Source: Prochlorococcus sp. AG-402-K04 (lineage in GTDB: Bacteria; Cyanobacteriota; Cyanobacteriia; PCC-6307; Cyanobiaceae). From it: a DNA stretch of 64,000 bases. The translations under genes and the position numbers were made by a program. Shown here in pieces: positions 1 through 64,000 of the stretch. The DNA is taken from assembly GCA_003216895.1 (NCBI GenBank), contig QCID01000003.1:40746-104745 (forward strand), written 5' to 3'. The notes beneath the pieces were generated by a model, which was given only the letters and a program-made list of their open reading frames with translations, did no database searches and was not told the origin of the DNA. The first letter of the stretch is position 1; the number at the start of each line of letters is the position of its first letter.

Positions 1-38
1 CCTTTCTCTAGTTTTCTATCTTCATAATCAAATTTTTA

Positions 39-353
39 TTATTTTTTTTCATCTTCTTTTTTCTTCATTGACAAGTAGAACCACATCCAAGTAGGCAAAG
101 TAATAAAGAATCCTATTAATATGATATAACTTTTTGTAGTATCCCAAGCTGCTTCATTACATTCTTCCTTGATTTTATTCGTGGAGATGACTTTACTGCT
201 TAGGTTCCTACAAATATTTAGTCCATGAATACTAAGAGTTCCGTATGTTATCGCTGTTGGAACAGTTGCAAGGGATATTGCTAGTATTAAATTGCCTAGC
301 CTCAGGTTGAGGTCTTTTCTTCTTTGTTGATCCATATATATATTTTTAGCCAT
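39..353 (-). CDS. Small two-helix membrane protein, unknown function
   Basis: I do not recognise a named family. The 104-residue product has a charged N-terminus rich in Arg/Lys, then two hydrophobic stretches (about residues 18-40 and 72-93), and ends in a very charged Lys/Glu tail (KKKEDEKK). This suggests a small integral membrane protein with both termini on the same side. The segment between the helices holds two cysteines that could pair outside the cytoplasm. The layout is typical of picocyanobacterial conserved hypotheticals, and the ATG start is the only obvious one. No operon partner is visible inside the window. Confidence 0.6.
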   Translation of the reverse strand: MAKNIYMDQQRRKDLNLRLGNLILAISLATVPTAITYGTLSIHGLNICRNLSSKVISTNKIKEECNEAAWDTTKSYIILIGFFITLPTWMWFYLSMKKKEDEKK

Positions 354-618
354 ATCTAAGATATTGCACTGTATAGTTCTTATTTTTTTACAAAGCAGTA
401 AGTTTTTGGAAGAAGCTCTGCAGTTTTTGCTCTAAATTTTTTAAAGTCAAATTCTCTCTACTTTTTATGTTATTTATAGTTTTATATGTTTTATGTAATT
501 AACTTGCTTAAAAGTTTGGTGATAACTTGTAGGTTTATAAATTTTGTGAATTTTTAGATGCTTTAAATCCTAATCTTAGGTTAAAGTTAATTCCTTGTAG
601 CAATTAATCAATTCTATA

Positions 619-822
619 ATGTCCACAAGTAAGAGAGAAGAAGTTAGTTCGCATCTGCGTTATATCAGGCAAGAACTTCGAGACTTGGATCAAATGCTCG
701 GCCAGTACGGGTTATTACCTGAGTTGTCTGAGCTGAAAGAGGTTTATAACTCATTAGATGCACTTCATCAATTACTTTCAGGGAAAGTTAAAAAGAAACC
801 TAAACCCGAGTTTGATGATTGA
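619..822 (+). CDS. Small helical conserved protein, unknown function
   Basis: The 67-residue soluble product is predicted to be almost wholly helical, with heptad-like Leu spacing (HLRYIRQELRDLDQMLG) and a basic-then-acidic tail (KVKKKPKPEFDD). There is no signal peptide or membrane segment. It resembles the short coiled-coil hypotheticals conserved across marine picocyanobacteria, but I cannot assign a role. Codon use and composition look like those of the neighbours, and it is flanked by noncoding DNA on both sides, so it probably has its own promoter. Confidence 0.65.
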   Translation: MSTSKREEVSSHLRYIRQELRDLDQMLGQYGLLPELSELKEVYNSLDALHQLLSGKVKKKPKPEFDD

Positions 823-966
823 TATCATTAATTAGTCTTTGAATGGAAATGTAAAAACCAATGCAAGAATTTGTTTGATTAATCTTTTCTCCCTAAGTGT
901 TTTTGATAGGGACTTGCAAAAAAAGAAACTACTAACAAAATAAATTTAAGGACAGTAATTTTACTA

Positions 967-1176
967 ATGATTGATGAAAATTGGAAAAATCAGTATAAGA
1001 AATGGAAAAATTTAAAACCCTATGAAATTAAATTGATAGATGATGGGGCTAAAAGTCAATCTCAAGCTTGGCTCCTAAATTCAATGTGGTGTGAATGGAT
1101 AGATTTGAAAAGAATCAATATGTCTGAGCTTTCTACTAATGATATTTCTTCCTGCACTGATCCTTGGGAAGGCTGA
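967..1176 (+). CDS. Small hypothetical protein (69 aa)
   Basis: This is a short ORF with an ATG start, rich in Trp and Lys (NWKNQYKKWKNLKPYE), with no membrane segment and no motif I recognise. The Trp-rich content argues for a folded small protein rather than a chance frame, since Trp codons are uncommon in random AT-rich sequence. An A-rich stretch with AAGGACAG lies upstream and could hold the ribosome binding site. No function can be inferred; it faces the PerM-type gene convergently. Confidence 0.5.
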   Translation: MIDENWKNQYKKWKNLKPYEIKLIDDGAKSQSQAWLLNSMWCEWIDLKRINMSELSTNDISSCTDPWEG

Positions 1177-1203
1177 TATTCGTCTCCTCCTCATCTTCCT
1201 TCT

Positions 1204-2280
1204 TTACATTTTTGTTGAGAAATAATTCTTTTCTAATACGTCATGAATAATTATTTCTTTAACAAATACTTGAATTACTACAGCCATTGGAATTGCTAAC
1301 AACAAACCAAGTGGTCCAAAAAGAATAGTGAATATAAATTGAGCAGTAATTGTTAAGCCTGGGAGTAATTTGACTTGTTTATGCATTATTGAAGGAGTTA
1401 TTATATAGCTCTCTATATTTTGAATTAATATATATAGGCCAAGAACTGCAAGTGATTTCCATGGGGTATCTAATAATGCGACAGAAAGAGGGAATATAGT
1501 ACTTATTGTTGGACCTACGTTTGGAATAACATTTAAAATGCCAGCTATTAAAGCATTTGCGATTACCAATTTTATTCCTAATAGATATAGTCCAATAGCA
1601 GCAAGTATTGCTACAAATATTGAGCTTAATAGAACCCCAGCCATCCAACTACTTAGAGCATTACCGCATCTCAATAAAATAGTTCTTGCTCGTCTTCTAT
1701 AAAATGATGGGACTAATAATATAGCAACTTCTCTATAAGAGTTAGGCTGCAAAGTTATCATTAAACCAACTGAGATTATAAAAAATAATTGAAGAATTCC
1801 TATCCCAACATTGCTTACCAAACTTATTAAACTTGTTATACTATCTGTTACTCCATTTGCAAGAGTTGAACCATCTGGAATCATATTAAGCTTATTTGTT
1901 AATATTGTTCTATTAGCTAAATCTGGAATATTATCTTTGTATATAATCTCAACGAAATTTAAAAATGTATTTATTGAGAGCTCCCATAGTTTACTTACTG
2001 CTGATGGTATTTGATTGATTAACTCTTGAAACTCGCTTGTAAATTGTGGTACTATTGTTACTATTGAAATAATTGATATTAGTAATATAGAAATTATTGT
2101 TATTAGTAAAGATGCCAACCTAGGGATTCGAAGAAAATCTCGAACTTTACCAGTAATAGTGCAAAGAGCCATAGCTATTATTATGGCAGCAAAAAATAGT
2201 ATGATTATTTCTTTTAAACCCCATAAAATTATTACAGAAAAAACTAAAGCAGTAATTGATAACAAGCTAGTTGATTTCAA
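1204..2280 (-). CDS. AI-2E/PerM family membrane transporter
   Basis: The 358-residue polytopic protein has about seven to eight hydrophobic segments. A pair at the N-terminus is followed by a long amphipathic region (about 60-140) and a C-terminal membrane block containing the family-like segment NVIPNVGPTIS and the ending PLGLLLAIPMAVV. These are hallmarks of the PerM/YdiK/TqsA superfamily (AI-2E transporter family). Members export or exchange small solutes, including Na+/H+ antiport in some bacteria, so the substrate here is unknown. Autoinducer transport is unlikely to be its job in an ocean phototroph. It lies 9 bp downstream of psb28 on the same strand, suggesting co-transcription. Confidence 0.85.
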   Translation of the reverse strand: MKSTSLLSITALVFSVIILWGLKEIIILFFAAIIIAMALCTITGKVRDFLRIPRLASLLITIISILLISIISIVTIVPQFTSEFQELINQIPSAVSKLWELSINTFLNFVEIIYKDNIPDLANRTILTNKLNMIPDGSTLANGVTDSITSLISLVSNVGIGILQLFFIISVGLMITLQPNSYREVAILLVPSFYRRRARTILLRCGNALSSWMAGVLLSSIFVAILAAIGLYLLGIKLVIANALIAGILNVIPNVGPTISTIFPLSVALLDTPWKSLAVLGLYILIQNIESYIITPSIMHKQVKLLPGLTITAQFIFTILFGPLGLLLAIPMAVVIQVFVKEIIIHDVLEKNYFSTKM

Positions 2281-2289
2281 TTTAAATAA

Positions 2290-2640
2290 TTAATTAGGAG
2301 AAAGTGAATTTGCATACCTTTTCGCGAAACGCATAAATCTCTCGAATTCTTTTTCTGAATTCCAAGTATAAGTAGAATTTACTTCGTTAAGATGATCTTT
2401 TGAAATAGATAAATCTATCTTTTTAGTTGAAAGTTCACCTTCGCAATCAATAAGGTACATTTTTTGCACCGATTTAAAATTCTTTAATGTTATTGTTGTC
2501 GGCTGTTTAAATTTATAGATTGCTTTACCTCTTTTTCCATCTGGGTTTCTGAATAATCGTATTTCAGGAGGATCTTTTTCGTTTTTTCCTTTAACAAATT
2601 GAATTGCTACATTCTCATTGATTTTAGTCATCTTTTCCAT
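2290..2640 (-). CDS. psb28: Photosystem II assembly protein Psb28
   Basis: The 116-residue soluble protein matches Psb28 along its length, including the conserved segments IQFVKGKNE, EIRLFRNPDGKRGKAIYKF, YLIDCEGELST and the C-terminal FMRFAKRYA. Psb28 binds the cytoplasmic side of PSII assembly intermediates around CP47 and cytochrome b559 and protects the immature complex; it is absent from mature PSII. The length is normal for the family. The downstream PerM-type gene follows after 9 bp, so the two probably share a message. Confidence 0.95.
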   Translation of the reverse strand: MEKMTKINENVAIQFVKGKNEKDPPEIRLFRNPDGKRGKAIYKFKQPTTITLKNFKSVQKMYLIDCEGELSTKKIDLSISKDHLNEVNSTYTWNSEKEFERFMRFAKRYANSLSPN

Positions 2641-2672
2641 TGATTTAATTAATATAGACAGTCTTATGAAAA

Positions 2673-3719
2673 CTATAATGGATTGAGCTTCTGATTTAAG
2701 ATTTTATTTAAAGATGATTTTAGGCTTAGACCACTAAGATTAATTGAATTTACCTTGTTTGTTTTTTTAAGTTCATATTCATAGCACTTATCATAATAAT
2801 AGAGCATAGCCTCGCAGGCTTTTGACCATTCTTTCTTTTCAATTGCAGTTAGTGCTTCTTTTGTTCTTTGTGGCCCTAATCTTTTGCTAATTCTAACTAC
2901 AGCGTCTTTTAATTCATTTTGAGAGTTTTGACTATATACATTGACTAAATTTTTCACTCGTTCGTTTTTAGCTTTAATTATTTCAATGATTGGTGCTTTT
3001 TTCATTCTTATATACAAATTATTTGGTATGCGACATTTTCCTAAATTAGGACTCTCAGCTTCAATCCATATTTCAACAGCGTTGTTTTTATGAAAGTTAA
3101 AAAGAGATTCTGCGATAATATTTTCAAATTGTTGAGTTGTAGGTTGCTCATCCATACCTAATGAACCAAAACTACTCCCTCTATGATTGGCCATTCCTTC
3201 TAAGTCAATTACATGTATATTTTCTGTATTGATGTAGTTGAGTAGATCTGTTTTTCCTGTCCCAGTTTTACCTCCGACCAGCCTTATGGGTAAATCAGCC
3301 TCGAATTGATTTAAAACCCATTTTCTATAGCTTTTATATCCACCTTTTAATAAAAATGTCTCAATACCAATTGTTCGCGCAAGCCAGGCAAAAGCACTAG
3401 ATCTCATCCCTCCTCTCCAGCAATATATTCGTAAGGATTTTATCCCTTTTTTTTTAGTCGTTTTAATTATTATTTCTAATAGCTTTGTGGTTTTAGGAAG
3501 GGTCACTTTTAAGCCATTAAGGATTGCTTTTACGCGACTTTCTTTCTTATAGCTTTTACCAATTGTCTCTCTTTCGATATCAGAAAACAAAGGAATATTA
3601 ATTGCACCAGGCAAATGACCTTTGCAAAATTCGCTAGGACTTCTTACATCTACTATCTGACTGGTTAAATTCCGAAAATCCGTTACGGGATAGCTCGAAT
3701 TGGTAGGTTTCTCTGACAT
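2673..3719 (-). CDS. mnmH: tRNA 2-selenouridine/geranyl-2-thiouridine synthase MnmH
   Basis: The 348-residue protein has an N-terminal rhodanese domain (about 1-130) with active-site Cys100 in YCWRGGMRSSA, followed by a P-loop domain with GGKTGTGKT at 149-157. This rhodanese plus P-loop order defines MnmH (SelU/YbbB), which modifies the wobble 2-thiouridine of tRNAs for Lys, Glu and Gln through a geranylated intermediate to selenouridine. The length is normal. No selD is visible in the window, so whether selenium is the actual substrate here is open. It is divergent from gun4 across only about 40 bp. Confidence 0.93.
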   Translation of the reverse strand: MSEKPTNSSYPVTDFRNLTSQIVDVRSPSEFCKGHLPGAINIPLFSDIERETIGKSYKKESRVKAILNGLKVTLPKTTKLLEIIIKTTKKKGIKSLRIYCWRGGMRSSAFAWLARTIGIETFLLKGGYKSYRKWVLNQFEADLPIRLVGGKTGTGKTDLLNYINTENIHVIDLEGMANHRGSSFGSLGMDEQPTTQQFENIIAESLFNFHKNNAVEIWIEAESPNLGKCRIPNNLYIRMKKAPIIEIIKAKNERVKNLVNVYSQNSQNELKDAVVRISKRLGPQRTKEALTAIEKKEWSKACEAMLYYYDKCYEYELKKTNKVNSINLSGLSLKSSLNKILNQKLNPL

Positions 3720-3758
3720 AGTATTAGTGCTTAGGTCATTTTAGGCCTGCAGTAGATC

Positions 3759-4475
3759 ATGACTGAAGAAAAAACACACCCAAATAAAGAGAGCATAGAG
3801 GAGTTCCTGGAGTCTTTTAAAATGGCTTCAGAAAGGAAACGACTCAGTTTGTTGAATGTTTTAGAAGAAAGGGTTGAGGAGCTTCTTAGCCTTGGAGAAA
3901 CTTTAATGAATGGCTTTGATTCTGGTCTTTGTGACTGGACTCCTGGCTTCATTTTGCAACTTGTTCATAAAACTGACAAAAATTTCATAAAAAATACTCT
4001 CAATTGCGATGATCTTTCTTGGTTTCATGCACCATCAGATGTAGGTTTTGATTATTCTCCTCTTCAGAGATATTTATTGAATGAATGCTATGAAGATGCT
4101 GATCGCTTTACAAGTTCAAAACTTAGAGAGCTTGCAGGAGAACAGGCAGTAAAAAGAGGTTATGTTTATTATTCTGAAGTTGAATCAGTACCTTCTATTG
4201 ATTTGTCAACAATAAATAAACTATGGGTTGTTTATTCCAGAGGGAAATTTGGCTTTACAGTTCAAGCGAAAATATTAGAATCTTTAGGTGGTAGATATGA
4301 TAAGCTTTGGCCTCGAATAGGCTGGAAAAATGATGGGATATGGACTAGATATCCCAAAGCATTTAATTGGACAATTGAAGCACCAAATGGACATATGCCA
4401 TTAGTTAATCAACTTAGAGGAGTTCGATTGATGGATGCGTTGCTAAACCATCAAGGATTTAAGGATAAAAGTTAA
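3759..4475 (+). CDS. gun4: GUN4 tetrapyrrole-binding protein
   Basis: The 238-residue protein has an N-terminal helical region (about 1-85) and a C-terminal GUN4 core, seen in segments such as DRFTSSKLRELAG, LWVVYSRGKFGFTVQ and WPRIGWKNDGIW. The length matches the cyanobacterial two-domain form. GUN4 binds protoporphyrin IX and Mg-protoporphyrin and stimulates magnesium chelatase (ChlHID), directing porphyrin into chlorophyll. It is soluble or peripheral to the thylakoid membrane. It starts 39 bp from the divergent mnmH, so both promoters overlap in a very short spacer. Confidence 0.93.
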   Translation: MTEEKTHPNKESIEEFLESFKMASERKRLSLLNVLEERVEELLSLGETLMNGFDSGLCDWTPGFILQLVHKTDKNFIKNTLNCDDLSWFHAPSDVGFDYSPLQRYLLNECYEDADRFTSSKLRELAGEQAVKRGYVYYSEVESVPSIDLSTINKLWVVYSRGKFGFTVQAKILESLGGRYDKLWPRIGWKNDGIWTRYPKAFNWTIEAPNGHMPLVNQLRGVRLMDALLNHQGFKDKS

Positions 4476-4604
4476 GCGTTTAATGATTAATGTTTAAATT
4501 TTTCTCTAATAATACTATTTCTGGCTTAAGTTGAAAATATGTTTTAAACTTCTTTCTAATCCTTTGATTAGATTATTAATTTACCAAGAATGTTTTAATT
4601 AATT

Positions 4605-4997
4605 GTGGAGTCTTCCAAAAATTGGGCTGTATTTATTCATCCCTCTACTTTAAAGCTAGCATCATTTGTTGAAACTCTTTTAGAGCCTGTAATATGCAAA
4701 GAAACTGTAAAAAAGATTGAATTAGGATTGCATGAAGCTCTTGTTAATGCAGTAGTTCATGGAAACTTGTCTAATCCTAATAAAGTTATTCGTGTTAGAA
4801 GAATTCTTACTCCCAACTGGTTTGTTTGGCAAATTCAAGATGAAGGCTTAGGAGTAGTTGAAAATAAAAGATTAAGTTCTTTACCTTTGCAAATTGACGC
4901 TAATAGTGGAAGAGGAATTTATTTAATTCATAAGTGTTTTGATGATGTTAGATGGAGTAGGAAAGGTAATAGACTTCAGTTATCGCTGAGGAAATAA
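4605..4997 (+). CDS. RsbW-like GHKL ATPase (anti-sigma/serine kinase type)
   Basis: The 130-residue single-domain protein carries the GHKL ATP-binding signatures: an N-box helix (LHEALVNAVVHGN), a G1 box (DEGLG) and a G2 box (GRGIYLIHKCFDDV). Size and motifs match the HATPase_c_2 group, which includes anti-sigma factor kinases RsbW and SpoIIAB. The start is GTG; no in-frame ATG precedes the conserved core. No anti-anti-sigma (STAS) or PP2C phosphatase gene is adjacent, so the partner must be elsewhere or the protein has another role. It is cytoplasmic. Confidence 0.85.
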   Translation: MESSKNWAVFIHPSTLKLASFVETLLEPVICKETVKKIELGLHEALVNAVVHGNLSNPNKVIRVRRILTPNWFVWQIQDEGLGVVENKRLSSLPLQIDANSGRGIYLIHKCFDDVRWSRKGNRLQLSLRK

Positions 4998-5001
4998 GTA
5001 T

Positions 5002-5259
5002 TTAATGACTTTTACACCCTGTATCTTTTATGTCTTCTTTTATCCATAATATTGCTTGATTAAGTAAATCTTCTATTTCTGAGTCTTCTCCATCATTAAT
5101 TAATTGTGAAATTGCAGAAATAATTAACTCAGCGCTTCTTCTTTGTTTGTTTCCTCTGAATTTATGCCAGTTGTAGTTGTTAAGACTGATTTCATTATGT
5201 AGTTCTTTTGTTAGTAACTGAACTTTTTCTGGCCAAATGTGTTTATTTTTTTTTAACAT
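5002..5259 (-). CDS. Conserved small helical protein, unknown function
   Basis: The 85-residue soluble protein is mostly helical, with a conserved-looking core (RGNKQRRSAELIISAISQLI) and an acidic stretch (NDGEDSEIEDLLNQAILW). There is no signal peptide or membrane segment. The pattern matches a DUF-type family common in Prochlorococcus and marine Synechococcus, but I cannot name a function. It ends 4 bp from the convergent GHKL ATPase gene and lies 33 bp downstream of the methyltransferase gene on the same strand, so the two may share a transcript. Confidence 0.6.
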   Translation of the reverse strand: MLKKNKHIWPEKVQLLTKELHNEISLNNYNWHKFRGNKQRRSAELIISAISQLINDGEDSEIEDLLNQAILWIKEDIKDTGCKSH

Positions 5260-5292
5260 AATATACTATCTATTTTTTACTTTTTAATAAGA

Positions 5293-6354
5293 TTAATTTG
5301 GCTTGTTTGCTTTCCATACTTTTGTCATGAAGTGAGATTCAGAAGTTATTGAAGAAAACCCGCTTTCTTCTAATTTTAAATTTATGTTATCAACTATATA
5401 GTCTCTGTAATAAGGCTCATGAAATATTTTATGAAAGTTTTCCATAATTGGCGTGAATTTCGGAGAATCTTCTATTTGAATGGAGTCCGCAAGAACAAGT
5501 GTTCCGCCAGGTTCTAATAGTCTAAAGCATTCGTTCAATACGTTCTGTCGAGCTTCTCTTGGGAGTTCGTGAAATAGGAAAACACAAGTTAATGCTTGAA
5601 AACTCGCCGATTCATAAGGCATCTTTTCTGCATTTCCTTTGGTTAGTTGAACAAGATCACCGCTTCTTGAACTTAGATATTTGCTTGCTTGCTTGAGGTA
5701 TGAACCTGATAAATCAAGGCCATATAGTTCGACTTGAGGTAACGCACTTTGGATTTGCTGGAGGGTTCTTCCTGTTCCTGTTGCGATATCTAGGACTTTT
5801 ACTTTCTTTGAGTCTTCAGATAAAAATTTTTTCAAACCTCTTTTTAAAGGAGCTAAAACTCTTCTTCTCATTGAATCGGCTGTTCCATTGAAAAGAATCT
5901 CTACTTGTAAGTCATAAATTTCAGCAGAGTGCTCACTAAGGTATCCGTCTGTTTGGTGATGAAAATTTTGTAAATAGTATTCAGGGTAATCTTCTTCATT
6001 TACATCTCTTGGAATTTCTCTGGTTTTATTTTTTTTGCGTCTCTGCCAAGTTAGTGGCATGTCTAGCCAAACTAATGGATACTTCTTTGCCCATTCCAAC
6101 CAAGGAGCTTCGAATAGTTGTGATTTAGGGTAAACACCTGCCTCTGCTTCGTTCCAATCAATATTTTCTAGGTTTTCCATTGATCTTTTAACTTCTTTTA
6201 TAAGATCTTGATTGATTGGAAATTTCCCTGGTGCTGCTTCAGGAGCAAACACTTCCATCAACTTTGTGCTCAACTCTTTATGAGCTAGCCCAGCAAGTGT
6301 TTTCCCTTGTTGAAGAGTGTGATATGCAATTTTTTTAAGGCTTGGCGCTGCCAT
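5293..6354 (-). CDS. SAM-dependent class I methyltransferase
   Basis: The 353-residue protein has a long N-terminal region (about 1-180) unlike the common small methyltransferases, then a UbiE/COQ5-type Rossmann core. SAM motif I is VLDIATGTGRT, the acidic motif is ELYGLDLS, and later motifs are LTCVFLFHELP and LEPGGTLVLADS. The substrate is not visible. The N-terminal part, with WLDMPLTWQRRKKNK, looks like a cyanobacteria/plastid-specific extension. A strong terminator separates it from glnA upstream, so it should have its own promoter in the short spacer after that hairpin. Confidence 0.85.
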   Translation of the reverse strand: MAAPSLKKIAYHTLQQGKTLAGLAHKELSTKLMEVFAPEAAPGKFPINQDLIKEVKRSMENLENIDWNEAEAGVYPKSQLFEAPWLEWAKKYPLVWLDMPLTWQRRKKNKTREIPRDVNEEDYPEYYLQNFHHQTDGYLSEHSAEIYDLQVEILFNGTADSMRRRVLAPLKRGLKKFLSEDSKKVKVLDIATGTGRTLQQIQSALPQVELYGLDLSGSYLKQASKYLSSRSGDLVQLTKGNAEKMPYESASFQALTCVFLFHELPREARQNVLNECFRLLEPGGTLVLADSIQIEDSPKFTPIMENFHKIFHEPYYRDYIVDNINLKLEESGFSSITSESHFMTKVWKANKPN

Positions 6355-6414
6355 AAACCATTCATTAATTTCAGTATTATCTAACAGATTTGATTGATTA
6401 GTGACGTGTTACCT

Positions 6415-6459
6415 AAAAAAAAATTAAGGTCTATGCATATTTGTACATAGACCTTAATT
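6415..6459 (-). terminator. Rho-independent terminator of glnA
   Basis: A perfect 14-bp inverted repeat (AATTAAGGTCTATG / CATAGACCTTAATT) with a 10-nt loop lies 32 bp past the glnA stop. Read on the minus strand it is followed by a run of nine T. This is a textbook intrinsic terminator for glnA and insulates the downstream methyltransferase gene. Confidence 0.88.
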
Positions 6460-6491
6460 TTGTATTCTAAAAATTAATAAATAAATTTATA

Positions 6492-7913
6492 TTAGGCGTC
6501 ATAATACATAGTGAATTCATGAGGATGAGGTCTTTGTCTTAGCTGTTGAACTTCTTCGTATTTAAGTTCTATCCAGTTATTGATGAAATCTTCGGTAAAT
6601 ACTCCCCCTTCCGTTAGATATTTGTTGTCACTTTTTAATGCCTCTAATGCATCATTAAGAGAGGATGGAACAGTGTCGATTTTTGATAATTCCTCTGCAG
6701 GTAATTCGAAAAGGTCAACGTCAACTCCATCTCCTGGATCAATTTGATTTTTGATTCCATCGATACCAGCCATCATCATTGCTGAAAAAGCAATGTAAGG
6801 GTTGGCCAATGCATCACCCGATCTAAATTCAAGCCTCTTTGCTTTTGGACTTGGTCCTGTTAAAGGAATTCTTACAGCAGCTGATCTATTACCCTGTGAG
6901 TAAACTAAATTAACAGGTGCTTCGAATCCTGGAACCAATCTTTTGTAACTGTTGGTAGTTGGATTGGTAAATGCAAGGAATGATGGGGCATGCTTTAGTA
7001 TTCCACCTATATACCATTTAGCTGTTTGAGATAAATTTGCATAGGTACCCTCTCCATAGAACAAAGGTTGACCGCCTTTCCACAAACTTTGATGAACATG
7101 CATTCCTGTTCCATTATCATTGAAGACTGGCTTGGGCATGAAGGTTGCAGTCTTCCCATATTTTTTTGCTACGTTCCTAACTATATATTTGTAAATCATT
7201 ACATTGTCAGCTGCGTTGATTAGAGGAGCAAACTTCATCCCTAATTCATGTTGGCCAGCTCCTGCCACCTCATGGTGATGCTTCTCAATAGGAATACCCA
7301 ATTCACCCATTAGTAAAAGCATCTCAGATCTCATGTCTTGCGCTGTGTCATTAGGTGAGACTGGGAAATATCCTTCTTTCAGTTGAATTTTGTATCCAAG
7401 GTTTCCTCCTTCTTCTTCTCTCCCTGTATTCCAGGGGGCTTCTATGGTGTCAACGCTATAAAAACTTCCGCCTTCCCCTGAGTTATATCTGACGTCGTCA
7501 AAAATAAAGAATTCTGGTTCAGGTCCAAAGAATGCTGCATCTGCAACACTAGTGCTCCCTAAATAATCTAATGCTTTTTGTGCCAAAGCTCTTGGACATC
7601 TGGCATATGGTTCTCCACTTCTTGGCTCCTGAATTGAACAAATCAAGCTAAGAGTTTTATGGTGATAAAATGGGTCTATCCAGCTTGTTGATGGATCTGG
7701 AACCATTGCCATATCGGATTCGTTTATGGCTTTCCAACCACGAATAGAAGAACCATCAAAAGCTAGTCCCTCAGAAAAAGAACTTTCTTCAATTAGATCT
7801 GAGGCTACGGTTAAATGTTGCCACTTACCATGTAAGTCAGCGAATTTTAAATCTATTAGCTCAATGCCCTCATCCTTAATTTGACGAAGAACATCCTGAG
7901 AGGTCTTGCTCAT
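6492..7913 (-). CDS. glnA: Glutamine synthetase type I
   Basis: The 473-residue protein is a full-length GSI dodecamer subunit, joining ammonia to glutamate with ATP; it is the entry point of nitrogen assimilation. Visible signatures are the N-terminal [10 protein letters not shown] and [10 protein letters not shown], the ATP-binding [19 protein letters not shown], and the glutamate-binding flap region [15 protein letters not shown]. The position matching the adenylylated Tyr of enteric GS is Phe402 (DLFELPAEE), so that control is not available here; cyanobacteria instead use NtcA and small inactivating proteins. I saw no canonical GTA-N8-TAC NtcA site in the 220-bp divergent upstream region. 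Confidence 0.98.
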
Positions 7914-8135
7914 GATGAATTTGATTTCAACAAAGATACTTAATTATGAACGTAATTAGCGATTGCATCTCTTTTTGTCTTAACAAGCACTTTTTTTAGA
8001 GTTTTAACATAAAATTTTGATTATTTTTTGCTTTCTAAAGCAAATCTAGCAAATTCCTATTGCAATCCCTAAAAAAAACACCCCGACTTTGCCTATCGCC
8101 TTTTAGGCTCGGAATATATAAACCGATCTGTTTTC

Positions 8136-9296
8136 TTGGCCACTCAAATTCTTCCTTCTGTTGATAATCAACATCGTAAAGATTTTGGTCCAACTGTTTC
8201 TCCTGAAAGGTTATTGCTTGGGCCAGGTCCATCAAACGCAGATCCTGCTGTTTTGAAAGCGTTATCACAGCCTCCTATTGGTCATTTAGATCCTTTTTAT
8301 GTGGACTTGATGAGTGAGGTTCAAGAGTTACTAAGATATGCATGGCAAACGAGTAATCGATTGACACTTCCAATGAGTGGCACTGGAAGTGCTGCTATGG
8401 AGGCAACATTAGCAAATGTTGTTGAGCCAGAAGATACTGTTTTAGTTGCTATCAAAGGATACTTTGGATATCGATTAGCCGATATGGCCAGTAGATATAG
8501 AGCAAATGTAGAAACCATAAAAAATGATTGGGGTAATGCATTTTCACTGGAGGAAATAGAAGATGCATTGAAAAAACATAAACCAGCTGTTTTAGCAATT
8601 GTTCATGCCGAAACTTCAACTGGTGTTTGTCAACCTATGGATGGAATTGGTGATTTATGTAGAAAATATAATTGTTTACTTCTCGTAGACACAGTAACTT
8701 CTTTGGGTGGCGTTCCTCTGTATTTAGATGAGTGGAAAATTGATCTAGCTTATAGTTGCAGTCAAAAAGGATTAAGTTGCCCTCCTGGACTAGGTCCTTT
8801 TTCTATGAATGAGAGAGCTGAAAATAAAATGACCAATAGAAAAGATAAAGTTCCTAACTGGTATTTAGATGTCTCTTTGCTTAATAAATACTGGGGCAGT
8901 GATCGTGTGTATCATCATACGGCTCCCGTAAACATGAATTTTGGCATTCGTGAGGCGCTTAGATTGTTAGCAGAAGAAGGATTAGAAGTTTCATGGGATA
9001 GGCACAGAAAAAATGCAAAATCGCTTTGGAATTCGTTAGAACAAATGGGCTTAGAATTACATGTTAAAGAAGAATTACGCTTACCTACACTGACAACAGT
9101 AAAAATACCTGATGGAGTTGATGGTAAAGCATTTACTAAGCATTTGCTAAATAATTTTGGAGTGGAAATAGGCGGTGGCTTAGGTGATCTTGCTGGAAAA
9201 GTATGGAGAATTGGTTTGATGGGATATAACTCCACCTCTACTAATGTAGATAAAATAATAAATATTTTCGAAACTGAATTACCTAAGTTTAGATGA
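8136..9296 (+). CDS. Class V alanine-glyoxylate/serine-type aminotransferase
   Basis: The 386-residue PLP enzyme has the class V fold: an N-terminal glycine-rich region (LLLGPGPSNADPAVL), MSGTGSAAMEA, the cofactor Asp in LLLVDTVTSLGG, and the Schiff-base Lys in SCSQKGLSCPPGLG. This matches cyanobacterial alanine-glyoxylate or serine-glyoxylate aminotransferase, which recycles photorespiratory glyoxylate. Cyanobacterial homologues were once called soluble hydrogenase small subunit. The start is TTG in frame with the conserved N-terminus; no ATG fits. It diverges from glnA and its 3' end overlaps the convergent tadA by 18 bp. Confidence 0.92.
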   Translation: MATQILPSVDNQHRKDFGPTVSPERLLLGPGPSNADPAVLKALSQPPIGHLDPFYVDLMSEVQELLRYAWQTSNRLTLPMSGTGSAAMEATLANVVEPEDTVLVAIKGYFGYRLADMASRYRANVETIKNDWGNAFSLEEIEDALKKHKPAVLAIVHAETSTGVCQPMDGIGDLCRKYNCLLLVDTVTSLGGVPLYLDEWKIDLAYSCSQKGLSCPPGLGPFSMNERAENKMTNRKDKVPNWYLDVSLLNKYWGSDRVYHHTAPVNMNFGIREALRLLAEEGLEVSWDRHRKNAKSLWNSLEQMGLELHVKEELRLPTLTTVKIPDGVDGKAFTKHLLNNFGVEIGGGLGDLAGKVWRIGLMGYNSTSTNVDKIINIFETELPKFR

Positions 9297-9818
9297 TAAA
9301 TTTTCTCTAGCTATTACTCTTTTGTCTTTAAACCAATTTACGATTATCTTTCTAGATTCTTCTTCCATTATTCCCTTTTCAATCAACATTTTGTGATGGG
9401 CACTTTTATGTTCCGCTAGATTAATAGTTCCACCTAGCGCACCTCTCTTTGGATCTTCAGATCCATAGATAATCTTTCCCATCCTTGCTTGTATTAATGC
9501 TCCTGCGCACATTGGACATGGCTCAAGATTTACTATCAATGTACAGTCATTAAATCTCCAATCATTATTAATCCAAGAAGCTTGTCTAAGCGCTACTAAC
9601 TCAGCATGACCCAAAGGATCTTTCATTGTTTCCCTTCTATTTCCCCCATAGCCAATACATCTACCATCTTTGTCGAGAATAACTGCAGCAATAGGAACTT
9701 CTCCTCTTTCGCCTACAAGTTTTGCTTTCGTTAGCAACCTTGTCATCCATTTTATTTTTTCTTCCTGACTCAGTGCGATTGGTTTTGACAATTTTTTAGA
9801 TGTTTGGAGAATTATCAA
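9279..9818 (-). CDS. tadA: tRNA-specific adenosine-34 deaminase TadA
   Basis: The 179-residue cytidine/deoxycytidylate deaminase-fold protein has the zinc and catalytic motif HAE at 71-73 and PCPMCAGAL with Cys101 and Cys104. TadA converts A34 to inosine in tRNA-Arg(ACG), allowing CGN decoding. The first ~20 residues are an extension relative to the usual form. The final 18 bp overlap the convergent aminotransferase gene. It is divergent from the PLP decarboxylase over 82 bp. Confidence 0.92.
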   Translation of the reverse strand: MIILQTSKKLSKPIALSQEEKIKWMTRLLTKAKLVGERGEVPIAAVILDKDGRCIGYGGNRRETMKDPLGHAELVALRQASWINNDWRFNDCTLIVNLEPCPMCAGALIQARMGKIIYGSEDPKRGALGGTINLAEHKSAHHKMLIEKGIMEEESRKIIVNWFKDKRVIARENLSSKLR

Positions 9819-9900
9819 ATAAAATGGTTATCTAGAGATTAATCATTTTTTTTTGTTTTGAACTGGATCATCCAATACTACAAATAGAGACTTATTTTCT

Positions 9901-11271
9901 TTGGACCCTTTCGCATCACCTCACAATTTAGATACTGAACTGCGTTCTTTACTTGCTCAAGCCTCAAGTAATCTTTGTGATTGGTTTGCTGATTCAGCCA
10001 GTCAAGGTCCAATGCCTGATTCATTTAGCTTGCCAGAGGTCTATCCAGCAAAAGAAGGTATTTCTAATAAAGTTTTACTTAGCGAACTTCAATCATTAAT
10101 GAATGGTTCCTACCGACCATTGCATCCAGGATCTCTTGCTCATTTGGATCCACCTCCTCTGTCAGCTTCAATAGTGGGAGAACTAATTTGTGCAGGTTTA
10201 AATAATAATCTTTTAGCCGATGAATTATCCCCTAGTTTGTCATCCTTGGAAAGAAAACTATGCAAATGGTTTTGTCACAAGCTGGGTCTTGGGGATTTGT
10301 CTGGAGGTGTAGCGGCTAGTGGTGGAAGTTTGAGTAATTTAATGGCTTTAGTAATGGCAAGAAATATTTCTGGGCTAGAAAGTGATCCTAATGCTGTTTT
10401 TTTTGCAAGTGATGATTGTCATGTTTCATTCTCAAAAGCTCTTAGGATTATGGGTCTAAAACAGGAATCTCTACAAAAAATTTCTACAGATGAAAACGGT
10501 AAATTAAAAATTTCTAGTTTACATACAACTTTAAATAAAATTAAATCTCAGGGAAAAAAGTGCTTTGCTGTAGTAGCGACAGCAGGAACTACTGTAAGAG
10601 GATCTATTGATCCACTATTTGAGATAGCTCAATTTTGTAAAAAAGAGAATGTTTGGCTTCATGTTGATGGCGCGATTGGTGGGGTTTTTGGTTTATCAGA
10701 AAAAACTTCAGAAATTGTTCAAGGCTTAGGTTCCGCTGACTCTTTAACTATTAATCCACAGAAATTATTAGGCATACCAAAAACTTCTTCTTTATTACTT
10801 GTCGCTAATAAAAAACATCTTTCTTCAACATTTTCAACTGGACTACCTTATGCCGAACCAATCACAGGAGATGACTTCCATGGAGGAGAACTTGGAATTC
10901 AAGGTACTAGATCTGCCGAGACATTGAAATTGTGGATTGGCTTAAGAAAATTGGGGGAACAGGGGATTGAAAAAATACTTTTAGATTCTATTAAAAGAAG
11001 ATGTTATTTGGAATCAATAATTGATTCATCAAAATTTAAAATAATATCAGGACCTCTTCATCTTTTAGCTTTTACACCTATTAATTATAGTTCTTCTCAA
11101 GCATCAGATTGGTCTATAAAAACTAGAAACTTTTTGTTAGCCAATAAGTTTATGCTCTCTAGACCAATGTATGGAGATAGATATTATTTAAAAGCTGTTT
11201 TGGGAAACCCTAGTACGAAATTCGATGATTTAGAAACTTTATCTAATATTATCAATCATTCAACTAGTTGA
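9901..11271 (+). CDS. PLP-dependent group II decarboxylase
   Basis: The 456-residue enzyme has the group II amino acid decarboxylase fold: a substrate-side segment MNGSYRPLHPGSLAHLDPPP, a cofactor region GGVAASGGSLSNLMAL, the ring-stacking/Asp segment WLHVDGAIGG, and Schiff-base Lys in NPQKLLGIPKTSS. Relatives include diaminobutyrate, glutamate and aspartate decarboxylases; the precise substrate cannot be read from sequence. The classical DPHKW around the lysine is replaced by NPQKLL, so this is a divergent branch. The start is TTG. A small membrane protein gene follows 7 bp downstream and is probably co-transcribed. Confidence 0.85.
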   Translation: MDPFASPHNLDTELRSLLAQASSNLCDWFADSASQGPMPDSFSLPEVYPAKEGISNKVLLSELQSLMNGSYRPLHPGSLAHLDPPPLSASIVGELICAGLNNNLLADELSPSLSSLERKLCKWFCHKLGLGDLSGGVAASGGSLSNLMALVMARNISGLESDPNAVFFASDDCHVSFSKALRIMGLKQESLQKISTDENGKLKISSLHTTLNKIKSQGKKCFAVVATAGTTVRGSIDPLFEIAQFCKKENVWLHVDGAIGGVFGLSEKTSEIVQGLGSADSLTINPQKLLGIPKTSSLLLVANKKHLSSTFSTGLPYAEPITGDDFHGGELGIQGTRSAETLKLWIGLRKLGEQGIEKILLDSIKRRCYLESIIDSSKFKIISGPLHLLAFTPINYSSSQASDWSIKTRNFLLANKFMLSRPMYGDRYYLKAVLGNPSTKFDDLETLSNIINHSTS

Positions 11272-11278
11272 TTTTAAT

Positions 11279-11470
11279 ATGAATAAAGATTTTTCTAACA
11301 AAAAAAATATACTTGCTTCAATAACAGCTTTAATATCAATTATTGTTGGCTTAATTTATTTGGCTTTGGTTTTTGCTTTAGATTTCAGAGGTCCGATGAG
11401 TCCTCCTCCCTCAGAGGCCTTGATCTCGGTGGTAGCTTTTTCAGATTCTTTTCAACGAGCGGATCAATAA
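11279..11470 (+). CDS. Small single-helix membrane protein
   Basis: The 63-residue protein has one strong transmembrane segment (about residues 12-34) followed by DFRGPMSPPPSEAL, a proline-rich motif that I recall from picocyanobacterial small proteins. It begins 7 bp after the decarboxylase stop, suggesting co-transcription. Its last ~28 codons overlap the 3' end of the convergent GTPase gene, so the coding sequence there is double-read. Function is unknown; the overlap with a strong gene makes the exact C-terminus less secure. Confidence 0.6.
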   Translation: MNKDFSNKKNILASITALISIIVGLIYLALVFALDFRGPMSPPPSEALISVVAFSDSFQRADQ

Positions 11471-12938
11471 CTCTTTCATAAGCTCGCCTAATAAAATTTT
11501 TGAAATACTCATCTCTTTTGTTTAAGTTGTAGTGATATTCAACAACTTCTTGTATCCCTCCATCTCCCCAGCTTTGGTCTTGTTGGAAATAAGTTATAAA
11601 GCTTGCCCCCGCAATTCTAGTGAGCCAAGATACACTTATGCCTTGAATTACTTTGCTAACAACTAACGTAGGTAATGATAAACTTAAAGTTGAACTTATT
11701 AGTGAAACTCCACCTTTAACTAAACCCATAGTTGCAAGTATTTTACATACAGAAAGCGCTAAATTCTTAGCCCTTTCATTTGTAAGTTTAACACCATAAA
11801 TGTTAGCTATTTCTATTACCATTTGTGCATTAACGGCCGCCGCCGCGATCATATCTACAACAGGAAGTGGAGTTAGTACTAATACACCGCTGCTGAACCA
11901 ACCATACTTATCGATACATCTCTTTGCTGATTGACTTCTTTGTTTAATTAACAATTTTTTTCCTTCTTTCCCGAGATTGCTACATTGTAGTAATATATTA
12001 TCTGCAATTAACTCTTCACCTTCTTCATGTAAGATATTTGCTAATCTTCTAATTAAACTGTTGATTTCAGGGGCTGGTTGATAGGGCTTTTTACCAGAGA
12101 TTGCAATTGTTTGAGGTGACGCTGATGTACAAATAATATCCTTTGGTTCAATAAAATCACTACATCTAGAATTTAGAATTTCAAGTAATCTTTTTTCTTC
12201 ATTTTCTCCTCTTAAATCTATTTTATTAAGAACAAGTAAAAGTCTTTTTCCTGATTTTGACAAACTCCTAATTATTCTTGTTTCTTCAGATCGTAAATCA
12301 CCTTCGATTACTACTAACATTAAATCAGATTTACGTGCTTCTATTAACGCACTCTTTTCTCTTTCTCTACCTCCTCTCCCGGCTTCTAATATTCCTGGAG
12401 TATCTATGATTTTAATCCCTCTTGGAAGTCCTTTAAGTTTTAGCCGGAATGTTTCTTTTTCTCTTGTTGAGCCCATTTCAGGACTAACTTTGCCTACTAT
12501 TTTTTTTAACAGAGCTCTTATTAGTGATGTTTTACCGCTAGAGCCAATTCCAAAAACTACTAAAATAATATCTCCTCTGTCTAACTCTAATGAGACTCTA
12601 TCCTTTTCATCCTTTAAGGCCCTGGCCTTGACTTTATCATTTATTAATTTGATTAATTGATCAATACTTTTCAATGATTTACCTGCAGCTTGCTTTTTGC
12701 TGGTTAATGATAAATCTATTAACTTTTTTTCATCTTTGATTTTTAATATTGAGTTTAGACTATTTAGCAACCAATTTATTTTCTTTGAATAACTTAGACC
12801 ACCTATTATTAATATGGTGATTAATATAGCAGGTATATTTATTGATCTAATTATTGCTCCAACAAAGCTTACAAATATCAAAATAATTAAGATTATAAAT
12901 ATATAAAATATTATTTTTCTTGAATTATAGATTTTCAT
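11385..12938 (-). CDS. Membrane-associated GTPase with DUF697 domain
   Basis: The 517-residue protein starts with two hydrophobic helices (about 9-31 and 32-52), then an Era/TrmE-like GTPase domain with P-loop GIGSSGKTS, G3 DTPG, G4 NKIDL and a G5-like TSA. The C-terminal region (about 340-450, PLPVVDMIAAAAVNAQMVIEIANIYG) matches DUF697, a membrane-interacting domain. This architecture is common in cyanobacteria and plastids, with suggested roles in membrane or ribosome homeostasis that are not proven. It is the last gene of a bioY-lspA-GTPase group on the minus strand and overlaps the small membrane gene at its 3' end. Confidence 0.87.
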   Translation of the reverse strand: MKIYNSRKIIFYIFIILIILIFVSFVGAIIRSINIPAILITILIIGGLSYSKKINWLLNSLNSILKIKDEKKLIDLSLTSKKQAAGKSLKSIDQLIKLINDKVKARALKDEKDRVSLELDRGDIILVVFGIGSSGKTSLIRALLKKIVGKVSPEMGSTREKETFRLKLKGLPRGIKIIDTPGILEAGRGGREREKSALIEARKSDLMLVVIEGDLRSEETRIIRSLSKSGKRLLLVLNKIDLRGENEEKRLLEILNSRCSDFIEPKDIICTSASPQTIAISGKKPYQPAPEINSLIRRLANILHEEGEELIADNILLQCSNLGKEGKKLLIKQRSQSAKRCIDKYGWFSSGVLVLTPLPVVDMIAAAAVNAQMVIEIANIYGVKLTNERAKNLALSVCKILATMGLVKGGVSLISSTLSLSLPTLVVSKVIQGISVSWLTRIAGASFITYFQQDQSWGDGGIQEVVEYHYNLNKRDEYFKNFIRRAYERVIDPLVEKNLKKLPPRSRPLREEDSSDL

Positions 12939-12952
12939 ATTATAACTTTCAT

Positions 12953-13432
12953 TTACTTAAATCCTGCTTTATCTTTGGTTTTAACTATATCAATTATAAA
13001 ACAAATTATAGCAATGTTTATTGAAATATCTGCTACATTAAAAATAGGAAAATTTATGGGAACTAACTCCAAAAAATCTATAACATAACCTTTGAATAAT
13101 CTATCAATTCCATTGCCTAAAGTGCCACCTAAAAGATATGCAAGTCCAATAAAATTCCAATGAGATCTTGGTGGAAATTTTAATATAACGGTGATTAATA
13201 ATAATGAGGCTAAAATACTTATAATAGTAAGAAAGTTCGGGTAATTGCTAAACAGACTAAATGCAGCGCCTTTGTTTTTTACTAAGGTGAAATTTAATAA
13301 ATTGGGAACAATATTTATAGATCTATTAAATCCTAATGTACTTAATACTATGAATTTACTGACTTGGTCTAATAAAATAATGTAAAAGGAGTATACTATT
13401 ATCTTCATACTTCTACTCTTTAATGATTTCAT
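12953..13432 (-). CDS. lspA: Signal peptidase II (prolipoprotein)
   Basis: This aspartic membrane peptidase removes signal peptides from diacylglyceryl-modified lipoproteins. Signatures are the N-terminal DQVSKF, NKGAAFSLF, GGTLGNGIDRLFKGYVIDFLEL with the first catalytic Asp, and FNVADISINI with the second. Four transmembrane helices are evident. The ORF track starts at 13486, but that start lies inside bioY; the ATG at 13432 overlaps the bioY stop as ATGA and gives 159 residues, the normal family length. Translational coupling with bioY is likely. The window contains a probable client, the DevB lipoprotein. Confidence 0.93.
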   Translation of the reverse strand: MKSLKSRSMKIIVYSFYIILLDQVSKFIVLSTLGFNRSINIVPNLLNFTLVKNKGAAFSLFSNYPNFLTIISILASLLLITVILKFPPRSHWNFIGLAYLLGGTLGNGIDRLFKGYVIDFLELVPINFPIFNVADISINIAIICFIIDIVKTKDKAGFK

Positions 13433-14001
13433 TTTACTATTAAGATACGTCTTAATAATATAGAAAATAGACTTATTGAGATGCATAGTAATAATTGAGT
13501 TGGGAAGGGTATAAAAGTATTTATTAAGATAAGATCGAATAAATTATCTACCCAAATCCCCAATGTTTTACCAATAATAAGAAAAATAATACCTATAAAA
13601 TGCACAATACATAATGAAAAGCCCGTATAAAATGAATAATTAATTAAATTAGCTTTTGAATTTTGTTTGGCTAAGCAACCACATATCCAAGCAGCAGGAA
13701 TCAATCCTAATAAGTAACCAAATTCATGAGTCAGGATATAACCAACACTACCTCCTCCATGAAAAACAGGTAAATAGAATAAACCTATAATCAGATAGGA
13801 AATTGCAGAAATTGTTCCTATTTGAGGTCCGCAAAGCAATGAAGTCAAGAGGACGCCCTGTATTTGCCAAGTGCTATATAGTGGAATAATTGAGAGAGAT
13901 AGGTCTTCTTGAGGAAAAATTATTGATGACGGTAGCATTGCGAATATAATGATTATCATTACGCCTGTTATTGCTTTTAAACCGCTGCTAAATTTGTTCA
14001 A
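13429..14001 (-). CDS. bioY: Biotin transporter BioY (ECF S component)
   Basis: The 190-residue protein has about six transmembrane helices and BioY-type segments: WQIQGVLLTSLLCGPQIGTISAISYLIIG and LPVFHGGGSVGYILTHEFGYLLGLIPAAWICG. BioY is the biotin-binding S component of energy-coupling factor transporters and in some bacteria works without dedicated EcfA/T. No ECF ATPase or T component is adjacent here. Its stop overlaps the lspA start by 4 bp. It is divergent from sipA across 84 bp, in which a TATAAT hexamer is visible. Confidence 0.9.
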   Translation of the reverse strand: MNKFSSGLKAITGVMIIIIFAMLPSSIIFPQEDLSLSIIPLYSTWQIQGVLLTSLLCGPQIGTISAISYLIIGLFYLPVFHGGGSVGYILTHEFGYLLGLIPAAWICGCLAKQNSKANLINYSFYTGFSLCIVHFIGIIFLIIGKTLGIWVDNLFDLILINTFIPFPTQLLLCISISLFSILLRRILIVK

Positions 14002-14060
14002 TGAATTTAATTAGCCGATCTTATACATTATTATTTACAAATTGAATGATATGTCAATAT

Positions 14061-14066
14061 TATAAT
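14061..14066 (+). promoter_or_regulatory. Possible -10 element for sipA
   Basis: A TATAAT hexamer sits 20 bp upstream of the sipA ATG in the bioY-sipA divergent spacer. The spacing would leave a very short 5' leader. No convincing -35 element accompanies it, and in AT-rich DNA such hexamers arise by chance. Confidence 0.3.
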
Positions 14067-14085
14067 TGATAACTATTTATTCGTA

Positions 14086-14307
14086 ATGAAATTTTCAGTT
14101 GGAGAAAAAGTATCCTTACAAGTACCTTTGCCATATTTGAAGACAGCAGATTCTATATCAATCTTAAGACCTCCAGATCTTGTATCTCTTGATGAGGTTG
14201 GCGTAATAATGGGAATAAGGACAAATGATTTATTAGAAGTAAAATTTAGAAGGGGTAATTTCTTGATTCCTTCTGAAAGACTTAGGATTTTTAGTATGGA
14301 CGACTGA
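14086..14307 (+). CDS. sipA: SipA, NblS-interacting regulator (DUF3148)
   Basis: The 73-residue protein matches SipA throughout: VGEKVSLQVPLPYLKTADS, the strongly conserved LRPPDLVSLDEVG, and a short beta-rich C-terminus. SipA is a small SH3-like protein that binds the ATP-binding domain of the sensor kinase NblS (Hik33), the essential high-light and stress kinase of cyanobacteria. The family assignment rests on my recollection of the PYLKTAD and RPPDLV motifs. It stands alone between divergent bioY and the convergent peptidase gene. Confidence 0.8.
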   Translation: MKFSVGEKVSLQVPLPYLKTADSISILRPPDLVSLDEVGVIMGIRTNDLLEVKFRRGNFLIPSERLRIFSMDD

Positions 14308-14321
14308 TAATTAAATGAGAT

Positions 14322-15572
14322 TTAATTAGTATTCCATTTTTTATCGATTTTACGAATAACTTCTTTGCTACTGCATACGCTTAGCAATGGTTTATTTAAA
14401 TATTTACGAGCAGCATCCTTGATTTCTTTACCAGTTATACTTTCGAGTCTGAGTAGAATTTCTTTATCGTGATTCTTGGTTAGACCAATTCCTAAAAGAT
14501 GAGCTTTATGTTCAGCTCTTTGACTAATACTCTGCAAGGAATGAGCCATTTGACCTCGGTATTTTATCTTTACAAGATCTAATTCTTCAGCAGAGATTTC
14601 ACTATTGATAATTGTTTCCCAGCAATCTTTAAGTAATTGAAGAGTAATGATTGCTTTATCTTCAGTTGTAGAAGCATGAACAATAAATGGTGCTTGATTC
14701 TCTCTAATAGGATGATAAACCCCTGCTTCATAAACTACTCCATACTTTTCTCTGAGAACCTTAAATAATAAGCTTGACATTCCATAACCTAAGTAACATG
14801 ACAATAATCTAAGTAAAATATCAGATTTATTGTCATATCTAATTGTTGCTTTGCCTAGAAGTAGAATCACTTGTTTTGTATTTAATGAACGTGTGCAAAT
14901 ACTGCTACTTTGTTTGAATAGATTTTCAATTTTATTACTATTTTCAAATGTTTTATTTTGGTAGTTAATATTTTTACTAATCTCCTTGAATTCAATTCTA
15001 TTTTTTATATAGTCATCTAAATTAATTGGAAAACTTCCTGAAATTACTAAGTTTTTTTTTCTATGAATTAATGTGCTTGCGATTTGCAATATATGTTCTT
15101 TATTGATTTTATTTATATCGTCGATTGATCCTAGTGGATCATGTCCATATGGACCATCGCCGTATACCATCTTTCTCCAGCCATCGAATGCTAATTGATA
15201 TGTACTCTCTTTTTGTCTTTTGATGGCTTTTATCGTTAGATCTTTTTCTAATTCAACCTGATCTACTTGAAGTAAAGGTTTTGTAATCATCCAACCAATT
15301 AAAGGAATAAGTTTATAAGCATCAATTTCGACACATTTAAGACTTATTAAAAGACCATCTTCGAATGTATCACAGTTCAAATGTGCACCAGAATTTTCTA
15401 CAATTTCAGCTATTTGATTATTATTGTATGGTCCACAACCTCTAAGCATGGTTGAGGTTAAAAGTTGATGAATTCCTTTTTTATCCTTTGGATCATTCCT
15501 ACTACCGTCTTCTATCCATAGTTTGGCCGACATTATATTTTTGATATTATGTTTGTCTAGAATTATGTTCAT
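14322..15572 (-). CDS. M16 peptidase-like protein lacking the zinc motif
   Basis: The 416-residue protein has two M16 (insulinase/processing peptidase) lobes. At the position of the inverted zinc motif HxxEH it reads IHQLLTSTMLRGCG, so catalytic residues are missing. The C-terminal lobe keeps the family features (REKYGVVYEAGVYHP). Such proteins pair with an active M16 subunit, as in mitochondrial processing peptidase alpha/beta. The active partner gene lies 2 bp upstream on the same strand, which supports a heterodimer. The natural substrate is unknown. Confidence 0.9.
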   Translation of the reverse strand: MNIILDKHNIKNIMSAKLWIEDGSRNDPKDKKGIHQLLTSTMLRGCGPYNNNQIAEIVENSGAHLNCDTFEDGLLISLKCVEIDAYKLIPLIGWMITKPLLQVDQVELEKDLTIKAIKRQKESTYQLAFDGWRKMVYGDGPYGHDPLGSIDDINKINKEHILQIASTLIHRKKNLVISGSFPINLDDYIKNRIEFKEISKNINYQNKTFENSNKIENLFKQSSSICTRSLNTKQVILLLGKATIRYDNKSDILLRLLSCYLGYGMSSLLFKVLREKYGVVYEAGVYHPIRENQAPFIVHASTTEDKAIITLQLLKDCWETIINSEISAEELDLVKIKYRGQMAHSLQSISQRAEHKAHLLGIGLTKNHDKEILLRLESITGKEIKDAARKYLNKPLLSVCSSKEVIRKIDKKWNTN

Positions 15573-15574
15573 AT

Positions 15575-16807
15575 TTATTCCTCTGGTTCAGCAATTAATG
15601 TGAATGCATTGTCTGGATTGAATAATGGAAATATTAATTCATTTAGGCGTGCGATTGTCCAATATGAAATATCATCTATTGATTTTAAGATTGACTGGTG
15701 CCGACCCCACAGAGCTTGATTTCCTAATGTTGAGGCGATTTGAGAGCTTAATTCTAAACCAAAATAAATGTTATTTATGACCAATTTTTTTGCACGTTCT
15801 AAATCTTTATTAGTAACTAAATCTTTAGTTATTTCTGTAAGGATGTTATTGATTTCACTTTCAGCTATTTCAAGGTTCTCCTGAGGACAACTCACATCTA
15901 GAAGAATTAACCCTCCTTCTTCAAGGATTTGTAAATCTATATCTATTGATTCAATAATACGTTTTTCTTCTCTTAGGTCCTTAACAATAAGGCTACTTTT
16001 ACCTTCGCATAATATTGTGGCGGCAATTTCTGCTCCTAAAATTAAGATCTGCTCTTTTGCCGGTGGAAGTTTCCAGGCTTTCAATATTCTTCCTCCCTCA
16101 AGCCTTGGAATAGTTTCTTTTTTATAGCCCTTATTAAATGTAGTTTCGGTACTTTTATTTGTTTCTTCTGATATTGTTTTTAATTCCTTAAGTTTACTAT
16201 TGTTAATTATCGAATATATTTCTTTTGGTAATTCTCCCGCTATACATAATGTACAATTTTTACCTACATAATGATTTTCGTGGAATATTTTCATTTGTTT
16301 AGTATTTATACTTTTTACAGTTTTTTCGTCACCAAGTATTGGTTTGGAATATCTATGAGGTGTCAAACATTCCTTTAATAATTTCATATAAATTATTTCA
16401 TCGGGTTGTTCAATATTTTGTGCGATTTCCTCTAAAACAACTTCTTTCTCTATTTCAAATGCACCTCCTTCAATTTTAGGAAATAATAACAATTCTAATA
16501 TCAATTTTAGTCCTTCTTCTATCTTTTCAGGTGGCACTAAAACGTGAAAGTGAACATCGTCTAACCCCGTTGCAGCATTACTACTTCCACCAAGAGATTC
16601 AATTTTTAAATCGAATTCACCTTCTTTAAGGTTCTTACTCCCTTTGAATATCATGTGCTCTAAGAAATGAGCCATACCTTCTTCATCTTTTCTTTCATAA
16701 AGACTTCCTCCTTTGCACCAAAAGTCAATACAAGTCAATGTTGATTGTTCTATATCAGCTACAACACATGTAGCACCATTAGGTAATGACCAATGATTTA
16801 CCTTCAT
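15575..16807 (-). CDS. M16 zinc peptidase, catalytic subunit
   Basis: The 410-residue protein carries the inverted zinc-binding motif H47-F-L-E50-H51 (MAHFLEHMIFKGS) and a downstream Glu cluster (EKEVVLEEIAQN, about 119-130) that supplies the third zinc ligand. It has the two-lobe M16B size of processing peptidases. It sits immediately upstream of the noncatalytic homologue and is presumably translated with it. Possible roles are peptide turnover or signal-peptide degradation. It is divergent from pcyA across 361 bp. Confidence 0.92.
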   Translation of the reverse strand: MKVNHWSLPNGATCVVADIEQSTLTCIDFWCKGGSLYERKDEEGMAHFLEHMIFKGSKNLKEGEFDLKIESLGGSSNAATGLDDVHFHVLVPPEKIEEGLKLILELLLFPKIEGGAFEIEKEVVLEEIAQNIEQPDEIIYMKLLKECLTPHRYSKPILGDEKTVKSINTKQMKIFHENHYVGKNCTLCIAGELPKEIYSIINNSKLKELKTISEETNKSTETTFNKGYKKETIPRLEGGRILKAWKLPPAKEQILILGAEIAATILCEGKSSLIVKDLREEKRIIESIDIDLQILEEGGLILLDVSCPQENLEIAESEINNILTEITKDLVTNKDLERAKKLVINNIYFGLELSSQIASTLGNQALWGRHQSILKSIDDISYWTIARLNELIFPLFNPDNAFTLIAEPEE

Positions 16808-17168
16808 TCTATATATCTTAAAGGATTCTATATCTTTATGCTATATGAATCTATGATGATAGGATTTATAACTTTAAAATGCGATGTTTTGAAATTTATT
16901 AAATTGTAAAAGATGAATTCATTATCTATATGATTGAAAATCTATATTTTATTTTATATTTATACTATCATTTTCACTTCTTTATTATTAGTATATTCTT
17001 CTTTTTCTAATTTCAACCTTTGGACCCTTGGTTTTTATTAACTAATCTTTGCACAAAAAAGTCTTTTTTTAACTTCTTTTTAGCCTTAATAATAATATAA
17101 TATTGTGTAAGCATAATTATAATAAAACGTTTCTATGAATCTTATCCAAACCCATTTATCTTGAGTTC
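16808..17168. other. Intergenic region between M16 peptidase and pcyA
   Basis: This 361-bp spacer is the longest clear gene-free stretch in the window. It is very AT-rich, with T-runs and several possible -10 hexamers, including TATAAT at 17118-17123 about 45 bp before pcyA. I found no tRNA-like cloverleaf, no strong inverted repeat and no ORF longer than about 23 codons. It must hold promoters for both divergent genes, and could hide a small RNA that cannot be recognised by eye. Confidence 0.6.
17118..17123 (+). promoter_or_regulatory. Possible -10 element for pcyA operon
   Basis: TATAAT lies about 45 bp upstream of the proposed pcyA TTG start, with a suitable distance for a short leader. 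No matching -35 hexamer at 16-18 bp is evident, and the surrounding sequence is rich in similar AT strings. Confidence 0.3.
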
Positions 17169-17900
17169 TTGGTTTTGAAATCAGTTTTTTGTGATCAAAG
17201 TAACTTGAATCCTCTTTTGCTTGAGGCTTTCGAACTCATCAAGAATAGAATCCATTCGCTGCCTGATGTTGAACCTTTAAATATTTATCCAAAGTCGAGC
17301 AAGATTTGTAGCAGTATAAATAAAGAGGAATTATTTATTGTTAACGAGTTTTATCAAGCAAAAGGATTTAGAAAAATTCATTTGGAAGTTGCAAAGCTTG
17401 GAAAATCATTGCAAATACTTCATTGTGTTCTTTTCCCTGACCCATGTTATGAACTCCCCATATTTGGCGCTGATTTGGTAGTTAATTTAAATAATATCTC
17501 CGCTGCCATTGTTGATTTATCGCCTGTAGGGAAACATTTGCCTGATTCCCTCATCACTCAAATGAGATCATTAAAAGTCCCTAAATTCACTGAACCTGGT
17601 AAGTTGCCGGAATGGGGAGTTATCTTTTCTCCTTATGTATGCTTTATTCGTCCAGTTGATTTTCTCGAAGAAAAATTATTTTTAAAGCTTATTGATCAAT
17701 ATTTGTCACTATTATTATCTTTATTAGTTAGTGTAGAGGCAGACGAAATTAATTCGTTGGATACAATGAGCAGACTTAATTATCAAAAACGATATTGTTC
17801 AAATCAAAAACTTAATAGTAAGACTAGAGCTATTCTAGCTAAATTTTTTAGTTCATCTTGGGCAGATGAATATATCAATACAATACTTTTTGAATGTTAG
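17169..17900 (+). CDS. pcyA: Phycocyanobilin:ferredoxin oxidoreductase
   Basis: The 243-residue enzyme reduces biliverdin IXalpha to phycocyanobilin with ferredoxin electrons. The active-site pair appears as His85 in LQILHCVLFP and Asp102 in IFGADLVV, matching His88 and Asp105 of the Synechocystis enzyme. The length is normal. The start is TTG; a second TTG lies two codons later. Prochlorococcus mostly lacks phycobilisomes, so the bilin may serve residual phycoerythrin or signalling. The stop overlaps the start of the devB-like gene by 7 bp, giving translational coupling with an exporter. Confidence 0.95.
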   Translation: MVLKSVFCDQSNLNPLLLEAFELIKNRIHSLPDVEPLNIYPKSSKICSSINKEELFIVNEFYQAKGFRKIHLEVAKLGKSLQILHCVLFPDPCYELPIFGADLVVNLNNISAAIVDLSPVGKHLPDSLITQMRSLKVPKFTEPGKLPEWGVIFSPYVCFIRPVDFLEEKLFLKLIDQYLSLLLSLLVSVEADEINSLDTMSRLNYQKRYCSNQKLNSKTRAILAKFFSSSWADEYINTILFEC

Positions 17901-18811
17901 TTATGTTCAAATACTCATCTTTTAAATCCCTCTTCCTGCTCGGCACAACCTCTTTATGCTTTGCTTTGATTAGTGGATGTAATAATAAAGATTTTGAATT
18001 AAATCAAACTCTAAAGAATACTGAAGTCGTAGAGAGGATTGAAGGCGTAGCAGCTTTAGGTCAATTAAATCCTCTTGGTGAAGTTAGGAAATTAGCTCCT
18101 CCAACTAGTGGAAAGGGTGGCACTCCAAGATTATCTAAATTATTAATTAAAGAAGGAGACTCTATTGTTAAGGGACAAATCTTAGCTATTTTTGACAACC
18201 GTCCGAAGCTTGAAGCTGATTTGAAAGCTGCACAAGCTAATTTAAATATATTAATGAGTGAAATTAGTATAAAAAAAAGGGAAATAAATAGATATCAAAA
18301 TCTAGTTGATAAAGGAGCAGTAGCGCTAATTGTTTTAGACAAGATGAAAGACGATTTGCTTCTTTCTGAGACGAGAATCTTAAAGCTTAAATCTGCTATA
18401 GATGCTATTAAGGTTGATTTAGAACAAACACAATTAAAAAGTCCAATTGATGGAATTGTTTTGCAAATCTTAGTTCGTGAGGGAGAGAGACCAAATTCTT
18501 CTGGTGTAATTAATGTTGGGGCTAACCAATTAATGGAAGCACTTGTTGAAGTATATGAATCTGATATAGATAGAGTTCAAATTGGCCAAGCTGTTGATTT
18601 GATTAGTGAAAATGGAGGATTTAACGGATCTTTAAGAGGTTCTGTGAGTTTAATCAGTCCACAAGTCAGACAAAGAAGAGTGCTTTCAACTGATCCAACT
18701 GGTGATGCTGATTCCAGAATTATTGAGGTCAGAGTCAAGCTTGATAATCCATCAGCTAAAAAGGTTTCTAATTTAACTGGAATGAAAGTCATTGCTCGTT
18801 TTCAACCGTAG
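17894..18811 (+). CDS. devB: DevB-type membrane fusion lipoprotein of ABC exporter
   Basis: The 305-residue HlyD-family adaptor has an N-terminal lipoprotein signal with lipobox-like LISGC near residue 29, then a biotinyl-lipoyl half (VEGVAALGQLNPLG-like region and LSKLLIKEGDSIVKGQILAIFD), a long coiled-coil hairpin (about 95-165) and the second lipoyl half (SPIDGIVLQILVREGE). DevB links the DevCA ABC transporter to TolC. In Anabaena it exports heterocyst glycolipids; in a unicellular species the cargo must differ. It overlaps pcyA by 7 bp and devC by 1 bp. An alternative ATG lies three codons later. Confidence 0.88.
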   Translation: MLVMFKYSSFKSLFLLGTTSLCFALISGCNNKDFELNQTLKNTEVVERIEGVAALGQLNPLGEVRKLAPPTSGKGGTPRLSKLLIKEGDSIVKGQILAIFDNRPKLEADLKAAQANLNILMSEISIKKREINRYQNLVDKGAVALIVLDKMKDDLLLSETRILKLKSAIDAIKVDLEQTQLKSPIDGIVLQILVREGERPNSSGVINVGANQLMEALVEVYESDIDRVQIGQAVDLISENGGFNGSLRGSVSLISPQVRQRRVLSTDPTGDADSRIIEVRVKLDNPSAKKVSNLTGMKVIARFQP

Positions 18812-19986
18812 TGGAATTGAATAATTTTTTAAAAAAAAGAAAAATTCCCCTTGCTTGGCTATTGCTGACAAGACAACCATTAAGAATATTAGTAGCTATC
18901 GCAGGAATAGCTTTTGCTGGAATTTTGATGTTTATGCAATTAGGCTTTAGAGATGGTTTGTTTGACGCAAGTGTTACTGTTCATAAGTTATTTGACGCTG
19001 ATCTGGTCTTAATTAGTCCTCGCTCAAAAAGTTCAATAAGTATGAGTGGTTTCCCTAGAAGAAGACTAGTTCAGTCAATGGCACATAGGGATGTTGTCGG
19101 AACCACTGCTGTTAATTGGAATTTCCTGCTTTGGCGAAATCCTGAAAATTTATCAACAAGATCTATTCTTGCTTTAGGTTTTGAGCCAAGTAAGCCATTA
19201 TTGCTTGATTCGGATTTTGAAAAAAAGGCTAAAACTCTAAAGAACAAAGGAAGGGTTTTGTTTGATGATCTTTCCAGAGATGAATTTGGGCCTGTATCCT
19301 CATGGTTTAAATCAGGGCGACTAGTTGAAACTGAAGTCGCAGGTAAAAGAGTAAGAGTTTCTGGAATAGTTAGTCTCGGGCCCTCCTTTGGAGCAGATGG
19401 AAATTTAATCACTAGCAGTGAGACATACTTAGACTTATCACCGGGTAATCCTAAAGGAAGTATTGAAATTGGTTTGGTTAGATTAAAGAAGGGTTCAGAT
19501 GTTGAAAAAGTTGTTCGATCTTTGAATTTAAGTTTACCCAGTGACGTTAAGGTAATGTCTTTGAAATCGTTTATAGACTTTGAAAAAAATTATTGGAAAA
19601 GTAGTACATCAATTGGATTTATCTTTACATTGGGTGCTGCAATGGGATTTATTGTTGGTTGTGTAATTGTTTATCAGATTCTCTATAGTGATGTTAGTGA
19701 TCATTTGCCTGAGTATGCAACCCTAATGGCTATGGGATATAACTTAAGAAGCCTATTAGGAGTTGTAGCTAGGGAAGGATTCATTTTATCAATAATGGGA
19801 TATATTCCTGCTTATATTTCAGGTCAAGCTTTATATGCTTTGGTTAGATCATCAACTAAATTACCTGTTGAAATGAGTTTTAGTAGGGCATCAATTATAT
19901 TTTGCTTAATACTTTTTATGTGTATGGGCTCAGCATTAGCAGCTATGAAAAAGTTGGCAGATGCCGATCCTGCTGAAATATTTTGA
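18811..19986 (+). CDS. devC: DevC-type ABC exporter permease
   Basis: The 391-residue MacB/FtsX-like permease has one N-terminal transmembrane helix (about 25-45), a large periplasmic domain (about 46-270) and three C-terminal helices. Family-typical segments are WLLLTRQPLRILVAIAGIAFAGILMFMQLGFRDGLFD and YATLMAMGYNLRSLLGVV. The start is GTG overlapping the devB stop. It ends in DADPAEIF, as do other DevC proteins. Together with devB and devA it makes a complete type of tripartite export module. Confidence 0.9.
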   Translation: MELNNFLKKRKIPLAWLLLTRQPLRILVAIAGIAFAGILMFMQLGFRDGLFDASVTVHKLFDADLVLISPRSKSSISMSGFPRRRLVQSMAHRDVVGTTAVNWNFLLWRNPENLSTRSILALGFEPSKPLLLDSDFEKKAKTLKNKGRVLFDDLSRDEFGPVSSWFKSGRLVETEVAGKRVRVSGIVSLGPSFGADGNLITSSETYLDLSPGNPKGSIEIGLVRLKKGSDVEKVVRSLNLSLPSDVKVMSLKSFIDFEKNYWKSSTSIGFIFTLGAAMGFIVGCVIVYQILYSDVSDHLPEYATLMAMGYNLRSLLGVVAREGFILSIMGYIPAYISGQALYALVRSSTKLPVEMSFSRASIIFCLILFMCMGSALAAMKKLADADPAEIF

Positions 19987-20018
19987 TGAATAAATCGAAT
20001 GTTAAATTTAAATAATTT

Positions 20019-20711
20019 ATGAAAAATATAAATAATAATACTTTAAATATTACTGCTTTGAATCATTGGTATGGTCATGGAGAAATGAGAAGGCATGTTC
20101 TCCAGTCTATCTCTATGGAAATTTCTCCTGGCGAGGTTGTTTTACTTACGGGCCCTTCTGGATGCGGAAAAACCACTCTTTTAACTTTGATTGGAGCTCT
20201 TCGTAAAGTTCAAGATGGAGATCTTAAAGTATTTGGTAAACAGCTTTTTGGAGCCAGCAGAAAAACAAGACAGAACCTTAGAAAAAATATTGGAATGATT
20301 TTTCAGGGGCATAATCTTTTGAGATGCCTTACTGCTGAGCAAAATGTCCAAATGGGTGCTGACCTTTTGAATGGATTTTCATACATGTCTCGAAGAGCTC
20401 AGTCTAGAGAATGGCTTAGAGCTGTTGGATTAGAAGATCATTTGTCTAAGCTGCCGCATGATTTATCTGGTGGGCAAAAACAACGCGTTGCTATTGCCAG
20501 AGCTCTTGCCGCTAGACCAAAACTACTATTAGCGGATGAACCAACATCTGCATTAGATAGTTCAACTGGTAGAGAAATTGTTGATTTGTTAAAAAAACTA
20601 GCTTTAGAACAATCTTGTTCAGTGTTGATGGTTACTCATGATCCGAGAATATTGGATGTAGCAGATCGTCTCTTGAGAATGGAAGATGGCCAAATATTGC
20701 CCTCTGTTTAG
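20019..20711 (+). CDS. devA: DevA-type ABC exporter ATPase
   Basis: The 230-residue ATPase has Walker A GPSGCGKTT, Q-loop FQGHNLL, signature LSGGQKQRVAIARALA, Walker B LLLADEPTSALD and the H-loop in VTHDPRI. It belongs to the LolD/MacB/DevA subfamily that powers mechanotransmission exporters. It follows devC by 32 bp and closes the pcyA-devBCA group. A short basic protein gene begins 36 bp downstream and may be on the same message. Confidence 0.92.
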   Translation: MKNINNNTLNITALNHWYGHGEMRRHVLQSISMEISPGEVVLLTGPSGCGKTTLLTLIGALRKVQDGDLKVFGKQLFGASRKTRQNLRKNIGMIFQGHNLLRCLTAEQNVQMGADLLNGFSYMSRRAQSREWLRAVGLEDHLSKLPHDLSGGQKQRVAIARALAARPKLLLADEPTSALDSSTGREIVDLLKKLALEQSCSVLMVTHDPRILDVADRLLRMEDGQILPSV

Positions 20712-20747
20712 TAAATTAGTTAGATAAAAATTTGTAGGAATTTTAGT

Positions 20748-20903
20748 ATGTCTAAAAGACGCAATCTTAAGAAAGAGAAACAAGAAAGGAACAGAGCTTA
20801 TGCCAGGAAGTTTAAGAAACGTAAGCTTCGCAATGATGGTAGGGGAGAAGGCGCTGGTAACGGTGTAACAGGCACTGCAAATAATGGTGGAGCTGCTGAT
20901 TAA
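20748..20903 (+). CDS. Small basic protein (51 aa), not in the ORF track
   Basis: ATG at 20748 opens a 51-codon frame ending in TAA at 20903. The first 28 residues are extremely basic (MSKRRNLKKEKQERNRAYAR, then KFKKRKLR), followed by a flexible Gly/Asn/Ala tail (GEGAGNGVTGTANNGGAAD). A TAGGAATTTT stretch upstream can serve as ribosome binding site. The composition suggests an RNA- or ribosome-associated protein. I recall similar short basic proteins in picocyanobacteria, but no function is known to me. The GC-rich tail within AT-rich surroundings supports real coding. Confidence 0.7.
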   Translation: MSKRRNLKKEKQERNRAYARKFKKRKLRNDGRGEGAGNGVTGTANNGGAAD

Positions 20904-20995
20904 TAAATCTCTATTAAAATGAAAAAATATTCTTTATAAATCCTTTAATTTAAAGTATATGAACAAAAACCTTTGATTTTATTTTTTAATTAAGG

Positions 20996-21928
20996 ATGTT
21001 AATTAGCGTTGTTATACCGACTTACAACAGACTTCCGATACTAAGAAAGTGTCTAAATGCATTAGAAAATCAAATTTTTAATAATGGCATTCACAATTTC
21101 GAAATTGTATTAGTCGATGACGGATCAACAGATGGGACAGTCGACTGGCTAAAAAATAATATTGAAACTTATCCTCATTTAAGACTTTTTGAACAATCCC
21201 ATGGAGGCCCCGCTTTAGGAAGAAATCTTGGAGTAGAAAATTCAAATGGTGACTTAATTGTTTTTATCGACAGTGATCTAGTTGTTGATAGATATTTCCT
21301 ATGTAACCATATTGATTCCTTGTTAATAGCTTGGAAAAAACTTGGCAATAAAAAATGTTTCACTTATGGATCTGTAATAAATACTTCTAATTTTAATAAT
21401 CCGAATTCTGAACCTTTTAAACTTAAAGACCTGTCTTGGGCTTATTTTGCTACAGGAAATGTTGCTATTGACAAAAAGATTTTAGAAACATCAGGCCTTT
21501 TTGATACCTCTTTTCGACTTTATGGTTGGGAAGATTTGGAATTAGGTGAAAGACTAAGAAATATGGGAGTTAAACTTATCAAATGTCCAAGAGCGATTGG
21601 ATATCATTGGCATCCATCCTTAACTCTTGATCAAATACCTCAATTGATTCGAATTGAGAAAGAAAGAGCAAAGATGGGTTTAGTCTTTTATCGTAAGCAC
21701 CCAACTTTGAGAGTGAAATTTATAGTTCAATACACTTTTTTTCATCGTTGCCTTTGGGAATTTTTAACTTTTGGTGGACTTCTTAATACAAAATCACTTA
21801 GACCTCTGTTGGCTTTTCTAATCAAGAATGGTCAATCTGGTTGGGCTATGGAATTGTTAAGACTTCCTCTTAATTTGATTGGTGTGAGACAAATTTTTAG
21901 AGAAGCATCATTAATTGGACTTCGATGA
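20996..21928 (+). CDS. Family 2 glycosyltransferase
   Basis: The 310-residue GT-A fold enzyme has the N-terminal VVIPTYNRLPIL, VLVDDGSTDGT, the metal-binding region FIDSDLVV and the later GWEDLELGERLRNMG acceptor/catalytic segment. It probably adds a sugar to a surface polysaccharide or lipid; donor and acceptor are not readable. The start is ATG preceded by TTAAGG at close distance. It stands alone between the small basic protein and rpsB. Confidence 0.9.
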   Translation: MLISVVIPTYNRLPILRKCLNALENQIFNNGIHNFEIVLVDDGSTDGTVDWLKNNIETYPHLRLFEQSHGGPALGRNLGVENSNGDLIVFIDSDLVVDRYFLCNHIDSLLIAWKKLGNKKCFTYGSVINTSNFNNPNSEPFKLKDLSWAYFATGNVAIDKKILETSGLFDTSFRLYGWEDLELGERLRNMGVKLIKCPRAIGYHWHPSLTLDQIPQLIRIEKERAKMGLVFYRKHPTLRVKFIVQYTFFHRCLWEFLTFGGLLNTKSLRPLLAFLIKNGQSGWAMELLRLPLNLIGVRQIFREASLIGLR

Positions 21929-22030
21929 ACCATTGTTTGTTAGATTAGATGTGCAAATTAAAACCGCACACCTAACTGTTTCGGGTGATAAACAAATTTT
22001 GATTCTTTAATCATTATTTAAGTTATCCCT

Positions 22031-22058
22031 GTTGGGTGGAGGCAAACCCGGAACCCAC
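22031..22058 (+). promoter_or_regulatory. GC-rich stem-loop in the rpsB leader
   Basis: Just before the rpsB ATG, a GC-rich block (GTTGGGTGGAGGCAAACC then CGGAACCCAC) can pair TGGGT with ACCCA around a G/C-rich loop. It stands out against the AT-rich spacer. It could be an autoregulatory S2-binding leader element, as known for rpsB in other bacteria, but the structure is weak by eye and the assignment is inference. Confidence 0.35.
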
Positions 22059-22064
22059 AAAAAC

Positions 22065-22757
22065 ATGGCTGTAGTTTCTCTCTCAGAGATGATGGAAGCT
22101 GGTGCTCACTTTGGGCATCAGACAAGAAGATGGAATCCCAAGATGTCTCGATACATCTATTCCGCTCGTAATGGGGTTCATATTATTGATTTGGTTAAGA
22201 CTGCTGTTTGCATGAACAGTGCTTATAAATGGACAAGAGGAGCTGCAAGGAGCGGTAAAAGATTCCTTTTTGTAGGTACTAAAAAACAAGCTTCCGAAGT
22301 CGTTGCTCAAGAAGCAATAAGGTGCGGAGCCTCCTATGTCAATCAAAGATGGTTAGGTGGGATGCTTACAAATTGGACAACAATGAAAGCAAGAATTGAT
22401 CGACTAAAAGATCTTGAAAGAATGGAATCGAGTGGTGCTATTGCTATGCGACCAAAAAAGGAAGGAGCCGTATTGCGGAGAGAATTAGAACGATTACAAA
22501 AATACCTAGGTGGACTAAAGGGAATGAGACGTCTGCCTGATGTCGTTGTTTTGGTTGATCAAAGGCGAGAAACAAACGCTGTTCTTGAGGCGAGAAAGCT
22601 TGATATCCCATTAGTGTCAATGCTTGATACTAACTGCGATCCAGATCTTTGTGAAATTCCAATACCATGTAATGATGATGCTGTTCGCTCTGTACAACTT
22701 GTTTTAGGAAGATTAGCTGATGCTATCAATGAAGGAAGACATGGCCCCAATGAGTAG
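22065..22757 (+). CDS. rpsB: 30S ribosomal protein S2
   Basis: The protein starts [27 protein letters not shown], the standard S2 N-terminus, and continues through [36 protein letters not shown] and [13 protein letters not shown]. The ORF track begins at a TTG at 22032, but the added [11 protein letters not shown] is upstream leader and the ATG at 22065 is the proper start, giving 230 residues. It is followed 64 bp later by tsf, the conserved bacterial order rpsB-tsf. Confidence 0.98.
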
Positions 22758-22821
22758 TTAGCATTAGATTAATTATTTAATAAATCCTTATTTACCTTTT
22801 TTCTCACTATCCCAAAATAAA

Positions 22822-23478
22822 ATGGCGGAAATAACAGCTAAACTCGTTAAAGAACTGCGTGATAAGACATCCGCAGGAATGATGGACTGCAAAAAAGCCC
22901 TAATTGAAAATAAGGGCGATATGGATAAGTCTATTGAGTGGTTAAGACAAAAAGGTATAGCTAGTGCTGAAAAGAAATCAGGTCGAGTTGCTGCTGAGGG
23001 TGCTGTAGGTAGCTATATACATACAGGTTCTCGTGTAGGAGTCCTTCTAGAATTGAACTGCGAGACTGACTTTGTTGCTAGAGGAGATTTATTCCAAGGC
23101 CTTTTGAGAGACCTTTCAATGCAAGTCGCTGCTTGTCCAAATGTTGAATATGTAAGTGTTGATCAGATTCCAGAAACAATTGCCAACAAGGAAAAAGAAA
23201 TAGAGATGGGAAGAGATGATCTCTCTGGTAAGCCTGATCAAATCAAAGCTAAAATAGTTGAAGGAAGAATAGGAAAGAGATTGAAAGAGATGGCTCTACT
23301 AGAACAGCCATTTATAAAAGATAGTTCAATAAATGTTGAAGAGCTGGTAAAACAAGTCGCTGGAAAAATAGGAGAAAATATAAAGGTTCGTAGATTCACT
23401 AGATATACTCTTGGGGAAGGGATTGAGGTTCAAGGTTCTGACTTCGCGGAAGAGGTGGCATCTATGACTTCAGGTTGA
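22822..23478 (+). CDS. tsf: Elongation factor Ts
   Basis: The 218-residue protein has the EF-Ts UBA-like N-terminal domain ([24 protein letters not shown]), the [11 protein letters not shown] segment and the core [13 protein letters not shown]-Ts recycles EF-Tu from GDP to GTP form. The length matches the short cyanobacterial form. The stop overlaps the TTG start of the next gene by 4 bp, so the downstream unknown protein is likely coupled to tsf translation. Confidence 0.98.
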
Positions 23479-24680
23479 TCTTGACTGAAAAAAAAGATTT
23501 ATATGATTCCGATTTTGATCCTTTAGATCAAATAAGGTTACTAAAAGAAAAATGTAATAATTTATCACCTCATTTATATAGGGTTTATTCATGCTATCTA
23601 GAGGAATTAAGAAATTTCCTCCCTCAAACTATAAAAACTTCATTATTCTCTCTCATAACTGACAGGCTTGGAGAACATTTTGGCTTCTCAACGGTCAACT
23701 CAAGAAAAACATTTCAGTTGAAAATCGATAAATTGGTCTCAGATAATATTTCACTAATAACAATTGAACATTTAAATGAACTGGCTAAAAAAATTGATGA
23801 AGAAAATATTCGTATTTTAAATAATGCAAAAGAAGCAATGTCCAATTCACCTAATATGAAAAATGAGTCTGAAAAATTAGAATCAAATGGTGATATTAAT
23901 TCAGTTAAAATAAGTTCTAACCCACCATTGGAGAACTTATCAATTACTGAAGGATGGAATGGTGAATTGGAATCTCCATATTCAATAGAAAATAAAGAAC
24001 CTTATGTAAAAAGTAAAATATCAGATAGTGATTATCTACTTAAAAATACAAATAATGAGTATGATTCGTTAAAAGAAGATGTTAAGAATACCGATACTTT
24101 TAATTTAAAAAGTAAAGATATAGAAATTTTAAATTCAATATTTGCATTGACTGATGAATCTAATTTAAATGACTTAGATTCAATAACAGAAGATTCATCT
24201 CAGGAGTCAAATTCTTTTGAAGATACGAAAAGTAATCGTTTTTTTCCACAATCACCAAATGGATTATATGAGTGGATGATTTCTATCGATTCAGCTTTGG
24301 TTCGAAAATTGCGTGACCTTTCACATTCTATTAATACTGAGCTTTTAAAATCTGGATTGGTAAATACACTTGTTCCCATAAATATTTTAGATGCCGCTTT
24401 ATCAGGTCAATTAATTTCATCTAAATCTATATCTAATATTCTTACTTTTAAATTGCCAACCAATAATCTTTTAGTTGCCGGAGGTAATGATATTGATTGC
24501 TTATTAATAACTCCTTCGGATATGGAATTTGATAATCCAAGACTTAGAAAAAATAGGACTAACATTAATCATTATCAAAATGTACTTTTGTGTATGATTA
24601 AACAGCAACGTTACTGGCAGGGCCGCTCCATAGCTGAAGAGGTTAATAAAGAATGGTGGAAGAATACAACAAAAATATAA
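23475..24680 (+). CDS. Cyanobacterial protein of unknown function, coupled to tsf and recG
   Basis: I do not recognise the family. The 401-residue soluble protein has a helical N-terminal part (about 1-110), a low-complexity acidic Ser/Asn/Glu linker (about 125-260) and a well-structured C-terminal domain (about 262-401: [58 protein letters not shown]). The C-terminal part looks conserved and likely carries the function. The start is TTG overlapping the tsf stop; another TTG lies two codons on. The 3' end overlaps recG by 28 bp, so the gene is translationally tied to both neighbours. Confidence 0.75.
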
Positions 24681-27193
24681 ACAAAAATGATTTAAAATCT
24701 ACTCCTAAGATCAAATCGGAAGAGCTAATAAATTGGATTCGATCTTTACAACAAGCTTTAACAGTTGAGGTTGATCATGGGTTTACTAATATTCAAGGGA
24801 GAACAAATAAATTTTCTTGTTTTGTAAGTGGTTATTTATCAAGTGTTCCTTCCGGAGATGTTTCAGAGAGTGAATTTTTAAAATTTAAGGAATTAGGTTT
24901 GAATTATAAAAAATATTCAACTATGTCTATAAATGATAGACGTAGAATAATTGTTCAGACAAGACAGGCTCTTCATAATCTATATAAATATCATGAAGGT
25001 GTAGATAAAACAGGCTCAAAAAAATTAAAGTTAAGAAGAACACATGAATCTATTGTTCAGAAGAGAAGTTCTTCTGGGGATTCATTAAGTTTAGGCTGTT
25101 CGATTTCAGCTATTAAAGGTGTGGGCCCAAAACAAGCTGAAAGATTGTCTTCATTAGGTCTTGTTTTAATTCGTGATCTCATAAATTATTTTCCTCGTGA
25201 TTATGTTGATTACACTTCGTTGAAAACTATAGATAAAAGTCAACCAGGTCAGAATGTAACTATCGTAGCAAAAGTTAGACGATGTAGTTCATTTAAAAGT
25301 CCAAAAAACCCAAATCTTTCAATTCTTGAGCTGTTTATAAAAGATAAGACAGGAAGTATGAAAGTTACTAGATTTTTCGCAGGTCGTCGTAATAGCAGTA
25401 TTGCATATGTAAAATCTCAGCAAAGTTTATACGCTGTCGGCGCGACTGTTGCGGTAAGTGGGCTAGTTAAGGAAGGTAGATATGGTAAATCATTAAATGA
25501 GCCTTTAATAGAAATTATCGATAGTCCTAATAGTTATTTGAAATCTAGAACTATTGGCCAGATATTTCCTGTTTATTCTCTAACTGAAGGAATTACTGCT
25601 GATAAATTCAGGGATCTAGTACATTCAATTCTTTATCTCACATCTGAGATAAATGAGCCTCTCCCTCAAGATACATTAAAAAGACTAGACCTTCCTTCCA
25701 AGAAAGAAGCTTTTTTTCATATTCATAATCCCGAGAATTCAAAAACTTTAGCCAAAGCAAAAAGAAGAATTATTTTCGAAGAGTTTTTATTGTTACAGCT
25801 TAGTCTTCTTTTAAGACGTAATCTACATAAGAAATCTAATTCACCTCAATTAAGTATCGAGCTAAGTAGCAATAGCCTTGTTGGTAAATTTTTGAGTATT
25901 CTTCCGTTCTCCCTCACAGGTGCTCAGAAAAGGGTATTGAAGGAAATTGAATCAGATATCGTCAAGGCGGAACCAATGTCGCGATTATTACAAGGCGATG
26001 TTGGGAGTGGTAAAACAGTTATCGCTATTTCAGCACTCCTTACTGCAGTCCAATCAGGATGGCAGGGTGCTTTTATGGCTCCAACTGAAGTGCTTGCAAC
26101 ACAACACTATCAAACACTAAGTAAATGGATTTCTCCGCTTGAATTAAACGTAGATCTGTTAACTGGTTCTACCCCCATGTCTCGTCGTAAAGAAATTCTT
26201 ACTGATTTAGTAAATGGCTCTACAAAAATTCTTGTAGGAACTCATGCATTATTTGAAGACCCAGTTGTTTTTGAGCGACTTGGTCTTGTAGTTGTTGATG
26301 AGCAACATCGCTTTGGTGTTAAGCAGAGGAACAAACTTTTGAACAAAGGGTTACAACCTCATTTGCTAACGATGACTGCTACACCCATCCCTAGGACCTT
26401 GGCACTTACTTTGCATGGTGATCTCGACGTTAGTCAATTAGACGAACTCCCTCCTGGTCGAACACCTATCAATACTCAGCTGATCTCTCCTAAAGACAAA
26501 AAGTATGCTTATGATTTAATAAGAAGTGAAATCAAAAAAGGACATCAAATTTACGTTGTTTTACCTTTAATTGAAGAGTCTGATAAACTTGAACTCTGCT
26601 CAGCTATTGATGTACATCATAAATTGTCAACTGAAATTTTCTATGATTATAAGGTAGAATTACTTCATGGAAAAATGAAAAGTGTAGAAAAGCAGGAGGT
26701 CATTCGTGATTTTATTAACAAAAAAATTGACATACTAGTTTCTACTACGGTTATCGAAGTAGGTGTTGATGTCCCAAATGCTAGTGTAATGCTCATAGAA
26801 GATTCTGATCGTTTTGGCCTTGCTCAATTGCATCAATTAAGGGGCCGTGTTGGGAGGGGGGCATCTAAGTCATATTGTCTATTGAGCCATAGAAATAAAA
26901 ACATAATATCTCGACAAAGATTAGATGTTTTGGTTAATTCTAATGACGGATTTGAAATCTCTGAAATTGATTTACGTTTTCGTGGACCAGGACAAGTCTT
27001 AGGTACTAAACAATCGGGGCTACCTGATTTCGCCCTAGCCTCATTAGCTAATGATGTTGATGTCCTTGAACTCGCGCGGAGTGAGGCTCGAAATATTTTA
27101 GATTGTGATCCTGTTCTAAAAGATAACTCTTTGCTTCGTTCTCTAATAAAAGAACAGTGGGATAAACTGAAAATTGGTAATAAATTAAATTAA
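24653..27193 (+). CDS. recG: ATP-dependent DNA helicase RecG
   Basis: The 846-residue protein has a cyanobacterial N-terminal extension (about 1-140) before the RecG wedge/OB domain (AIKGVGPKQAERLSSLGL, YFPRDYVDYTSL). The helicase core shows Walker A GDVGSGKTV, DEQHRFG, TMTATPIPRTLA and VSTTVIEVGVDVPNAS. RecG reverses stalled replication forks and processes R-loops and Holliday junctions. E. coli RecG is about 690 residues, so the extra length is N-terminal. The ATG at 24653 lies within the previous gene; later in-frame starts are possible, but the extension is open and plausible. Confidence 0.96.
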   Translation: MVEEYNKNINKNDLKSTPKIKSEELINWIRSLQQALTVEVDHGFTNIQGRTNKFSCFVSGYLSSVPSGDVSESEFLKFKELGLNYKKYSTMSINDRRRIIVQTRQALHNLYKYHEGVDKTGSKKLKLRRTHESIVQKRSSSGDSLSLGCSISAIKGVGPKQAERLSSLGLVLIRDLINYFPRDYVDYTSLKTIDKSQPGQNVTIVAKVRRCSSFKSPKNPNLSILELFIKDKTGSMKVTRFFAGRRNSSIAYVKSQQSLYAVGATVAVSGLVKEGRYGKSLNEPLIEIIDSPNSYLKSRTIGQIFPVYSLTEGITADKFRDLVHSILYLTSEINEPLPQDTLKRLDLPSKKEAFFHIHNPENSKTLAKAKRRIIFEEFLLLQLSLLLRRNLHKKSNSPQLSIELSSNSLVGKFLSILPFSLTGAQKRVLKEIESDIVKAEPMSRLLQGDVGSGKTVIAISALLTAVQSGWQGAFMAPTEVLATQHYQTLSKWISPLELNVDLLTGSTPMSRRKEILTDLVNGSTKILVGTHALFEDPVVFERLGLVVVDEQHRFGVKQRNKLLNKGLQPHLLTMTATPIPRTLALTLHGDLDVSQLDELPPGRTPINTQLISPKDKKYAYDLIRSEIKKGHQIYVVLPLIEESDKLELCSAIDVHHKLSTEIFYDYKVELLHGKMKSVEKQEVIRDFINKKIDILVSTTVIEVGVDVPNASVMLIEDSDRFGLAQLHQLRGRVGRGASKSYCLLSHRNKNIISRQRLDVLVNSNDGFEISEIDLRFRGPGQVLGTKQSGLPDFALASLANDVDVLELARSEARNILDCDPVLKDNSLLRSLIKEQWDKLKIGNKLN

Positions 27194-27294
27194 CTTTTTG
27201 AAAAGTTCTCACTATTGAACTCATTTGTTTTTTGGGTAGACTTAGAAATATTAATTTTTAAGTGATTAAAATTTAATACTTATATTTTTCACAA

Positions 27295-28053
27295 ATGATA
27301 AAGTTGAAGCCTTGGAATAATATTAAAATAAATGAATGTAATGAGCCTTTAATTTCTATACCAAATTCAATATTTCGTTTAACACCTCATCCTTATATTA
27401 TTTTAGGTGCTCCATATTTAACTGGTGCTGATCCATGGGTTTTACGTAGAAGTGTTTTAAAAAGATTGATACGTGCGCAACAACACCTTTCCGAGATTAA
27501 TCCCCAATTACAATTGGCTTTGTTTGATGCTTGGAGACCTATATCTGTCCAAAAATTTATGTTTAATTACACTATTCAAGAAACTTGTAAGTTGAAGGGA
27601 ATTGATATTAATGATCTTTCTTTCAATGAAGATATCAATGATGTAATTGAGGAGGTTGGTCGTTTCTGGGCAAAACCATCTTCCGATCCTCTGACGCCAC
27701 CTCCGCACAGTACTGGTGCTGCTATTGATTTGACACTTGCTGATATGAATGGTAAACAATTAGATCTTGGTGGAGAGATAGATTTTATTGGACCTGAATC
27801 TATTCCTGACTTTTATAAGAAAGACTCTTTTAAGATATCCTATTCAACACATCAGGTTTTTCACGATAGAAGATCTCTTTTGTTTTCGGTTATGGAACAG
27901 GCTGGCTTTGTTCAACACCCGAATGAATGGTGGCACTTTAGCTATGGAGATCAGTTGTGGTCATGGTTGACTAAAAAAGGTAATGCTATTTATGGAGCTG
28001 CACTTGAGGTAAGTAAAGACATTACACTTTCAGACCCAAGTTTAGTTACATGA
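27295..28053 (+). CDS. VanX-like D-alanyl-D-alanine dipeptidase (M15D)
   Basis: The 252-residue zinc peptidase contains the VanX family motifs: LFDAWRPISVQ, the metal motif HSTGAAIDLTL (SxHxxGxAxD type) and EWWHFSYGDQ with the catalytic Glu and third ligand. There is no signal peptide, so it is cytoplasmic, as VanX is. VanX cleaves free D-Ala-D-Ala; outside resistance clusters such enzymes recycle peptidoglycan dipeptide. No vanH/vanA homologue is nearby. The last 64 bp overlap the 3' end of the convergent sir gene. Confidence 0.88.
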   Translation: MIKLKPWNNIKINECNEPLISIPNSIFRLTPHPYIILGAPYLTGADPWVLRRSVLKRLIRAQQHLSEINPQLQLALFDAWRPISVQKFMFNYTIQETCKLKGIDINDLSFNEDINDVIEEVGRFWAKPSSDPLTPPPHSTGAAIDLTLADMNGKQLDLGGEIDFIGPESIPDFYKKDSFKISYSTHQVFHDRRSLLFSVMEQAGFVQHPNEWWHFSYGDQLWSWLTKKGNAIYGAALEVSKDITLSDPSLVT

Positions 28054-30134
28054 TCTCCAAGACTAGATGAGATTCCGGTGTCTTTCCAGCTAAGGAATAA
28101 AGGCTCTAATGTCTTCTCTAGTTCATTGATAGGCATCTTTTGTAGATATGGAGTCGCCAATCTTTGTAAATTAGTGCTACCACCAAGCCATAGTTGGTAT
28201 TGATTTAGACCACTACCAACTAGAGCTAACTCTGCCATGTATGGGCGAGCACATCCATTTGGACAGCCTGTAACTCTTACCAATATTGATTTATTAATGT
28301 CTAGTCTTTTTAACTGAGTGTTTATTCGCTCTAAGAGCTCTGGCAAAAATCTTTCTGCCTCTGTCATCGCGAGTCCACATAACGGTAGAGCTGGACACGC
28401 CATTGCATGTCTAGTAATTGGTTCGGGGCTTTCTGGGTTATTAAAACCAATATTAATAAGAGCATTCTTTACACTAGCCTTTTGATAATTTCCGATATTA
28501 CACAAAAGTAAATCTTGGTTGGGAGTTAAGCGTACATCTAATGCGAATTTTTCAACTATATTTCTTAGCTCTTTCTTTACCTCTCCGGTAAGCCTACCTG
28601 ATAATAGTGGTAGCCCAACAAACCATAGTTTCTCAGATTGTTGATGCCATCCTAAATAATCTTCAAGCACTGTATCCCCTTCGTTCCTTAAGGTGCCAAT
28701 ATCTTTCGTAAAATATTTCGTTGTTAACTTTTTCTTAAACCAATCGACACCCATGTCATGCAAAACATATTTAAGTCTTGAGTGCCTTCGAGTTTTTCTA
28801 TCTCCATAATCTCTTTGAAGAGCGAGAATAGATTGAACAAGCTCTAATATATATTTCCCTTCTACAAAACCTATAGGATCTGCCATCCTCGCAAATGTTG
28901 TATCTAAATTGTGTGTTCTACCCATGCCTCCTCCAACGTAGACATTACATCCTTCTATAGTTCCTTTTTTATTTGTGAATGTCACTAGACCTATGTCATG
29001 AGTAAGAATATCTACAGAATTATCACCTGGTACTGTAGTTGCACATTTGAATTTTCTTGGTAAGTAGGTTGTGCCATACAAAGGTTCATTTTTGTCGCCA
29101 CTATAAACACCAGGATTTCGCTGAAGCTTTCTGTTCTTTTTGACTTCGGAGGTTGGCTTGATAGCATATTTCATCTCGCCATCAACCCATAAATCAATGT
29201 AGGTTTTCTCTGCTTTTTGCGGCGATAAAACATCGGCAATATCATTAGCTAATTTCCTTGCAGCAGGATAGCCCCCTTTTTCGTAAGGAGCTGCGGGAGC
29301 CATTACATTCCTGTTGACGTCTCCACAAGCCGCGAGGGTTGATCCCATTGATTTCACAATTGTTCCTATTACTTCTTTAATATTTCCTTTTTTTATTCCA
29401 TGCATTTGAAAGCATTGACGAGTGGTCACTCTGAGCGTTTTATTCCCTAGTCGATCAGAGAGATCATCTAATGCTACAAATAGGGGCCCAGGCACCAGAC
29501 CAGCTGGATTTCTTAGCCTCAGCATCATTTGCCAATCTTTACCTGTTCCGCCTTTCTTTCTATGTTCCCGATCATCTTGTTGATAACTACCATGGAATTT
29601 TAAAAGTTGTACTGCGTCGTTTGTAAAGTGATCGCTGTCGTTTGATAATTCACTTTGAAGAGGTTCATTTAAGTAATTACTATCAGCTTTAAATTGTTCA
29701 AATTTTGCTCTAGGGGAACTATTAGCTATGCAAGGTGATGGAACAGTCTTTTCTATTTCTTCAATATTTTTACTTCCACTTTCCTCGAAATTCATCAGAG
29801 CTTCAATAGCTGCATTACTGAAGCCAGCATCTTTTAAGTCTCTTTCTATGTTTTTTGGTGATTCTTTTGGATTACTATTTTTAATAGCCTCGAGTTTTAT
29901 GCCCTTAGGTAAGGATTTATTGATCTGTTTGGACTCTTCTTCTCTGAGCTTTTCATCAAATTTTTGTTGAATAGCTATTTCTGCTGAGCTTATGTTCTCT
30001 TCTGCTTCTTGCTTAGTGTTACCTATTTTTTTTACTACATCACATGTTCCAAAAGCATCCCTTAATCTACCCCTCGGTACAGCGACCCTGAGGTAAAACC
30101 CAGATCTTCCAGGTATTTGTATTATCTTAGGCAA
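27990..30134 (-). CDS. sir: Ferredoxin-sulfite reductase with unusual N-terminal extension
   Basis: The enzyme reduces sulfite to sulfide with ferredoxin electrons. The siroheme/[4Fe-4S] cysteines are Cys580 and Cys586 (ACPALPLCGLA) and Cys624 and Cys628 (TGCPNGCARPY). The typical cyanobacterial start would be near SPRAKFEQFKADS (residue ~141). Upstream, the frame stays open for 140 codons: residues 1-65 (GRSGFYLRVAVPRGRLRDAF) look like an integrase N-terminal domain, and 95-117 like a small UBA-like helix unit. The first possible start after an in-frame TAG is TTG at 30134; an internal ATG at 29795 would give 601 residues. Which start is used cannot be decided here. Confidence 0.93.
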   Translation of the reverse strand: MPKIIQIPGRSGFYLRVAVPRGRLRDAFGTCDVVKKIGNTKQEAEENISSAEIAIQQKFDEKLREEESKQINKSLPKGIKLEAIKNSNPKESPKNIERDLKDAGFSNAAIEALMNFEESGSKNIEEIEKTVPSPCIANSSPRAKFEQFKADSNYLNEPLQSELSNDSDHFTNDAVQLLKFHGSYQQDDREHRKKGGTGKDWQMMLRLRNPAGLVPGPLFVALDDLSDRLGNKTLRVTTRQCFQMHGIKKGNIKEVIGTIVKSMGSTLAACGDVNRNVMAPAAPYEKGGYPAARKLANDIADVLSPQKAEKTYIDLWVDGEMKYAIKPTSEVKKNRKLQRNPGVYSGDKNEPLYGTTYLPRKFKCATTVPGDNSVDILTHDIGLVTFTNKKGTIEGCNVYVGGGMGRTHNLDTTFARMADPIGFVEGKYILELVQSILALQRDYGDRKTRRHSRLKYVLHDMGVDWFKKKLTTKYFTKDIGTLRNEGDTVLEDYLGWHQQSEKLWFVGLPLLSGRLTGEVKKELRNIVEKFALDVRLTPNQDLLLCNIGNYQKASVKNALINIGFNNPESPEPITRHAMACPALPLCGLAMTEAERFLPELLERINTQLKRLDINKSILVRVTGCPNGCARPYMAELALVGSGLNQYQLWLGGSTNLQRLATPYLQKMPINELEKTLEPLFLSWKDTGISSSLGDHVTKLGSESVMSLLTSSAAP

Positions 30135-30135
30135 T

Positions 30136-30158
30136 GGTACCTACACCGGTACCTACAC
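30136..30158. repeat. Tandem 11-bp direct repeat upstream of sir
   Basis: Two exact copies of GGTACCTACAC (30136-30146 and 30148-30158) are arranged with a 12-bp period directly before the sir TTG start. Each copy also contains the palindrome GGTACC. The GC content is far above the surrounding spacer. Such short repeats beside a reading frame resembling an integrase N-terminus recall recombinase arm-type sites or an autoregulatory operator; this link is inference. Confidence 0.75.
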
Positions 30159-30315
30159 TGTATCATTTTTCGTGTTGCTTAGTGCCTAATTGTTCAAATA
30201 AAACCATGAGTGAACAAAGATTCATTCATTGAAAATTAAATTTTTTCTAGGACACAGAATGTAGAAGTAATTCAGATTTAGATCTAATCTTGTTGTGTAC
30301 ATAAGGAAATTATTT

Positions 30316-32478
30316 TTGTCTACTTACCTTTTAGAAATCGGCACTGAGGAACTGCCAGCTGATTTAGCTGAATCAGTTATTTCCCAGCTTGAAATAAATG
30401 TAAATAACGACTTAAATTCTTCTCAAATAAAATTTAGAGAAATAAGAGTAACCACTACTCCTAGAAGAATTGCATTAACGATTGAAGGGATTGCTCCATT
30501 TTCTGAAGATAATATTTCAGAACGAAAAGGTCCTCCTCTTTCTCAAGCTTTTCATGATGGAGAGCCTACAAAAGCAGCAATTGGTTTTGCTAGAAGATAT
30601 AACCTTACTCCTGAAAAATTAGAGGTACGAGAAACGCCAAAAGGGTCATTTGTTTTCGCTCAATTAATAGAGAAAGGCAAGCCTGTTGGGAGTTTGTTGG
30701 TTGATTATTTACCTGGATGGATCAGCAAAATTCAAGGAAGAAGGTTTATGAAATGGGGTAAAGGTGATTTTCGCTTTTCGAGACCTATCCGTTGGATAGT
30801 CTCTTTGATTGATTCAGAAGTTCTACCTTTTAAAATTTTAGGGTGCGACCCAGAAATTCAAATTAGTAATATCTCAAGACCACATAGGTTGCATGGCTCA
30901 ACATTAGAAATTAAGAATGCGAACACTTATTTTGATCAATTGCAGGATTTAGGAGTAATAGTTGATCGGAATAGTCGCCTTTCAAATATTAGCGAGTTGG
31001 TTCTTAATCACGAAACAAATAAAAAAGTTAAGCCTGATCTAACTCAACCTCTTTTGAGTGAACTGACCGATCTAGTTGAGTCTCCTTTACTTGTGACTGG
31101 GAGCTTTGATGAGTCTTTCCTCGATTTACCACCTGAGGTTTTGTCCACAGTGATGAAGGTTCATCAAAGGTATATACCTGTATACAAATTAAATGTTGAG
31201 TTTGATCCATTGTCACTTGACTCAAGAAATATTTTACTCCCAAGTTTTTTATGTATTAGTAATGGATTATCTTCAGCGAAAGAGAATATTATGTTAGGTA
31301 ATGAAAAAGTATTAAAGGCTAGGTTTTCTGATGCTTCATTTTTTATAAAGTCAGATTTATTAATCAATAGTTCTTCACGTATTAATAAATTAAAAGATGT
31401 AACTTTTGCTGAAGGACTAGGTTCTTTATATGAGCGTGTAAATCGTATTGAATGGCTTACTAAATTAGTGACATCAAAACTTAAATTTCATCAAGAGGAT
31501 ATTGAGAAATCTGTGAAAGTTGCACATTTTTCTAAACATGATTTGGTTAGCAACATGGTTGGCGAGTTCCCTGAATTACAAGGAATTATTGGATCTAAAT
31601 ACTTACTTCATGAGGGTGAATCTAGAGATGTATGCCTTGGTGTTTTGGAACATTACAAACCCAAAGGAACTTCAGACTCTCTTCCCTCAAATAATCTTGG
31701 TAATGCGGTTTCATTAGCTGAACGTTTTGAATTACTTTTTAGTATCTATGCAAAGGGTGAAAGACCTTCTGGCTCTTCTGATCCATATGCTTTAAGAAGG
31801 GCTGCTAATGGAATATTGTTGATTTTATGGAATAAAGACTGGCAATTAAATATCAATGAAATACTAAATGATTCACTATGTTATTGGCAGCAACTTTTCC
31901 CTTCTCTCCCTTTTGATATAAGTAGACTTGTCAGCGAATTAAAGGAATTTTTTCGTCAAAGAATTATTAGTTTATTAGAAGAGAAAAATATCGATTTTGA
32001 TATTATTCAGGCAATTACAGGAGATACAATTTCAATATCAAAATTATTAGATGATCCAACTGATGTTTATTTTCGAACTTCATTATTAATGGAAATGAGG
32101 AAAAATAATACACTTAATTTGTTGCAAGCTGTAGTGACTCGAGCCTCTAAGTTGGCAGCTAAAAGTTCTATCCCAAATGATGCAACAGATCCTTTAGATT
32201 TTGTAGATACATCACTATTTGAGAAGGCATGTGAAATAGAAATGTTTAATGTTTTGGAGAAATTAAAGCCTTTAGCTATAAATTGTGAGCGTGTTAAATA
32301 TAAATTGTTAGCTGATGGTCTAGTCTCAAGTGCAAAAACTTTGGCCAACTTTTTTGATGGAGAAGGAAGTGTTATGGTTATGACGGATGATATTAATCTA
32401 AGAAATAACAGATTAAATCTACTGACAATCCTTAGGAATCAATCTTTGAAGCTTGCAGATTTTAGCAAGCTTAGTTAA
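30316..32478 (+). CDS. glyS: Glycine-tRNA ligase beta subunit
   Basis: The protein begins with the standard GlyS N-terminus STYLLEIGTEELPADLAESVI and continues with TTPRRIA, KGPP and the RFMKWGKGDFRFSRPIRWIVSL segment; the C-terminal part contains the HD-like and anticodon-binding regions (SSDPYALRRAANGIL). It forms the alpha2beta2 enzyme with GlyQ, which must be encoded elsewhere. The ORF track starts at a GTG at 30295, but TTG at 30316, preceded by AAGGAAAT, matches the conserved N-terminus and gives 720 residues. It is divergent from sir. Confidence 0.96.
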   Translation: MSTYLLEIGTEELPADLAESVISQLEINVNNDLNSSQIKFREIRVTTTPRRIALTIEGIAPFSEDNISERKGPPLSQAFHDGEPTKAAIGFARRYNLTPEKLEVRETPKGSFVFAQLIEKGKPVGSLLVDYLPGWISKIQGRRFMKWGKGDFRFSRPIRWIVSLIDSEVLPFKILGCDPEIQISNISRPHRLHGSTLEIKNANTYFDQLQDLGVIVDRNSRLSNISELVLNHETNKKVKPDLTQPLLSELTDLVESPLLVTGSFDESFLDLPPEVLSTVMKVHQRYIPVYKLNVEFDPLSLDSRNILLPSFLCISNGLSSAKENIMLGNEKVLKARFSDASFFIKSDLLINSSSRINKLKDVTFAEGLGSLYERVNRIEWLTKLVTSKLKFHQEDIEKSVKVAHFSKHDLVSNMVGEFPELQGIIGSKYLLHEGESRDVCLGVLEHYKPKGTSDSLPSNNLGNAVSLAERFELLFSIYAKGERPSGSSDPYALRRAANGILLILWNKDWQLNINEILNDSLCYWQQLFPSLPFDISRLVSELKEFFRQRIISLLEEKNIDFDIIQAITGDTISISKLLDDPTDVYFRTSLLMEMRKNNTLNLLQAVVTRASKLAAKSSIPNDATDPLDFVDTSLFEKACEIEMFNVLEKLKPLAINCERVKYKLLADGLVSSAKTLANFFDGEGSVMVMTDDINLRNNRLNLLTILRNQSLKLADFSKLS

Positions 32479-32500
32479 TTATTTTAGTCGATATTTGGTA

Positions 32501-33835
32501 TTATTTTTTACTGGTTTTTATACCACCTTTAATTGAACTTACAGCCAACATTTTATTAACTTCTTTATCGTCTCTTACTGCGCTTGGTACTGGCTTGTAC
32601 GTGCTTGGTGCTAGAGCCTTCCCTCTTAAAACAGAACCAATTGTTAACAGGGTAAGTTTTAATTGTTGTAGCGGTTTCATTGCAACCACGGTTTTATAGA
32701 GATAGCTATCAAATGTAAGTCTTTGAACATCCATGTCACCACACATCTCTACAAAAGCTTCTCTTGCTCCGTCACTGGTATAGAAAATTCTTTGGAGAAT
32801 ATCTAAAACTGTATATGTGGTTCCATACTTTTTATCCCATTTTTTTAAATATTTTTTGAGATCATTCTCTGTGGGTATTATTTTTCCATTTTGACTTGAT
32901 TCTACAATTTGCTCGGCACACATCCTTCCACTTTTGGCAGCAAAATAAATTCCTTCTCCTGAACTTTTGGTTACATAACCAGCGGCATCTCCAACTAGAG
33001 CCATTCTTCCAACAACTCTTCTTGGCCTGGGATGCTCAGGAATTGGATGAGCTTCTACTTTGATTACTTCTCCATTTACGAGTCTCTTTTTTGCTCTCTC
33101 TCTAACACCAATCTGGAGGCTTTTTATCAAACCACCATTTTGTTTCATTGTGCCTGTTCCCGCTGCAACATGGTCGTATTTTGGAAAGACCCAACCATAG
33201 AAATCAGGTGATACATCAGTTCCTACATACATTTCGGCTCTGTCCTCGTAATACTTCATTTCCTCTTTAGGTAGTTTTATCCTCTCCTGTATTGCTACTG
33301 CATAGTTGTAATCACCAGCATCCATTGCTTTCGCAACTCTGCTAGTTGCACCATCAGCCCCAACAATTAAATCCACCTCAAGTTGCTTACCTTTCTCTTC
33401 TGATTGGTCGCTCAGGATCTCTGTGTAATGAAGTGTATATGGACCTTGCTTGTTAGTACCAGTTTCTATTTTTGATACCAATCCATTTACTAATGTTGCG
33501 CCAAGTTCTGCGGCGCGATTTCTCATAAATGAATCCATTACTTCACGCCTCAACATGCCTATATATTCTTTGTCGCTACCTGGATAAATATCATCCAAAA
33601 TAATATCTACTTCTCTATTTGATGGAGATATCATTTTCATGTTCCTGACTTTCCTATCAATAATTGATTCAGGAAGATCAAACTCAGAAACCATACACAA
33701 TGGAATCGCTCCTCCACATGGTTTTGCATTATCAAGCTTTCTCTCGAAAATCCAAGTTTTAATTCCCGCTTTAGCTAAAATCTCTGCAGCGCATGATCCA
33801 CTTGGACCACCACCAATAACAGCAACTCTTAACAT
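32501..33835 (-). CDS. chlP: Geranylgeranyl reductase ChlP
   Basis: The 444-residue FAD-dependent reductase hydrogenates geranylgeranyl groups to phytyl for chlorophyll and tocopherol. It has the dinucleotide-binding N-terminus VAVIGGGPSGSCAAEIL, the substrate region CGGAIPLCMV, and the second FAD motif RMALVGDAAGYVTKSSGEGI. The length and C-terminus match plant and cyanobacterial ChlP. It converges with glyS with 22 bp between stops. It is divergent from the VanY-like gene across 137 bp. Confidence 0.97.
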   Translation of the reverse strand: MLRVAVIGGGPSGSCAAEILAKAGIKTWIFERKLDNAKPCGGAIPLCMVSEFDLPESIIDRKVRNMKMISPSNREVDIILDDIYPGSDKEYIGMLRREVMDSFMRNRAAELGATLVNGLVSKIETGTNKQGPYTLHYTEILSDQSEEKGKQLEVDLIVGADGATSRVAKAMDAGDYNYAVAIQERIKLPKEEMKYYEDRAEMYVGTDVSPDFYGWVFPKYDHVAAGTGTMKQNGGLIKSLQIGVRERAKKRLVNGEVIKVEAHPIPEHPRPRRVVGRMALVGDAAGYVTKSSGEGIYFAAKSGRMCAEQIVESSQNGKIIPTENDLKKYLKKWDKKYGTTYTVLDILQRIFYTSDGAREAFVEMCGDMDVQRLTFDSYLYKTVVAMKPLQQLKLTLLTIGSVLRGKALAPSTYKPVPSAVRDDKEVNKMLAVSSIKGGIKTSKK

Positions 33836-33972
33836 CTTTGGATGAAAAATTTAGTTCTCTATATATAAAACTTACATCCTTATCTCATAGAAAGTATAAA
33901 GATTGGAGATACTCGTTACTATCGAAACATCATTTTTGTGAATTCCAATTGTTTTGAACATAAGAAGATCGT

Positions 33973-34683
33973 ATGAATTACCAAGATGACATCCCACTTG
34001 CCAAAAGGATTAGATCTGTCAAAACCCTTACTAGCAAGTCCTTTTTGCGTTTAGGACTTCTATTCGTTGGACTTGGAGTATCGTTAACGTTTTTAGCTGA
34101 CAAATCATTATTTCGCCAAACAAAAGCTTTAGATGATTCGATTAACTCCACTGAGACAAATCAAAATAAAAGTTTGTTGGGCCATCTTCCTTACCCTGAG
34201 GCCTCAAAAAATGAGTTAATTCTTTTCTCTCCAGGTATTTACGTTCATAAAGAAATTTATGAAAATTTCAAGGAAATGCAATTTATGGCTGCTCAAAGAG
34301 GGATCTCTTTACAACTATTAAGCGGTTATAGATCAATTGATTTGCAAAGAGATATTTTTTATGAAAATAAATCTATTAGAAATCAAACTGCTGTTGAGCG
34401 TTCTATGGTTTCAGCTCCTCCTGGTTATTCCGAACACAGCACAGGATATGCAATAGATGTTGGTGATGGGAATTATCCAGATACTCATTTTGAAGTTGAA
34501 TTCGAACAAACGCCTGCTTTTAAATGGATGAAGAGGTTTGCCCCTAAATATCATTTCGTTCTTTCATTTCCACCCAATAACAAACAAGGAGTAACGTATG
34601 AGCCTTGGCATTGGAGATTTGAAGGGACTGTTAATGCTTTGAGGGAATTTGAAGCTGCCAATAAAATTACAAAATTCAAATAA
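33973..34683 (+). CDS. VanY-like D-Ala-D-Ala carboxypeptidase (M15B)
   Basis: The 236-residue protein has one N-terminal transmembrane anchor (about 26-44) and a periplasmic M15B zinc peptidase domain: LLSGYRSIDLQRDIF, the metal motif SEHSTGYAIDVGD, and PWHWRFEG with the final ligand. It should trim D-Ala from peptidoglycan stem peptides in the periplasm. Together with the cytoplasmic VanX-like enzyme in this window, it fits D-Ala recycling rather than drug resistance. Confidence 0.9.
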   Translation: MNYQDDIPLAKRIRSVKTLTSKSFLRLGLLFVGLGVSLTFLADKSLFRQTKALDDSINSTETNQNKSLLGHLPYPEASKNELILFSPGIYVHKEIYENFKEMQFMAAQRGISLQLLSGYRSIDLQRDIFYENKSIRNQTAVERSMVSAPPGYSEHSTGYAIDVGDGNYPDTHFEVEFEQTPAFKWMKRFAPKYHFVLSFPPNNKQGVTYEPWHWRFEGTVNALREFEAANKITKFK

Positions 34684-34815
34684 CTTTGACTTAATTTTTT
34701 TTATTTCTAATTTTTTATTCGATATTTTAATTGGCATTTAAAACAGCTAAAGGAAGTCATGGTGAGATATTCTTTAAGTTTCTATTAACCAAAGAAATTT
34801 TAATTTTTTTTAATT

Positions 34816-36618
34816 ATGAGTTTTGATATACAGGCCATAAGGAATATTGCAATAATTGCTCATGTTGATCATGGTAAGACAACTTTGGTTGATGCACTTT
34901 TAAATCAATCTGGGACTTTTCGAGATAACGAGGAAGTCCCAACTTGTGCTATGGATTCAAATGATTTGGAACGTGAAAGAGGTATAACAATTCTCTCGAA
35001 AAATACAGCTGTTACATATAACGAGACCCGTATCAATATTGTTGACACACCAGGTCACGCTGATTTTGGAGGGGAAGTCGAGAGGGTTTTGGGAATGGTA
35101 GATGGATGTCTTCTCGTCGTTGATGCCAACGAGGGACCAATGCCTCAAACTCGATTTGTTCTAAAAAAAGCTTTAGAGCAGGGTTTAAGACCTATTGTGT
35201 TTGTGAATAAAATTGATCGTGCAAGAGTAGAACCTGAAACCGCAGTAGACAAAGTTTTAGATCTGTTTTTGGAATTAGGAGCTGATGACGATCAATGTGA
35301 TTTCCCTTATTTATTTGGGAGTGGATTAGGTGGATTCGCAAAGACTGAAGTCAAAAGTGAAAGTGATAATATGAAACCTTTATTTGAAGCAATTATTAGG
35401 CAAGTTCCTCCTCCGGTAGGTGATCAGAATAAGCCCTTACAATTACAAGTTACCACTCTAGATTACTCAGATTTTTTAGGAACTATAATTATTGGAAGAG
35501 TACATAATGGTGTGATTAAAAATGGCCAAAGGACTTGTCTGATAAAGGAAGATGGGAGTCTGAAAAAAGGAAGGATTAATAAACTTTTAGGATTTAAGGG
35601 ATTAAAAAGAATTGAAATAGATGAAGCAAATGCTGGAGATATAGTTGCCTTGGCTGGATTTGAAGATGTCTCTATTGGAGAAACTGTTGCCTGTCCTGAT
35701 GAACCGAAGCCTTTACCTCTGATAAAGGTAGATGAGCCAACATTGCAGATGACTTTTGTTGTAAATGATTCTCCATTTGCAGGAAAAGAGGGAAAGTTTG
35801 TAACCAGTCGTCAGTTGAAGGATCGTTTAAACAAAGAACTACTTACGAATGTTGCATTAAGAGTCGAGGATACAGATTCACCTGATCGTTTTTCTGTAAG
35901 TGGAAGAGGAGAGTTACATCTAGGAATTCTTATAGAGACAATGCGAAGAGAGGGGTATGAATTTCAAGTTTCTCAACCACAAGTCATTTTTAGGACCATT
36001 GATGACATTAAATGCGAACCGGTTGAGACCCTAGTCCTTGATGTCCCCGAAGCTTCTATTGGAGCTTGTATTGAAAGCCTTGGGGTAAGAAAAGGTGAAA
36101 TGCAAAATATGGAAACGGGCACTGATCATCGAACTCAACTTGAATTTGTTATTCCATCAAGAGGCTTAATTGGATTTAGAGGGGAGTTTATTCGTGCAAC
36201 AAGAGGTGAAGGGATTATGAGCCATTCGTTTTTTGAATACAGACCATCAGTAGGAGATTTTGAACAAAGAAGAAATGGAGTCCTCATATCATTTGAAGAA
36301 GGTGTCGCTACTTTCTATTCCTTAAAAAATGCTGAAGACCGTGGCCAATTTTTTATTACACCTGGAGCCAAAGTTTATAAAGGAATGATTATTGGAGAGA
36401 ATAATCGCCCACAAGACCTTGAGTTAAATATTTGCAAGGCTAAACAACTTACTAATATGAGATCAGCTGGTGCAGATGAGTTAGATCAATTGCAATCCCC
36501 AATTGAAATGACATTAGAAAGAGCTCTTGAATACATTGGACCAGGGGAGATGTTAGAAGTTACTCCTGAATCTATTAGGTTGAGAAAAGTTATTGCAAAG
36601 AAAAATTTTAAAAAATAA
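34816..36618 (+). CDS. typA: Translational GTPase TypA/BipA
   Basis: The 600-residue ribosome-binding GTPase shows P-loop AHVDHGKTT, switch I RERGITI, G3 DTPGHADFGGEVER and G4 NKIDR, then EF-G-like domains and the BipA-specific C-terminal domain (RSAGADELDQLQSPIEMTLERALEYI, which lies near the end). BipA assists 50S subunit assembly and stress adaptation. The length is normal. The stop overlaps the next ATG (TAATG), so the DUF309 protein is translationally coupled. Confidence 0.97.
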   Translation: MSFDIQAIRNIAIIAHVDHGKTTLVDALLNQSGTFRDNEEVPTCAMDSNDLERERGITILSKNTAVTYNETRINIVDTPGHADFGGEVERVLGMVDGCLLVVDANEGPMPQTRFVLKKALEQGLRPIVFVNKIDRARVEPETAVDKVLDLFLELGADDDQCDFPYLFGSGLGGFAKTEVKSESDNMKPLFEAIIRQVPPPVGDQNKPLQLQVTTLDYSDFLGTIIIGRVHNGVIKNGQRTCLIKEDGSLKKGRINKLLGFKGLKRIEIDEANAGDIVALAGFEDVSIGETVACPDEPKPLPLIKVDEPTLQMTFVVNDSPFAGKEGKFVTSRQLKDRLNKELLTNVALRVEDTDSPDRFSVSGRGELHLGILIETMRREGYEFQVSQPQVIFRTIDDIKCEPVETLVLDVPEASIGACIESLGVRKGEMQNMETGTDHRTQLEFVIPSRGLIGFRGEFIRATRGEGIMSHSFFEYRPSVGDFEQRRNGVLISFEEGVATFYSLKNAEDRGQFFITPGAKVYKGMIIGENNRPQDLELNICKAKQLTNMRSAGADELDQLQSPIEMTLERALEYIGPGEMLEVTPESIRLRKVIAKKNFKK

Positions 36619-36998
36619 TGACACTTATAGATAAACAAGATGATTTATTTATTAATGATTCTCGTTTTGAAATAGGAATGAAATTATTTAATTCATGTCA
36701 GTGGTACAAATCTCATGATGTTTTTGAAGAGATATGGCATGAGACTGGAGGACCTGAAAGGCAATTGATACAGGGCATATTGCAAGTAGCTGTTGCACAA
36801 GTTCATCTGGAAAATAGCAATTTAAATGGAGCGACGATACTTTATGGAGAAGCATTGGGTAGATTAAAAAGATTTCATTTGGCTAATTTTGGATTAGATA
36901 TTGTGGGACTGTCTAACTGCGTTTCAAGGAGATTGGAACTTATACAAATTGGTAAGGATCTATCTAGTTGCAGCTTGCCTATGCTCAGTTTCCTTTGA
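36618..36998 (+). CDS. DUF309 family protein
   Basis: The 126-residue protein contains the DUF309 signature of conserved His/Glu helices: WYKSHDVFEEIWHETGGPERQLIQGILQVAVAQVH. The fold is helical and TPR-like with possible metal-binding His residues; its function is unknown. It overlaps the typA stop by 1 bp, so it is in the same operon and made at a linked level. There is no signal peptide. Confidence 0.87.
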   Translation: MTLIDKQDDLFINDSRFEIGMKLFNSCQWYKSHDVFEEIWHETGGPERQLIQGILQVAVAQVHLENSNLNGATILYGEALGRLKRFHLANFGLDIVGLSNCVSRRLELIQIGKDLSSCSLPMLSFL

Positions 36999-37133
36999 AA
37001 ACTTTCTCAAGTCTCTTTTCATTTTACTATTGAAAAAGAGATGATTTCATATTAATTTCTTGTTATGCTTTTTTGCTTTGCTTCAATTTTGATTAATCAA
37101 AATTATATAGATCGATATTCTGCATAAATCAAA

Positions 37134-38690
37134 ATGGAATTTAAAAGAATTAATCAAATACAATTACCTAATCAGAGTTTTTATGAGATATTTTTACCTA
37201 TATTATTTATAATTATAGGTTTATTTGGTGCATTTAATCATGCCCTTTGGAGAGATGAGATGCAAGGATGGCTGGTTGCTTGGCATAGTGATAATTTAAT
37301 AGATTTATGGAGAAATAACGCACCATCAGGACACCCTGTACTCTGGTCCTTATTAATTTATTTTTCAAAAAATATTACTGGTACACCTATAAGCATGCAA
37401 TTGATGCATTGGTTTTTAGGTAGTTCTGCGATCTTAATTTTTTGGAGATTTAGTCCTTTTAATGTCACTACTAAAACTCTATTTACTTTTGGATATTTCC
37501 CTTTTTGGGAATATTTTTTTGTTTGTCGTCATTATGTTATTGCTGAATTAATAATATTTATTTTTTGTTCTATTTATCATTTAAAAGAGAAAACCTATAT
37601 ACCATTTTCTTTGTGTATTGGACTTTTGGCTAATACACAAGCTTTGTCCTGGTCATTAGCATTTGCTATTGGAATGACTCTAGTACTGGATTGGTTTTTA
37701 AATCATAATCAAAGAAAAAATTATAAAAGAAATAAGAATTGGATTGTAGATTTAACAACTAGTATCTCTATTTCCTCTATATTGTTGTTCTTTGGAGCTT
37801 TTAGTCTTTTTCAAGTAAGAGATTCAGTTAAGTTACTTACTTCTTTTATAGATATTCGTCACTTTCTTAGAGTTATAGGACAGATTTTTGGAGGATATAT
37901 GCTTATTATTCCTGATTCAAGTAGATTTTTTGATTTAGTTTTATGTGCTTTAATAGCTTTGATTTTGCTTATAAGTACAATCACATTTATTAAATTTTAT
38001 CGTCCAGCATTAATTTATTTTACTAGCGGTATTTTATTTTTATTTCTTTTTAACTATTTTTTATTTATAGGTGACGGATCAAGACATTATGGATATTATT
38101 TTCTATTGATTATCTCCTCATTATGGTTGGCATTATCTAATCAAGATCAACAACTTTATTTTTCTAAACAACCAAATTTATTCACTAAGGGTAATTTTTT
38201 TTATTTCCCTAGATTACTTACTTTTTGTTTGACTATACATTTTGTTGTGGGGATTCATATGGTCATCAATGATTTTCGGGTACCGTATTCAAGTGGAAGG
38301 GAAACTGCTCAATACATTCAGACTAAAGGATGGGAGGATTTTCCAATATTTGCGACTAGAGATGTTGAAGTGGCGACAGTATCTGGATACCTTGATAGAG
38401 AATTCTACTTGCCTGAGTTGAATGGATTTGGAAGTTATGCTCAGTGGTCTAATCGGCTTATTTTAGACAGAAGTAAAACACTTGATGAAGTCCAAGTTTA
38501 TTTAGATAAATTTCCCAAAGTAAATAAATTATTATTACTTTTAAGTAATCGATCGTCTATTAAGAATTTGGAGCCTGGTGAATCTCTTTACTTTGAGAAA
38601 TTTAGAGTAATTGCTGATTCAAAATTTGAGAATTCCTTTCATGATTCAGAGATGTTCTACTTATATTGGGTTGAGAGGATTATTGATTAA
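37134..38690 (+). CDS. Polytopic GT-C type glycosyltransferase-like protein
   Basis: The 518-residue protein has roughly ten hydrophobic helices. The first extracytoplasmic loop after helix 1 carries an acidic motif ALWRDEMQGWLVAW, the position of the catalytic Asp/Glu in GT-C enzymes such as ArnT/PMT-type polyprenyl-phosphate glycosyltransferases. A soluble C-terminal domain follows (about 415-518). It may transfer a sugar from a lipid carrier to a surface glycan or lipid; donor and acceptor are unknown. It precedes lptB by 75 bp. Confidence 0.7.
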   Translation: MEFKRINQIQLPNQSFYEIFLPILFIIIGLFGAFNHALWRDEMQGWLVAWHSDNLIDLWRNNAPSGHPVLWSLLIYFSKNITGTPISMQLMHWFLGSSAILIFWRFSPFNVTTKTLFTFGYFPFWEYFFVCRHYVIAELIIFIFCSIYHLKEKTYIPFSLCIGLLANTQALSWSLAFAIGMTLVLDWFLNHNQRKNYKRNKNWIVDLTTSISISSILLFFGAFSLFQVRDSVKLLTSFIDIRHFLRVIGQIFGGYMLIIPDSSRFFDLVLCALIALILLISTITFIKFYRPALIYFTSGILFLFLFNYFLFIGDGSRHYGYYFLLIISSLWLALSNQDQQLYFSKQPNLFTKGNFFYFPRLLTFCLTIHFVVGIHMVINDFRVPYSSGRETAQYIQTKGWEDFPIFATRDVEVATVSGYLDREFYLPELNGFGSYAQWSNRLILDRSKTLDEVQVYLDKFPKVNKLLLLLSNRSSIKNLEPGESLYFEKFRVIADSKFENSFHDSEMFYLYWVERIID

Positions 38691-38765
38691 CCTTATATCT
38701 GAGAGGTATAGTTTATTATTAGATAATCCTTATGTATAAGCTTAACCCTGATAGGTTCTATTAAA

Positions 38766-39491
38766 ATGACTCTACTTATTGAGAGTTTGGACTTAACCTT
38801 ATCCAATAAAAATATTGTAAAAAACATTAATTTAAATGTAAAACCTGGGGAGGTGGTTGGCCTTTTGGGACCAAATGGTGCGGGCAAAACTAGCACTTTT
38901 AATATGATCGTTGGCTTGATTAAGCCAAACAAAGGCAATATCTACTTGGAGGGCATTAGCATAAAAAATTTTTCTATGACAAAAAGAGTTCAATTGGGAA
39001 TTGGTTATTTACCTCAAGAACCAAGTGTTTTTAGAAATCTTACAGTTATTGAGAATTTGGATATTGCTCTTTCTCAGGCTAACTTATCAATTTCTTTATT
39101 TAGGAAAAGACGTGAAGAATTGATTGAGGAATTTAATTTGGTCTCCTTCCTTGATCGTTTTGGTCATCAACTTTCCGGTGGGGAAAGACGCAGATGTGAA
39201 GTTGCTAGAGCTTTAGCTGTAGGACGTTTAGGTCCGAAATTTTTACTTTTAGACGAGCCTTTTGCAGGAGTTGACCCTATAGCTATTAATGATCTACAGA
39301 ATTTAATTAGGAAATTAAAAAATAGGAATATAGGTATATTGATTACTGACCACAATGTTAGAGCAACATTGGCTATAACCGAACGATCTTATATTCTTAA
39401 TCAAGGCCAAATACTTGCCAATGGATCGTCAGATCAACTCACAAGAAATGATGATGTTAAAGAGAATTATCTTGGTAATTTATTTGATTAA
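38766..39491 (+). CDS. lptB: Lipopolysaccharide export ATPase LptB
   Basis: The 241-residue ATPase has Walker A GPNGAGKTSTFNMI, Q-loop YLPQEPSVF, signature LSGGERRRCEVARALA, Walker B FLLLDEPFAGVDP and H-loop TDHNVRATL. The GVDPIAINDLQ and LTDHNVR-like segments are distinctive of LptB. It drives LPS extraction from the inner membrane with an LptF/G-type permease, which is encoded 6 bp downstream. The pair is a strong operon. Confidence 0.93.
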   Translation: MTLLIESLDLTLSNKNIVKNINLNVKPGEVVGLLGPNGAGKTSTFNMIVGLIKPNKGNIYLEGISIKNFSMTKRVQLGIGYLPQEPSVFRNLTVIENLDIALSQANLSISLFRKRREELIEEFNLVSFLDRFGHQLSGGERRRCEVARALAVGRLGPKFLLLDEPFAGVDPIAINDLQNLIRKLKNRNIGILITDHNVRATLAITERSYILNQGQILANGSSDQLTRNDDVKENYLGNLFD

Positions 39492-39497
39492 TTAGCT

Positions 39498-40685
39498 ATG
39501 TTTAATAACCTATTCTTATTATCTAGATTTCAAAATTTAGTAGGAAGAATATGGAAAATAATTCCTTTGTTAGATAGATGGATACTTTTTGAATTATTGC
39601 CTCCTTTATTTTTTTCAATAGCAGCTTTTACTGTCGTTTCTCTTTCAGTAGGAGTTATTTTTGATCTTATTAGGAAAATAGTTGAGATTGGACTTCCTAT
39701 CTCTATAGCCATTCAAATTCTATTGCTAAAGCTACCTAGCTTTATTGTTATTTCTTTCCCTATGGCAATGTTACTTTCAACTTTACTTGCTTACGGAAGT
39801 CTTAATGACAATAGTGAAATTAAGGCATTAAAAAGTATTGGTATTTCAATTTATAGACTTATTTTACCGGGATTAATTTTGTCAATATTTATGTCATATA
39901 TGACATTCATTTTTAATAATAATATTGTTCCAAGTACAAATAAAAAAGCTGAAATCATCTTGGCTAATTCTTTAGGTAAATCTTTTACAAATGAACAGGG
40001 AGAAGATATTATCTTTTCAAAGAAAGGAGAGATTTTAGATCCATATTCAAGCTATAAAAAAAGAGGAGTTACTCATCTTTTTTATGCCTGGAAATTTATT
40101 GACGGACAAATGTTGGATGTCACAGTAATTGATTTCTCGAAATTAGGTTTTACTCAAATGCTTAAGGCTAAAAAAGGAATTTGGAATAGTGATAAAAATA
40201 ATTGGGAATTCTTTGAAGGAGATATTTTGACACTTAGTCCTGATGGAAGTAATACGAGAACTAAATTCTTGAGCTTTTTATATCCATTAGGTACTGATCT
40301 TACCAATATTGCACAACTGCCGAAAGATGCAAATGATATGAATCTCGGCGAAGCGAATACGGCTATGGAGTTGTATCAAAGTAGTGGAAATATTAAAGAA
40401 GCTAGAAGAATGAAAGTAAGAATTCAAGAAAAATTTACTTTACCAATCGCTTGTTCAGTTTTTGCTTTAATTGGTTGTAGCTTTGGGGTAATGCAAAAAC
40501 AAGGGGGAGGTAGAAGTCAAAGTTTTGGATTAAGTATCATTTTGATACTTATCTATTACATTTTGAGTTTCAGCTTTAGCTCTCTTGGAGTTAAAGGAAT
40601 AATAAATCCTATCTTTGCTGCTTGGTCTCCTGTTTTTTTGTCTATGTTAGGAGGGGGTTTTTTGTTAAAACAGGCAAGCAAATGA
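39498..40685 (+). CDS. LptF/LptG family permease (YjgP/YjgQ)
   Basis: The 395-residue protein has three N-terminal and three C-terminal transmembrane helices around a beta-jellyroll periplasmic domain, as in LptF/G. Family segments include LDRWILFELLPPLFFSIAAFTVVSLSVG, FPMAMLLSTLLAYGSLNDNSEIKALKSIG and the C-terminal FGVMQKQGGGRSQSFGLS. Only one permease gene is here, so it may act as a homodimer or with a second copy elsewhere. It is co-transcribed with lptB. Confidence 0.92.
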   Translation: MFNNLFLLSRFQNLVGRIWKIIPLLDRWILFELLPPLFFSIAAFTVVSLSVGVIFDLIRKIVEIGLPISIAIQILLLKLPSFIVISFPMAMLLSTLLAYGSLNDNSEIKALKSIGISIYRLILPGLILSIFMSYMTFIFNNNIVPSTNKKAEIILANSLGKSFTNEQGEDIIFSKKGEILDPYSSYKKRGVTHLFYAWKFIDGQMLDVTVIDFSKLGFTQMLKAKKGIWNSDKNNWEFFEGDILTLSPDGSNTRTKFLSFLYPLGTDLTNIAQLPKDANDMNLGEANTAMELYQSSGNIKEARRMKVRIQEKFTLPIACSVFALIGCSFGVMQKQGGGRSQSFGLSIILILIYYILSFSFSSLGVKGIINPIFAAWSPVFLSMLGGGFLLKQASK

Positions 40686-40722
40686 TCTGGTCTTTCTAAA
40701 TAATCTTTAGTTGCTTTTATCA

Positions 40723-41670
40723 ATGGTTGATTTTCAGTTAAATAATTTTTCCTTTGACCCTGTTGTTTCTCTTGGGCTTTTAGCATTTCTTTTCTTATTA
40801 ATCGCATTGCCTATTTCATTTTGGTCAGTTGCTGGTAGCAGTGATTCCTCCAAAGCTAGATTTTTAGTCGCAATATCCAATCTTTTTCTTACTAGTCAAT
40901 TGATATTGAGATGGTGGCAATCAGGACACTTCCCAATTAGTAATCTCTATGAGTCACTTTGCTTTTTGACTTGGGGTTGTACCTTGACGCAACTTTTTGT
41001 CGAAAGGGCATGGCGCTCTCCAATCGTTTCTGCAGTTGCAACTCCTATCTCATTGCTTTCAATAGGTTTTGCCAGCTTTGTTTTACCAGAGAATTTACAA
41101 TCTTCTTCTCCTTTGGTTCCAGCACTTCGTTCAAGTTGGTTAGTAATGCACGTAAGTGTAATTATGAGTTCTTACGCTGCATTACTAATAGGATCAATTT
41201 TGTCTTTTGGTGTTTTTTTTGTTGATGGAAAAAAGCAATTCAATATCCGTAATAGCTCCTTTGGCTCTGGTTCATTTCGGCAAAGTTCTGAGCTATATAT
41301 TGATGAAAAAAATGAAAAATTAAATTTAATACGACCGGTAGAATTTACAAATGCTGAGCAACTTGATTCTTTAAGTTATAGATCAATAACTGCTGGTTTT
41401 TTGTTGCTTACGGTTGGACTTATTAGTGGTGCTGTTTGGGCTAATGAAGCTTGGGGTAGTTGGTGGAGTTGGGACCCTAAAGAAACATGGGCTTTAATAT
41501 GTTGGTTAGTTTATGCTGCCTATTTGCATACTAGGTTAACAAGAGGATGGCAAGGTAAAAAGCCTGCATTGTTAGCTATAGCAGGCTTTTTTGTTATTAT
41601 TATTTGCTATATAGGAGTAAACCTTCTTGGCGTTGGTTTACACAGTTATGGTTGGTTCTTTGATGCTTAA
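40723..41670 (+). CDS. ccsA: Cytochrome c biogenesis protein CcsA
   Basis: The 315-residue membrane protein contains the heme-handling WWD motif [20 protein letters not shown] and flanking conserved histidines in membrane loops, the hallmark of CcsA/ResC. It works with CcsB to move heme across the thylakoid or plasma membrane and attach it to apocytochromes (c6, f). The ORF track uses a TTG at 40711; the ATG at 40723 ([11 protein letters not shown]) is a better start. It converges with rpe over 18 bp. Confidence 0.94.
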
Positions 41671-41688
41671 TTAGGTAATTAAGATTGT

Positions 41689-42441
41689 CTATTTTTCTAT
41701 AATTATTCCATTCTGTGCGTCATTCGCAACTTTTCTTAGTGCATCACACCCTTCTTTAAGTGTTGGGTAAGCAAACATACCACTTCCAGCTATGAAACAG
41801 TTTGCTCCTGCAGCGCAACATTGAGATAATGACCAATCTGCTTTTATACCTCCATCAACTTCTATGTCTACGTTGTATCCATTTTCTAAAATTATTTTTC
41901 TTAATTGAGTTATTTTGTTGAGCATTGTAGGAATATAAGCTTGCCCTCCAAATCCAGGGTTAACTGTCATTACTAGTACGTGATCAACCATATCAAGCAC
42001 ATCCTTAACCATATCCATTGGAGTATGAGGATTAAGGGCTACGGAGGGAGACCCTCCTAGTTGACGAATTCTGCCAAGAATTCGATGAAGGTGCACATTA
42101 GCTTCAGCATGAGCAATTACAACTCCTGGCTCTCCGTTTGCACCCTTACTTGCTTCTACATATCCCTCAAGCATGGTTTCGCAATTGTATTGACTAACCA
42201 TTAATTGAGTCTCAAATGGAACTTTGCAGTACTTTCGACAGGCGGAAATCATTTCTGGGCCGAATGTGAGATTTGGAACAAAGTTCCCATCCATCACATC
42301 AAATTGGATTCTGTCTACCCCTGCTAATTCAAGGTCTTTTACGCACTGGCCCATATTTGCCCAGTCTGCTGGCAATACTGAAGGGATTATTTGAACTGGA
42401 CGGTGTTCAGAAAAAATTGCTGAAGAAATGGATTGGATCAT
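41689..42441 (-). CDS. rpe: Ribulose-phosphate 3-epimerase
   Basis: The 250-residue TIM-barrel enzyme interconverts ribulose-5-phosphate and xylulose-5-phosphate in the Calvin and pentose phosphate pathways. Signatures are IIPSVLPADWANMG, IQFDVMDGNFVPNLTFG, VLVMTVNPGFGGQ and the phosphate-binding VDGGIKADW. The length is slightly above enteric forms because of an N-terminal extension typical of cyanobacteria. It is divergent from glpX, and the shared spacer holds a perfect 10-bp inverted repeat. Confidence 0.97.
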   Translation of the reverse strand: MIQSISSAIFSEHRPVQIIPSVLPADWANMGQCVKDLELAGVDRIQFDVMDGNFVPNLTFGPEMISACRKYCKVPFETQLMVSQYNCETMLEGYVEASKGANGEPGVVIAHAEANVHLHRILGRIRQLGGSPSVALNPHTPMDMVKDVLDMVDHVLVMTVNPGFGGQAYIPTMLNKITQLRKIILENGYNVDIEVDGGIKADWSLSQCCAAGANCFIAGSGMFAYPTLKEGCDALRKVANDAQNGIIIEK

Positions 42442-42474
42442 TGTTTTTGTCTTTTGGCAGAGATTCTATTAATT

Positions 42475-42502
42475 CATGGTCACAAGTTCTAGTGTGACCA
42501 TG
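42475..42502. promoter_or_regulatory. Perfect inverted repeat between rpe and glpX
   Basis: CATGGTCACA and TGTGACCATG form a perfect 10-bp dyad around an 8-nt loop (AGTTCTAG), located 34 bp from the rpe start and about 139 bp from the glpX start. No T-run follows on either strand, so it is not an ordinary terminator. The symmetric TGTGAC half sites suggest a transcription factor operator serving both Calvin-cycle genes; the factor is not identified. Confidence 0.6.
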
Positions 42503-42640
42503 CACTGATACAGTAATTATTGCTTATCAACAGATAATAAGTTTTTTGTGAGTACTTTTTTCTGAGCATTTTTCAATGCCCTCAATTACTTACACTATTG
42601 TCTGCCTAAAGGCGTAAATTTCTTTACCTAGCTGCAAAAA

Positions 42641-43645
42641 GTGGATCGTACTCTCGTCCAAGAAATTCTTGAAGTAGTTGAGCAAGCTGCAATTGCTTCG
42701 GCTCAATTGACTGGTTTGGGGAAAAAAGATGAGGCTGATGCCGCTGCCGTAGAGGCAATGCGAAAGAGAATGGGAACGATTCAGATGCAAGGAAGGATCG
42801 TCATTGGAGAAGGAGAAAGAGATGAAGCTCCTATGCTTTATATCGGAGAAGAAGTTGGATCAGGCACAGGACCTGGAGTTGATTTTGCTGTAGATCCATG
42901 CGAAGGGACAAATTTATGTGCTAATAGCCAGAGAGGATCTATGGCTGTTCTAGCGGCCTCAGACAGGGGTGGTTTATTTAATGCTCCTGATTTCTATATG
43001 AATAAATTAGCTGCCCCACCAGCAGCTAAGGGCAAAGTTGATATCAGAAAAACACCTACAGAAAATATAAAAATTTTGAGTGATTGCCTGGGAATAGCAA
43101 TAAGTGATTTAACTATTGTTGTGATGGATAGAGCCAGACATAAAAATCTAGTTTCCGAAATCAGATCCACTGGTGCCAGGATTCAGCCTATTTCCGATGG
43201 AGATGTTCAAGCCGCAATAGCATGCGGATTTGAGGGGACTGGCACACATTGCTTAATGGGTATTGGTGCCGCTCCTGAAGGAGTTATTTCTGCTGCGGCC
43301 ATGAGGGCACTTGGAGGACATTTTCAGGGACAACTTGTTTATGATCCTGCAATAGCACAAACCTCAGAATGGGCAGACTATACAAAAGAGGGAAATATAA
43401 AAAGATTGAATGAAATGGGAATAACTGATATTGACAAGATTTACGAAGCAAATGAACTTGCCTCAGGAGAAAATGTTGCTTTTGCTGGTAGTGGGATCAC
43501 AGATGGATTGCTTTTTGATGGAGTTAAATTTGAAAAAGATTGCACAAGAACTAGCAGCCTAGTGATAAGTACACTTGATCAAACAGCAAGATTTACCAAT
43601 ACAGTTCACATCAAAGATGGTGCTCAAAGCATCTCTTTGAAGTGA
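42641..43645 (+). CDS. glpX: Class II fructose-1,6-/sedoheptulose-1,7-bisphosphatase
   Basis: The 334-residue GlpX-type phosphatase is the bifunctional FBPase/SBPase of cyanobacteria, catalysing two Calvin-cycle dephosphorylations. Signatures are [32 protein letters not shown], the metal-binding [12 protein letters not shown] and [20 protein letters not shown]. The start is GTG. The length is normal. hemA follows 30 bp downstream and may be co-transcribed. It is divergent from rpe across the inverted repeat. Confidence 0.97.
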
Positions 43646-43675
43646 GATTTAAGTAAATGAAGTAAGGGGCTACTT

Positions 43676-45001
43676 ATGCATATTGCTGTCGTCGGTCTTA
43701 GCCATCGCACGGCCCCAGTCGAAGTGCGTGAAAAGCTAAGTATCCCAGAAGAACACGTTGAAAAATCGTTCAATAATTTAAAGAAAATTGATCAAATATT
43801 AGAAGTTTCTATCTTGAGTACATGCAACAGACTTGAAATTTATAGCTTGGTCAAAGATCCTCAATTGGGAATAGAAGCAATTAAATCTTTTCTTCTTGAA
43901 TTTTCGGGTCTTGAAGATGAGATTCTTTCTCCGCATTTATTTAACTTTGTCCAGGAGAAAGCTGTTTCTCATGTGATGAGAGTTTCTGCTGGTTTGGACA
44001 GTTTGGTTTTAGGAGAAGGACAAATCCTTTCTCAAGTAAAAAAAATGGTGCGTCTTGGCCAAGATCATCAAAGTCTAGGTCCTATATTGAATAGATTATT
44101 AACTCAGGCTGTTAGTACTGGTAAACGCGTAAGAAGCGAGACAAATCTTGGCACTGGTGCAGTTTCTATAAGCTCTGCGGCTGTAGAACTAGCTCAATTA
44201 AAACTTGGACAAGCGCACGGAAGAGATCAATTAATGAGTTTGGAAACTGAAAAGGTTGCTGTTGTTGGTGCTGGAAGAATGAGTCGTCTATTGCTTCAGC
44301 ATCTCCAATCGAAAGGATGCTGCTCTCTTACTTTACTTAATAGAACTAAAAAAAGGGCCGAGGATCTTTCAGCAGCATTTCCTGATATTCAAATTGATTG
44401 TCAATTAATAGATGAGTTGGATAGATGTCTCTCACTTAGTACTCTTGTATTTACAAGCACAGCTGCAAATGAGCCTATTATTAATGCTGAAAAATTGATT
44501 AAAATTGACAGAAAACCTTTGCTAAGACTTATTGATATTGGAGTTCCGAGAAATATTTCTTCTGATGCAAAATCAGTTTCTGGTATTGAATCTCATGATG
44601 TTGATGACCTTCAAGAAGTTGTTTCAAGAAATCAAGAAGCGAGACAAAAACTCGCCTTAGAAGCCGAAGGATTGATCGAGGAAGAATGTCGTATTTTTCT
44701 AGAATGGTGGGATAGCTTAGCGGCTGTTCCTACTATTAATTGTCTTAGATCTGGTTTGGAGTCAATCAGAAAGGAAGAACTTCAGAAAGCATTAAGTAGA
44801 ATGGGACCTGATTTCTCGGCTAGAGAACGAAAAGTTGTTGAGGCATTGAGCAAGGGCATCATTAACAAAATACTTCATACTCCTGTAACAAAATTAAGAG
44901 CACCTCAATCAAGGAATGAGCGTAGAGATTCTCTTGACGTGATTGAAAAACTTTTTAATCTTGATGTTTCTAGTTCCTTAAATAAACCCAAAAACACCTG
45001 A
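43676..45001 (+). CDS. hemA: Glutamyl-tRNA reductase
   Basis: The 441-residue enzyme commits glutamyl-tRNA to tetrapyrrole synthesis. It shows the N-terminal VVGLSHRTAPVEVREKL, the catalytic Cys in ILSTCNRLEIY, LVLGEGQILSQV and the NADPH-binding VAVVGAGRMSRL, then a dimerisation helix. The product feeds chlorophyll, heme and bilin synthesis, linking it to gun4, chlP and pcyA in this window. Close spacing after glpX suggests shared transcription with a Calvin-cycle gene. Confidence 0.97.
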   Translation: MHIAVVGLSHRTAPVEVREKLSIPEEHVEKSFNNLKKIDQILEVSILSTCNRLEIYSLVKDPQLGIEAIKSFLLEFSGLEDEILSPHLFNFVQEKAVSHVMRVSAGLDSLVLGEGQILSQVKKMVRLGQDHQSLGPILNRLLTQAVSTGKRVRSETNLGTGAVSISSAAVELAQLKLGQAHGRDQLMSLETEKVAVVGAGRMSRLLLQHLQSKGCCSLTLLNRTKKRAEDLSAAFPDIQIDCQLIDELDRCLSLSTLVFTSTAANEPIINAEKLIKIDRKPLLRLIDIGVPRNISSDAKSVSGIESHDVDDLQEVVSRNQEARQKLALEAEGLIEEECRIFLEWWDSLAAVPTINCLRSGLESIRKEELQKALSRMGPDFSARERKVVEALSKGIINKILHTPVTKLRAPQSRNERRDSLDVIEKLFNLDVSSSLNKPKNT

Positions 45002-45106
45002 TATTGTTATTTACTTTTGAAATTCTTACTACTTATCACTTTTTTCTGGATTAATGAGCACTCTATCCAGTAGGTTTGCTCCGAATAGCCGATTAATAGT
45101 GCCTTC

Positions 45107-46402
45107 ATGAAGAGAGTACTTGCCATCATTCTTGGCGGTGGAAAAGGATCACGCCTATATCCATTAACAAAAATGAGAGCAAAACCCGCTGTCCCATTAG
45201 CGGGTAAATATCGACTAATAGATATTCCTATAAGTAATTGCATAAATTCGGACATCAGTAAAATGTATGTTCTTACGCAATTCAATAGTGCTTCACTTAA
45301 TAGGCATATTGCACAAACTTATAATCTCAGCGGACCTTTTGGTCAAGGTTTTGTTGAAGTTTTAGCTGCTCAACAGACTCCTGAAACACCATCTTGGTTT
45401 GAGGGGACTGCTGATGCTGTCAGGAAATATCAATGGCTTTTTCAGGAGTGGGATGTTGATGAATATTTGATTCTCTCCGGAGATCAACTTTATCGGATGG
45501 ATTACAGCTTATTTGTTGAACAACACAGAAAGACTGGAGCAGATTTAACTGTTGCAGCTTTACCAGTTGATTCAGCTCAAGCTGAGGCATTTGGTTTGAT
45601 GCGTACTGATGAATCTGGGAATATTAAAGAATTTCGTGAAAAACCAACTGGTGATTCTCTGAAAGCAATGGCTGTGGATACTTCAAGATTGGGCTTGTCA
45701 GAAAGTGAGGCAATTGAAAAACCATATTTAGCTTCGATGGGTATTTATGTTTTTAGTCGTTCCACTCTTTTTGACTTGCTAAATAAATTTCCTTCTTATA
45801 CAGATTTTGGGAAAGAAATCATTCCTGAAGCTTTAGGAAGAGGAGACAAACTTAAAAGTTATGTTTTTAATGATTACTGGGAGGATATCGGAACTATTGG
45901 TGCATTTTTTGAATCAAATTTAGCTTTAACACAGCAACCAACTCCTCCATTTAGTTTTTATGACGAAAAGTTTCCCATCTATACAAGACCAAGATATCTT
46001 CCACCTTCAAAAATTGTAGATACCCAAATAACTGATTCAATAGTTTCCGAGGGATCAATACTTAAATCATGTAGTATTCACCATTGTGTATTGGGAGTAA
46101 GGAGTCGAATTGAAAGTGACGTAGTGCTGAATGAAACTCTGGTTATGGGATCTGACTTTTATGAGTCTTATGAAGAGAGAATAGCTCTAAGAAATGGTGG
46201 GGGGATACCATTAGGTGTTGGACAAGGAACAACTGTTAAAAGAGCAATTCTCGATAAAAACGCTCGAATAGGAGACAATGTGACGATAGTTAATAAAGAC
46301 AACGTGGAAGAAGCTGATCGAGCAGATCAAGGTTTTTATATTCGTAATGGAATTGTTGTTATCGTCAAAAATGCAACAATTCCAGATGGAACTATTATTT
46401 GA
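45107..46402 (+). CDS. glgC: Glucose-1-phosphate adenylyltransferase
   Basis: The 431-residue ADP-glucose pyrophosphorylase makes the glycogen precursor. Conserved parts are [58 protein letters not shown], and the C-terminal beta-helix with [10 protein letters not shown]. The cyanobacterial enzyme is activated by 3-phosphoglycerate and inhibited by phosphate. gnd lies about 160 bp downstream, so storage and oxidative carbon use genes are adjacent. Confidence 0.97.
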
Positions 46403-46561
46403 TTTTTATTTAATTCCCTGGAAATTTAATAAGCCTAGCTTTTCAAGATTTTATTATTAAATATTTTTTAAAGAATCCTTCATCCCTGACATTGAGCTCT
46501 TTAATGCAGCGAAATGATTCGACAGTCGTCACACTAACTCAAGTAGAAATTAATTAACTTA

Positions 46562-47980
46562 ATGACCAAGGCACATTTTGGATTAGTCGGTCTTGGAGTA
46601 ATGGGTGAGAACCTTGTTCTTAATGCAGAGCGCAATGGTTTTTCTAGTGTGGTCTATAACCGTACTTATCAAAAAACAGAAGATTTTCTTCTTGGTAGAG
46701 GTTTAAATAAATCAATTCAAGGAGCGAAGGATCTTCAAGAATTTGTATCAAAGCTGGAACGTCCAAGAAGAGTATTAATGATGGTTAAAGCTGGAGCTGC
46801 TACTGATGCTGTCATTAATCAAATTTCACCTTTCCTAGAGGAAGGTGACTTGCTTATCGATGGTGGAAATGCCCAATTTATGGATACAGAAAGAAGAGTA
46901 AAAGAACTTGAGAGCAAGAGTTTTGGATATATCGGGATGGGTGTATCAGGTGGAGCAAAAGGTGCATTGGAAGGACCTAGCATGATGCCTGGTGGGACAA
47001 AGACTTCTTATGACGCAATAGAGAGTTTGTTGAACAAAATGGCAGCGCAGGTTGAAGATGGACCTTGTGTGACTTACATCGGCCCAGGTGGGTCAGGACA
47101 TTTTGTTAAGACAGTTCACAATGGAATTGAATATGGCATTGAGCAGATTTTGGCTGAGGCCTATGACTTGATGAAGAGAGTTTGTGGAATGAGTGGTGAT
47201 GAGATGGCATCTGTTATGGGTTATTGGAATAAAACCGAAGAACTTTCTTCTTATCTTGTTGAAATTACAGAGGCATGTTTACGAGTTAAGGACCCTGATG
47301 ACAGTTCCGATCTTGTTGAAAAGATAATGGATAAGGCGGGTCAAAAAGGAACTGGCTTATGGACAGTCGTCAGCGCGCTTGAACTTGGAGCTTCTGTTCC
47401 AACTATCTATGCCTCTTTGAATGGAAGGGTTATGAGCTCGATGAAAGATCAAAGAAATTATGCAGAAACAATTTTGAACGGCAATAAGCCTTCGTTTGTT
47501 GACTTTGGAAAGCCTTCTGATGGAATGCCCTTGCTTATGGATGCAGTTGTATTGGCTACAATTGCTAGCTATGCCCAAGGTATGGACATCTTACGACTCG
47601 CCTCTGATGAATATAATTATGATCTTGACATGCCCTCCATAGCTCAAATATGGAAAGGTGGTTGTATAATAAGATCTACTCTTTTGAGTCGTATTCAGGA
47701 TGCATTTAAAAAAGATCCGATGTTAAGCAATCTTATTTTAGATAGTTGGTTTACTAATCAGGTAAATAATCGTCTTTCTGGTTTGACTCAGGTCGTTTCT
47801 GCTGCTGCTGCTGCTGGGATTCCAGTTCCGTGCTTAAGTAGTACTCTTGATTATTTAAATAGCTATAGAACCTCTAGACTTCCCCAAAACTTAGTTCAGG
47901 CAATGAGAGATTGTTTTGGCTCTCATACATATGAGCGCGTAGACAAAGCTGGATCGTTTCACACTGAATGGATTGATTGA
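46562..47980 (+). CDS. gnd: 6-phosphogluconate dehydrogenase
   Basis: The 472-residue decarboxylating enzyme produces ribulose-5-phosphate, CO2 and NADPH in the oxidative pentose phosphate pathway. Signatures are the Rossmann GLVGLGVMGENLVLNAERNG, LLIDGGNAQF, MGVSGGAKGALEGPSMMPGG and HFVKTVHNGIEYG with the catalytic Lys. The length is normal. The next step backwards in the pathway, 6-phosphogluconolactonase, is encoded directly downstream, making a pathway operon used mainly at night. Confidence 0.98.
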   Translation: MTKAHFGLVGLGVMGENLVLNAERNGFSSVVYNRTYQKTEDFLLGRGLNKSIQGAKDLQEFVSKLERPRRVLMMVKAGAATDAVINQISPFLEEGDLLIDGGNAQFMDTERRVKELESKSFGYIGMGVSGGAKGALEGPSMMPGGTKTSYDAIESLLNKMAAQVEDGPCVTYIGPGGSGHFVKTVHNGIEYGIEQILAEAYDLMKRVCGMSGDEMASVMGYWNKTEELSSYLVEITEACLRVKDPDDSSDLVEKIMDKAGQKGTGLWTVVSALELGASVPTIYASLNGRVMSSMKDQRNYAETILNGNKPSFVDFGKPSDGMPLLMDAVVLATIASYAQGMDILRLASDEYNYDLDMPSIAQIWKGGCIIRSTLLSRIQDAFKKDPMLSNLILDSWFTNQVNNRLSGLTQVVSAAAAAGIPVPCLSSTLDYLNSYRTSRLPQNLVQAMRDCFGSHTYERVDKAGSFHTEWID

Positions 47981-47985
47981 TACTA

Positions 47986-48702
47986 ATGACTAAATATGAA
48001 ATTCAAGTTTCAGAAGACAAAAATTCTCTCGCTCAAGCTGCCTCTGATTTAATTGCTCAGATTGTTGAATCAACTTTAAAAATTAAAAGTAAAGCAAAAA
48101 TTGCCCTTTGTGGTGGTTCGACTCCTAAGGCTGCTTATTCTTTATTGGGTAAAAAAAATCTTGAATGGACTAACGTGGATTTGTTCCTAGGAGATGAAAG
48201 ATGGGTAGACAATGAATCGCAAGATAGTAATTGTTTTTTATTGAATAATTCATTGTTTAAAGAAGGTAATCCTTCTCTAGAGGCATCATTTTTTAATGTT
48301 TCAACCGTTGAGTTAGAATCACCAGAGGATAGTGCTAAAGATTATGAAAAAATTTTAAAAAATAATTTGGATGGGGATCCACCAAAATTTGATTTGATTT
48401 TATTGGGCTTGGGAGATGATGGGCATACAGCCTCTCTCTTCCCTGGCTCGGATGCATTATTTGAAAGAGATAGCCTGATAACTGTTGGCGAAGGTAAAGG
48501 TCATAAAAGAATTACCTTTACCAGTAAATTGCTCAGTTCAGCAGATAATGTGGTCTTCCTGATCAGTGGATCTGCTAAACAAACGGCTCTTAAACGTCTA
48601 CTTGATCAATCAGAATCATGGGAACGAACACCCGCAAAATTAGTTTCACCCAGCTCTGAAATTATAGTTTTGGCTGATAAAGATGCTTACCCATCTTCCT
48701 AG
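47986..48702 (+). CDS. pgl: 6-phosphogluconolactonase
   Basis: The protein hydrolyses 6-phosphogluconolactone to 6-phosphogluconate, feeding Gnd. It shows the family motifs ALCGGSTPKAAYSLL, DLFLGDERWVDNESQDSN and LILLGLGDDGHTASLFPGSDAL. The ORF track begins at a TTG at 47977 overlapping gnd; the ATG at 47986 (MTKYEIQVSE) is preferred and gives 238 residues. It shares the gnd operon and is followed 35 bp later by a CIA30 protein. Confidence 0.95.
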   Translation: MTKYEIQVSEDKNSLAQAASDLIAQIVESTLKIKSKAKIALCGGSTPKAAYSLLGKKNLEWTNVDLFLGDERWVDNESQDSNCFLLNNSLFKEGNPSLEASFFNVSTVELESPEDSAKDYEKILKNNLDGDPPKFDLILLGLGDDGHTASLFPGSDALFERDSLITVGEGKGHKRITFTSKLLSSADNVVFLISGSAKQTALKRLLDQSESWERTPAKLVSPSSEIIVLADKDAYPSS

Positions 48703-48737
48703 TTAGATTATTGTATGAGTAGAGCAGTACTTCTTAA

Positions 48738-49313
48738 TTGATTCCTGATTCACCACCGACTCAAATTTCAATAACTCCTCTCATAAAGGGTTCAGAATTT
48801 TCGGATTGGAAATCTCTGAATGACACAATTATGGGAGGATCAAGTTTTGCAAAGTGTCATTCTTCAGATAAAGGCTTATTCCTTGAGGGTAACTTAGTAG
48901 AAGAAGGAGGTGGCTTTGTTAGTTGCCGCTCTCCAGTTTTTGATAAGCCTTTTGATCTTTCCAAATATTCTGGATTAATTCTTGACGTTGAAGGAGAAGG
49001 GAGGACATTAAAATTTGCGGTTGCCTGTGAAAAGAAACCTTTATCACTATCAAATCTTCTAAAAGGTGATATTCGTTGGGTTGTATCAATACCCACAAAG
49101 AAAGATGGAGTTAGTAGAATTAAAATACCTTTCAAAGATTTGGAACCGGCTCGACGAGCAAAGCCTGTTTGGCTACCCCTTAGTTTTGATTCCACATGTA
49201 TTAATAGATTTCAATTACTTCATTCAAAATTTGGTCAGCCAGGCAAAATGAACTCAGGATTTTTTGCTGGTCCTATCAAAGTCTTAATTAAGTCAATTAG
49301 TGCATACTCCTGA
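48738..49313 (+). CDS. CIA30 family protein
   Basis: The 191-residue protein has the CIA30 (complex I intermediate-associated protein 30) beta-sandwich pattern: DWKSLNDTIMGGSSFAKC, FVSCRSPVFDKPFDLSKYSGLILDVEG and the later KMNSGFFAGPIKVLI. In mitochondria CIA30 aids complex I assembly; in cyanobacteria and plastids the role is uncertain and may concern NDH-1 or carbohydrate binding. The start is TTG, with no ATG before the conserved region. It lies in the gnd-pgl run and overlaps the next gene by 14 bp. Confidence 0.82.
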   Translation: MIPDSPPTQISITPLIKGSEFSDWKSLNDTIMGGSSFAKCHSSDKGLFLEGNLVEEGGGFVSCRSPVFDKPFDLSKYSGLILDVEGEGRTLKFAVACEKKPLSLSNLLKGDIRWVVSIPTKKDGVSRIKIPFKDLEPARRAKPVWLPLSFDSTCINRFQLLHSKFGQPGKMNSGFFAGPIKVLIKSISAYS

Positions 49314-49695
49314 TTCGAAAGATAGCTTGATAGCTGAAGTCGCGAAAGCTGCAGACCTTTGTATGAAGCCATATGTTCATTCTGTTTTTTTGGAAAATCA
49401 ATTAAATGTTGACAATGAGTTTGATGACTTGATTTTTAAAATTCAATGTAGAAATATCGACGGCGAAAGAGAAGAATCTATGGATATTGAACTTGAAGTG
49501 TATAAAAGTGGCAATGAGGTAAATATGACTATATCTTGGAAATCATTAATTGATAGACCAATATTATGGCAAGGGAAGCATGCTGTTTGGATGGATAGCT
49601 CTTCTGGTGTTCAATGCGAAACGCCTTCATATGGAAAACTTTTTGAGTCCCTTGCGAGAAGACTAAGGACGGTTTTTAAGGCTTCATTAAACTGA
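49300..49695 (+). CDS. Conserved hypothetical protein, end of gnd-pgl run
   Basis: The 131-residue soluble acidic protein has no recognisable domain. It starts at a GTG inside the previous gene (14-bp overlap), which implies translational coupling to CIA30. The N-terminal helix (DSKDSLIAEVAKAADLCMKPYVH) and later strands with ISWKSLIDRPILWQGKHAVW suggest an alpha/beta fold. It ends 1 bp from the convergent ilvD stop. Possibly picocyanobacteria-specific; function unknown. Confidence 0.65.
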   Translation: MHTPDSKDSLIAEVAKAADLCMKPYVHSVFLENQLNVDNEFDDLIFKIQCRNIDGEREESMDIELEVYKSGNEVNMTISWKSLIDRPILWQGKHAVWMDSSSGVQCETPSYGKLFESLARRLRTVFKASLN

Positions 49696-49696
49696 A

Positions 49697-51367
49697 CTAT
49701 ATTTGATCGGTTGTAGCTCCTTGGCTTGATGAACTTACTAGTCTGGAATACTTCCCCAGAATGCCTGTCTTATATCTAGGCTTTGGCTTCTCCCAATTTT
49801 TTCTCCTTCTAGATAGTTCTCGCTCTTCAACATTTAACTGAATTAATAATTTATTAGCGTCAACAGTAATACTGTCTCCTTCCTCTACTAAACCAATTGT
49901 GCCTCCAACGGCTGCTTCTGGAGCAACGTGGCCTACCACTAAACCATATGATCCGCCACTAAATCGGCCGTCTGTAATTAGTGCAACTTTCTCTCCCAAC
50001 CCTTGACCTACAATTGCTGAAGTAGGAGAGAGCATTTCCCTCATCCCTGGTCCCCCTACTGGCCCTTCATATCTAACGACTACTACATCTCCGGCTTTGA
50101 CTTTATTGTCTAGGATTGCAGCTAAACATTCCTCTTCACTCTCGAAAACCCTTGCAGGTCCTGTTAAAACAGGAGTTTTGACACCACTGATCTTTGCGAC
50201 ACTTCCTTCGCTAGCTAAATTTCCTTTGAGAATAGCTAGATGTCCTTTCTTATAAATAGGGTTTGATATAGCTCTGATAACATCTTGATTTTCTTTGGGT
50301 TTTGAGGGGATGTCTCTAAGAACTTCTTTAATTGTTTTACCTTCAATAGTTTTGCATTCTCCATGAAGCAATCCTGCTTCGAGGAGTAATTTCATTACTT
50401 GAGGTATCCCCCCAGCTTGATGTAGGTCTACAGTTACGTATTTACCGCTTGGCTTAAGGTCGCAAATTACAGGAACAGTTTGTCTTATACGTTCAAAGTC
50501 ATCGATTGTTAAAGCAACTCCCGCAGTCCTCGCTATTGCAAGTAGGTGAAGGACAGAATTTGTTGAGCCACCAACAGCCATGATGACACTGATTGCATTC
50601 TCAAAGGCTTTTTTTGTGAGTAAATCTAATGGTCTGATGTTGCTCTTAACTGCATTGACAAGCACCTGAGCACTTTTCGCAGCGCTCTCAGCTTTTTCAT
50701 CATCTACAGCTGCCATTGTTGAACTAAATGGCAAACTAAAACCCATCGTTTCAATTGCCGCAGACATGGTGTTTGCAGTGAACATGCCACCACAACTACC
50801 TGGACCAGGGATGGCATTTTTTTCTACTGCTATTAAACGTTCTTCGTCGATTTTTCCGCTTGTTAATTGACCGACAGCTTCAAAAGAACTAACTACGGTT
50901 AAGTCGCAACCGTCTAATTTCCCAGGCTTAATTGTTCCTCCATATACAAAAATTGAAGGTATATTCATTCTTGCCATTGATAACATTGCGCCGGGCATAT
51001 TCTTGTCGCATCCACCAATTGCTAATACCCCATCCATACTTTGAGCATTGCAAGCTGTCTCAATTGCATCTGCAATAACTTCTCTTGAAACTAATGAATA
51101 TTTCATCCCTTCTGTTCCCATAGAGATACCGTCACTAACAGTTATGGTCCCGAATGTTTGAGGCATTGCACCAGCCTCTTTTAAAGCGGCCTCAGCTCTA
51201 TTAGCTAGATCCATTAATCCCATATTGCATGGGGTTATTGTGCTGTGACCATTGGCTATTCCAATGATTGGCTTGTTAAAGTCATTATCATCAAACCCAA
51301 CAGCTCTCAGCATTGCTCTGTTAGGTGACCGTTGAATACCCTGTGTTATTGCATTTGATCTAAGCAT
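49697..51367 (-). CDS. ilvD: Dihydroxy-acid dehydratase
   Basis: The 556-residue Fe-S enzyme makes 2-keto acids for isoleucine, valine and leucine. Cluster and active-site segments are [17 protein letters not shown] and [18 protein letters not shown], with the C-terminal [21 protein letters not shown]. The length is standard. It complements leuB in the same window for branched-chain synthesis, though the two are about 10 kb apart. A small coiled-coil membrane protein gene lies 33 bp upstream. Confidence 0.98.
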
Positions 51368-51399
51368 TTGATTTTTATTTAATTGTTTAAAAATTAGAA

Positions 51400-51699
51400 T
51401 TAATTTGAAGATCCAAGGTCTTCTAATTGTTTTCGCACGTCTGCTATGGCCGAATTAAGCTGCTCAACACGTTGTTCAAGGTGCTCATTACTTTGATTCC
51501 CTATAGTCTTTGATTCTAATTCAGTTGCCTCAGAGCCATCTTGAATTCTCGGTGCATAAAGCATTGCTTTTTGTTTTCTAGTCTCTTGCCTTTTTTCGGC
51601 TTCAGAAAGTAACCACCAAGCTAGACCTGCAGCTCCTAGTACGGCACCACTAATTAATGATGCCAAACTTCCTGAATTTGAATCTCGGTATTGGCTCAT
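51400..51699 (-). CDS. Small membrane-anchored coiled-coil protein
   Basis: The 99-residue protein has one N-terminal transmembrane segment (about 13-31, [20 protein letters not shown]) and a charged C-terminal coiled coil ([20 protein letters not shown] and following). The pattern is common in cyanobacteria, but no function is assigned. It is placed between the UPRTase-like gene and ilvD on the same strand with short spacers, so it may be part of a three-gene transcript. Confidence 0.65.
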
Positions 51700-51723
51700 G
51701 AGTTTGAATAACTTCTTTAAATG

Positions 51724-52341
51724 CTAGCCCGATGAGGTGACTCTGGTTTTGATACGTAATGATGGATCACCAATCCCAGGTGATAGTTCACTTTCTGATA
51801 TTAATTCAGGATCTATACAAGCACAATAAATATTCAAATCTTGAATATTTTCGCCGATTTCTTTAAGACCTTGATTTGCGGCTAATGCTGTAATCACTCT
51901 TATCCTTCTTGCATCAATTTTATTATCTTTAAGATGATTTAAATCTTTTAAAAGTTGTTTACCGGTTGTTATTTGATCTATGTAAAAAATAATTCCTGCA
52001 TTTTCTTCAATTGTTTTAGGTAACCCGCCAATACATAAATTTGAATTCGGTATTAAATTTCTTGCACCTCTAAAGAACTCAAGCCCTGCAGGCAAATATG
52101 GAACTGCCAAAATAGGAATATTTGGATCAATAATTGAGCATTCAGTTGTTCCTGTTGAAGTAGTGACCTGTTCTTTTTTGCTTGGGATCCAATCTCTGAG
52201 AGCTTCATAAGTGAGCCAGGTGCCAAGTTGTTCTAGGCCTGTTGCATAAAGAATTTCTGGAGTAGTAGGGTTCCTTAAAATAGTTAACCAATGTGATATG
52301 AGTGGGTGTGGAGGAACTATTACTCTTAAGCTCATTGACAT
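51724..52341 (-). CDS. Uracil phosphoribosyltransferase-like protein with degenerate motifs
   Basis: The 205-residue protein aligns with UPRTase across its length: start LRVIVPPHPLISHWLTILRN, RGARNLIPNS region and the end CIDPELISESELSPGIGD. However, the PRPP loop, normally DPMLATG, reads IDQITTGKQ, and the uracil-binding end GDAGDRxFGT reads GDPSLRIKTR. UPRTase converts uracil and PRPP to UMP; with these changes salvage activity is doubtful, and a regulatory or different base-binding role is possible. It is often annotated upp in picocyanobacteria. Confidence 0.78.
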   Translation of the reverse strand: MSMSLRVIVPPHPLISHWLTILRNPTTPEILYATGLEQLGTWLTYEALRDWIPSKKEQVTTSTGTTECSIIDPNIPILAVPYLPAGLEFFRGARNLIPNSNLCIGGLPKTIEENAGIIFYIDQITTGKQLLKDLNHLKDNKIDARRIRVITALAANQGLKEIGENIQDLNIYCACIDPELISESELSPGIGDPSLRIKTRVTSSG

Positions 52342-52412
52342 GATTCATTCTTGGCCTTATTTGCCATAACGTGAATATTTAAATTAACTGTTAAAAGTCC
52401 TTTTAAGCTCCA

Positions 52413-52925
52413 ATGAACAAAAAAACTTCTTTCATCTCTGATTTTAAAGCAATTTTTTTTGCTGTATTACTTTTCTTTGTTTTTATATTCCCTGCTCAAA
52501 ATGTTTTCGCGAGAACTCCTGCTGAGATTCGCAATCAAGAAGAACTCAATATTTCCCAAGATATGTCTAGCCAGGACTTAAGTGGAAATGATTTCGTAAA
52601 ACTAGATCTTAAAGGAATAAATTTTAGTGAATCAAACCTTACTGGAGCAGTTTTTAATAATAGTAAATTAAATGGAGCAGATTTGCATGGTGCGCAGCTA
52701 AATGATGCATTGGCATATGCAACTGATTTTGAGGGTGCTGACCTAAGGGATGTCGACTTCAATGGTGCATTATTGATGGAAAGTACCTTCACAAATGCTC
52801 TTATCGATGGAGCGGATTTTACAGATGCGGTAATAAGTCGAATACAGCAAAAAGAATTATGTTCTATGGCTTCTGGAGCAAATTCAAGGACTGGGGAGGA
52901 TACCAGCTATAGTCTTGGTTGTTGA
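52413..52925 (+). CDS. Exported pentapeptide-repeat protein
   Basis: The 170-residue protein has a signal peptide (about 1-33, hydrophobic IFFAVLLFFVFIFPAQNVFA with AxA-type cleavage) and then about nine A(D/N)LXX pentapeptides (for example NLTGAVFNNSKLNGADLHGA) forming a right-handed quadrilateral beta-helix. A C-terminal tail has two cysteines (KELC, LGC) that may form a disulfide. It is probably in the thylakoid lumen or periplasm, like other cyanobacterial lumenal pentapeptide proteins of unknown role. A CobW gene follows 17 bp later. Confidence 0.88.
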   Translation: MNKKTSFISDFKAIFFAVLLFFVFIFPAQNVFARTPAEIRNQEELNISQDMSSQDLSGNDFVKLDLKGINFSESNLTGAVFNNSKLNGADLHGAQLNDALAYATDFEGADLRDVDFNGALLMESTFTNALIDGADFTDAVISRIQQKELCSMASGANSRTGEDTSYSLGC

Positions 52926-52942
52926 TATGTTGAAAAATATAA

Positions 52943-53983
52943 ATGAGTGATAGTCGTCTACCAGTTACGGTAGTTACAGGATTCTTAGGTTCTGGCAAAA
53001 CAACACTCTTGAGGCATCTTTTAAGTGAAGGTCATCAACGTCTAGCTGTTGTTGTTAATGAATTTGGAACAGTAGGCCTAGATGGAGATCTTCTTAAAAA
53101 CTGTGGTTTTTGCCCTGATGATAAAGTTGATGAAAGGATAGTTGAATTGAATAATGGCTGTTTATGTTGCACTGTTCAAGAGGACTTCCTTCCTGCAATG
53201 GAAGCATTGCTTCTTAGATCAAACCAGCTTGATGGAATTATTATTGAAACCAGTGGTCTTGCTTTGCCAAAGCCTTTACTGCAGGCTCTTAATTGGCCTG
53301 CAATAAGAAGTAAGGTTTTTATTAATGGAGTCGTAACATTAGTTGATGGATATGCACTCTCAAATGGAAGTCCTGTAGGTGATTTAAAAGGTATTAATGA
53401 ACAAATAAAGAGTGACAATAGTATCGACCATTTAACTCCAATAAATGAGCTTTTTAGAGATCAATTGATTTCTGCTGATCTCGTCCTAATTAGTAGGTCT
53501 GATTTGCTCTCTGCAAAAAATCTTTCATTGGTTAGGGATGAGGTGATAAAGCAAGGAAATCACACTACTAATATTCTGACAATATCTAATGGAAAAATTG
53601 AACCTTCATTAATTCTCGATCTTCGCAATGAACAAAAAAATTATATTTCCCGTCTTAATCAAAATGACCATGACCATGACCATGACCATGACCATGTTGA
53701 TGTGATTAGTGAGCATTTAAGATTTGAATTCCCAATTGAGCAAGATGTACTGAGAGAAATACTTATAAAACTTGTTCCGGAATATCAAATCCTTCGGTTA
53801 AAAGGGAGATGCTGGATAGAGGGTAAAGCGTTGCCTCTTCAGATCCAAATGGTTGGATCTAGATTTAATTCATGGTTTGAGAATTCGAATGATGATTCTT
53901 GGAAACCTTCTAGGGCTGGGCTTGATTTAGTATGTTTGAGTCTTAAAGGCGGAGTTGAAAAAGCTTTTGAACGCTCCTTTTAA
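52943..53983 (+). CDS. CobW/COG0523 G3E GTPase metallochaperone
   Basis: The 346-residue protein has P-loop GFLGSGKTTLLRH, VVNEFGTVGLDG, the metal-binding CxCC motif in NNGCLCCTV, ETSGLALP, and the C-terminal CobW_C domain. A His-Asp run (DHDHDHDHDHVDV, about residue 242) lies between them and probably binds Zn, Co or Ni. G3E GTPases deliver metals to enzymes under limitation; the client here is not evident. It follows the pentapeptide gene closely and may share its transcript. Confidence 0.9.
   Translation: MSDSRLPVTVVTGFLGSGKTTLLRHLLSEGHQRLAVVVNEFGTVGLDGDLLKNCGFCPDDKVDERIVELNNGCLCCTVQEDFLPAMEALLLRSNQLDGIIIETSGLALPKPLLQALNWPAIRSKVFINGVVTLVDGYALSNGSPVGDLKGINEQIKSDNSIDHLTPINELFRDQLISADLVLISRSDLLSAKNLSLVRDEVIKQGNHTTNILTISNGKIEPSLILDLRNEQKNYISRLNQNDHDHDHDHDHVDVISEHLRFEFPIEQDVLREILIKLVPEYQILRLKGRCWIEGKALPLQIQMVGSRFNSWFENSNDDSWKPSRAGLDLVCLSLKGGVEKAFERSF
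53666..53695 (+). repeat. Five tandem GACCAT hexamers in the CobW gene
   Basis: Five perfect copies of GACCAT encode the alternating Asp-His run of the metal-binding loop. A perfect hexanucleotide tandem can change copy number in frame by slippage, altering the number of histidines without breaking the gene. Confidence 0.9.
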
Positions 53984-54053
53984 TTAATTGGCTCAAATTA
54001 TTATATTTATATTAAAAATAGGTTGTTTTTATGCATATTTCCGCGATTCTTTG

Positions 54054-54081
54054 TGATGTAAGAGATAATTCTCTTACATCA
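54054..54081 (+). terminator. Stem-loop downstream of CobW gene
   Basis: A perfect 11-bp dyad (TGATGTAAGAG / CTCTTACATCA) with a 6-nt loop lies about 70 bp after the CobW stop and is followed by AATTTT. It probably ends the pentapeptide-CobW transcript, though the T tract is short; it also lies just upstream of the zinc-finger gene. Confidence 0.55.
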
Positions 54082-54112
54082 AATTTTAAGAGTTTTTAAT
54101 CCGACTTTTATT

Positions 54113-54298
54113 GTGAGTAACGCAGTTTCCACTACCGAAAAAAATCTAGTTCAAAGTCCTCCCAATACTTTGAATATAAGAACCTGCAATAAATGTGGTG
54201 GTAATGGATATATGAAATCTAGCCCAAATTGTTATCACACTTGTCTGACATGCCTAGGTAAGGGACTAATCAATGAACAAAGGGAAAATATCAATTAG
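54113..54298 (+). CDS. Small zinc-finger protein, DnaJ-type CxxCxGxG
   Basis: The 61-residue protein has two Cys pairs (RTCNKCGGNGYM and TCLTCLGKGL) forming one DnaJ-like zinc-binding unit. Such minimal proteins occur widely in cyanobacteria and plastids, where relatives act as thiol/chaperone helpers; BSD2-like function is possible but not shown. The start is GTG after a T-rich stretch. It lies between CobW and purS without evident coupling. Confidence 0.75.
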   Translation: MSNAVSTTEKNLVQSPPNTLNIRTCNKCGGNGYMKSSPNCYHTCLTCLGKGLINEQRENIN

Positions 54299-54387
54299 TA
54301 AATTATCAGATATTATCTACAATAAATTTCTAACCCTTCTTGCTTGGGTTAACCAAGGAAAAGGAAAATCCTATTAATTTTTTAAAA

Positions 54388-54660
54388 GTGTCTTTATTTA
54401 AAGCTAGAGTTTTTGTTCATTTAAGACCTTCAGTTTTAGATCCTGCGGGAGAGGCTACTCGATCAGCTACAAAAAGATTAGGAATTGATGGTGTTACGCA
54501 GCTAAGAATTGGCAAATCTATTGAACTTGAAATCGAAGCGGCAAGTAAGGAGGATGCTCGATTGAAGATTGAGTTAATGAGTGATCGATTGCTCGCAAAC
54601 CCTGTTATTGAGGACTGGACTTTGGAATTTAAGGACGAACAGAAAGCACTTACAACCTAA
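54388..54660 (+). CDS. purS: Phosphoribosylformylglycinamidine synthase subunit PurS
   Basis: The small subunit of the three-part FGAM synthase is recognisable from [31 protein letters not shown] and [13 protein letters not shown]. The ORF track starts at a TTG at 54340, but the GTG at 54388 (MSLFKARVF) matches the usual N-terminus and gives 90 residues. purQ starts 5 bp after the stop, forming the expected purSQ pair; purL is not in the window. Confidence 0.93.
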
Positions 54661-54665
54661 AAAAA

Positions 54666-55319
54666 ATGAATATTGGAATAATTGTTTTTCCTGGATCTAA
54701 CTGCGACAGGGACGTCAGGTGGGCAACTGAAGGATGCCTAGGAATTCCTACAAGTTTTCTATGGCATGAAACTACTGATCTAGATGGTTTTGACGCAATT
54801 GTCATTCCAGGGGGGTTTAGTTATGGAGATTATTTACGTTGTGGCGCAATAGCAAGATTTGCGCCTGTTTTAAATTCTTTAATCTCTTTTGTTGATAAAG
54901 GTGGAAAAGTTCTTGGTATTTGTAATGGGTTCCAAATACTTACTGAACTCGGTCTCTTGCAAGGAGCTTTGACAAGAAATAAGAATCTACATTTTATTTG
55001 TGATAGAGCAAATTTATCTATTGCAAGCACAAAATCATCTTGGATGAAAAATTATAAAAAACATGATTTTATTTCACTACCTATCGCTCATGGAGAAGGT
55101 AGATATCAATGTAGCCACGATGTCTTGAAAAAATTGCAGGATGATGATTCGGTTGCTCTTAGATACGCAGATAATCCAAATGGTTCAATCCATGATATTG
55201 CTGGAATCACAAATAAAAAGGGGAATGTTTTGGGGATGATGCCACATCCGGAAAGAGCTTGTGATGAGGCTTTAGGTCATATTGATGGCAAATCAATCCT
55301 TAGTACTCTTCTTTCTTGA
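54666..55319 (+). CDS. purQ: Phosphoribosylformylglycinamidine synthase subunit PurQ
   Basis: The 217-residue class I glutamine amidotransferase supplies ammonia to PurL in purine synthesis. Signatures are [15 protein letters not shown], the nucleophile Cys in [14 protein letters not shown], and the His/Glu pair in [11 protein letters not shown]. The length is normal. It is co-transcribed with purS and ends at a strong bidirectional terminator shared with fba. Confidence 0.97.
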
Positions 55320-55340
55320 ATGTGTAAATCTAGGCATTAA

Positions 55341-55379
55341 AAAAGCTGCTATCAACAATAGAGATAGCAGCCTTTTTTT
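55341..55379. terminator. Bidirectional terminator between purQ and fba
   Basis: AAAAAA-GCTGCTATC, a 9-nt loop and GATAGCAGCC-TTTTTTT form a 9-bp stem flanked by an A-run on the left and a T-run on the right. It therefore works for both convergent genes, purQ on plus and fba on minus. Confidence 0.92.
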
Positions 55380-55391
55380 AGCTTTTATGGT

Positions 55392-56459
55392 TTAGTACTT
55401 GTAGCCAGCTACAAATAATTGTTCATCAGAAGAAGGCTGAGAACCAGCAACATACAATCCTTTTGATGCCTCAGAGTTCGCCTGAGCCCTTGCGATCAAT
55501 GCTTTTTGTCCATCAGCGGTGTTTGATCCTTTCCATGCTTTTAGACATGAATGTTGTAGAGCACGGCCATATGAGAATGAAACATTCCACTTTGCCTTTC
55601 TGTCTATCTTGTTCATCAGGTTCAAATAAACTGATGCAGCTTCCTCGCTCAAACCACCTGAAAGGAAAGTAATACCAGGAACACTGGCTGGTACACAGCG
55701 TTCCATTGTGCGGATTGTCATCTCAGCAACTTGCTGAGGATCAGCTTTTGTTGAGCTATCAGCACCTTGTACTGTCATGGATGGCTTTAGAAGTGTTCCC
55801 TCTAGAAGTACACCGTTTACCTGGCAAGCTAGATAAACTTCTTTAATTACTTCTTCTTGAACTGCTGCTGTCTTTTCAATTGAATGTGAACCATCCATTA
55901 GGATTTCTGGTTCAATAATTGGAACTAAGCCTGATTCTTGTACTGATCTAGCGTATCTAGCTAGACCCCAAGCATTTTCCCTGATTGAAAGTTTAGAAGG
56001 ACAACCATCATCTGTTATTTGAAGAACTGCTCTCCACTTGGCAAATCTTGCACCTTGCTCGTAATAATCAGCAGCTCTTTCAACAAGGCCGTCTAAACCT
56101 GAACAGAAAGTTTCTACATCGTGTCCACCAGCTAATGGTCTTAGACCTTTATCAACCTTTATTCCTGGAATTATTCCTAGCTTTTCAAGCTTTTTAACCA
56201 TTGGCTCACCATCTGGATGGTTCTGGAAAAGAGTTTCTTCAAAAAGAATTGCTCCACTTATAAAGTTTCCAAGACCTTCTGTGGTGAAAAGCATACCTCT
56301 ATATGCTTTTCTATTGTCCTCAGTGTTCTCAACACCTATAGAAGCAAGTCTTTTTCCTACTGTTTTGGTTGATTCATCAACAGCAAGAATCCCTTTGCCT
56401 GGCTGGGCTATGGCACTTGCTGTTTTCTTTAGTTCTTCTGCGTAGTACGAGAGTGCCAT
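55392..56459 (-). CDS. fba: Class I fructose-bisphosphate aldolase
   Basis: The 355-residue Schiff-base aldolase resembles eukaryotic class I enzymes: N-terminal IAQPGKGILAVDESTKTVGKRL, KVDKGLRPLAGG, the WRAVLQI segment, and EPEILMDGSHS followed by LLEGTLLKPSMTVQG carrying the Schiff-base Lys. It needs no metal, an advantage in iron- or zinc-poor sea water. It cleaves or forms FBP and SBP. A class II aldolase gene, usual in cyanobacteria, is not in this window. A bidirectional terminator follows. Confidence 0.97.
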   Translation of the reverse strand: MALSYYAEELKKTASAIAQPGKGILAVDESTKTVGKRLASIGVENTEDNRKAYRGMLFTTEGLGNFISGAILFEETLFQNHPDGEPMVKKLEKLGIIPGIKVDKGLRPLAGGHDVETFCSGLDGLVERAADYYEQGARFAKWRAVLQITDDGCPSKLSIRENAWGLARYARSVQESGLVPIIEPEILMDGSHSIEKTAAVQEEVIKEVYLACQVNGVLLEGTLLKPSMTVQGADSSTKADPQQVAEMTIRTMERCVPASVPGITFLSGGLSEEAASVYLNLMNKIDRKAKWNVSFSYGRALQHSCLKAWKGSNTADGQKALIARAQANSEASKGLYVAGSQPSSDEQLFVAGYKY

Positions 56460-56557
56460 TTATGCAACAAAAATTTCCTTAAGATTATTCCATATCAACG
56501 GCCCTTTTTGTTGTTTATTACACCTAAAAATTCTTTTTTGCTTTTTAATGAATTTCT

Positions 56558-57655
56558 TTAATTGATTTCAAGCTTCATTCCCATTGAGTTTGATTCTTTG
56601 ACCTTGTCGCAAACTTTTTGGCTGGCTAATCCCTCAGCTAAGCCTGGGATAACAGGCGTACCGTCTTTTATGCTTTGAGCCCACCAGCTTTGTATTCTTG
56701 CAACGGGAGCAATTCTTCCATCTGTCCAGATTTTAGAAAAGGAAAGATCTGTATCTGGTTGAATATTTTTAAGAACTTCTCCTTTAGTTGAGTACCACAA
56801 ACCAAATCCGTGGACATAATCGTTCTGGTTGTCGCTGCTAAGCACAAGAGTTCCAGTACTCCCATATATTTCCAGACTAAATCCCCTGCTTTGTTTTGTT
56901 ACTGCAGACAGATTAACTTGGACTGGAATCAGATTGTTATTAATGCTTTTTATTTGTAGTTGAGAAATACTTACATCTTCACTTGTTACTTGCCTAATGG
57001 TTTTTGATTGTGGACAAACTCTTTCTTTAATTGAAGTTGAATTTATTGCGCTTAAGGAATGAGTTGGACCAATTAGCCAATGAATCATGTCAAAAGCATG
57101 GGTACCTAAAGCTCCCAAGACCCCTCCACCAGAATCTTTATCTGAATACCAATTCCATGGCCTATCGGGATTGGCTCTGCTACTCATTAGCCAATCTAGT
57201 TTTACAAAATAAGGTTCATCTAGGTTTTTTTCAATTATTCGCTTTGCTTGCATGAACAAAGGAACAGCTCGATATTCGTAATCGACAGCTATTTTTGTAT
57301 TTCTTTGGAGAGCATTTCTTTGAAGCTCTTTTACCTCGTCAGAGTTTAAGCAAGTTGGCTTTTCTAGTAAAAGATGTTTTCCCGCTTCAATTGCCTCAAG
57401 TGCCAGCTCGTATCTGGGGGCTGGAGGAGTGGCTATGATTATTCCATCTATTTCGGAATCATTAACTAAATTTTCCCAGGACTCGTAAGCATGAAGATTG
57501 TGCTTATTACAGGCCTCTTTAAGCCTTTCTGGACGCGGATGCCACAAACCAATAAGCTCAATATTCTTATTAAACGATGATGCAGGGATATGAACAGTTT
57601 CACCGAAACCTAGTCCTGCAATAGCTATGCGGAGCGGATGATCTGTATTTATCAT
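56558..57655 (-). CDS. Gfo/Idh/MocA family oxidoreductase
   Basis: The 365-residue NAD(P)-dependent dehydrogenase has the Rossmann start IAIAGLGFGETVHIPA and the catalytic EKP motif in HLLLEKPTCLN, then the alpha/beta C-terminal domain with GGGVLGALGTHAFDMIHWLIG. The substrate is probably a sugar or inositol-like compound, unknown here. It is on the same strand as fba, upstream by about 100 bp, and downstream of a small secreted protein. Confidence 0.9.
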   Translation of the reverse strand: MINTDHPLRIAIAGLGFGETVHIPASSFNKNIELIGLWHPRPERLKEACNKHNLHAYESWENLVNDSEIDGIIIATPPAPRYELALEAIEAGKHLLLEKPTCLNSDEVKELQRNALQRNTKIAVDYEYRAVPLFMQAKRIIEKNLDEPYFVKLDWLMSSRANPDRPWNWYSDKDSGGGVLGALGTHAFDMIHWLIGPTHSLSAINSTSIKERVCPQSKTIRQVTSEDVSISQLQIKSINNNLIPVQVNLSAVTKQSRGFSLEIYGSTGTLVLSSDNQNDYVHGFGLWYSTKGEVLKNIQPDTDLSFSKIWTDGRIAPVARIQSWWAQSIKDGTPVIPGLAEGLASQKVCDKVKESNSMGMKLEIN

Positions 57656-57676
57656 TCTTTTAAATAATTAATGTGT

Positions 57677-58090
57677 TTAAACATTTTTGCAGCTATCTGA
57701 AATCAAATCGTCTAACAGTTTATCCCCATTAGGGTCTTCCCATTTTGCAGTTAAATTCTTTTTACCGTTAACTGAAATATCTTTGAACTTAGTAGTTAAA
57801 CAATTTATTTGCATTATATAAATATTCTCCTCCATTTTCTTTGCATTGTTGGTTTCGGTTTTTAAGTATTTTGTTTTTAGTTCTATTATTCCTTCTTCTT
57901 TAATATCAATACTATCTCTATCTAAATATTGAATTCCTGCAGACGTTTTGCTAACTTCAACCCAGCTGATACTGGCCCCATATACTAAATTTGTTCTATT
58001 GAATAAATTTACTGACATTATGACTAATAGTACTAATATATTTACAAGATAATGATAATTATTTTTTATCTTTTGATTCGTTTTAAGCAT
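57677..58090 (-). CDS. Secreted or anchored small protein, unknown function
   Basis: The 137-residue protein has an N-terminal hydrophobic signal/anchor (about 13-29, [17 protein letters not shown]) and a beta-rich C-terminal domain with [22 protein letters not shown] and INCLTTKF, a pattern seen in surface-adhesin E-like small secreted proteins. Two Cys could form a disulfide. The start overlaps the accD stop by 8 bp (ATGCTTAA), so it is translationally coupled to accD although no functional link is obvious. Confidence 0.65.
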
Positions 58091-58967
58091 TAGTTTGTAA
58101 TTTTACTTCTTGCGTCTTATGTAATCGAAGTATTTTTGCAAGCGTATCTTTAAGTTCCGTCCTTGGTACGATCGTATCTACAAAACCATGCTCTTGAAGA
58201 TATTCTGCTGTTTGGAAATTATCAGGCAGTTTTTCTCTAAGTGTTTGTTCAATTACTCTTCTCCCTGCAAATCCAATCAGTGCTTTTGGCTCTGCAAGTA
58301 TTAAATCTCCAAGCATCGCAAAACTAGCAGTAACTCCCCCGGTGGTGGGATGAGTAAGCAAGGGCATATAAAGCAATTGAGCATCTCTATGCCTTTCTAG
58401 TGCTCCTGAAATTTTTGCCATTTGCATAAGGCTTAACATCCCTTCTTGCATTCGAGCACCACCTGATGCGCAAACTATTAGCAATGGTAATTTTTTTTTG
58501 GTTGAGTGTTCGATAAGACGTGTAATTTTCTCTCCTACGACAGATCCCATTGAGCCACCCATGAATCTAAAATCCATAACTGCTAATGCCATAGGGATAG
58601 AATCGACTTCGCATGTCCCTGTCAGCACACCATCTTTGAGCCCCGTACTTGCCTGACTTTCTCTGAGCCTGTCTGCATAAGCTCGTCGATCTTTAAAACC
58701 TAGAGGGTCAACAGGAGTAATATGATTATTGATTGATTTAAATGTATTTGGATCAGTAATTAGTCTTATTCTCTCTTCGCTATCTATCCGATTGTGGTGA
58801 TTGCAATTACTACAGACACTGCAATTATCGATTAAATCTTTTCTATAAACAACTTGTCCACATTCTGGACATTTTTCCCATAGTCCATCACTTTCTTCAG
58901 ATTCCTGAGTTACTTTGCCAACAAATTGGCCTTTTCTTCTATCAGCAAACCAGTCGAATAATGACAC
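58083..58967 (-). CDS. accD: Acetyl-CoA carboxylase carboxyltransferase beta subunit
   Basis: The 294-residue subunit has the N-terminal zinc finger Cys33-Cys36 and Cys52-Cys55 (CPECG, CSNC) and the crotonase-like core with [24 protein letters not shown] and [15 protein letters not shown]. With AccA it moves CO2 from biotin to acetyl-CoA for fatty acid synthesis. The start is GTG ([12 protein letters not shown]). Its stop lies inside the next gene. Confidence 0.97.
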
Positions 58968-59026
58968 AGCTATTTAGTGATTGAATTTAATTTAATACCC
59001 TGAGTCCCATTAATGTATTAGAAAGT

Positions 59027-59503
59027 TCAAATCTTATCTATAATCCAAGAACATAATATCCCAATTGCGAGGAATGGTGCAAAAGGATACTGTTGTAATG
59101 GTTTAAATCTTTTTGTAATTTTTCCATGCAAACTATATATAGCTGATAGAAAAAATGAAATGTATAATGATAAAAAAACCAATTCAATACCAAGCCATAT
59201 TGTGCTGTAAGACGAGAGTTTTATATCACCCATTCCTAATGAATTTACTCCAAAAATCTTATAACTTAGATAACTGATAGAATACATAATTATAAAAATA
59301 ATAATCATTGATACAGAATTATTTATTATTAACCATGTAATATCTATTCCTTGATTTGATAAGCCAAAGCATAACAAGTAAAGAATACCTGAAATAGAAA
59401 ATAATTTTAATTTATTTTCGCTTATTAGCAGTGTGTTTTTATCTTCTATAGATATAGAAGACAAGAAGTATAAAAGTATTAAAGTGAAGAATATATTAAT
59501 CAA
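59027..59503 (-). CDS. Minimal A24 prepilin peptidase-like protein
   Basis: The 158-residue membrane protein has about five to six helices and the two aspartate motifs of type IV prepilin peptidases: Asp21 after helix 1 (SISIEDKNTLLIS) and GMGD at 90-93 (LGMGDIKLSS). It lacks the N-terminal methyltransferase domain of PilD, so it is like archaeal or TadV-type minimal forms. It would cleave prepilin leaders at the inner membrane. No pilin gene is visible nearby. Its neighbours are accD and prk. Confidence 0.82.
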   Translation of the reverse strand: MINIFFTLILLYFLSSISIEDKNTLLISENKLKLFSISGILYLLCFGLSNQGIDITWLIINNSVSMIIIFIIMYSISYLSYKIFGVNSLGMGDIKLSSYSTIWLGIELVFLSLYISFFLSAIYSLHGKITKRFKPLQQYPFAPFLAIGILCSWIIDKI

Positions 59504-59564
59504 AATTATTTATTAGCTTAATCTAGTAATACTTTATCTAATTGGCTTAAATTGATTTATTTTA

Positions 59565-60467
59565 TTATCCTGCAGCTTTTTTCTCTTCTATCATTTTATG
59601 AATAATAGGTGTAAGAATAAGTTCCATAGCAAATCCCATTTTTCCTCCATTAACAACAATACTTGTAGGACTTGACATGAATGAATCGTGTATCATTCCT
59701 AATAAGTACTGGAAGTCAATTCCCCATTTTTCTCTTGAACCTTTTCTGAAATGAATAATTACAAAACTTTCGTCAGGTGTTGGAATGTTTCTACAAATAA
59801 ATGGGTTTGAAGTATCAATTGTAGGTACTCTCTGGAAGTTAATATCTGTTCGACTAAATTGGGGGCATATGTGATTAATGTAATCAGGCATTCTTCTTAG
59901 GATTGTATCAACTATCGTTTCTGCTGAGTATCCTCTTTCTGCATTATCTCGATGTATTTTTTGTATCCATTCGAGATTGGTAATGGGCACTACACCAACA
60001 AGTAAATCAGCGAATGAAGCTACATCATAATCTTTTCCTACTACTCCACCGTGTAGTCCCTCATAAAATAATAGGTCTGTTCCTGTTGGAATATCTTCCC
60101 AGGGAGTGAATTGACCTGGATCTAATTTTGTTCCTAAACGAGTGTTGTGTTCCTCTGCTTCTTCTGGGCTATGTAAATAATATCTTTTCTGACCTCCCCC
60201 AGTTTTTCCATATTGATTAAATAGGTCTTCTAACTTGTCGAATAAATTTGCCTCTGGTCCAAAATGAGAAAAGTTTTCACCTCTTGAAAGTGCCTCAGAC
60301 ATTGCTTTTTTCATAGGCATCCTTTCAAAACGGTGATAACTATCTCCTTCAACAACTGCAGGAACAATCTTTTCACGAGCAAATATATGCTCAAATGCTC
60401 TTTTAACTGTGCTTGTTCCTGCTCCGGATGAACCAGTTACAGCTACTACTGGGTGAAGCTTTGACAT
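59565..60467 (-). CDS. prk: Phosphoribulokinase
   Basis: The 300-residue enzyme makes ribulose-1,5-bisphosphate for Rubisco. It shows P-loop VTGSSGAGTSTVKRAF, EGDSYHRF and FYEGLHGGV, and the C-terminal FGMELIL-like GFAMELILTP. It is shorter and of the proteobacterial type I (octameric) style rather than the ~330-residue plant-like form with paired regulatory cysteines; I see no N-terminal Cys pair. So CP12/thioredoxin control through these cysteines seems unlikely here. Confidence 0.93.
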   Translation of the reverse strand: MSKLHPVVAVTGSSGAGTSTVKRAFEHIFAREKIVPAVVEGDSYHRFERMPMKKAMSEALSRGENFSHFGPEANLFDKLEDLFNQYGKTGGGQKRYYLHSPEEAEEHNTRLGTKLDPGQFTPWEDIPTGTDLLFYEGLHGGVVGKDYDVASFADLLVGVVPITNLEWIQKIHRDNAERGYSAETIVDTILRRMPDYINHICPQFSRTDINFQRVPTIDTSNPFICRNIPTPDESFVIIHFRKGSREKWGIDFQYLLGMIHDSFMSSPTSIVVNGGKMGFAMELILTPIIHKMIEEKKAAG

Positions 60468-60554
60468 CGACGCTTATGTATTGACTTTCATTTTTACAGG
60501 TCGACTGACCCTCAAAGGGAAACTATTCAAAGAGTTTTTTAATTTGTGAACTAA

Positions 60555-61634
60555 TTATTTTAATTTTTCTGCCAATAGATCACCCATTTGAGAGCAACCA
60601 ACCTGTTTAGTTGTCTCATTGCTCATTAAGTCAAACGTCCTGTAGCCGTCATTAAGAATTTCGTTAATTGCATTTTCCAGATAATTTCCCGCTTTTGTTT
60701 CATTAAAGGCAATTTTTAACATCATTGCCGCAGATAAAAGCATTGCTATTGGATTAGCTACATCTTTTCCTGCTATGTCAGGTGCCGAACCATGAACAGG
60801 TTCAAAGACGCCCGGGCCATCAACGGTTAATGAAGCAGAAGGAAGCATGCCAATTGAGCCTGTAAGCATTGCTGCTATATCGCTAAGAATATCTCCAAAT
60901 AAATTACTTGTAAGAATCACATCAAACTGGCTTGGATCTCTAACAAGTTGCATTGCGGCATTATCTACATATTGATGAGTTAGCTCTATGTCTTTGTAAT
61001 TATTAGAAACTAATATGGTTTCTTCTCTCCATAATTGACTTACATCTAAAACATTTGCTTTATCAACTGAGCAAACTTTTTGATTTCTTTGTTTGGCCAA
61101 ATTGAAAGCAATTTCTGCTATTCGATTAACTTCCTCGGAAGTGTAAGTCATCGTATTAAATGCTCTTTCTCCCTTTTCTGTTTTTATCCTTCCTTTTGGT
61201 TCTCCAAAGTAAATACCGCTAGTAAGTTCTCTAACTACTAATAAATCAACTTCTTTAACAAACTCTTCCTTCAAGCTACTTGCTTTTGTTAAGGATGGAA
61301 TTATTTTTACTGGTCTTAAATTGGCAAAAAGATCCAAAGAAGATCTAAGATTAAGTAGGCCTGTCTCAGGTCTTTTCTCTCTAGGCAATTTGTCATACTT
61401 CGGATCACCAATAGCCGCTAACAAAACAGCATCAGAGTTCTTACATTCTTGAAGAGTTTTGTCTGGGAAGGGAATACCATCGGAATCTATAGCTGATCCA
61501 CCAAAAGGCATTTCCTTGAATTTGATTCCAAAGCCAAATTTCATTGAAACAAGTTCAAGGATTTTCTGTGTGACGTTTGTTATCTCTGGACCAATTCCAT
61601 CACCTGGCAATAATGTTATTTTGTAAGACTTCAT
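60555..61634 (-). CDS. leuB: 3-isopropylmalate dehydrogenase
   Basis: The 359-residue NAD-dependent decarboxylating dehydrogenase works in leucine synthesis. Signatures are LLPGDGIGPEI, LLNLRSSLDLFANLRPV, RELTSGIYFGEPKG, and the metal/nucleotide segment NLFGDILSDIAAMLTGSIGMLPSASL followed by FEPVHGSAPDIAGK. The length is normal. It is 27 bp downstream of lpxD on the same strand, so the two are likely co-transcribed. Confidence 0.98.
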   Translation of the reverse strand: MKSYKITLLPGDGIGPEITNVTQKILELVSMKFGFGIKFKEMPFGGSAIDSDGIPFPDKTLQECKNSDAVLLAAIGDPKYDKLPREKRPETGLLNLRSSLDLFANLRPVKIIPSLTKASSLKEEFVKEVDLLVVRELTSGIYFGEPKGRIKTEKGERAFNTMTYTSEEVNRIAEIAFNLAKQRNQKVCSVDKANVLDVSQLWREETILVSNNYKDIELTHQYVDNAAMQLVRDPSQFDVILTSNLFGDILSDIAAMLTGSIGMLPSASLTVDGPGVFEPVHGSAPDIAGKDVANPIAMLLSAAMMLKIAFNETKAGNYLENAINEILNDGYRTFDLMSNETTKQVGCSQMGDLLAEKLK

Positions 61635-61660
61635 TTGTTCATATTAATCAAGGGAAAAAC

Positions 61661-62713
61661 TTACCTGGAGTTTCTGCGATCTAATTGACGAATAGCCTTT
61701 GCCATCTCAGGTAGTTTTTTGAAATTAGCAGAGCATCTCAACCAAAGTTTATTTGGAATAGCAGGAAAGCCGCTAACAACCTTCCCTGCCTCAATATTTG
61801 ATACTATTCCTGTCTTTGAACTCGCTATCACTCTATCTCCAACTTTGACCTTATTGCTAACACCTACTTGTCCAGCAAGAATAACTCCATCTCCAATTTC
61901 AGCTCCTCCTGCTATCCCCACTTGTGCAGCCATGGCGCATCCTTTACCGGTAGTAACTCCATGGCCAATTTGAACTAAATTGTCAATTTTTGTATCTTCT
62001 CCAATTATTGTCTTTCCTACTGAAGGCCTATCAATTGTTGAGCCACTTCCAACTTCTACTTTGTTTTTCAGAATAACTATTCCCACTTGAGGCATTTTCT
62101 TCCATCCATATGATGTGGGCACGAATCCAAAACCTTCACCACCAATAACAGCATTAGCATTAATTACACATTCGTCTCCAAGTGTCGATCCAGAATGAAT
62201 AACACTATTTGCGTGAATTAAATTTTTGGCCCCAATTCTTACATTTTTATATACAACTACTCCTGCATGAACAATAGTCCCAGCTCCAATTTCTGTATTA
62301 TCTCCAATACAAGCATTAGCTCCGATAGAAACGCCTAGACCAATTTTTACATTTTCTCCTATAACAGCACTTTTATGTATACCTTCACTTTCTATTTCAG
62401 AAGGATAAAGAAAGTCTAATGTTTCAGCAAAAGCAATTTTGGGGTCTTTAAGTAGTATCCAATCAACTGCAATCTTCTTTACTATTTCATAAACATAATT
62501 ATCATTTGCTGGCAATAATAGAGCTGATGCTTCTGAGGTTTTTATAAGATTCTTAAGATTTAATGGACTATTCGTGTCAAGAAAAGTTATATCATTTTCC
62601 TTGGCTTTTTCCAATGAAGCTGCAGTTAAAATAGCTGGATTGTTTTTTATCTTAAAGTCAACCACACCAGATTGACCTTCCTTAAGTTTTTCGACTATTT
62701 CATTGAATTGCAT
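61661..62713 (-). CDS. lpxD: UDP-3-O-acylglucosamine N-acyltransferase LpxD
   Basis: The 350-residue lipid A enzyme has an N-terminal uridine-binding domain (about 1-105) and a long left-handed beta-helix of hexapeptide repeats ([36 protein letters not shown]) with the catalytic-His region [14 protein letters not shown]. It adds the second acyl chain in lipid A synthesis in the cytoplasm. It pairs functionally with lptB and lptF/G here. It shares a short-spaced run with proB and leuB. Confidence 0.97.
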
Positions 62714-62758
62714 AATTTGATTTAATTGAGGAAGTAAAAATTACTATTTTTATCGGAG

Positions 62759-63841
62759 TTATTCACTTGTTAGAACCAAAACATCTCGGTGAATAACTAG
62801 AGGAGATCCTGATGTCTCGGATCTTGATTTAATTCCTATTTTTATAGCATCACTGCTCATTGAGCATATTCCTTTAGCAATTTCCTCACCTTCAGTGTTA
62901 ACAACTTTTACAGGTTGATTTGCAATAAAATTCCCACTAACTTTTTTTACACCTACTAATAATAGTGAAGCGCCTTTATTTTTGATAGCTTCACTAGCAC
63001 CATCATCTAACTGTATTTTACCAACTGGTTTAATTGCATGCGCTAACCAACTTTTCCTATTACCTATAGGGTTTGGATGAGGGTGGAAAACAGTTCCTAT
63101 TCTTTTTCCATCAAGTAATTCTTCTAAAATTTCAGGAGTTCTTCCATCTGCTAATTGTACTTTTATTCCGCTTTCAGTGGCGATTTTTGCAGCATTTAAC
63201 TTGGTTTTTATTCCTCCAGTTCCCCAAGAAGTTTGCTCATTTGCTAGTTCTAAATCATTTAATTCTTTTGAATTATTAATATCTTTGATTGGCTTAGCTT
63301 TACTGTTGGTTTTGGGATCAGAAGAGTAGAGATGGTCGATATCAGTTAACAATATTAATTGATCAGCAGATATGGCTGTAGCAACTAATGCAGATAAAGT
63401 ATCATTATCTCCATACTTTAGCTCTTCATTTGATGTTATATCATTTTCATTTACTATTGGTATAACATCCCATTCGATCAACTTTTTTAATGTTTGTGAA
63501 GCAGATTTATAACTATGTCTTGAGCCCAACTCTGACCTAGTTAGTAATATTTGTGCAACTTTATACCCAAAACTGTACATAGCCTTTTCATACAAAGCCA
63601 TTAAATGAAGTTGGCCTATTGCGGCAGATGCTTGAAGAGAGATTATTTCTTTAGGTCTTGTCTTAAAGTTCATTTTTTGACATCCAAGTCCTACAGCACC
63701 ACTAGATACCAAAATAACTTTATCGCCATTTCTTTGAGCCTTTGATATGTATGAACAATAATTATTAATGATATCAAAAGTTGTATATTTATCATTTCCT
63801 CTCAAAAGGCTTGTCCCAATTTTGATTACCCAGGTTGTCAT
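62759..63841 (-). CDS. proB: Glutamate 5-kinase
   Basis: The 360-residue enzyme phosphorylates glutamate in proline synthesis and is the usual feedback-inhibited step. The N-terminal kinase shows [28 protein letters not shown] and [15 protein letters not shown]; a C-terminal PUA domain follows (about 275-355). Its ATG overlaps the stop of the preceding YqeG-type gene by 4 bp (ATGA), so translation is coupled. Confidence 0.97.
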
Positions 63842-64000
63842 AAAAAATCTCCAGTTATAATTCTTGCTAAGTTTCTTTCTATTGATTGAAAGTTATTTTT
63901 TTCAATTTTGTTTCCATAATAATCTACTGAATCTACTAATATTGTATACATTCCTAATCTATTGCCTACAAGAATATCTGTAAAAACTCTATCTCCAATC
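63838..64000 (-). CDS. YqeG-type HAD phosphatase, C-terminal part (cut by window edge)
   Basis: The last 163 bases on the minus strand encode the C-terminus of a HAD-superfamily protein: [22 protein letters not shown] followed by a helical tail ending in GDFL. GDR/TD with GNRLG is the motif IV region of YqeG (HAD IIIA) phosphatases; relatives in plastids and mitochondria act on phosphatidylglycerophosphate. The N-terminus and start lie beyond the window. The stop overlaps the proB ATG. Confidence 0.85.

Follow-up and report, generated by a model that had tools for sequence, protein, structure and literature searches.

Trigger enzymes such as PutA, NadR and BirA are metabolic enzymes that carry a DNA-binding domain and act at their own or at related promoters. 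They use RHH or HTH domains for this purpose, whereas the sulfite reductase (SiR) analyzed here carries a domain of the integrase arm-binding type. Self-regulation is also described for an integrase. In the KplE1 prophage, the integrase IntS represses its own gene by acting at an arm-type site, with an effect on the -10 box (PMC2951348). The sir locus resembles this system in having arm-type-like sites next to a -10-like box at the gene's own promoter, but repression at sir is only proposed, and the regulator would be a metabolic enzyme with a captured domain rather than an integrase. Finally, plastid ferredoxin:sulfite reductase (DCP68) is reviewed as binding and compacting DNA (PMC4154389). 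This DNA-binding protein belongs to the same enzyme family as the fused SiR; however, it has no added DNA-binding domain and compacts DNA rather than acting at a promoter site.

Tyrosine recombinases with a DUF6538-like domain, encoded on islands of Prochlorococcus and Synechococcus (for example G002:C1:128980-130248 and G158:C1 at 1366.7 kb), share several features with sir. Their N-terminal domain is homologous to that of the fused SiR, tandem 9-mers lie 12-13 nt apart before their start codon, and TTG or GTG starts are common among them. In contrast to these recombinases, sir has neither the core-binding and catalytic domains nor a distal repeat cluster, and it is a fixed chromosomal gene.

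A sulfite reductase with an integrase-type head

The window, a 64,000-nucleotide stretch from a partial (74%) Prochlorococcus genome, carries sir on the minus strand at 27990..30134. The frame is open from the TTG start codon (30132..30134) to the stop at 27990 and encodes 714 aa, comprising an integrase-type N-terminal domain, a linker and a complete ferredoxin-type sulfite reductase. We refer to residues 1-67 (29934..30134, minus strand), the captured domain of arm-binding type, as the head. The linker (residues 68-133; 29736..29933, minus strand) leads into the native SiR body, which runs from PCIAN onward (27993..29735, minus strand); this boundary agrees with the locus comparison below and with the match to solved SiR structures, which begins only at residue 132-137. 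After the head, Pfam finds only NIR_SIR and NIR_SIR_ferr. These domains and the cluster-binding cysteines identify the protein as an assimilatory sulfite reductase, and C580, C586, C624 and C628 are invariant with their surroundings in 27 sequences. A core-binding and catalytic integrase domain (R..HxxR..Y) is absent from the fused SiR. Upstream and divergent lies glyS, encoding the glycyl-tRNA synthetase beta subunit (30319..32478, plus strand; the listed open reading frame begins at 30295). Convergent to sir is a gene that we take to encode a VanX-like D-Ala-D-Ala dipeptidase (27295..28053, plus strand); the 3' ends of the two genes overlap by about 64 bp (27990-28053).

A first-pass annotation of this DNA had pointed out that the sir frame is open far 5' of the usual start and had judged this stretch to be, or to have once been, coding. 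Both points hold. The extension comprises 133 residues, and 27 genomes of the genus contain residues 1-134 as an uninterrupted frame with 75-99% identity. In pairwise comparisons of 31 distinct sequences, residues 1-67 have a median dN/dS of 0.057 and residues 68-138 one of 0.174; two regions of the enzyme give 0.053 and 0.098. The head thus evolves as slowly as the enzyme and is under strong purifying selection; a chance open frame or a pseudogene is excluded.

The same annotation had suggested a domain fusion from a mobile element and likened the extension to DUF6538-type recombinases. The fusion is well supported. Residues 1-64 match tyrosine recombinases of 424-450 aa from the same bacterial family, reverse searches also match, and a profile of the extension finds its closest integrase, a G158 tyrosine recombinase, at E 3.9e-15. 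Over residues 1-67 the protein shows homology to the N-terminal domain of tyrosine recombinases of 400-450 aa, the related integrases match Pfam Phage_integrase, and R10, G12, Y14, P20 and K36 are invariant across sir heads and integrases. The likeness to DUF6538 itself needs qualifying: the DUF6538 model (PF20172) gives no match on the sir extension, and the nearest integrase relatives score 22.3 and 17.2 bits against a curated cut-off of 27, while a more distant member of the set reaches 58.5 bits. A direct Pfam search with the extension returned nothing beyond weak DUF4473/FAM25 noise.

AlphaFold2 predicts for the head a beta-beta-(short helix)-beta-long helix arrangement with pLDDT of about 90 over residues 1-67, joined to the enzyme by a mostly disordered linker. 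Neither a Foldseek search with this model, which gave weak integrase rows only, nor a PDB profile search with the head found a significant structural relative or a matching solved structure. Within the linker, two conserved helices at about residues 93-117 look like part of the linker in the closest integrases; homology over residues 68-128, similar by eye, was rejected as not significant. Weak matches of residues 53-132 to proteins of about 417 aa were also set aside, the one inspected overlapping a sugar-kinase-like open reading frame and looking like chance.

Distribution and single origin of the fusion

The extension is present in all 30 searched genomes of this Prochlorococcus genus that hold sir, and in one sister genus, where residues 1-67 are 64% identical; named relatives that carry it are Prochlorococcus single-cell genomes such as AG-402 and AG-311. 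A search with the sir body found sir in 130 of 130 well-completed genomes of the family sample; the extension is absent from other genera. In those genera the open frame mostly spans about 590-620 aa, and an extension common to all cyanobacterial sir genes, which the first-pass annotation had named as a result that would speak against a fusion, is thereby excluded. Another eleven members of the genus lack the extension but do not count as counter-examples: the query that recovered sir from the well-completed genomes detects no sir in any of them, and their completeness is 54-88%.

Fused and unfused genomes have the same glyS-sir-vanX locus. Unfused sir encodes about 590-600 aa, and its GTG start codon lies about 22 codons ahead of the SPCIAN motif common to both forms; the integrase piece therefore replaced the native SiR N-terminus. 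In a tree of the enzyme body, from which the extension was left out, all fused sequences fall on one side of one branch (support 100/98, one change). The fusion arose once.

Repeats at the sir start and in integrative elements

Directly 5' of the sir start codon lies GTAGGTACC-GGT-GTAGGTACC (30136-30156), which the first-pass annotation had missed. Both copies are on the minus strand with a period of 12 nt: the start-proximal repeat 2, which resembles an arm-type site, at 30136..30144 and repeat 1 at 30148..30156. Repeat 1 is abutted by a -10-like box, TACAGT (30157..30162, minus strand). A promoter scan found no consensus sigma-70 -35/-10 pair at sir. Across 31 distinct genomes the first sir codon, TTG in 29 and GTG in two, lies 1-3 nt 3' of the repeats. 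Nucleotide diversity in 31 genomes is 0.014 for each repeat, 0.042 for the -10-like box, 0.206 for the 3-nt spacer and 0.31 for sequence farther upstream. Each of the 30 sir-holding genomes has exactly one double site, located at sir, and none was found in the searched genomes without sir. The sister genus has GTTGGTACC at both positions, so the copies have changed in concert.

The same layout precedes the integrase genes. Using a 9-mer match of at least 8/9 as the criterion and shuffled sequences as control, we found a 9-mer repeated at an offset of 12 or 13 in 24 of 39 non-redundant regions upstream of integrase-type heads; other offsets gave 0-1 of 39, and the rate in shuffles did not exceed 1%. 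Each element has its own 9-mer, while the tandem arrangement, the 12-13 nt spacing and the position before the start codon are kept, and a -10-like box again lies beside the repeats. In addition, six of eight elements examined contain a distal tandem cluster of their own 9-mer 2-15 kb away (0 or 1 of 100 shuffles per element); the other two have none within 20 kb. Paired start sites and distal clusters are the anatomy of arm-type sites, to which an integrase binds with its own N-terminal domain, which argues that sir captured an arm-binding domain together with its sites. The promoter-proximal pair is all that fused sir keeps, and a fused Rieske oxygenase likewise has this pair and no distal cluster.

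In the complete genome G002, the integrase (G002:C1:128980-130248) lies within a 7.3-kb element (L196:2559-9863 = G002:C1:123058-130362) that ends on either side in a direct repeat of the 3' portion of ssrS, the 6S RNA gene; genomes G000, G010 and G033 have a single copy of this part, versus two in G002. The element's 9-mer, GGTAGGACC, occurs eight times against 0.6 expected: as a pair at the integrase start, and as four tandem copies and a further two immediately inside the opposite end. A similar 6S RNA sequence also adjoins other integrases of the set, so 6S RNA seems to serve repeatedly as an integration site in picocyanobacteria. Tycheposon-type integrative elements are recognized by their structure and by their targeting of tRNA genes; the G002 element uses the 6S RNA gene. 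Searches of viral and phage collections with two of the integrases gave no match.

The distal clusters of G002 (L196:2667-2713) and G261 (L203, G261:C1:632274-632321) have nearly the same spacing (0, 13, 26, 38 nt) and unrelated 9-mers, GGTAGGACC and TGGTCCTGCA; this combination could possibly reflect a specificity code of the integrase head. The integrase nearest the SiR head has the repeat nearest that of sir, TTGTAGGTAC. Head and repeat distances correlate (Mantel r 0.286, 0 of 5000 permutations), a value that carries little weight because a control stretch upstream is nearly as high (r 0.208) and shared descent could explain most of it. Short open reading frames of 111-141 aa that consist of an integrase head only were seen at L078:2239-2601 and L065:2506-2823, the former with tandem repeats upstream (TTTGTCAGT). 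They may be decayed integrases or stand-alone binding proteins.

The fused Rieske oxygenases belong to another Prochlorococcus genus (g41), in which an integrase head is joined to a Rieske/ring-hydroxylating oxygenase in two genomes, G388 (L071 from 2311, plus strand) and G407 (L076 from 2402, minus strand). Both genes have tandem 9-mers before the start codon, one reading GGTTCTACC-ATA-GGTTCTACC and the other being a degenerate pair. Between the two genomes the heads are 53% and the enzymes 66% identical, while the stretch between them is only 29% identical, which indicates that the head is kept in this fusion too. The second capture suggests that the route recurs.

A proposed autoregulatory circuit

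Integrases such as IntS repress their own gene via arm-type sites next to the -10 box, and a gene that takes over promoter, sites and head would inherit this loop; on this ground we propose that SiR limits its own synthesis. In the ancestor that the genus shares with its sister genus, an integrative element with a tyrosine recombinase would have separated glyS from sir. As the remainder of this element was lost, the integrase 5' end would have become joined in frame to sir, which would have taken over the -10 region of the integrase promoter, the two arm-type repeats, the start codon and the arm-binding domain, the native N-terminus of about 20 residues giving way to the integrase piece. The head would have been retained because it still binds the two repeats, now part of the sir promoter and start region. 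SiR bound to GTAGGTACC-N3-GTAGGTACC would sit over the transcription and translation start and restrain its own production by negative autoregulation, possibly gated by its assembly or cofactor state.

We consider it likely that sir captured the 5' end of an integrase gene along with its sites and that the head was kept for binding the repeats, with negative autoregulation as the most likely outcome. Computation shows the homology, the single origin, the purifying selection on the head, repeats at sir that are nearly invariant and unique, such repeats before integrase genes together with their distal clusters, and the origin of the sir sites as integrase sites. From these sequence features we infer that the SiR head binds DNA specifically and acts as a repressor and not an activator, along with any sensing of the enzyme state; SiR probably senses and controls its own production in the manner of a trigger enzyme. 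We also think it fairly probable that an arm-binding domain and its cognate arm sites, captured together, made the enzyme its own repressor in one step, by a route that is repeatable, as with the Rieske oxygenase of another genus and its own repeat pair.

Capture of a working promoter would be a simple way to fix such a fusion, and the repeats extend over the likely start of transcription and directly adjoin the start codon. It could be, then, that promoter and leader were all that sir gained, that the repeats serve transcription or translation start, and that the head is tolerated or structural and does not bind DNA. We regard this as unlikely, because the head, under the same constraint as the enzyme, keeps the integrase-invariant R10, G12, Y14, P20 and K36, which a structural extension would not need, and because the distal clusters of the same repeats in the elements argue for protein sites rather than leader signals. 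The head derives from a DNA-binding protein, and the first-pass annotation had pointed to the plastid enzyme when it suggested a DNA-binding module on SiR. On this reading the fused SiR would be a general DNA or nucleoid binder. Plastid SiR does bind and compact DNA (PMC4154389), but compaction of that type requires no such domain, and a conserved double site present at sir alone fits local regulation rather than genome-wide binding. Nucleoid compaction is accordingly disfavored as very improbable, the sequence-specific sites at the sir promoter pointing to gene regulation instead.

As the sites are of the integrase arm type, they might be bound by integrases of resident elements, with the SiR head competing or titrating. 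We give this little credence: within the genus such an integrase, besides fused sir, was found only in G002, where the 9-mer is GGTAGGACC and not GTAGGTACC, and genomes that have no such integrase keep the sites with no loss of repeat conservation. That the extension is an untranslated leader and the real start lies near residue 114, where most strains have an ATG, is hardly credible given the dN/dS of 0.057 upstream of codon 114, the strains in which this codon is not a start codon and the TTG/GTG alternation at codon 1.

Enzymes that regulate their own gene are a known kind, while for an enzyme to capture an integrase arm-binding domain along with the matching sites is new as far as can be told; we found no description of it in the literature searched, outside which most subscription papers lie. 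The autoregulatory capture proposed for sir would mean that a metabolic gene in a streamlined genome acquired a ready-made circuit of binding domain and operator from a mobile element, and with fused sir this can be tested directly in an abundant marine phototroph. The comparison also exposes a general code, in which the element-specific arm-type 9-mers differ completely and the layout is constant, and which could let integrase specificity be read from sequence.
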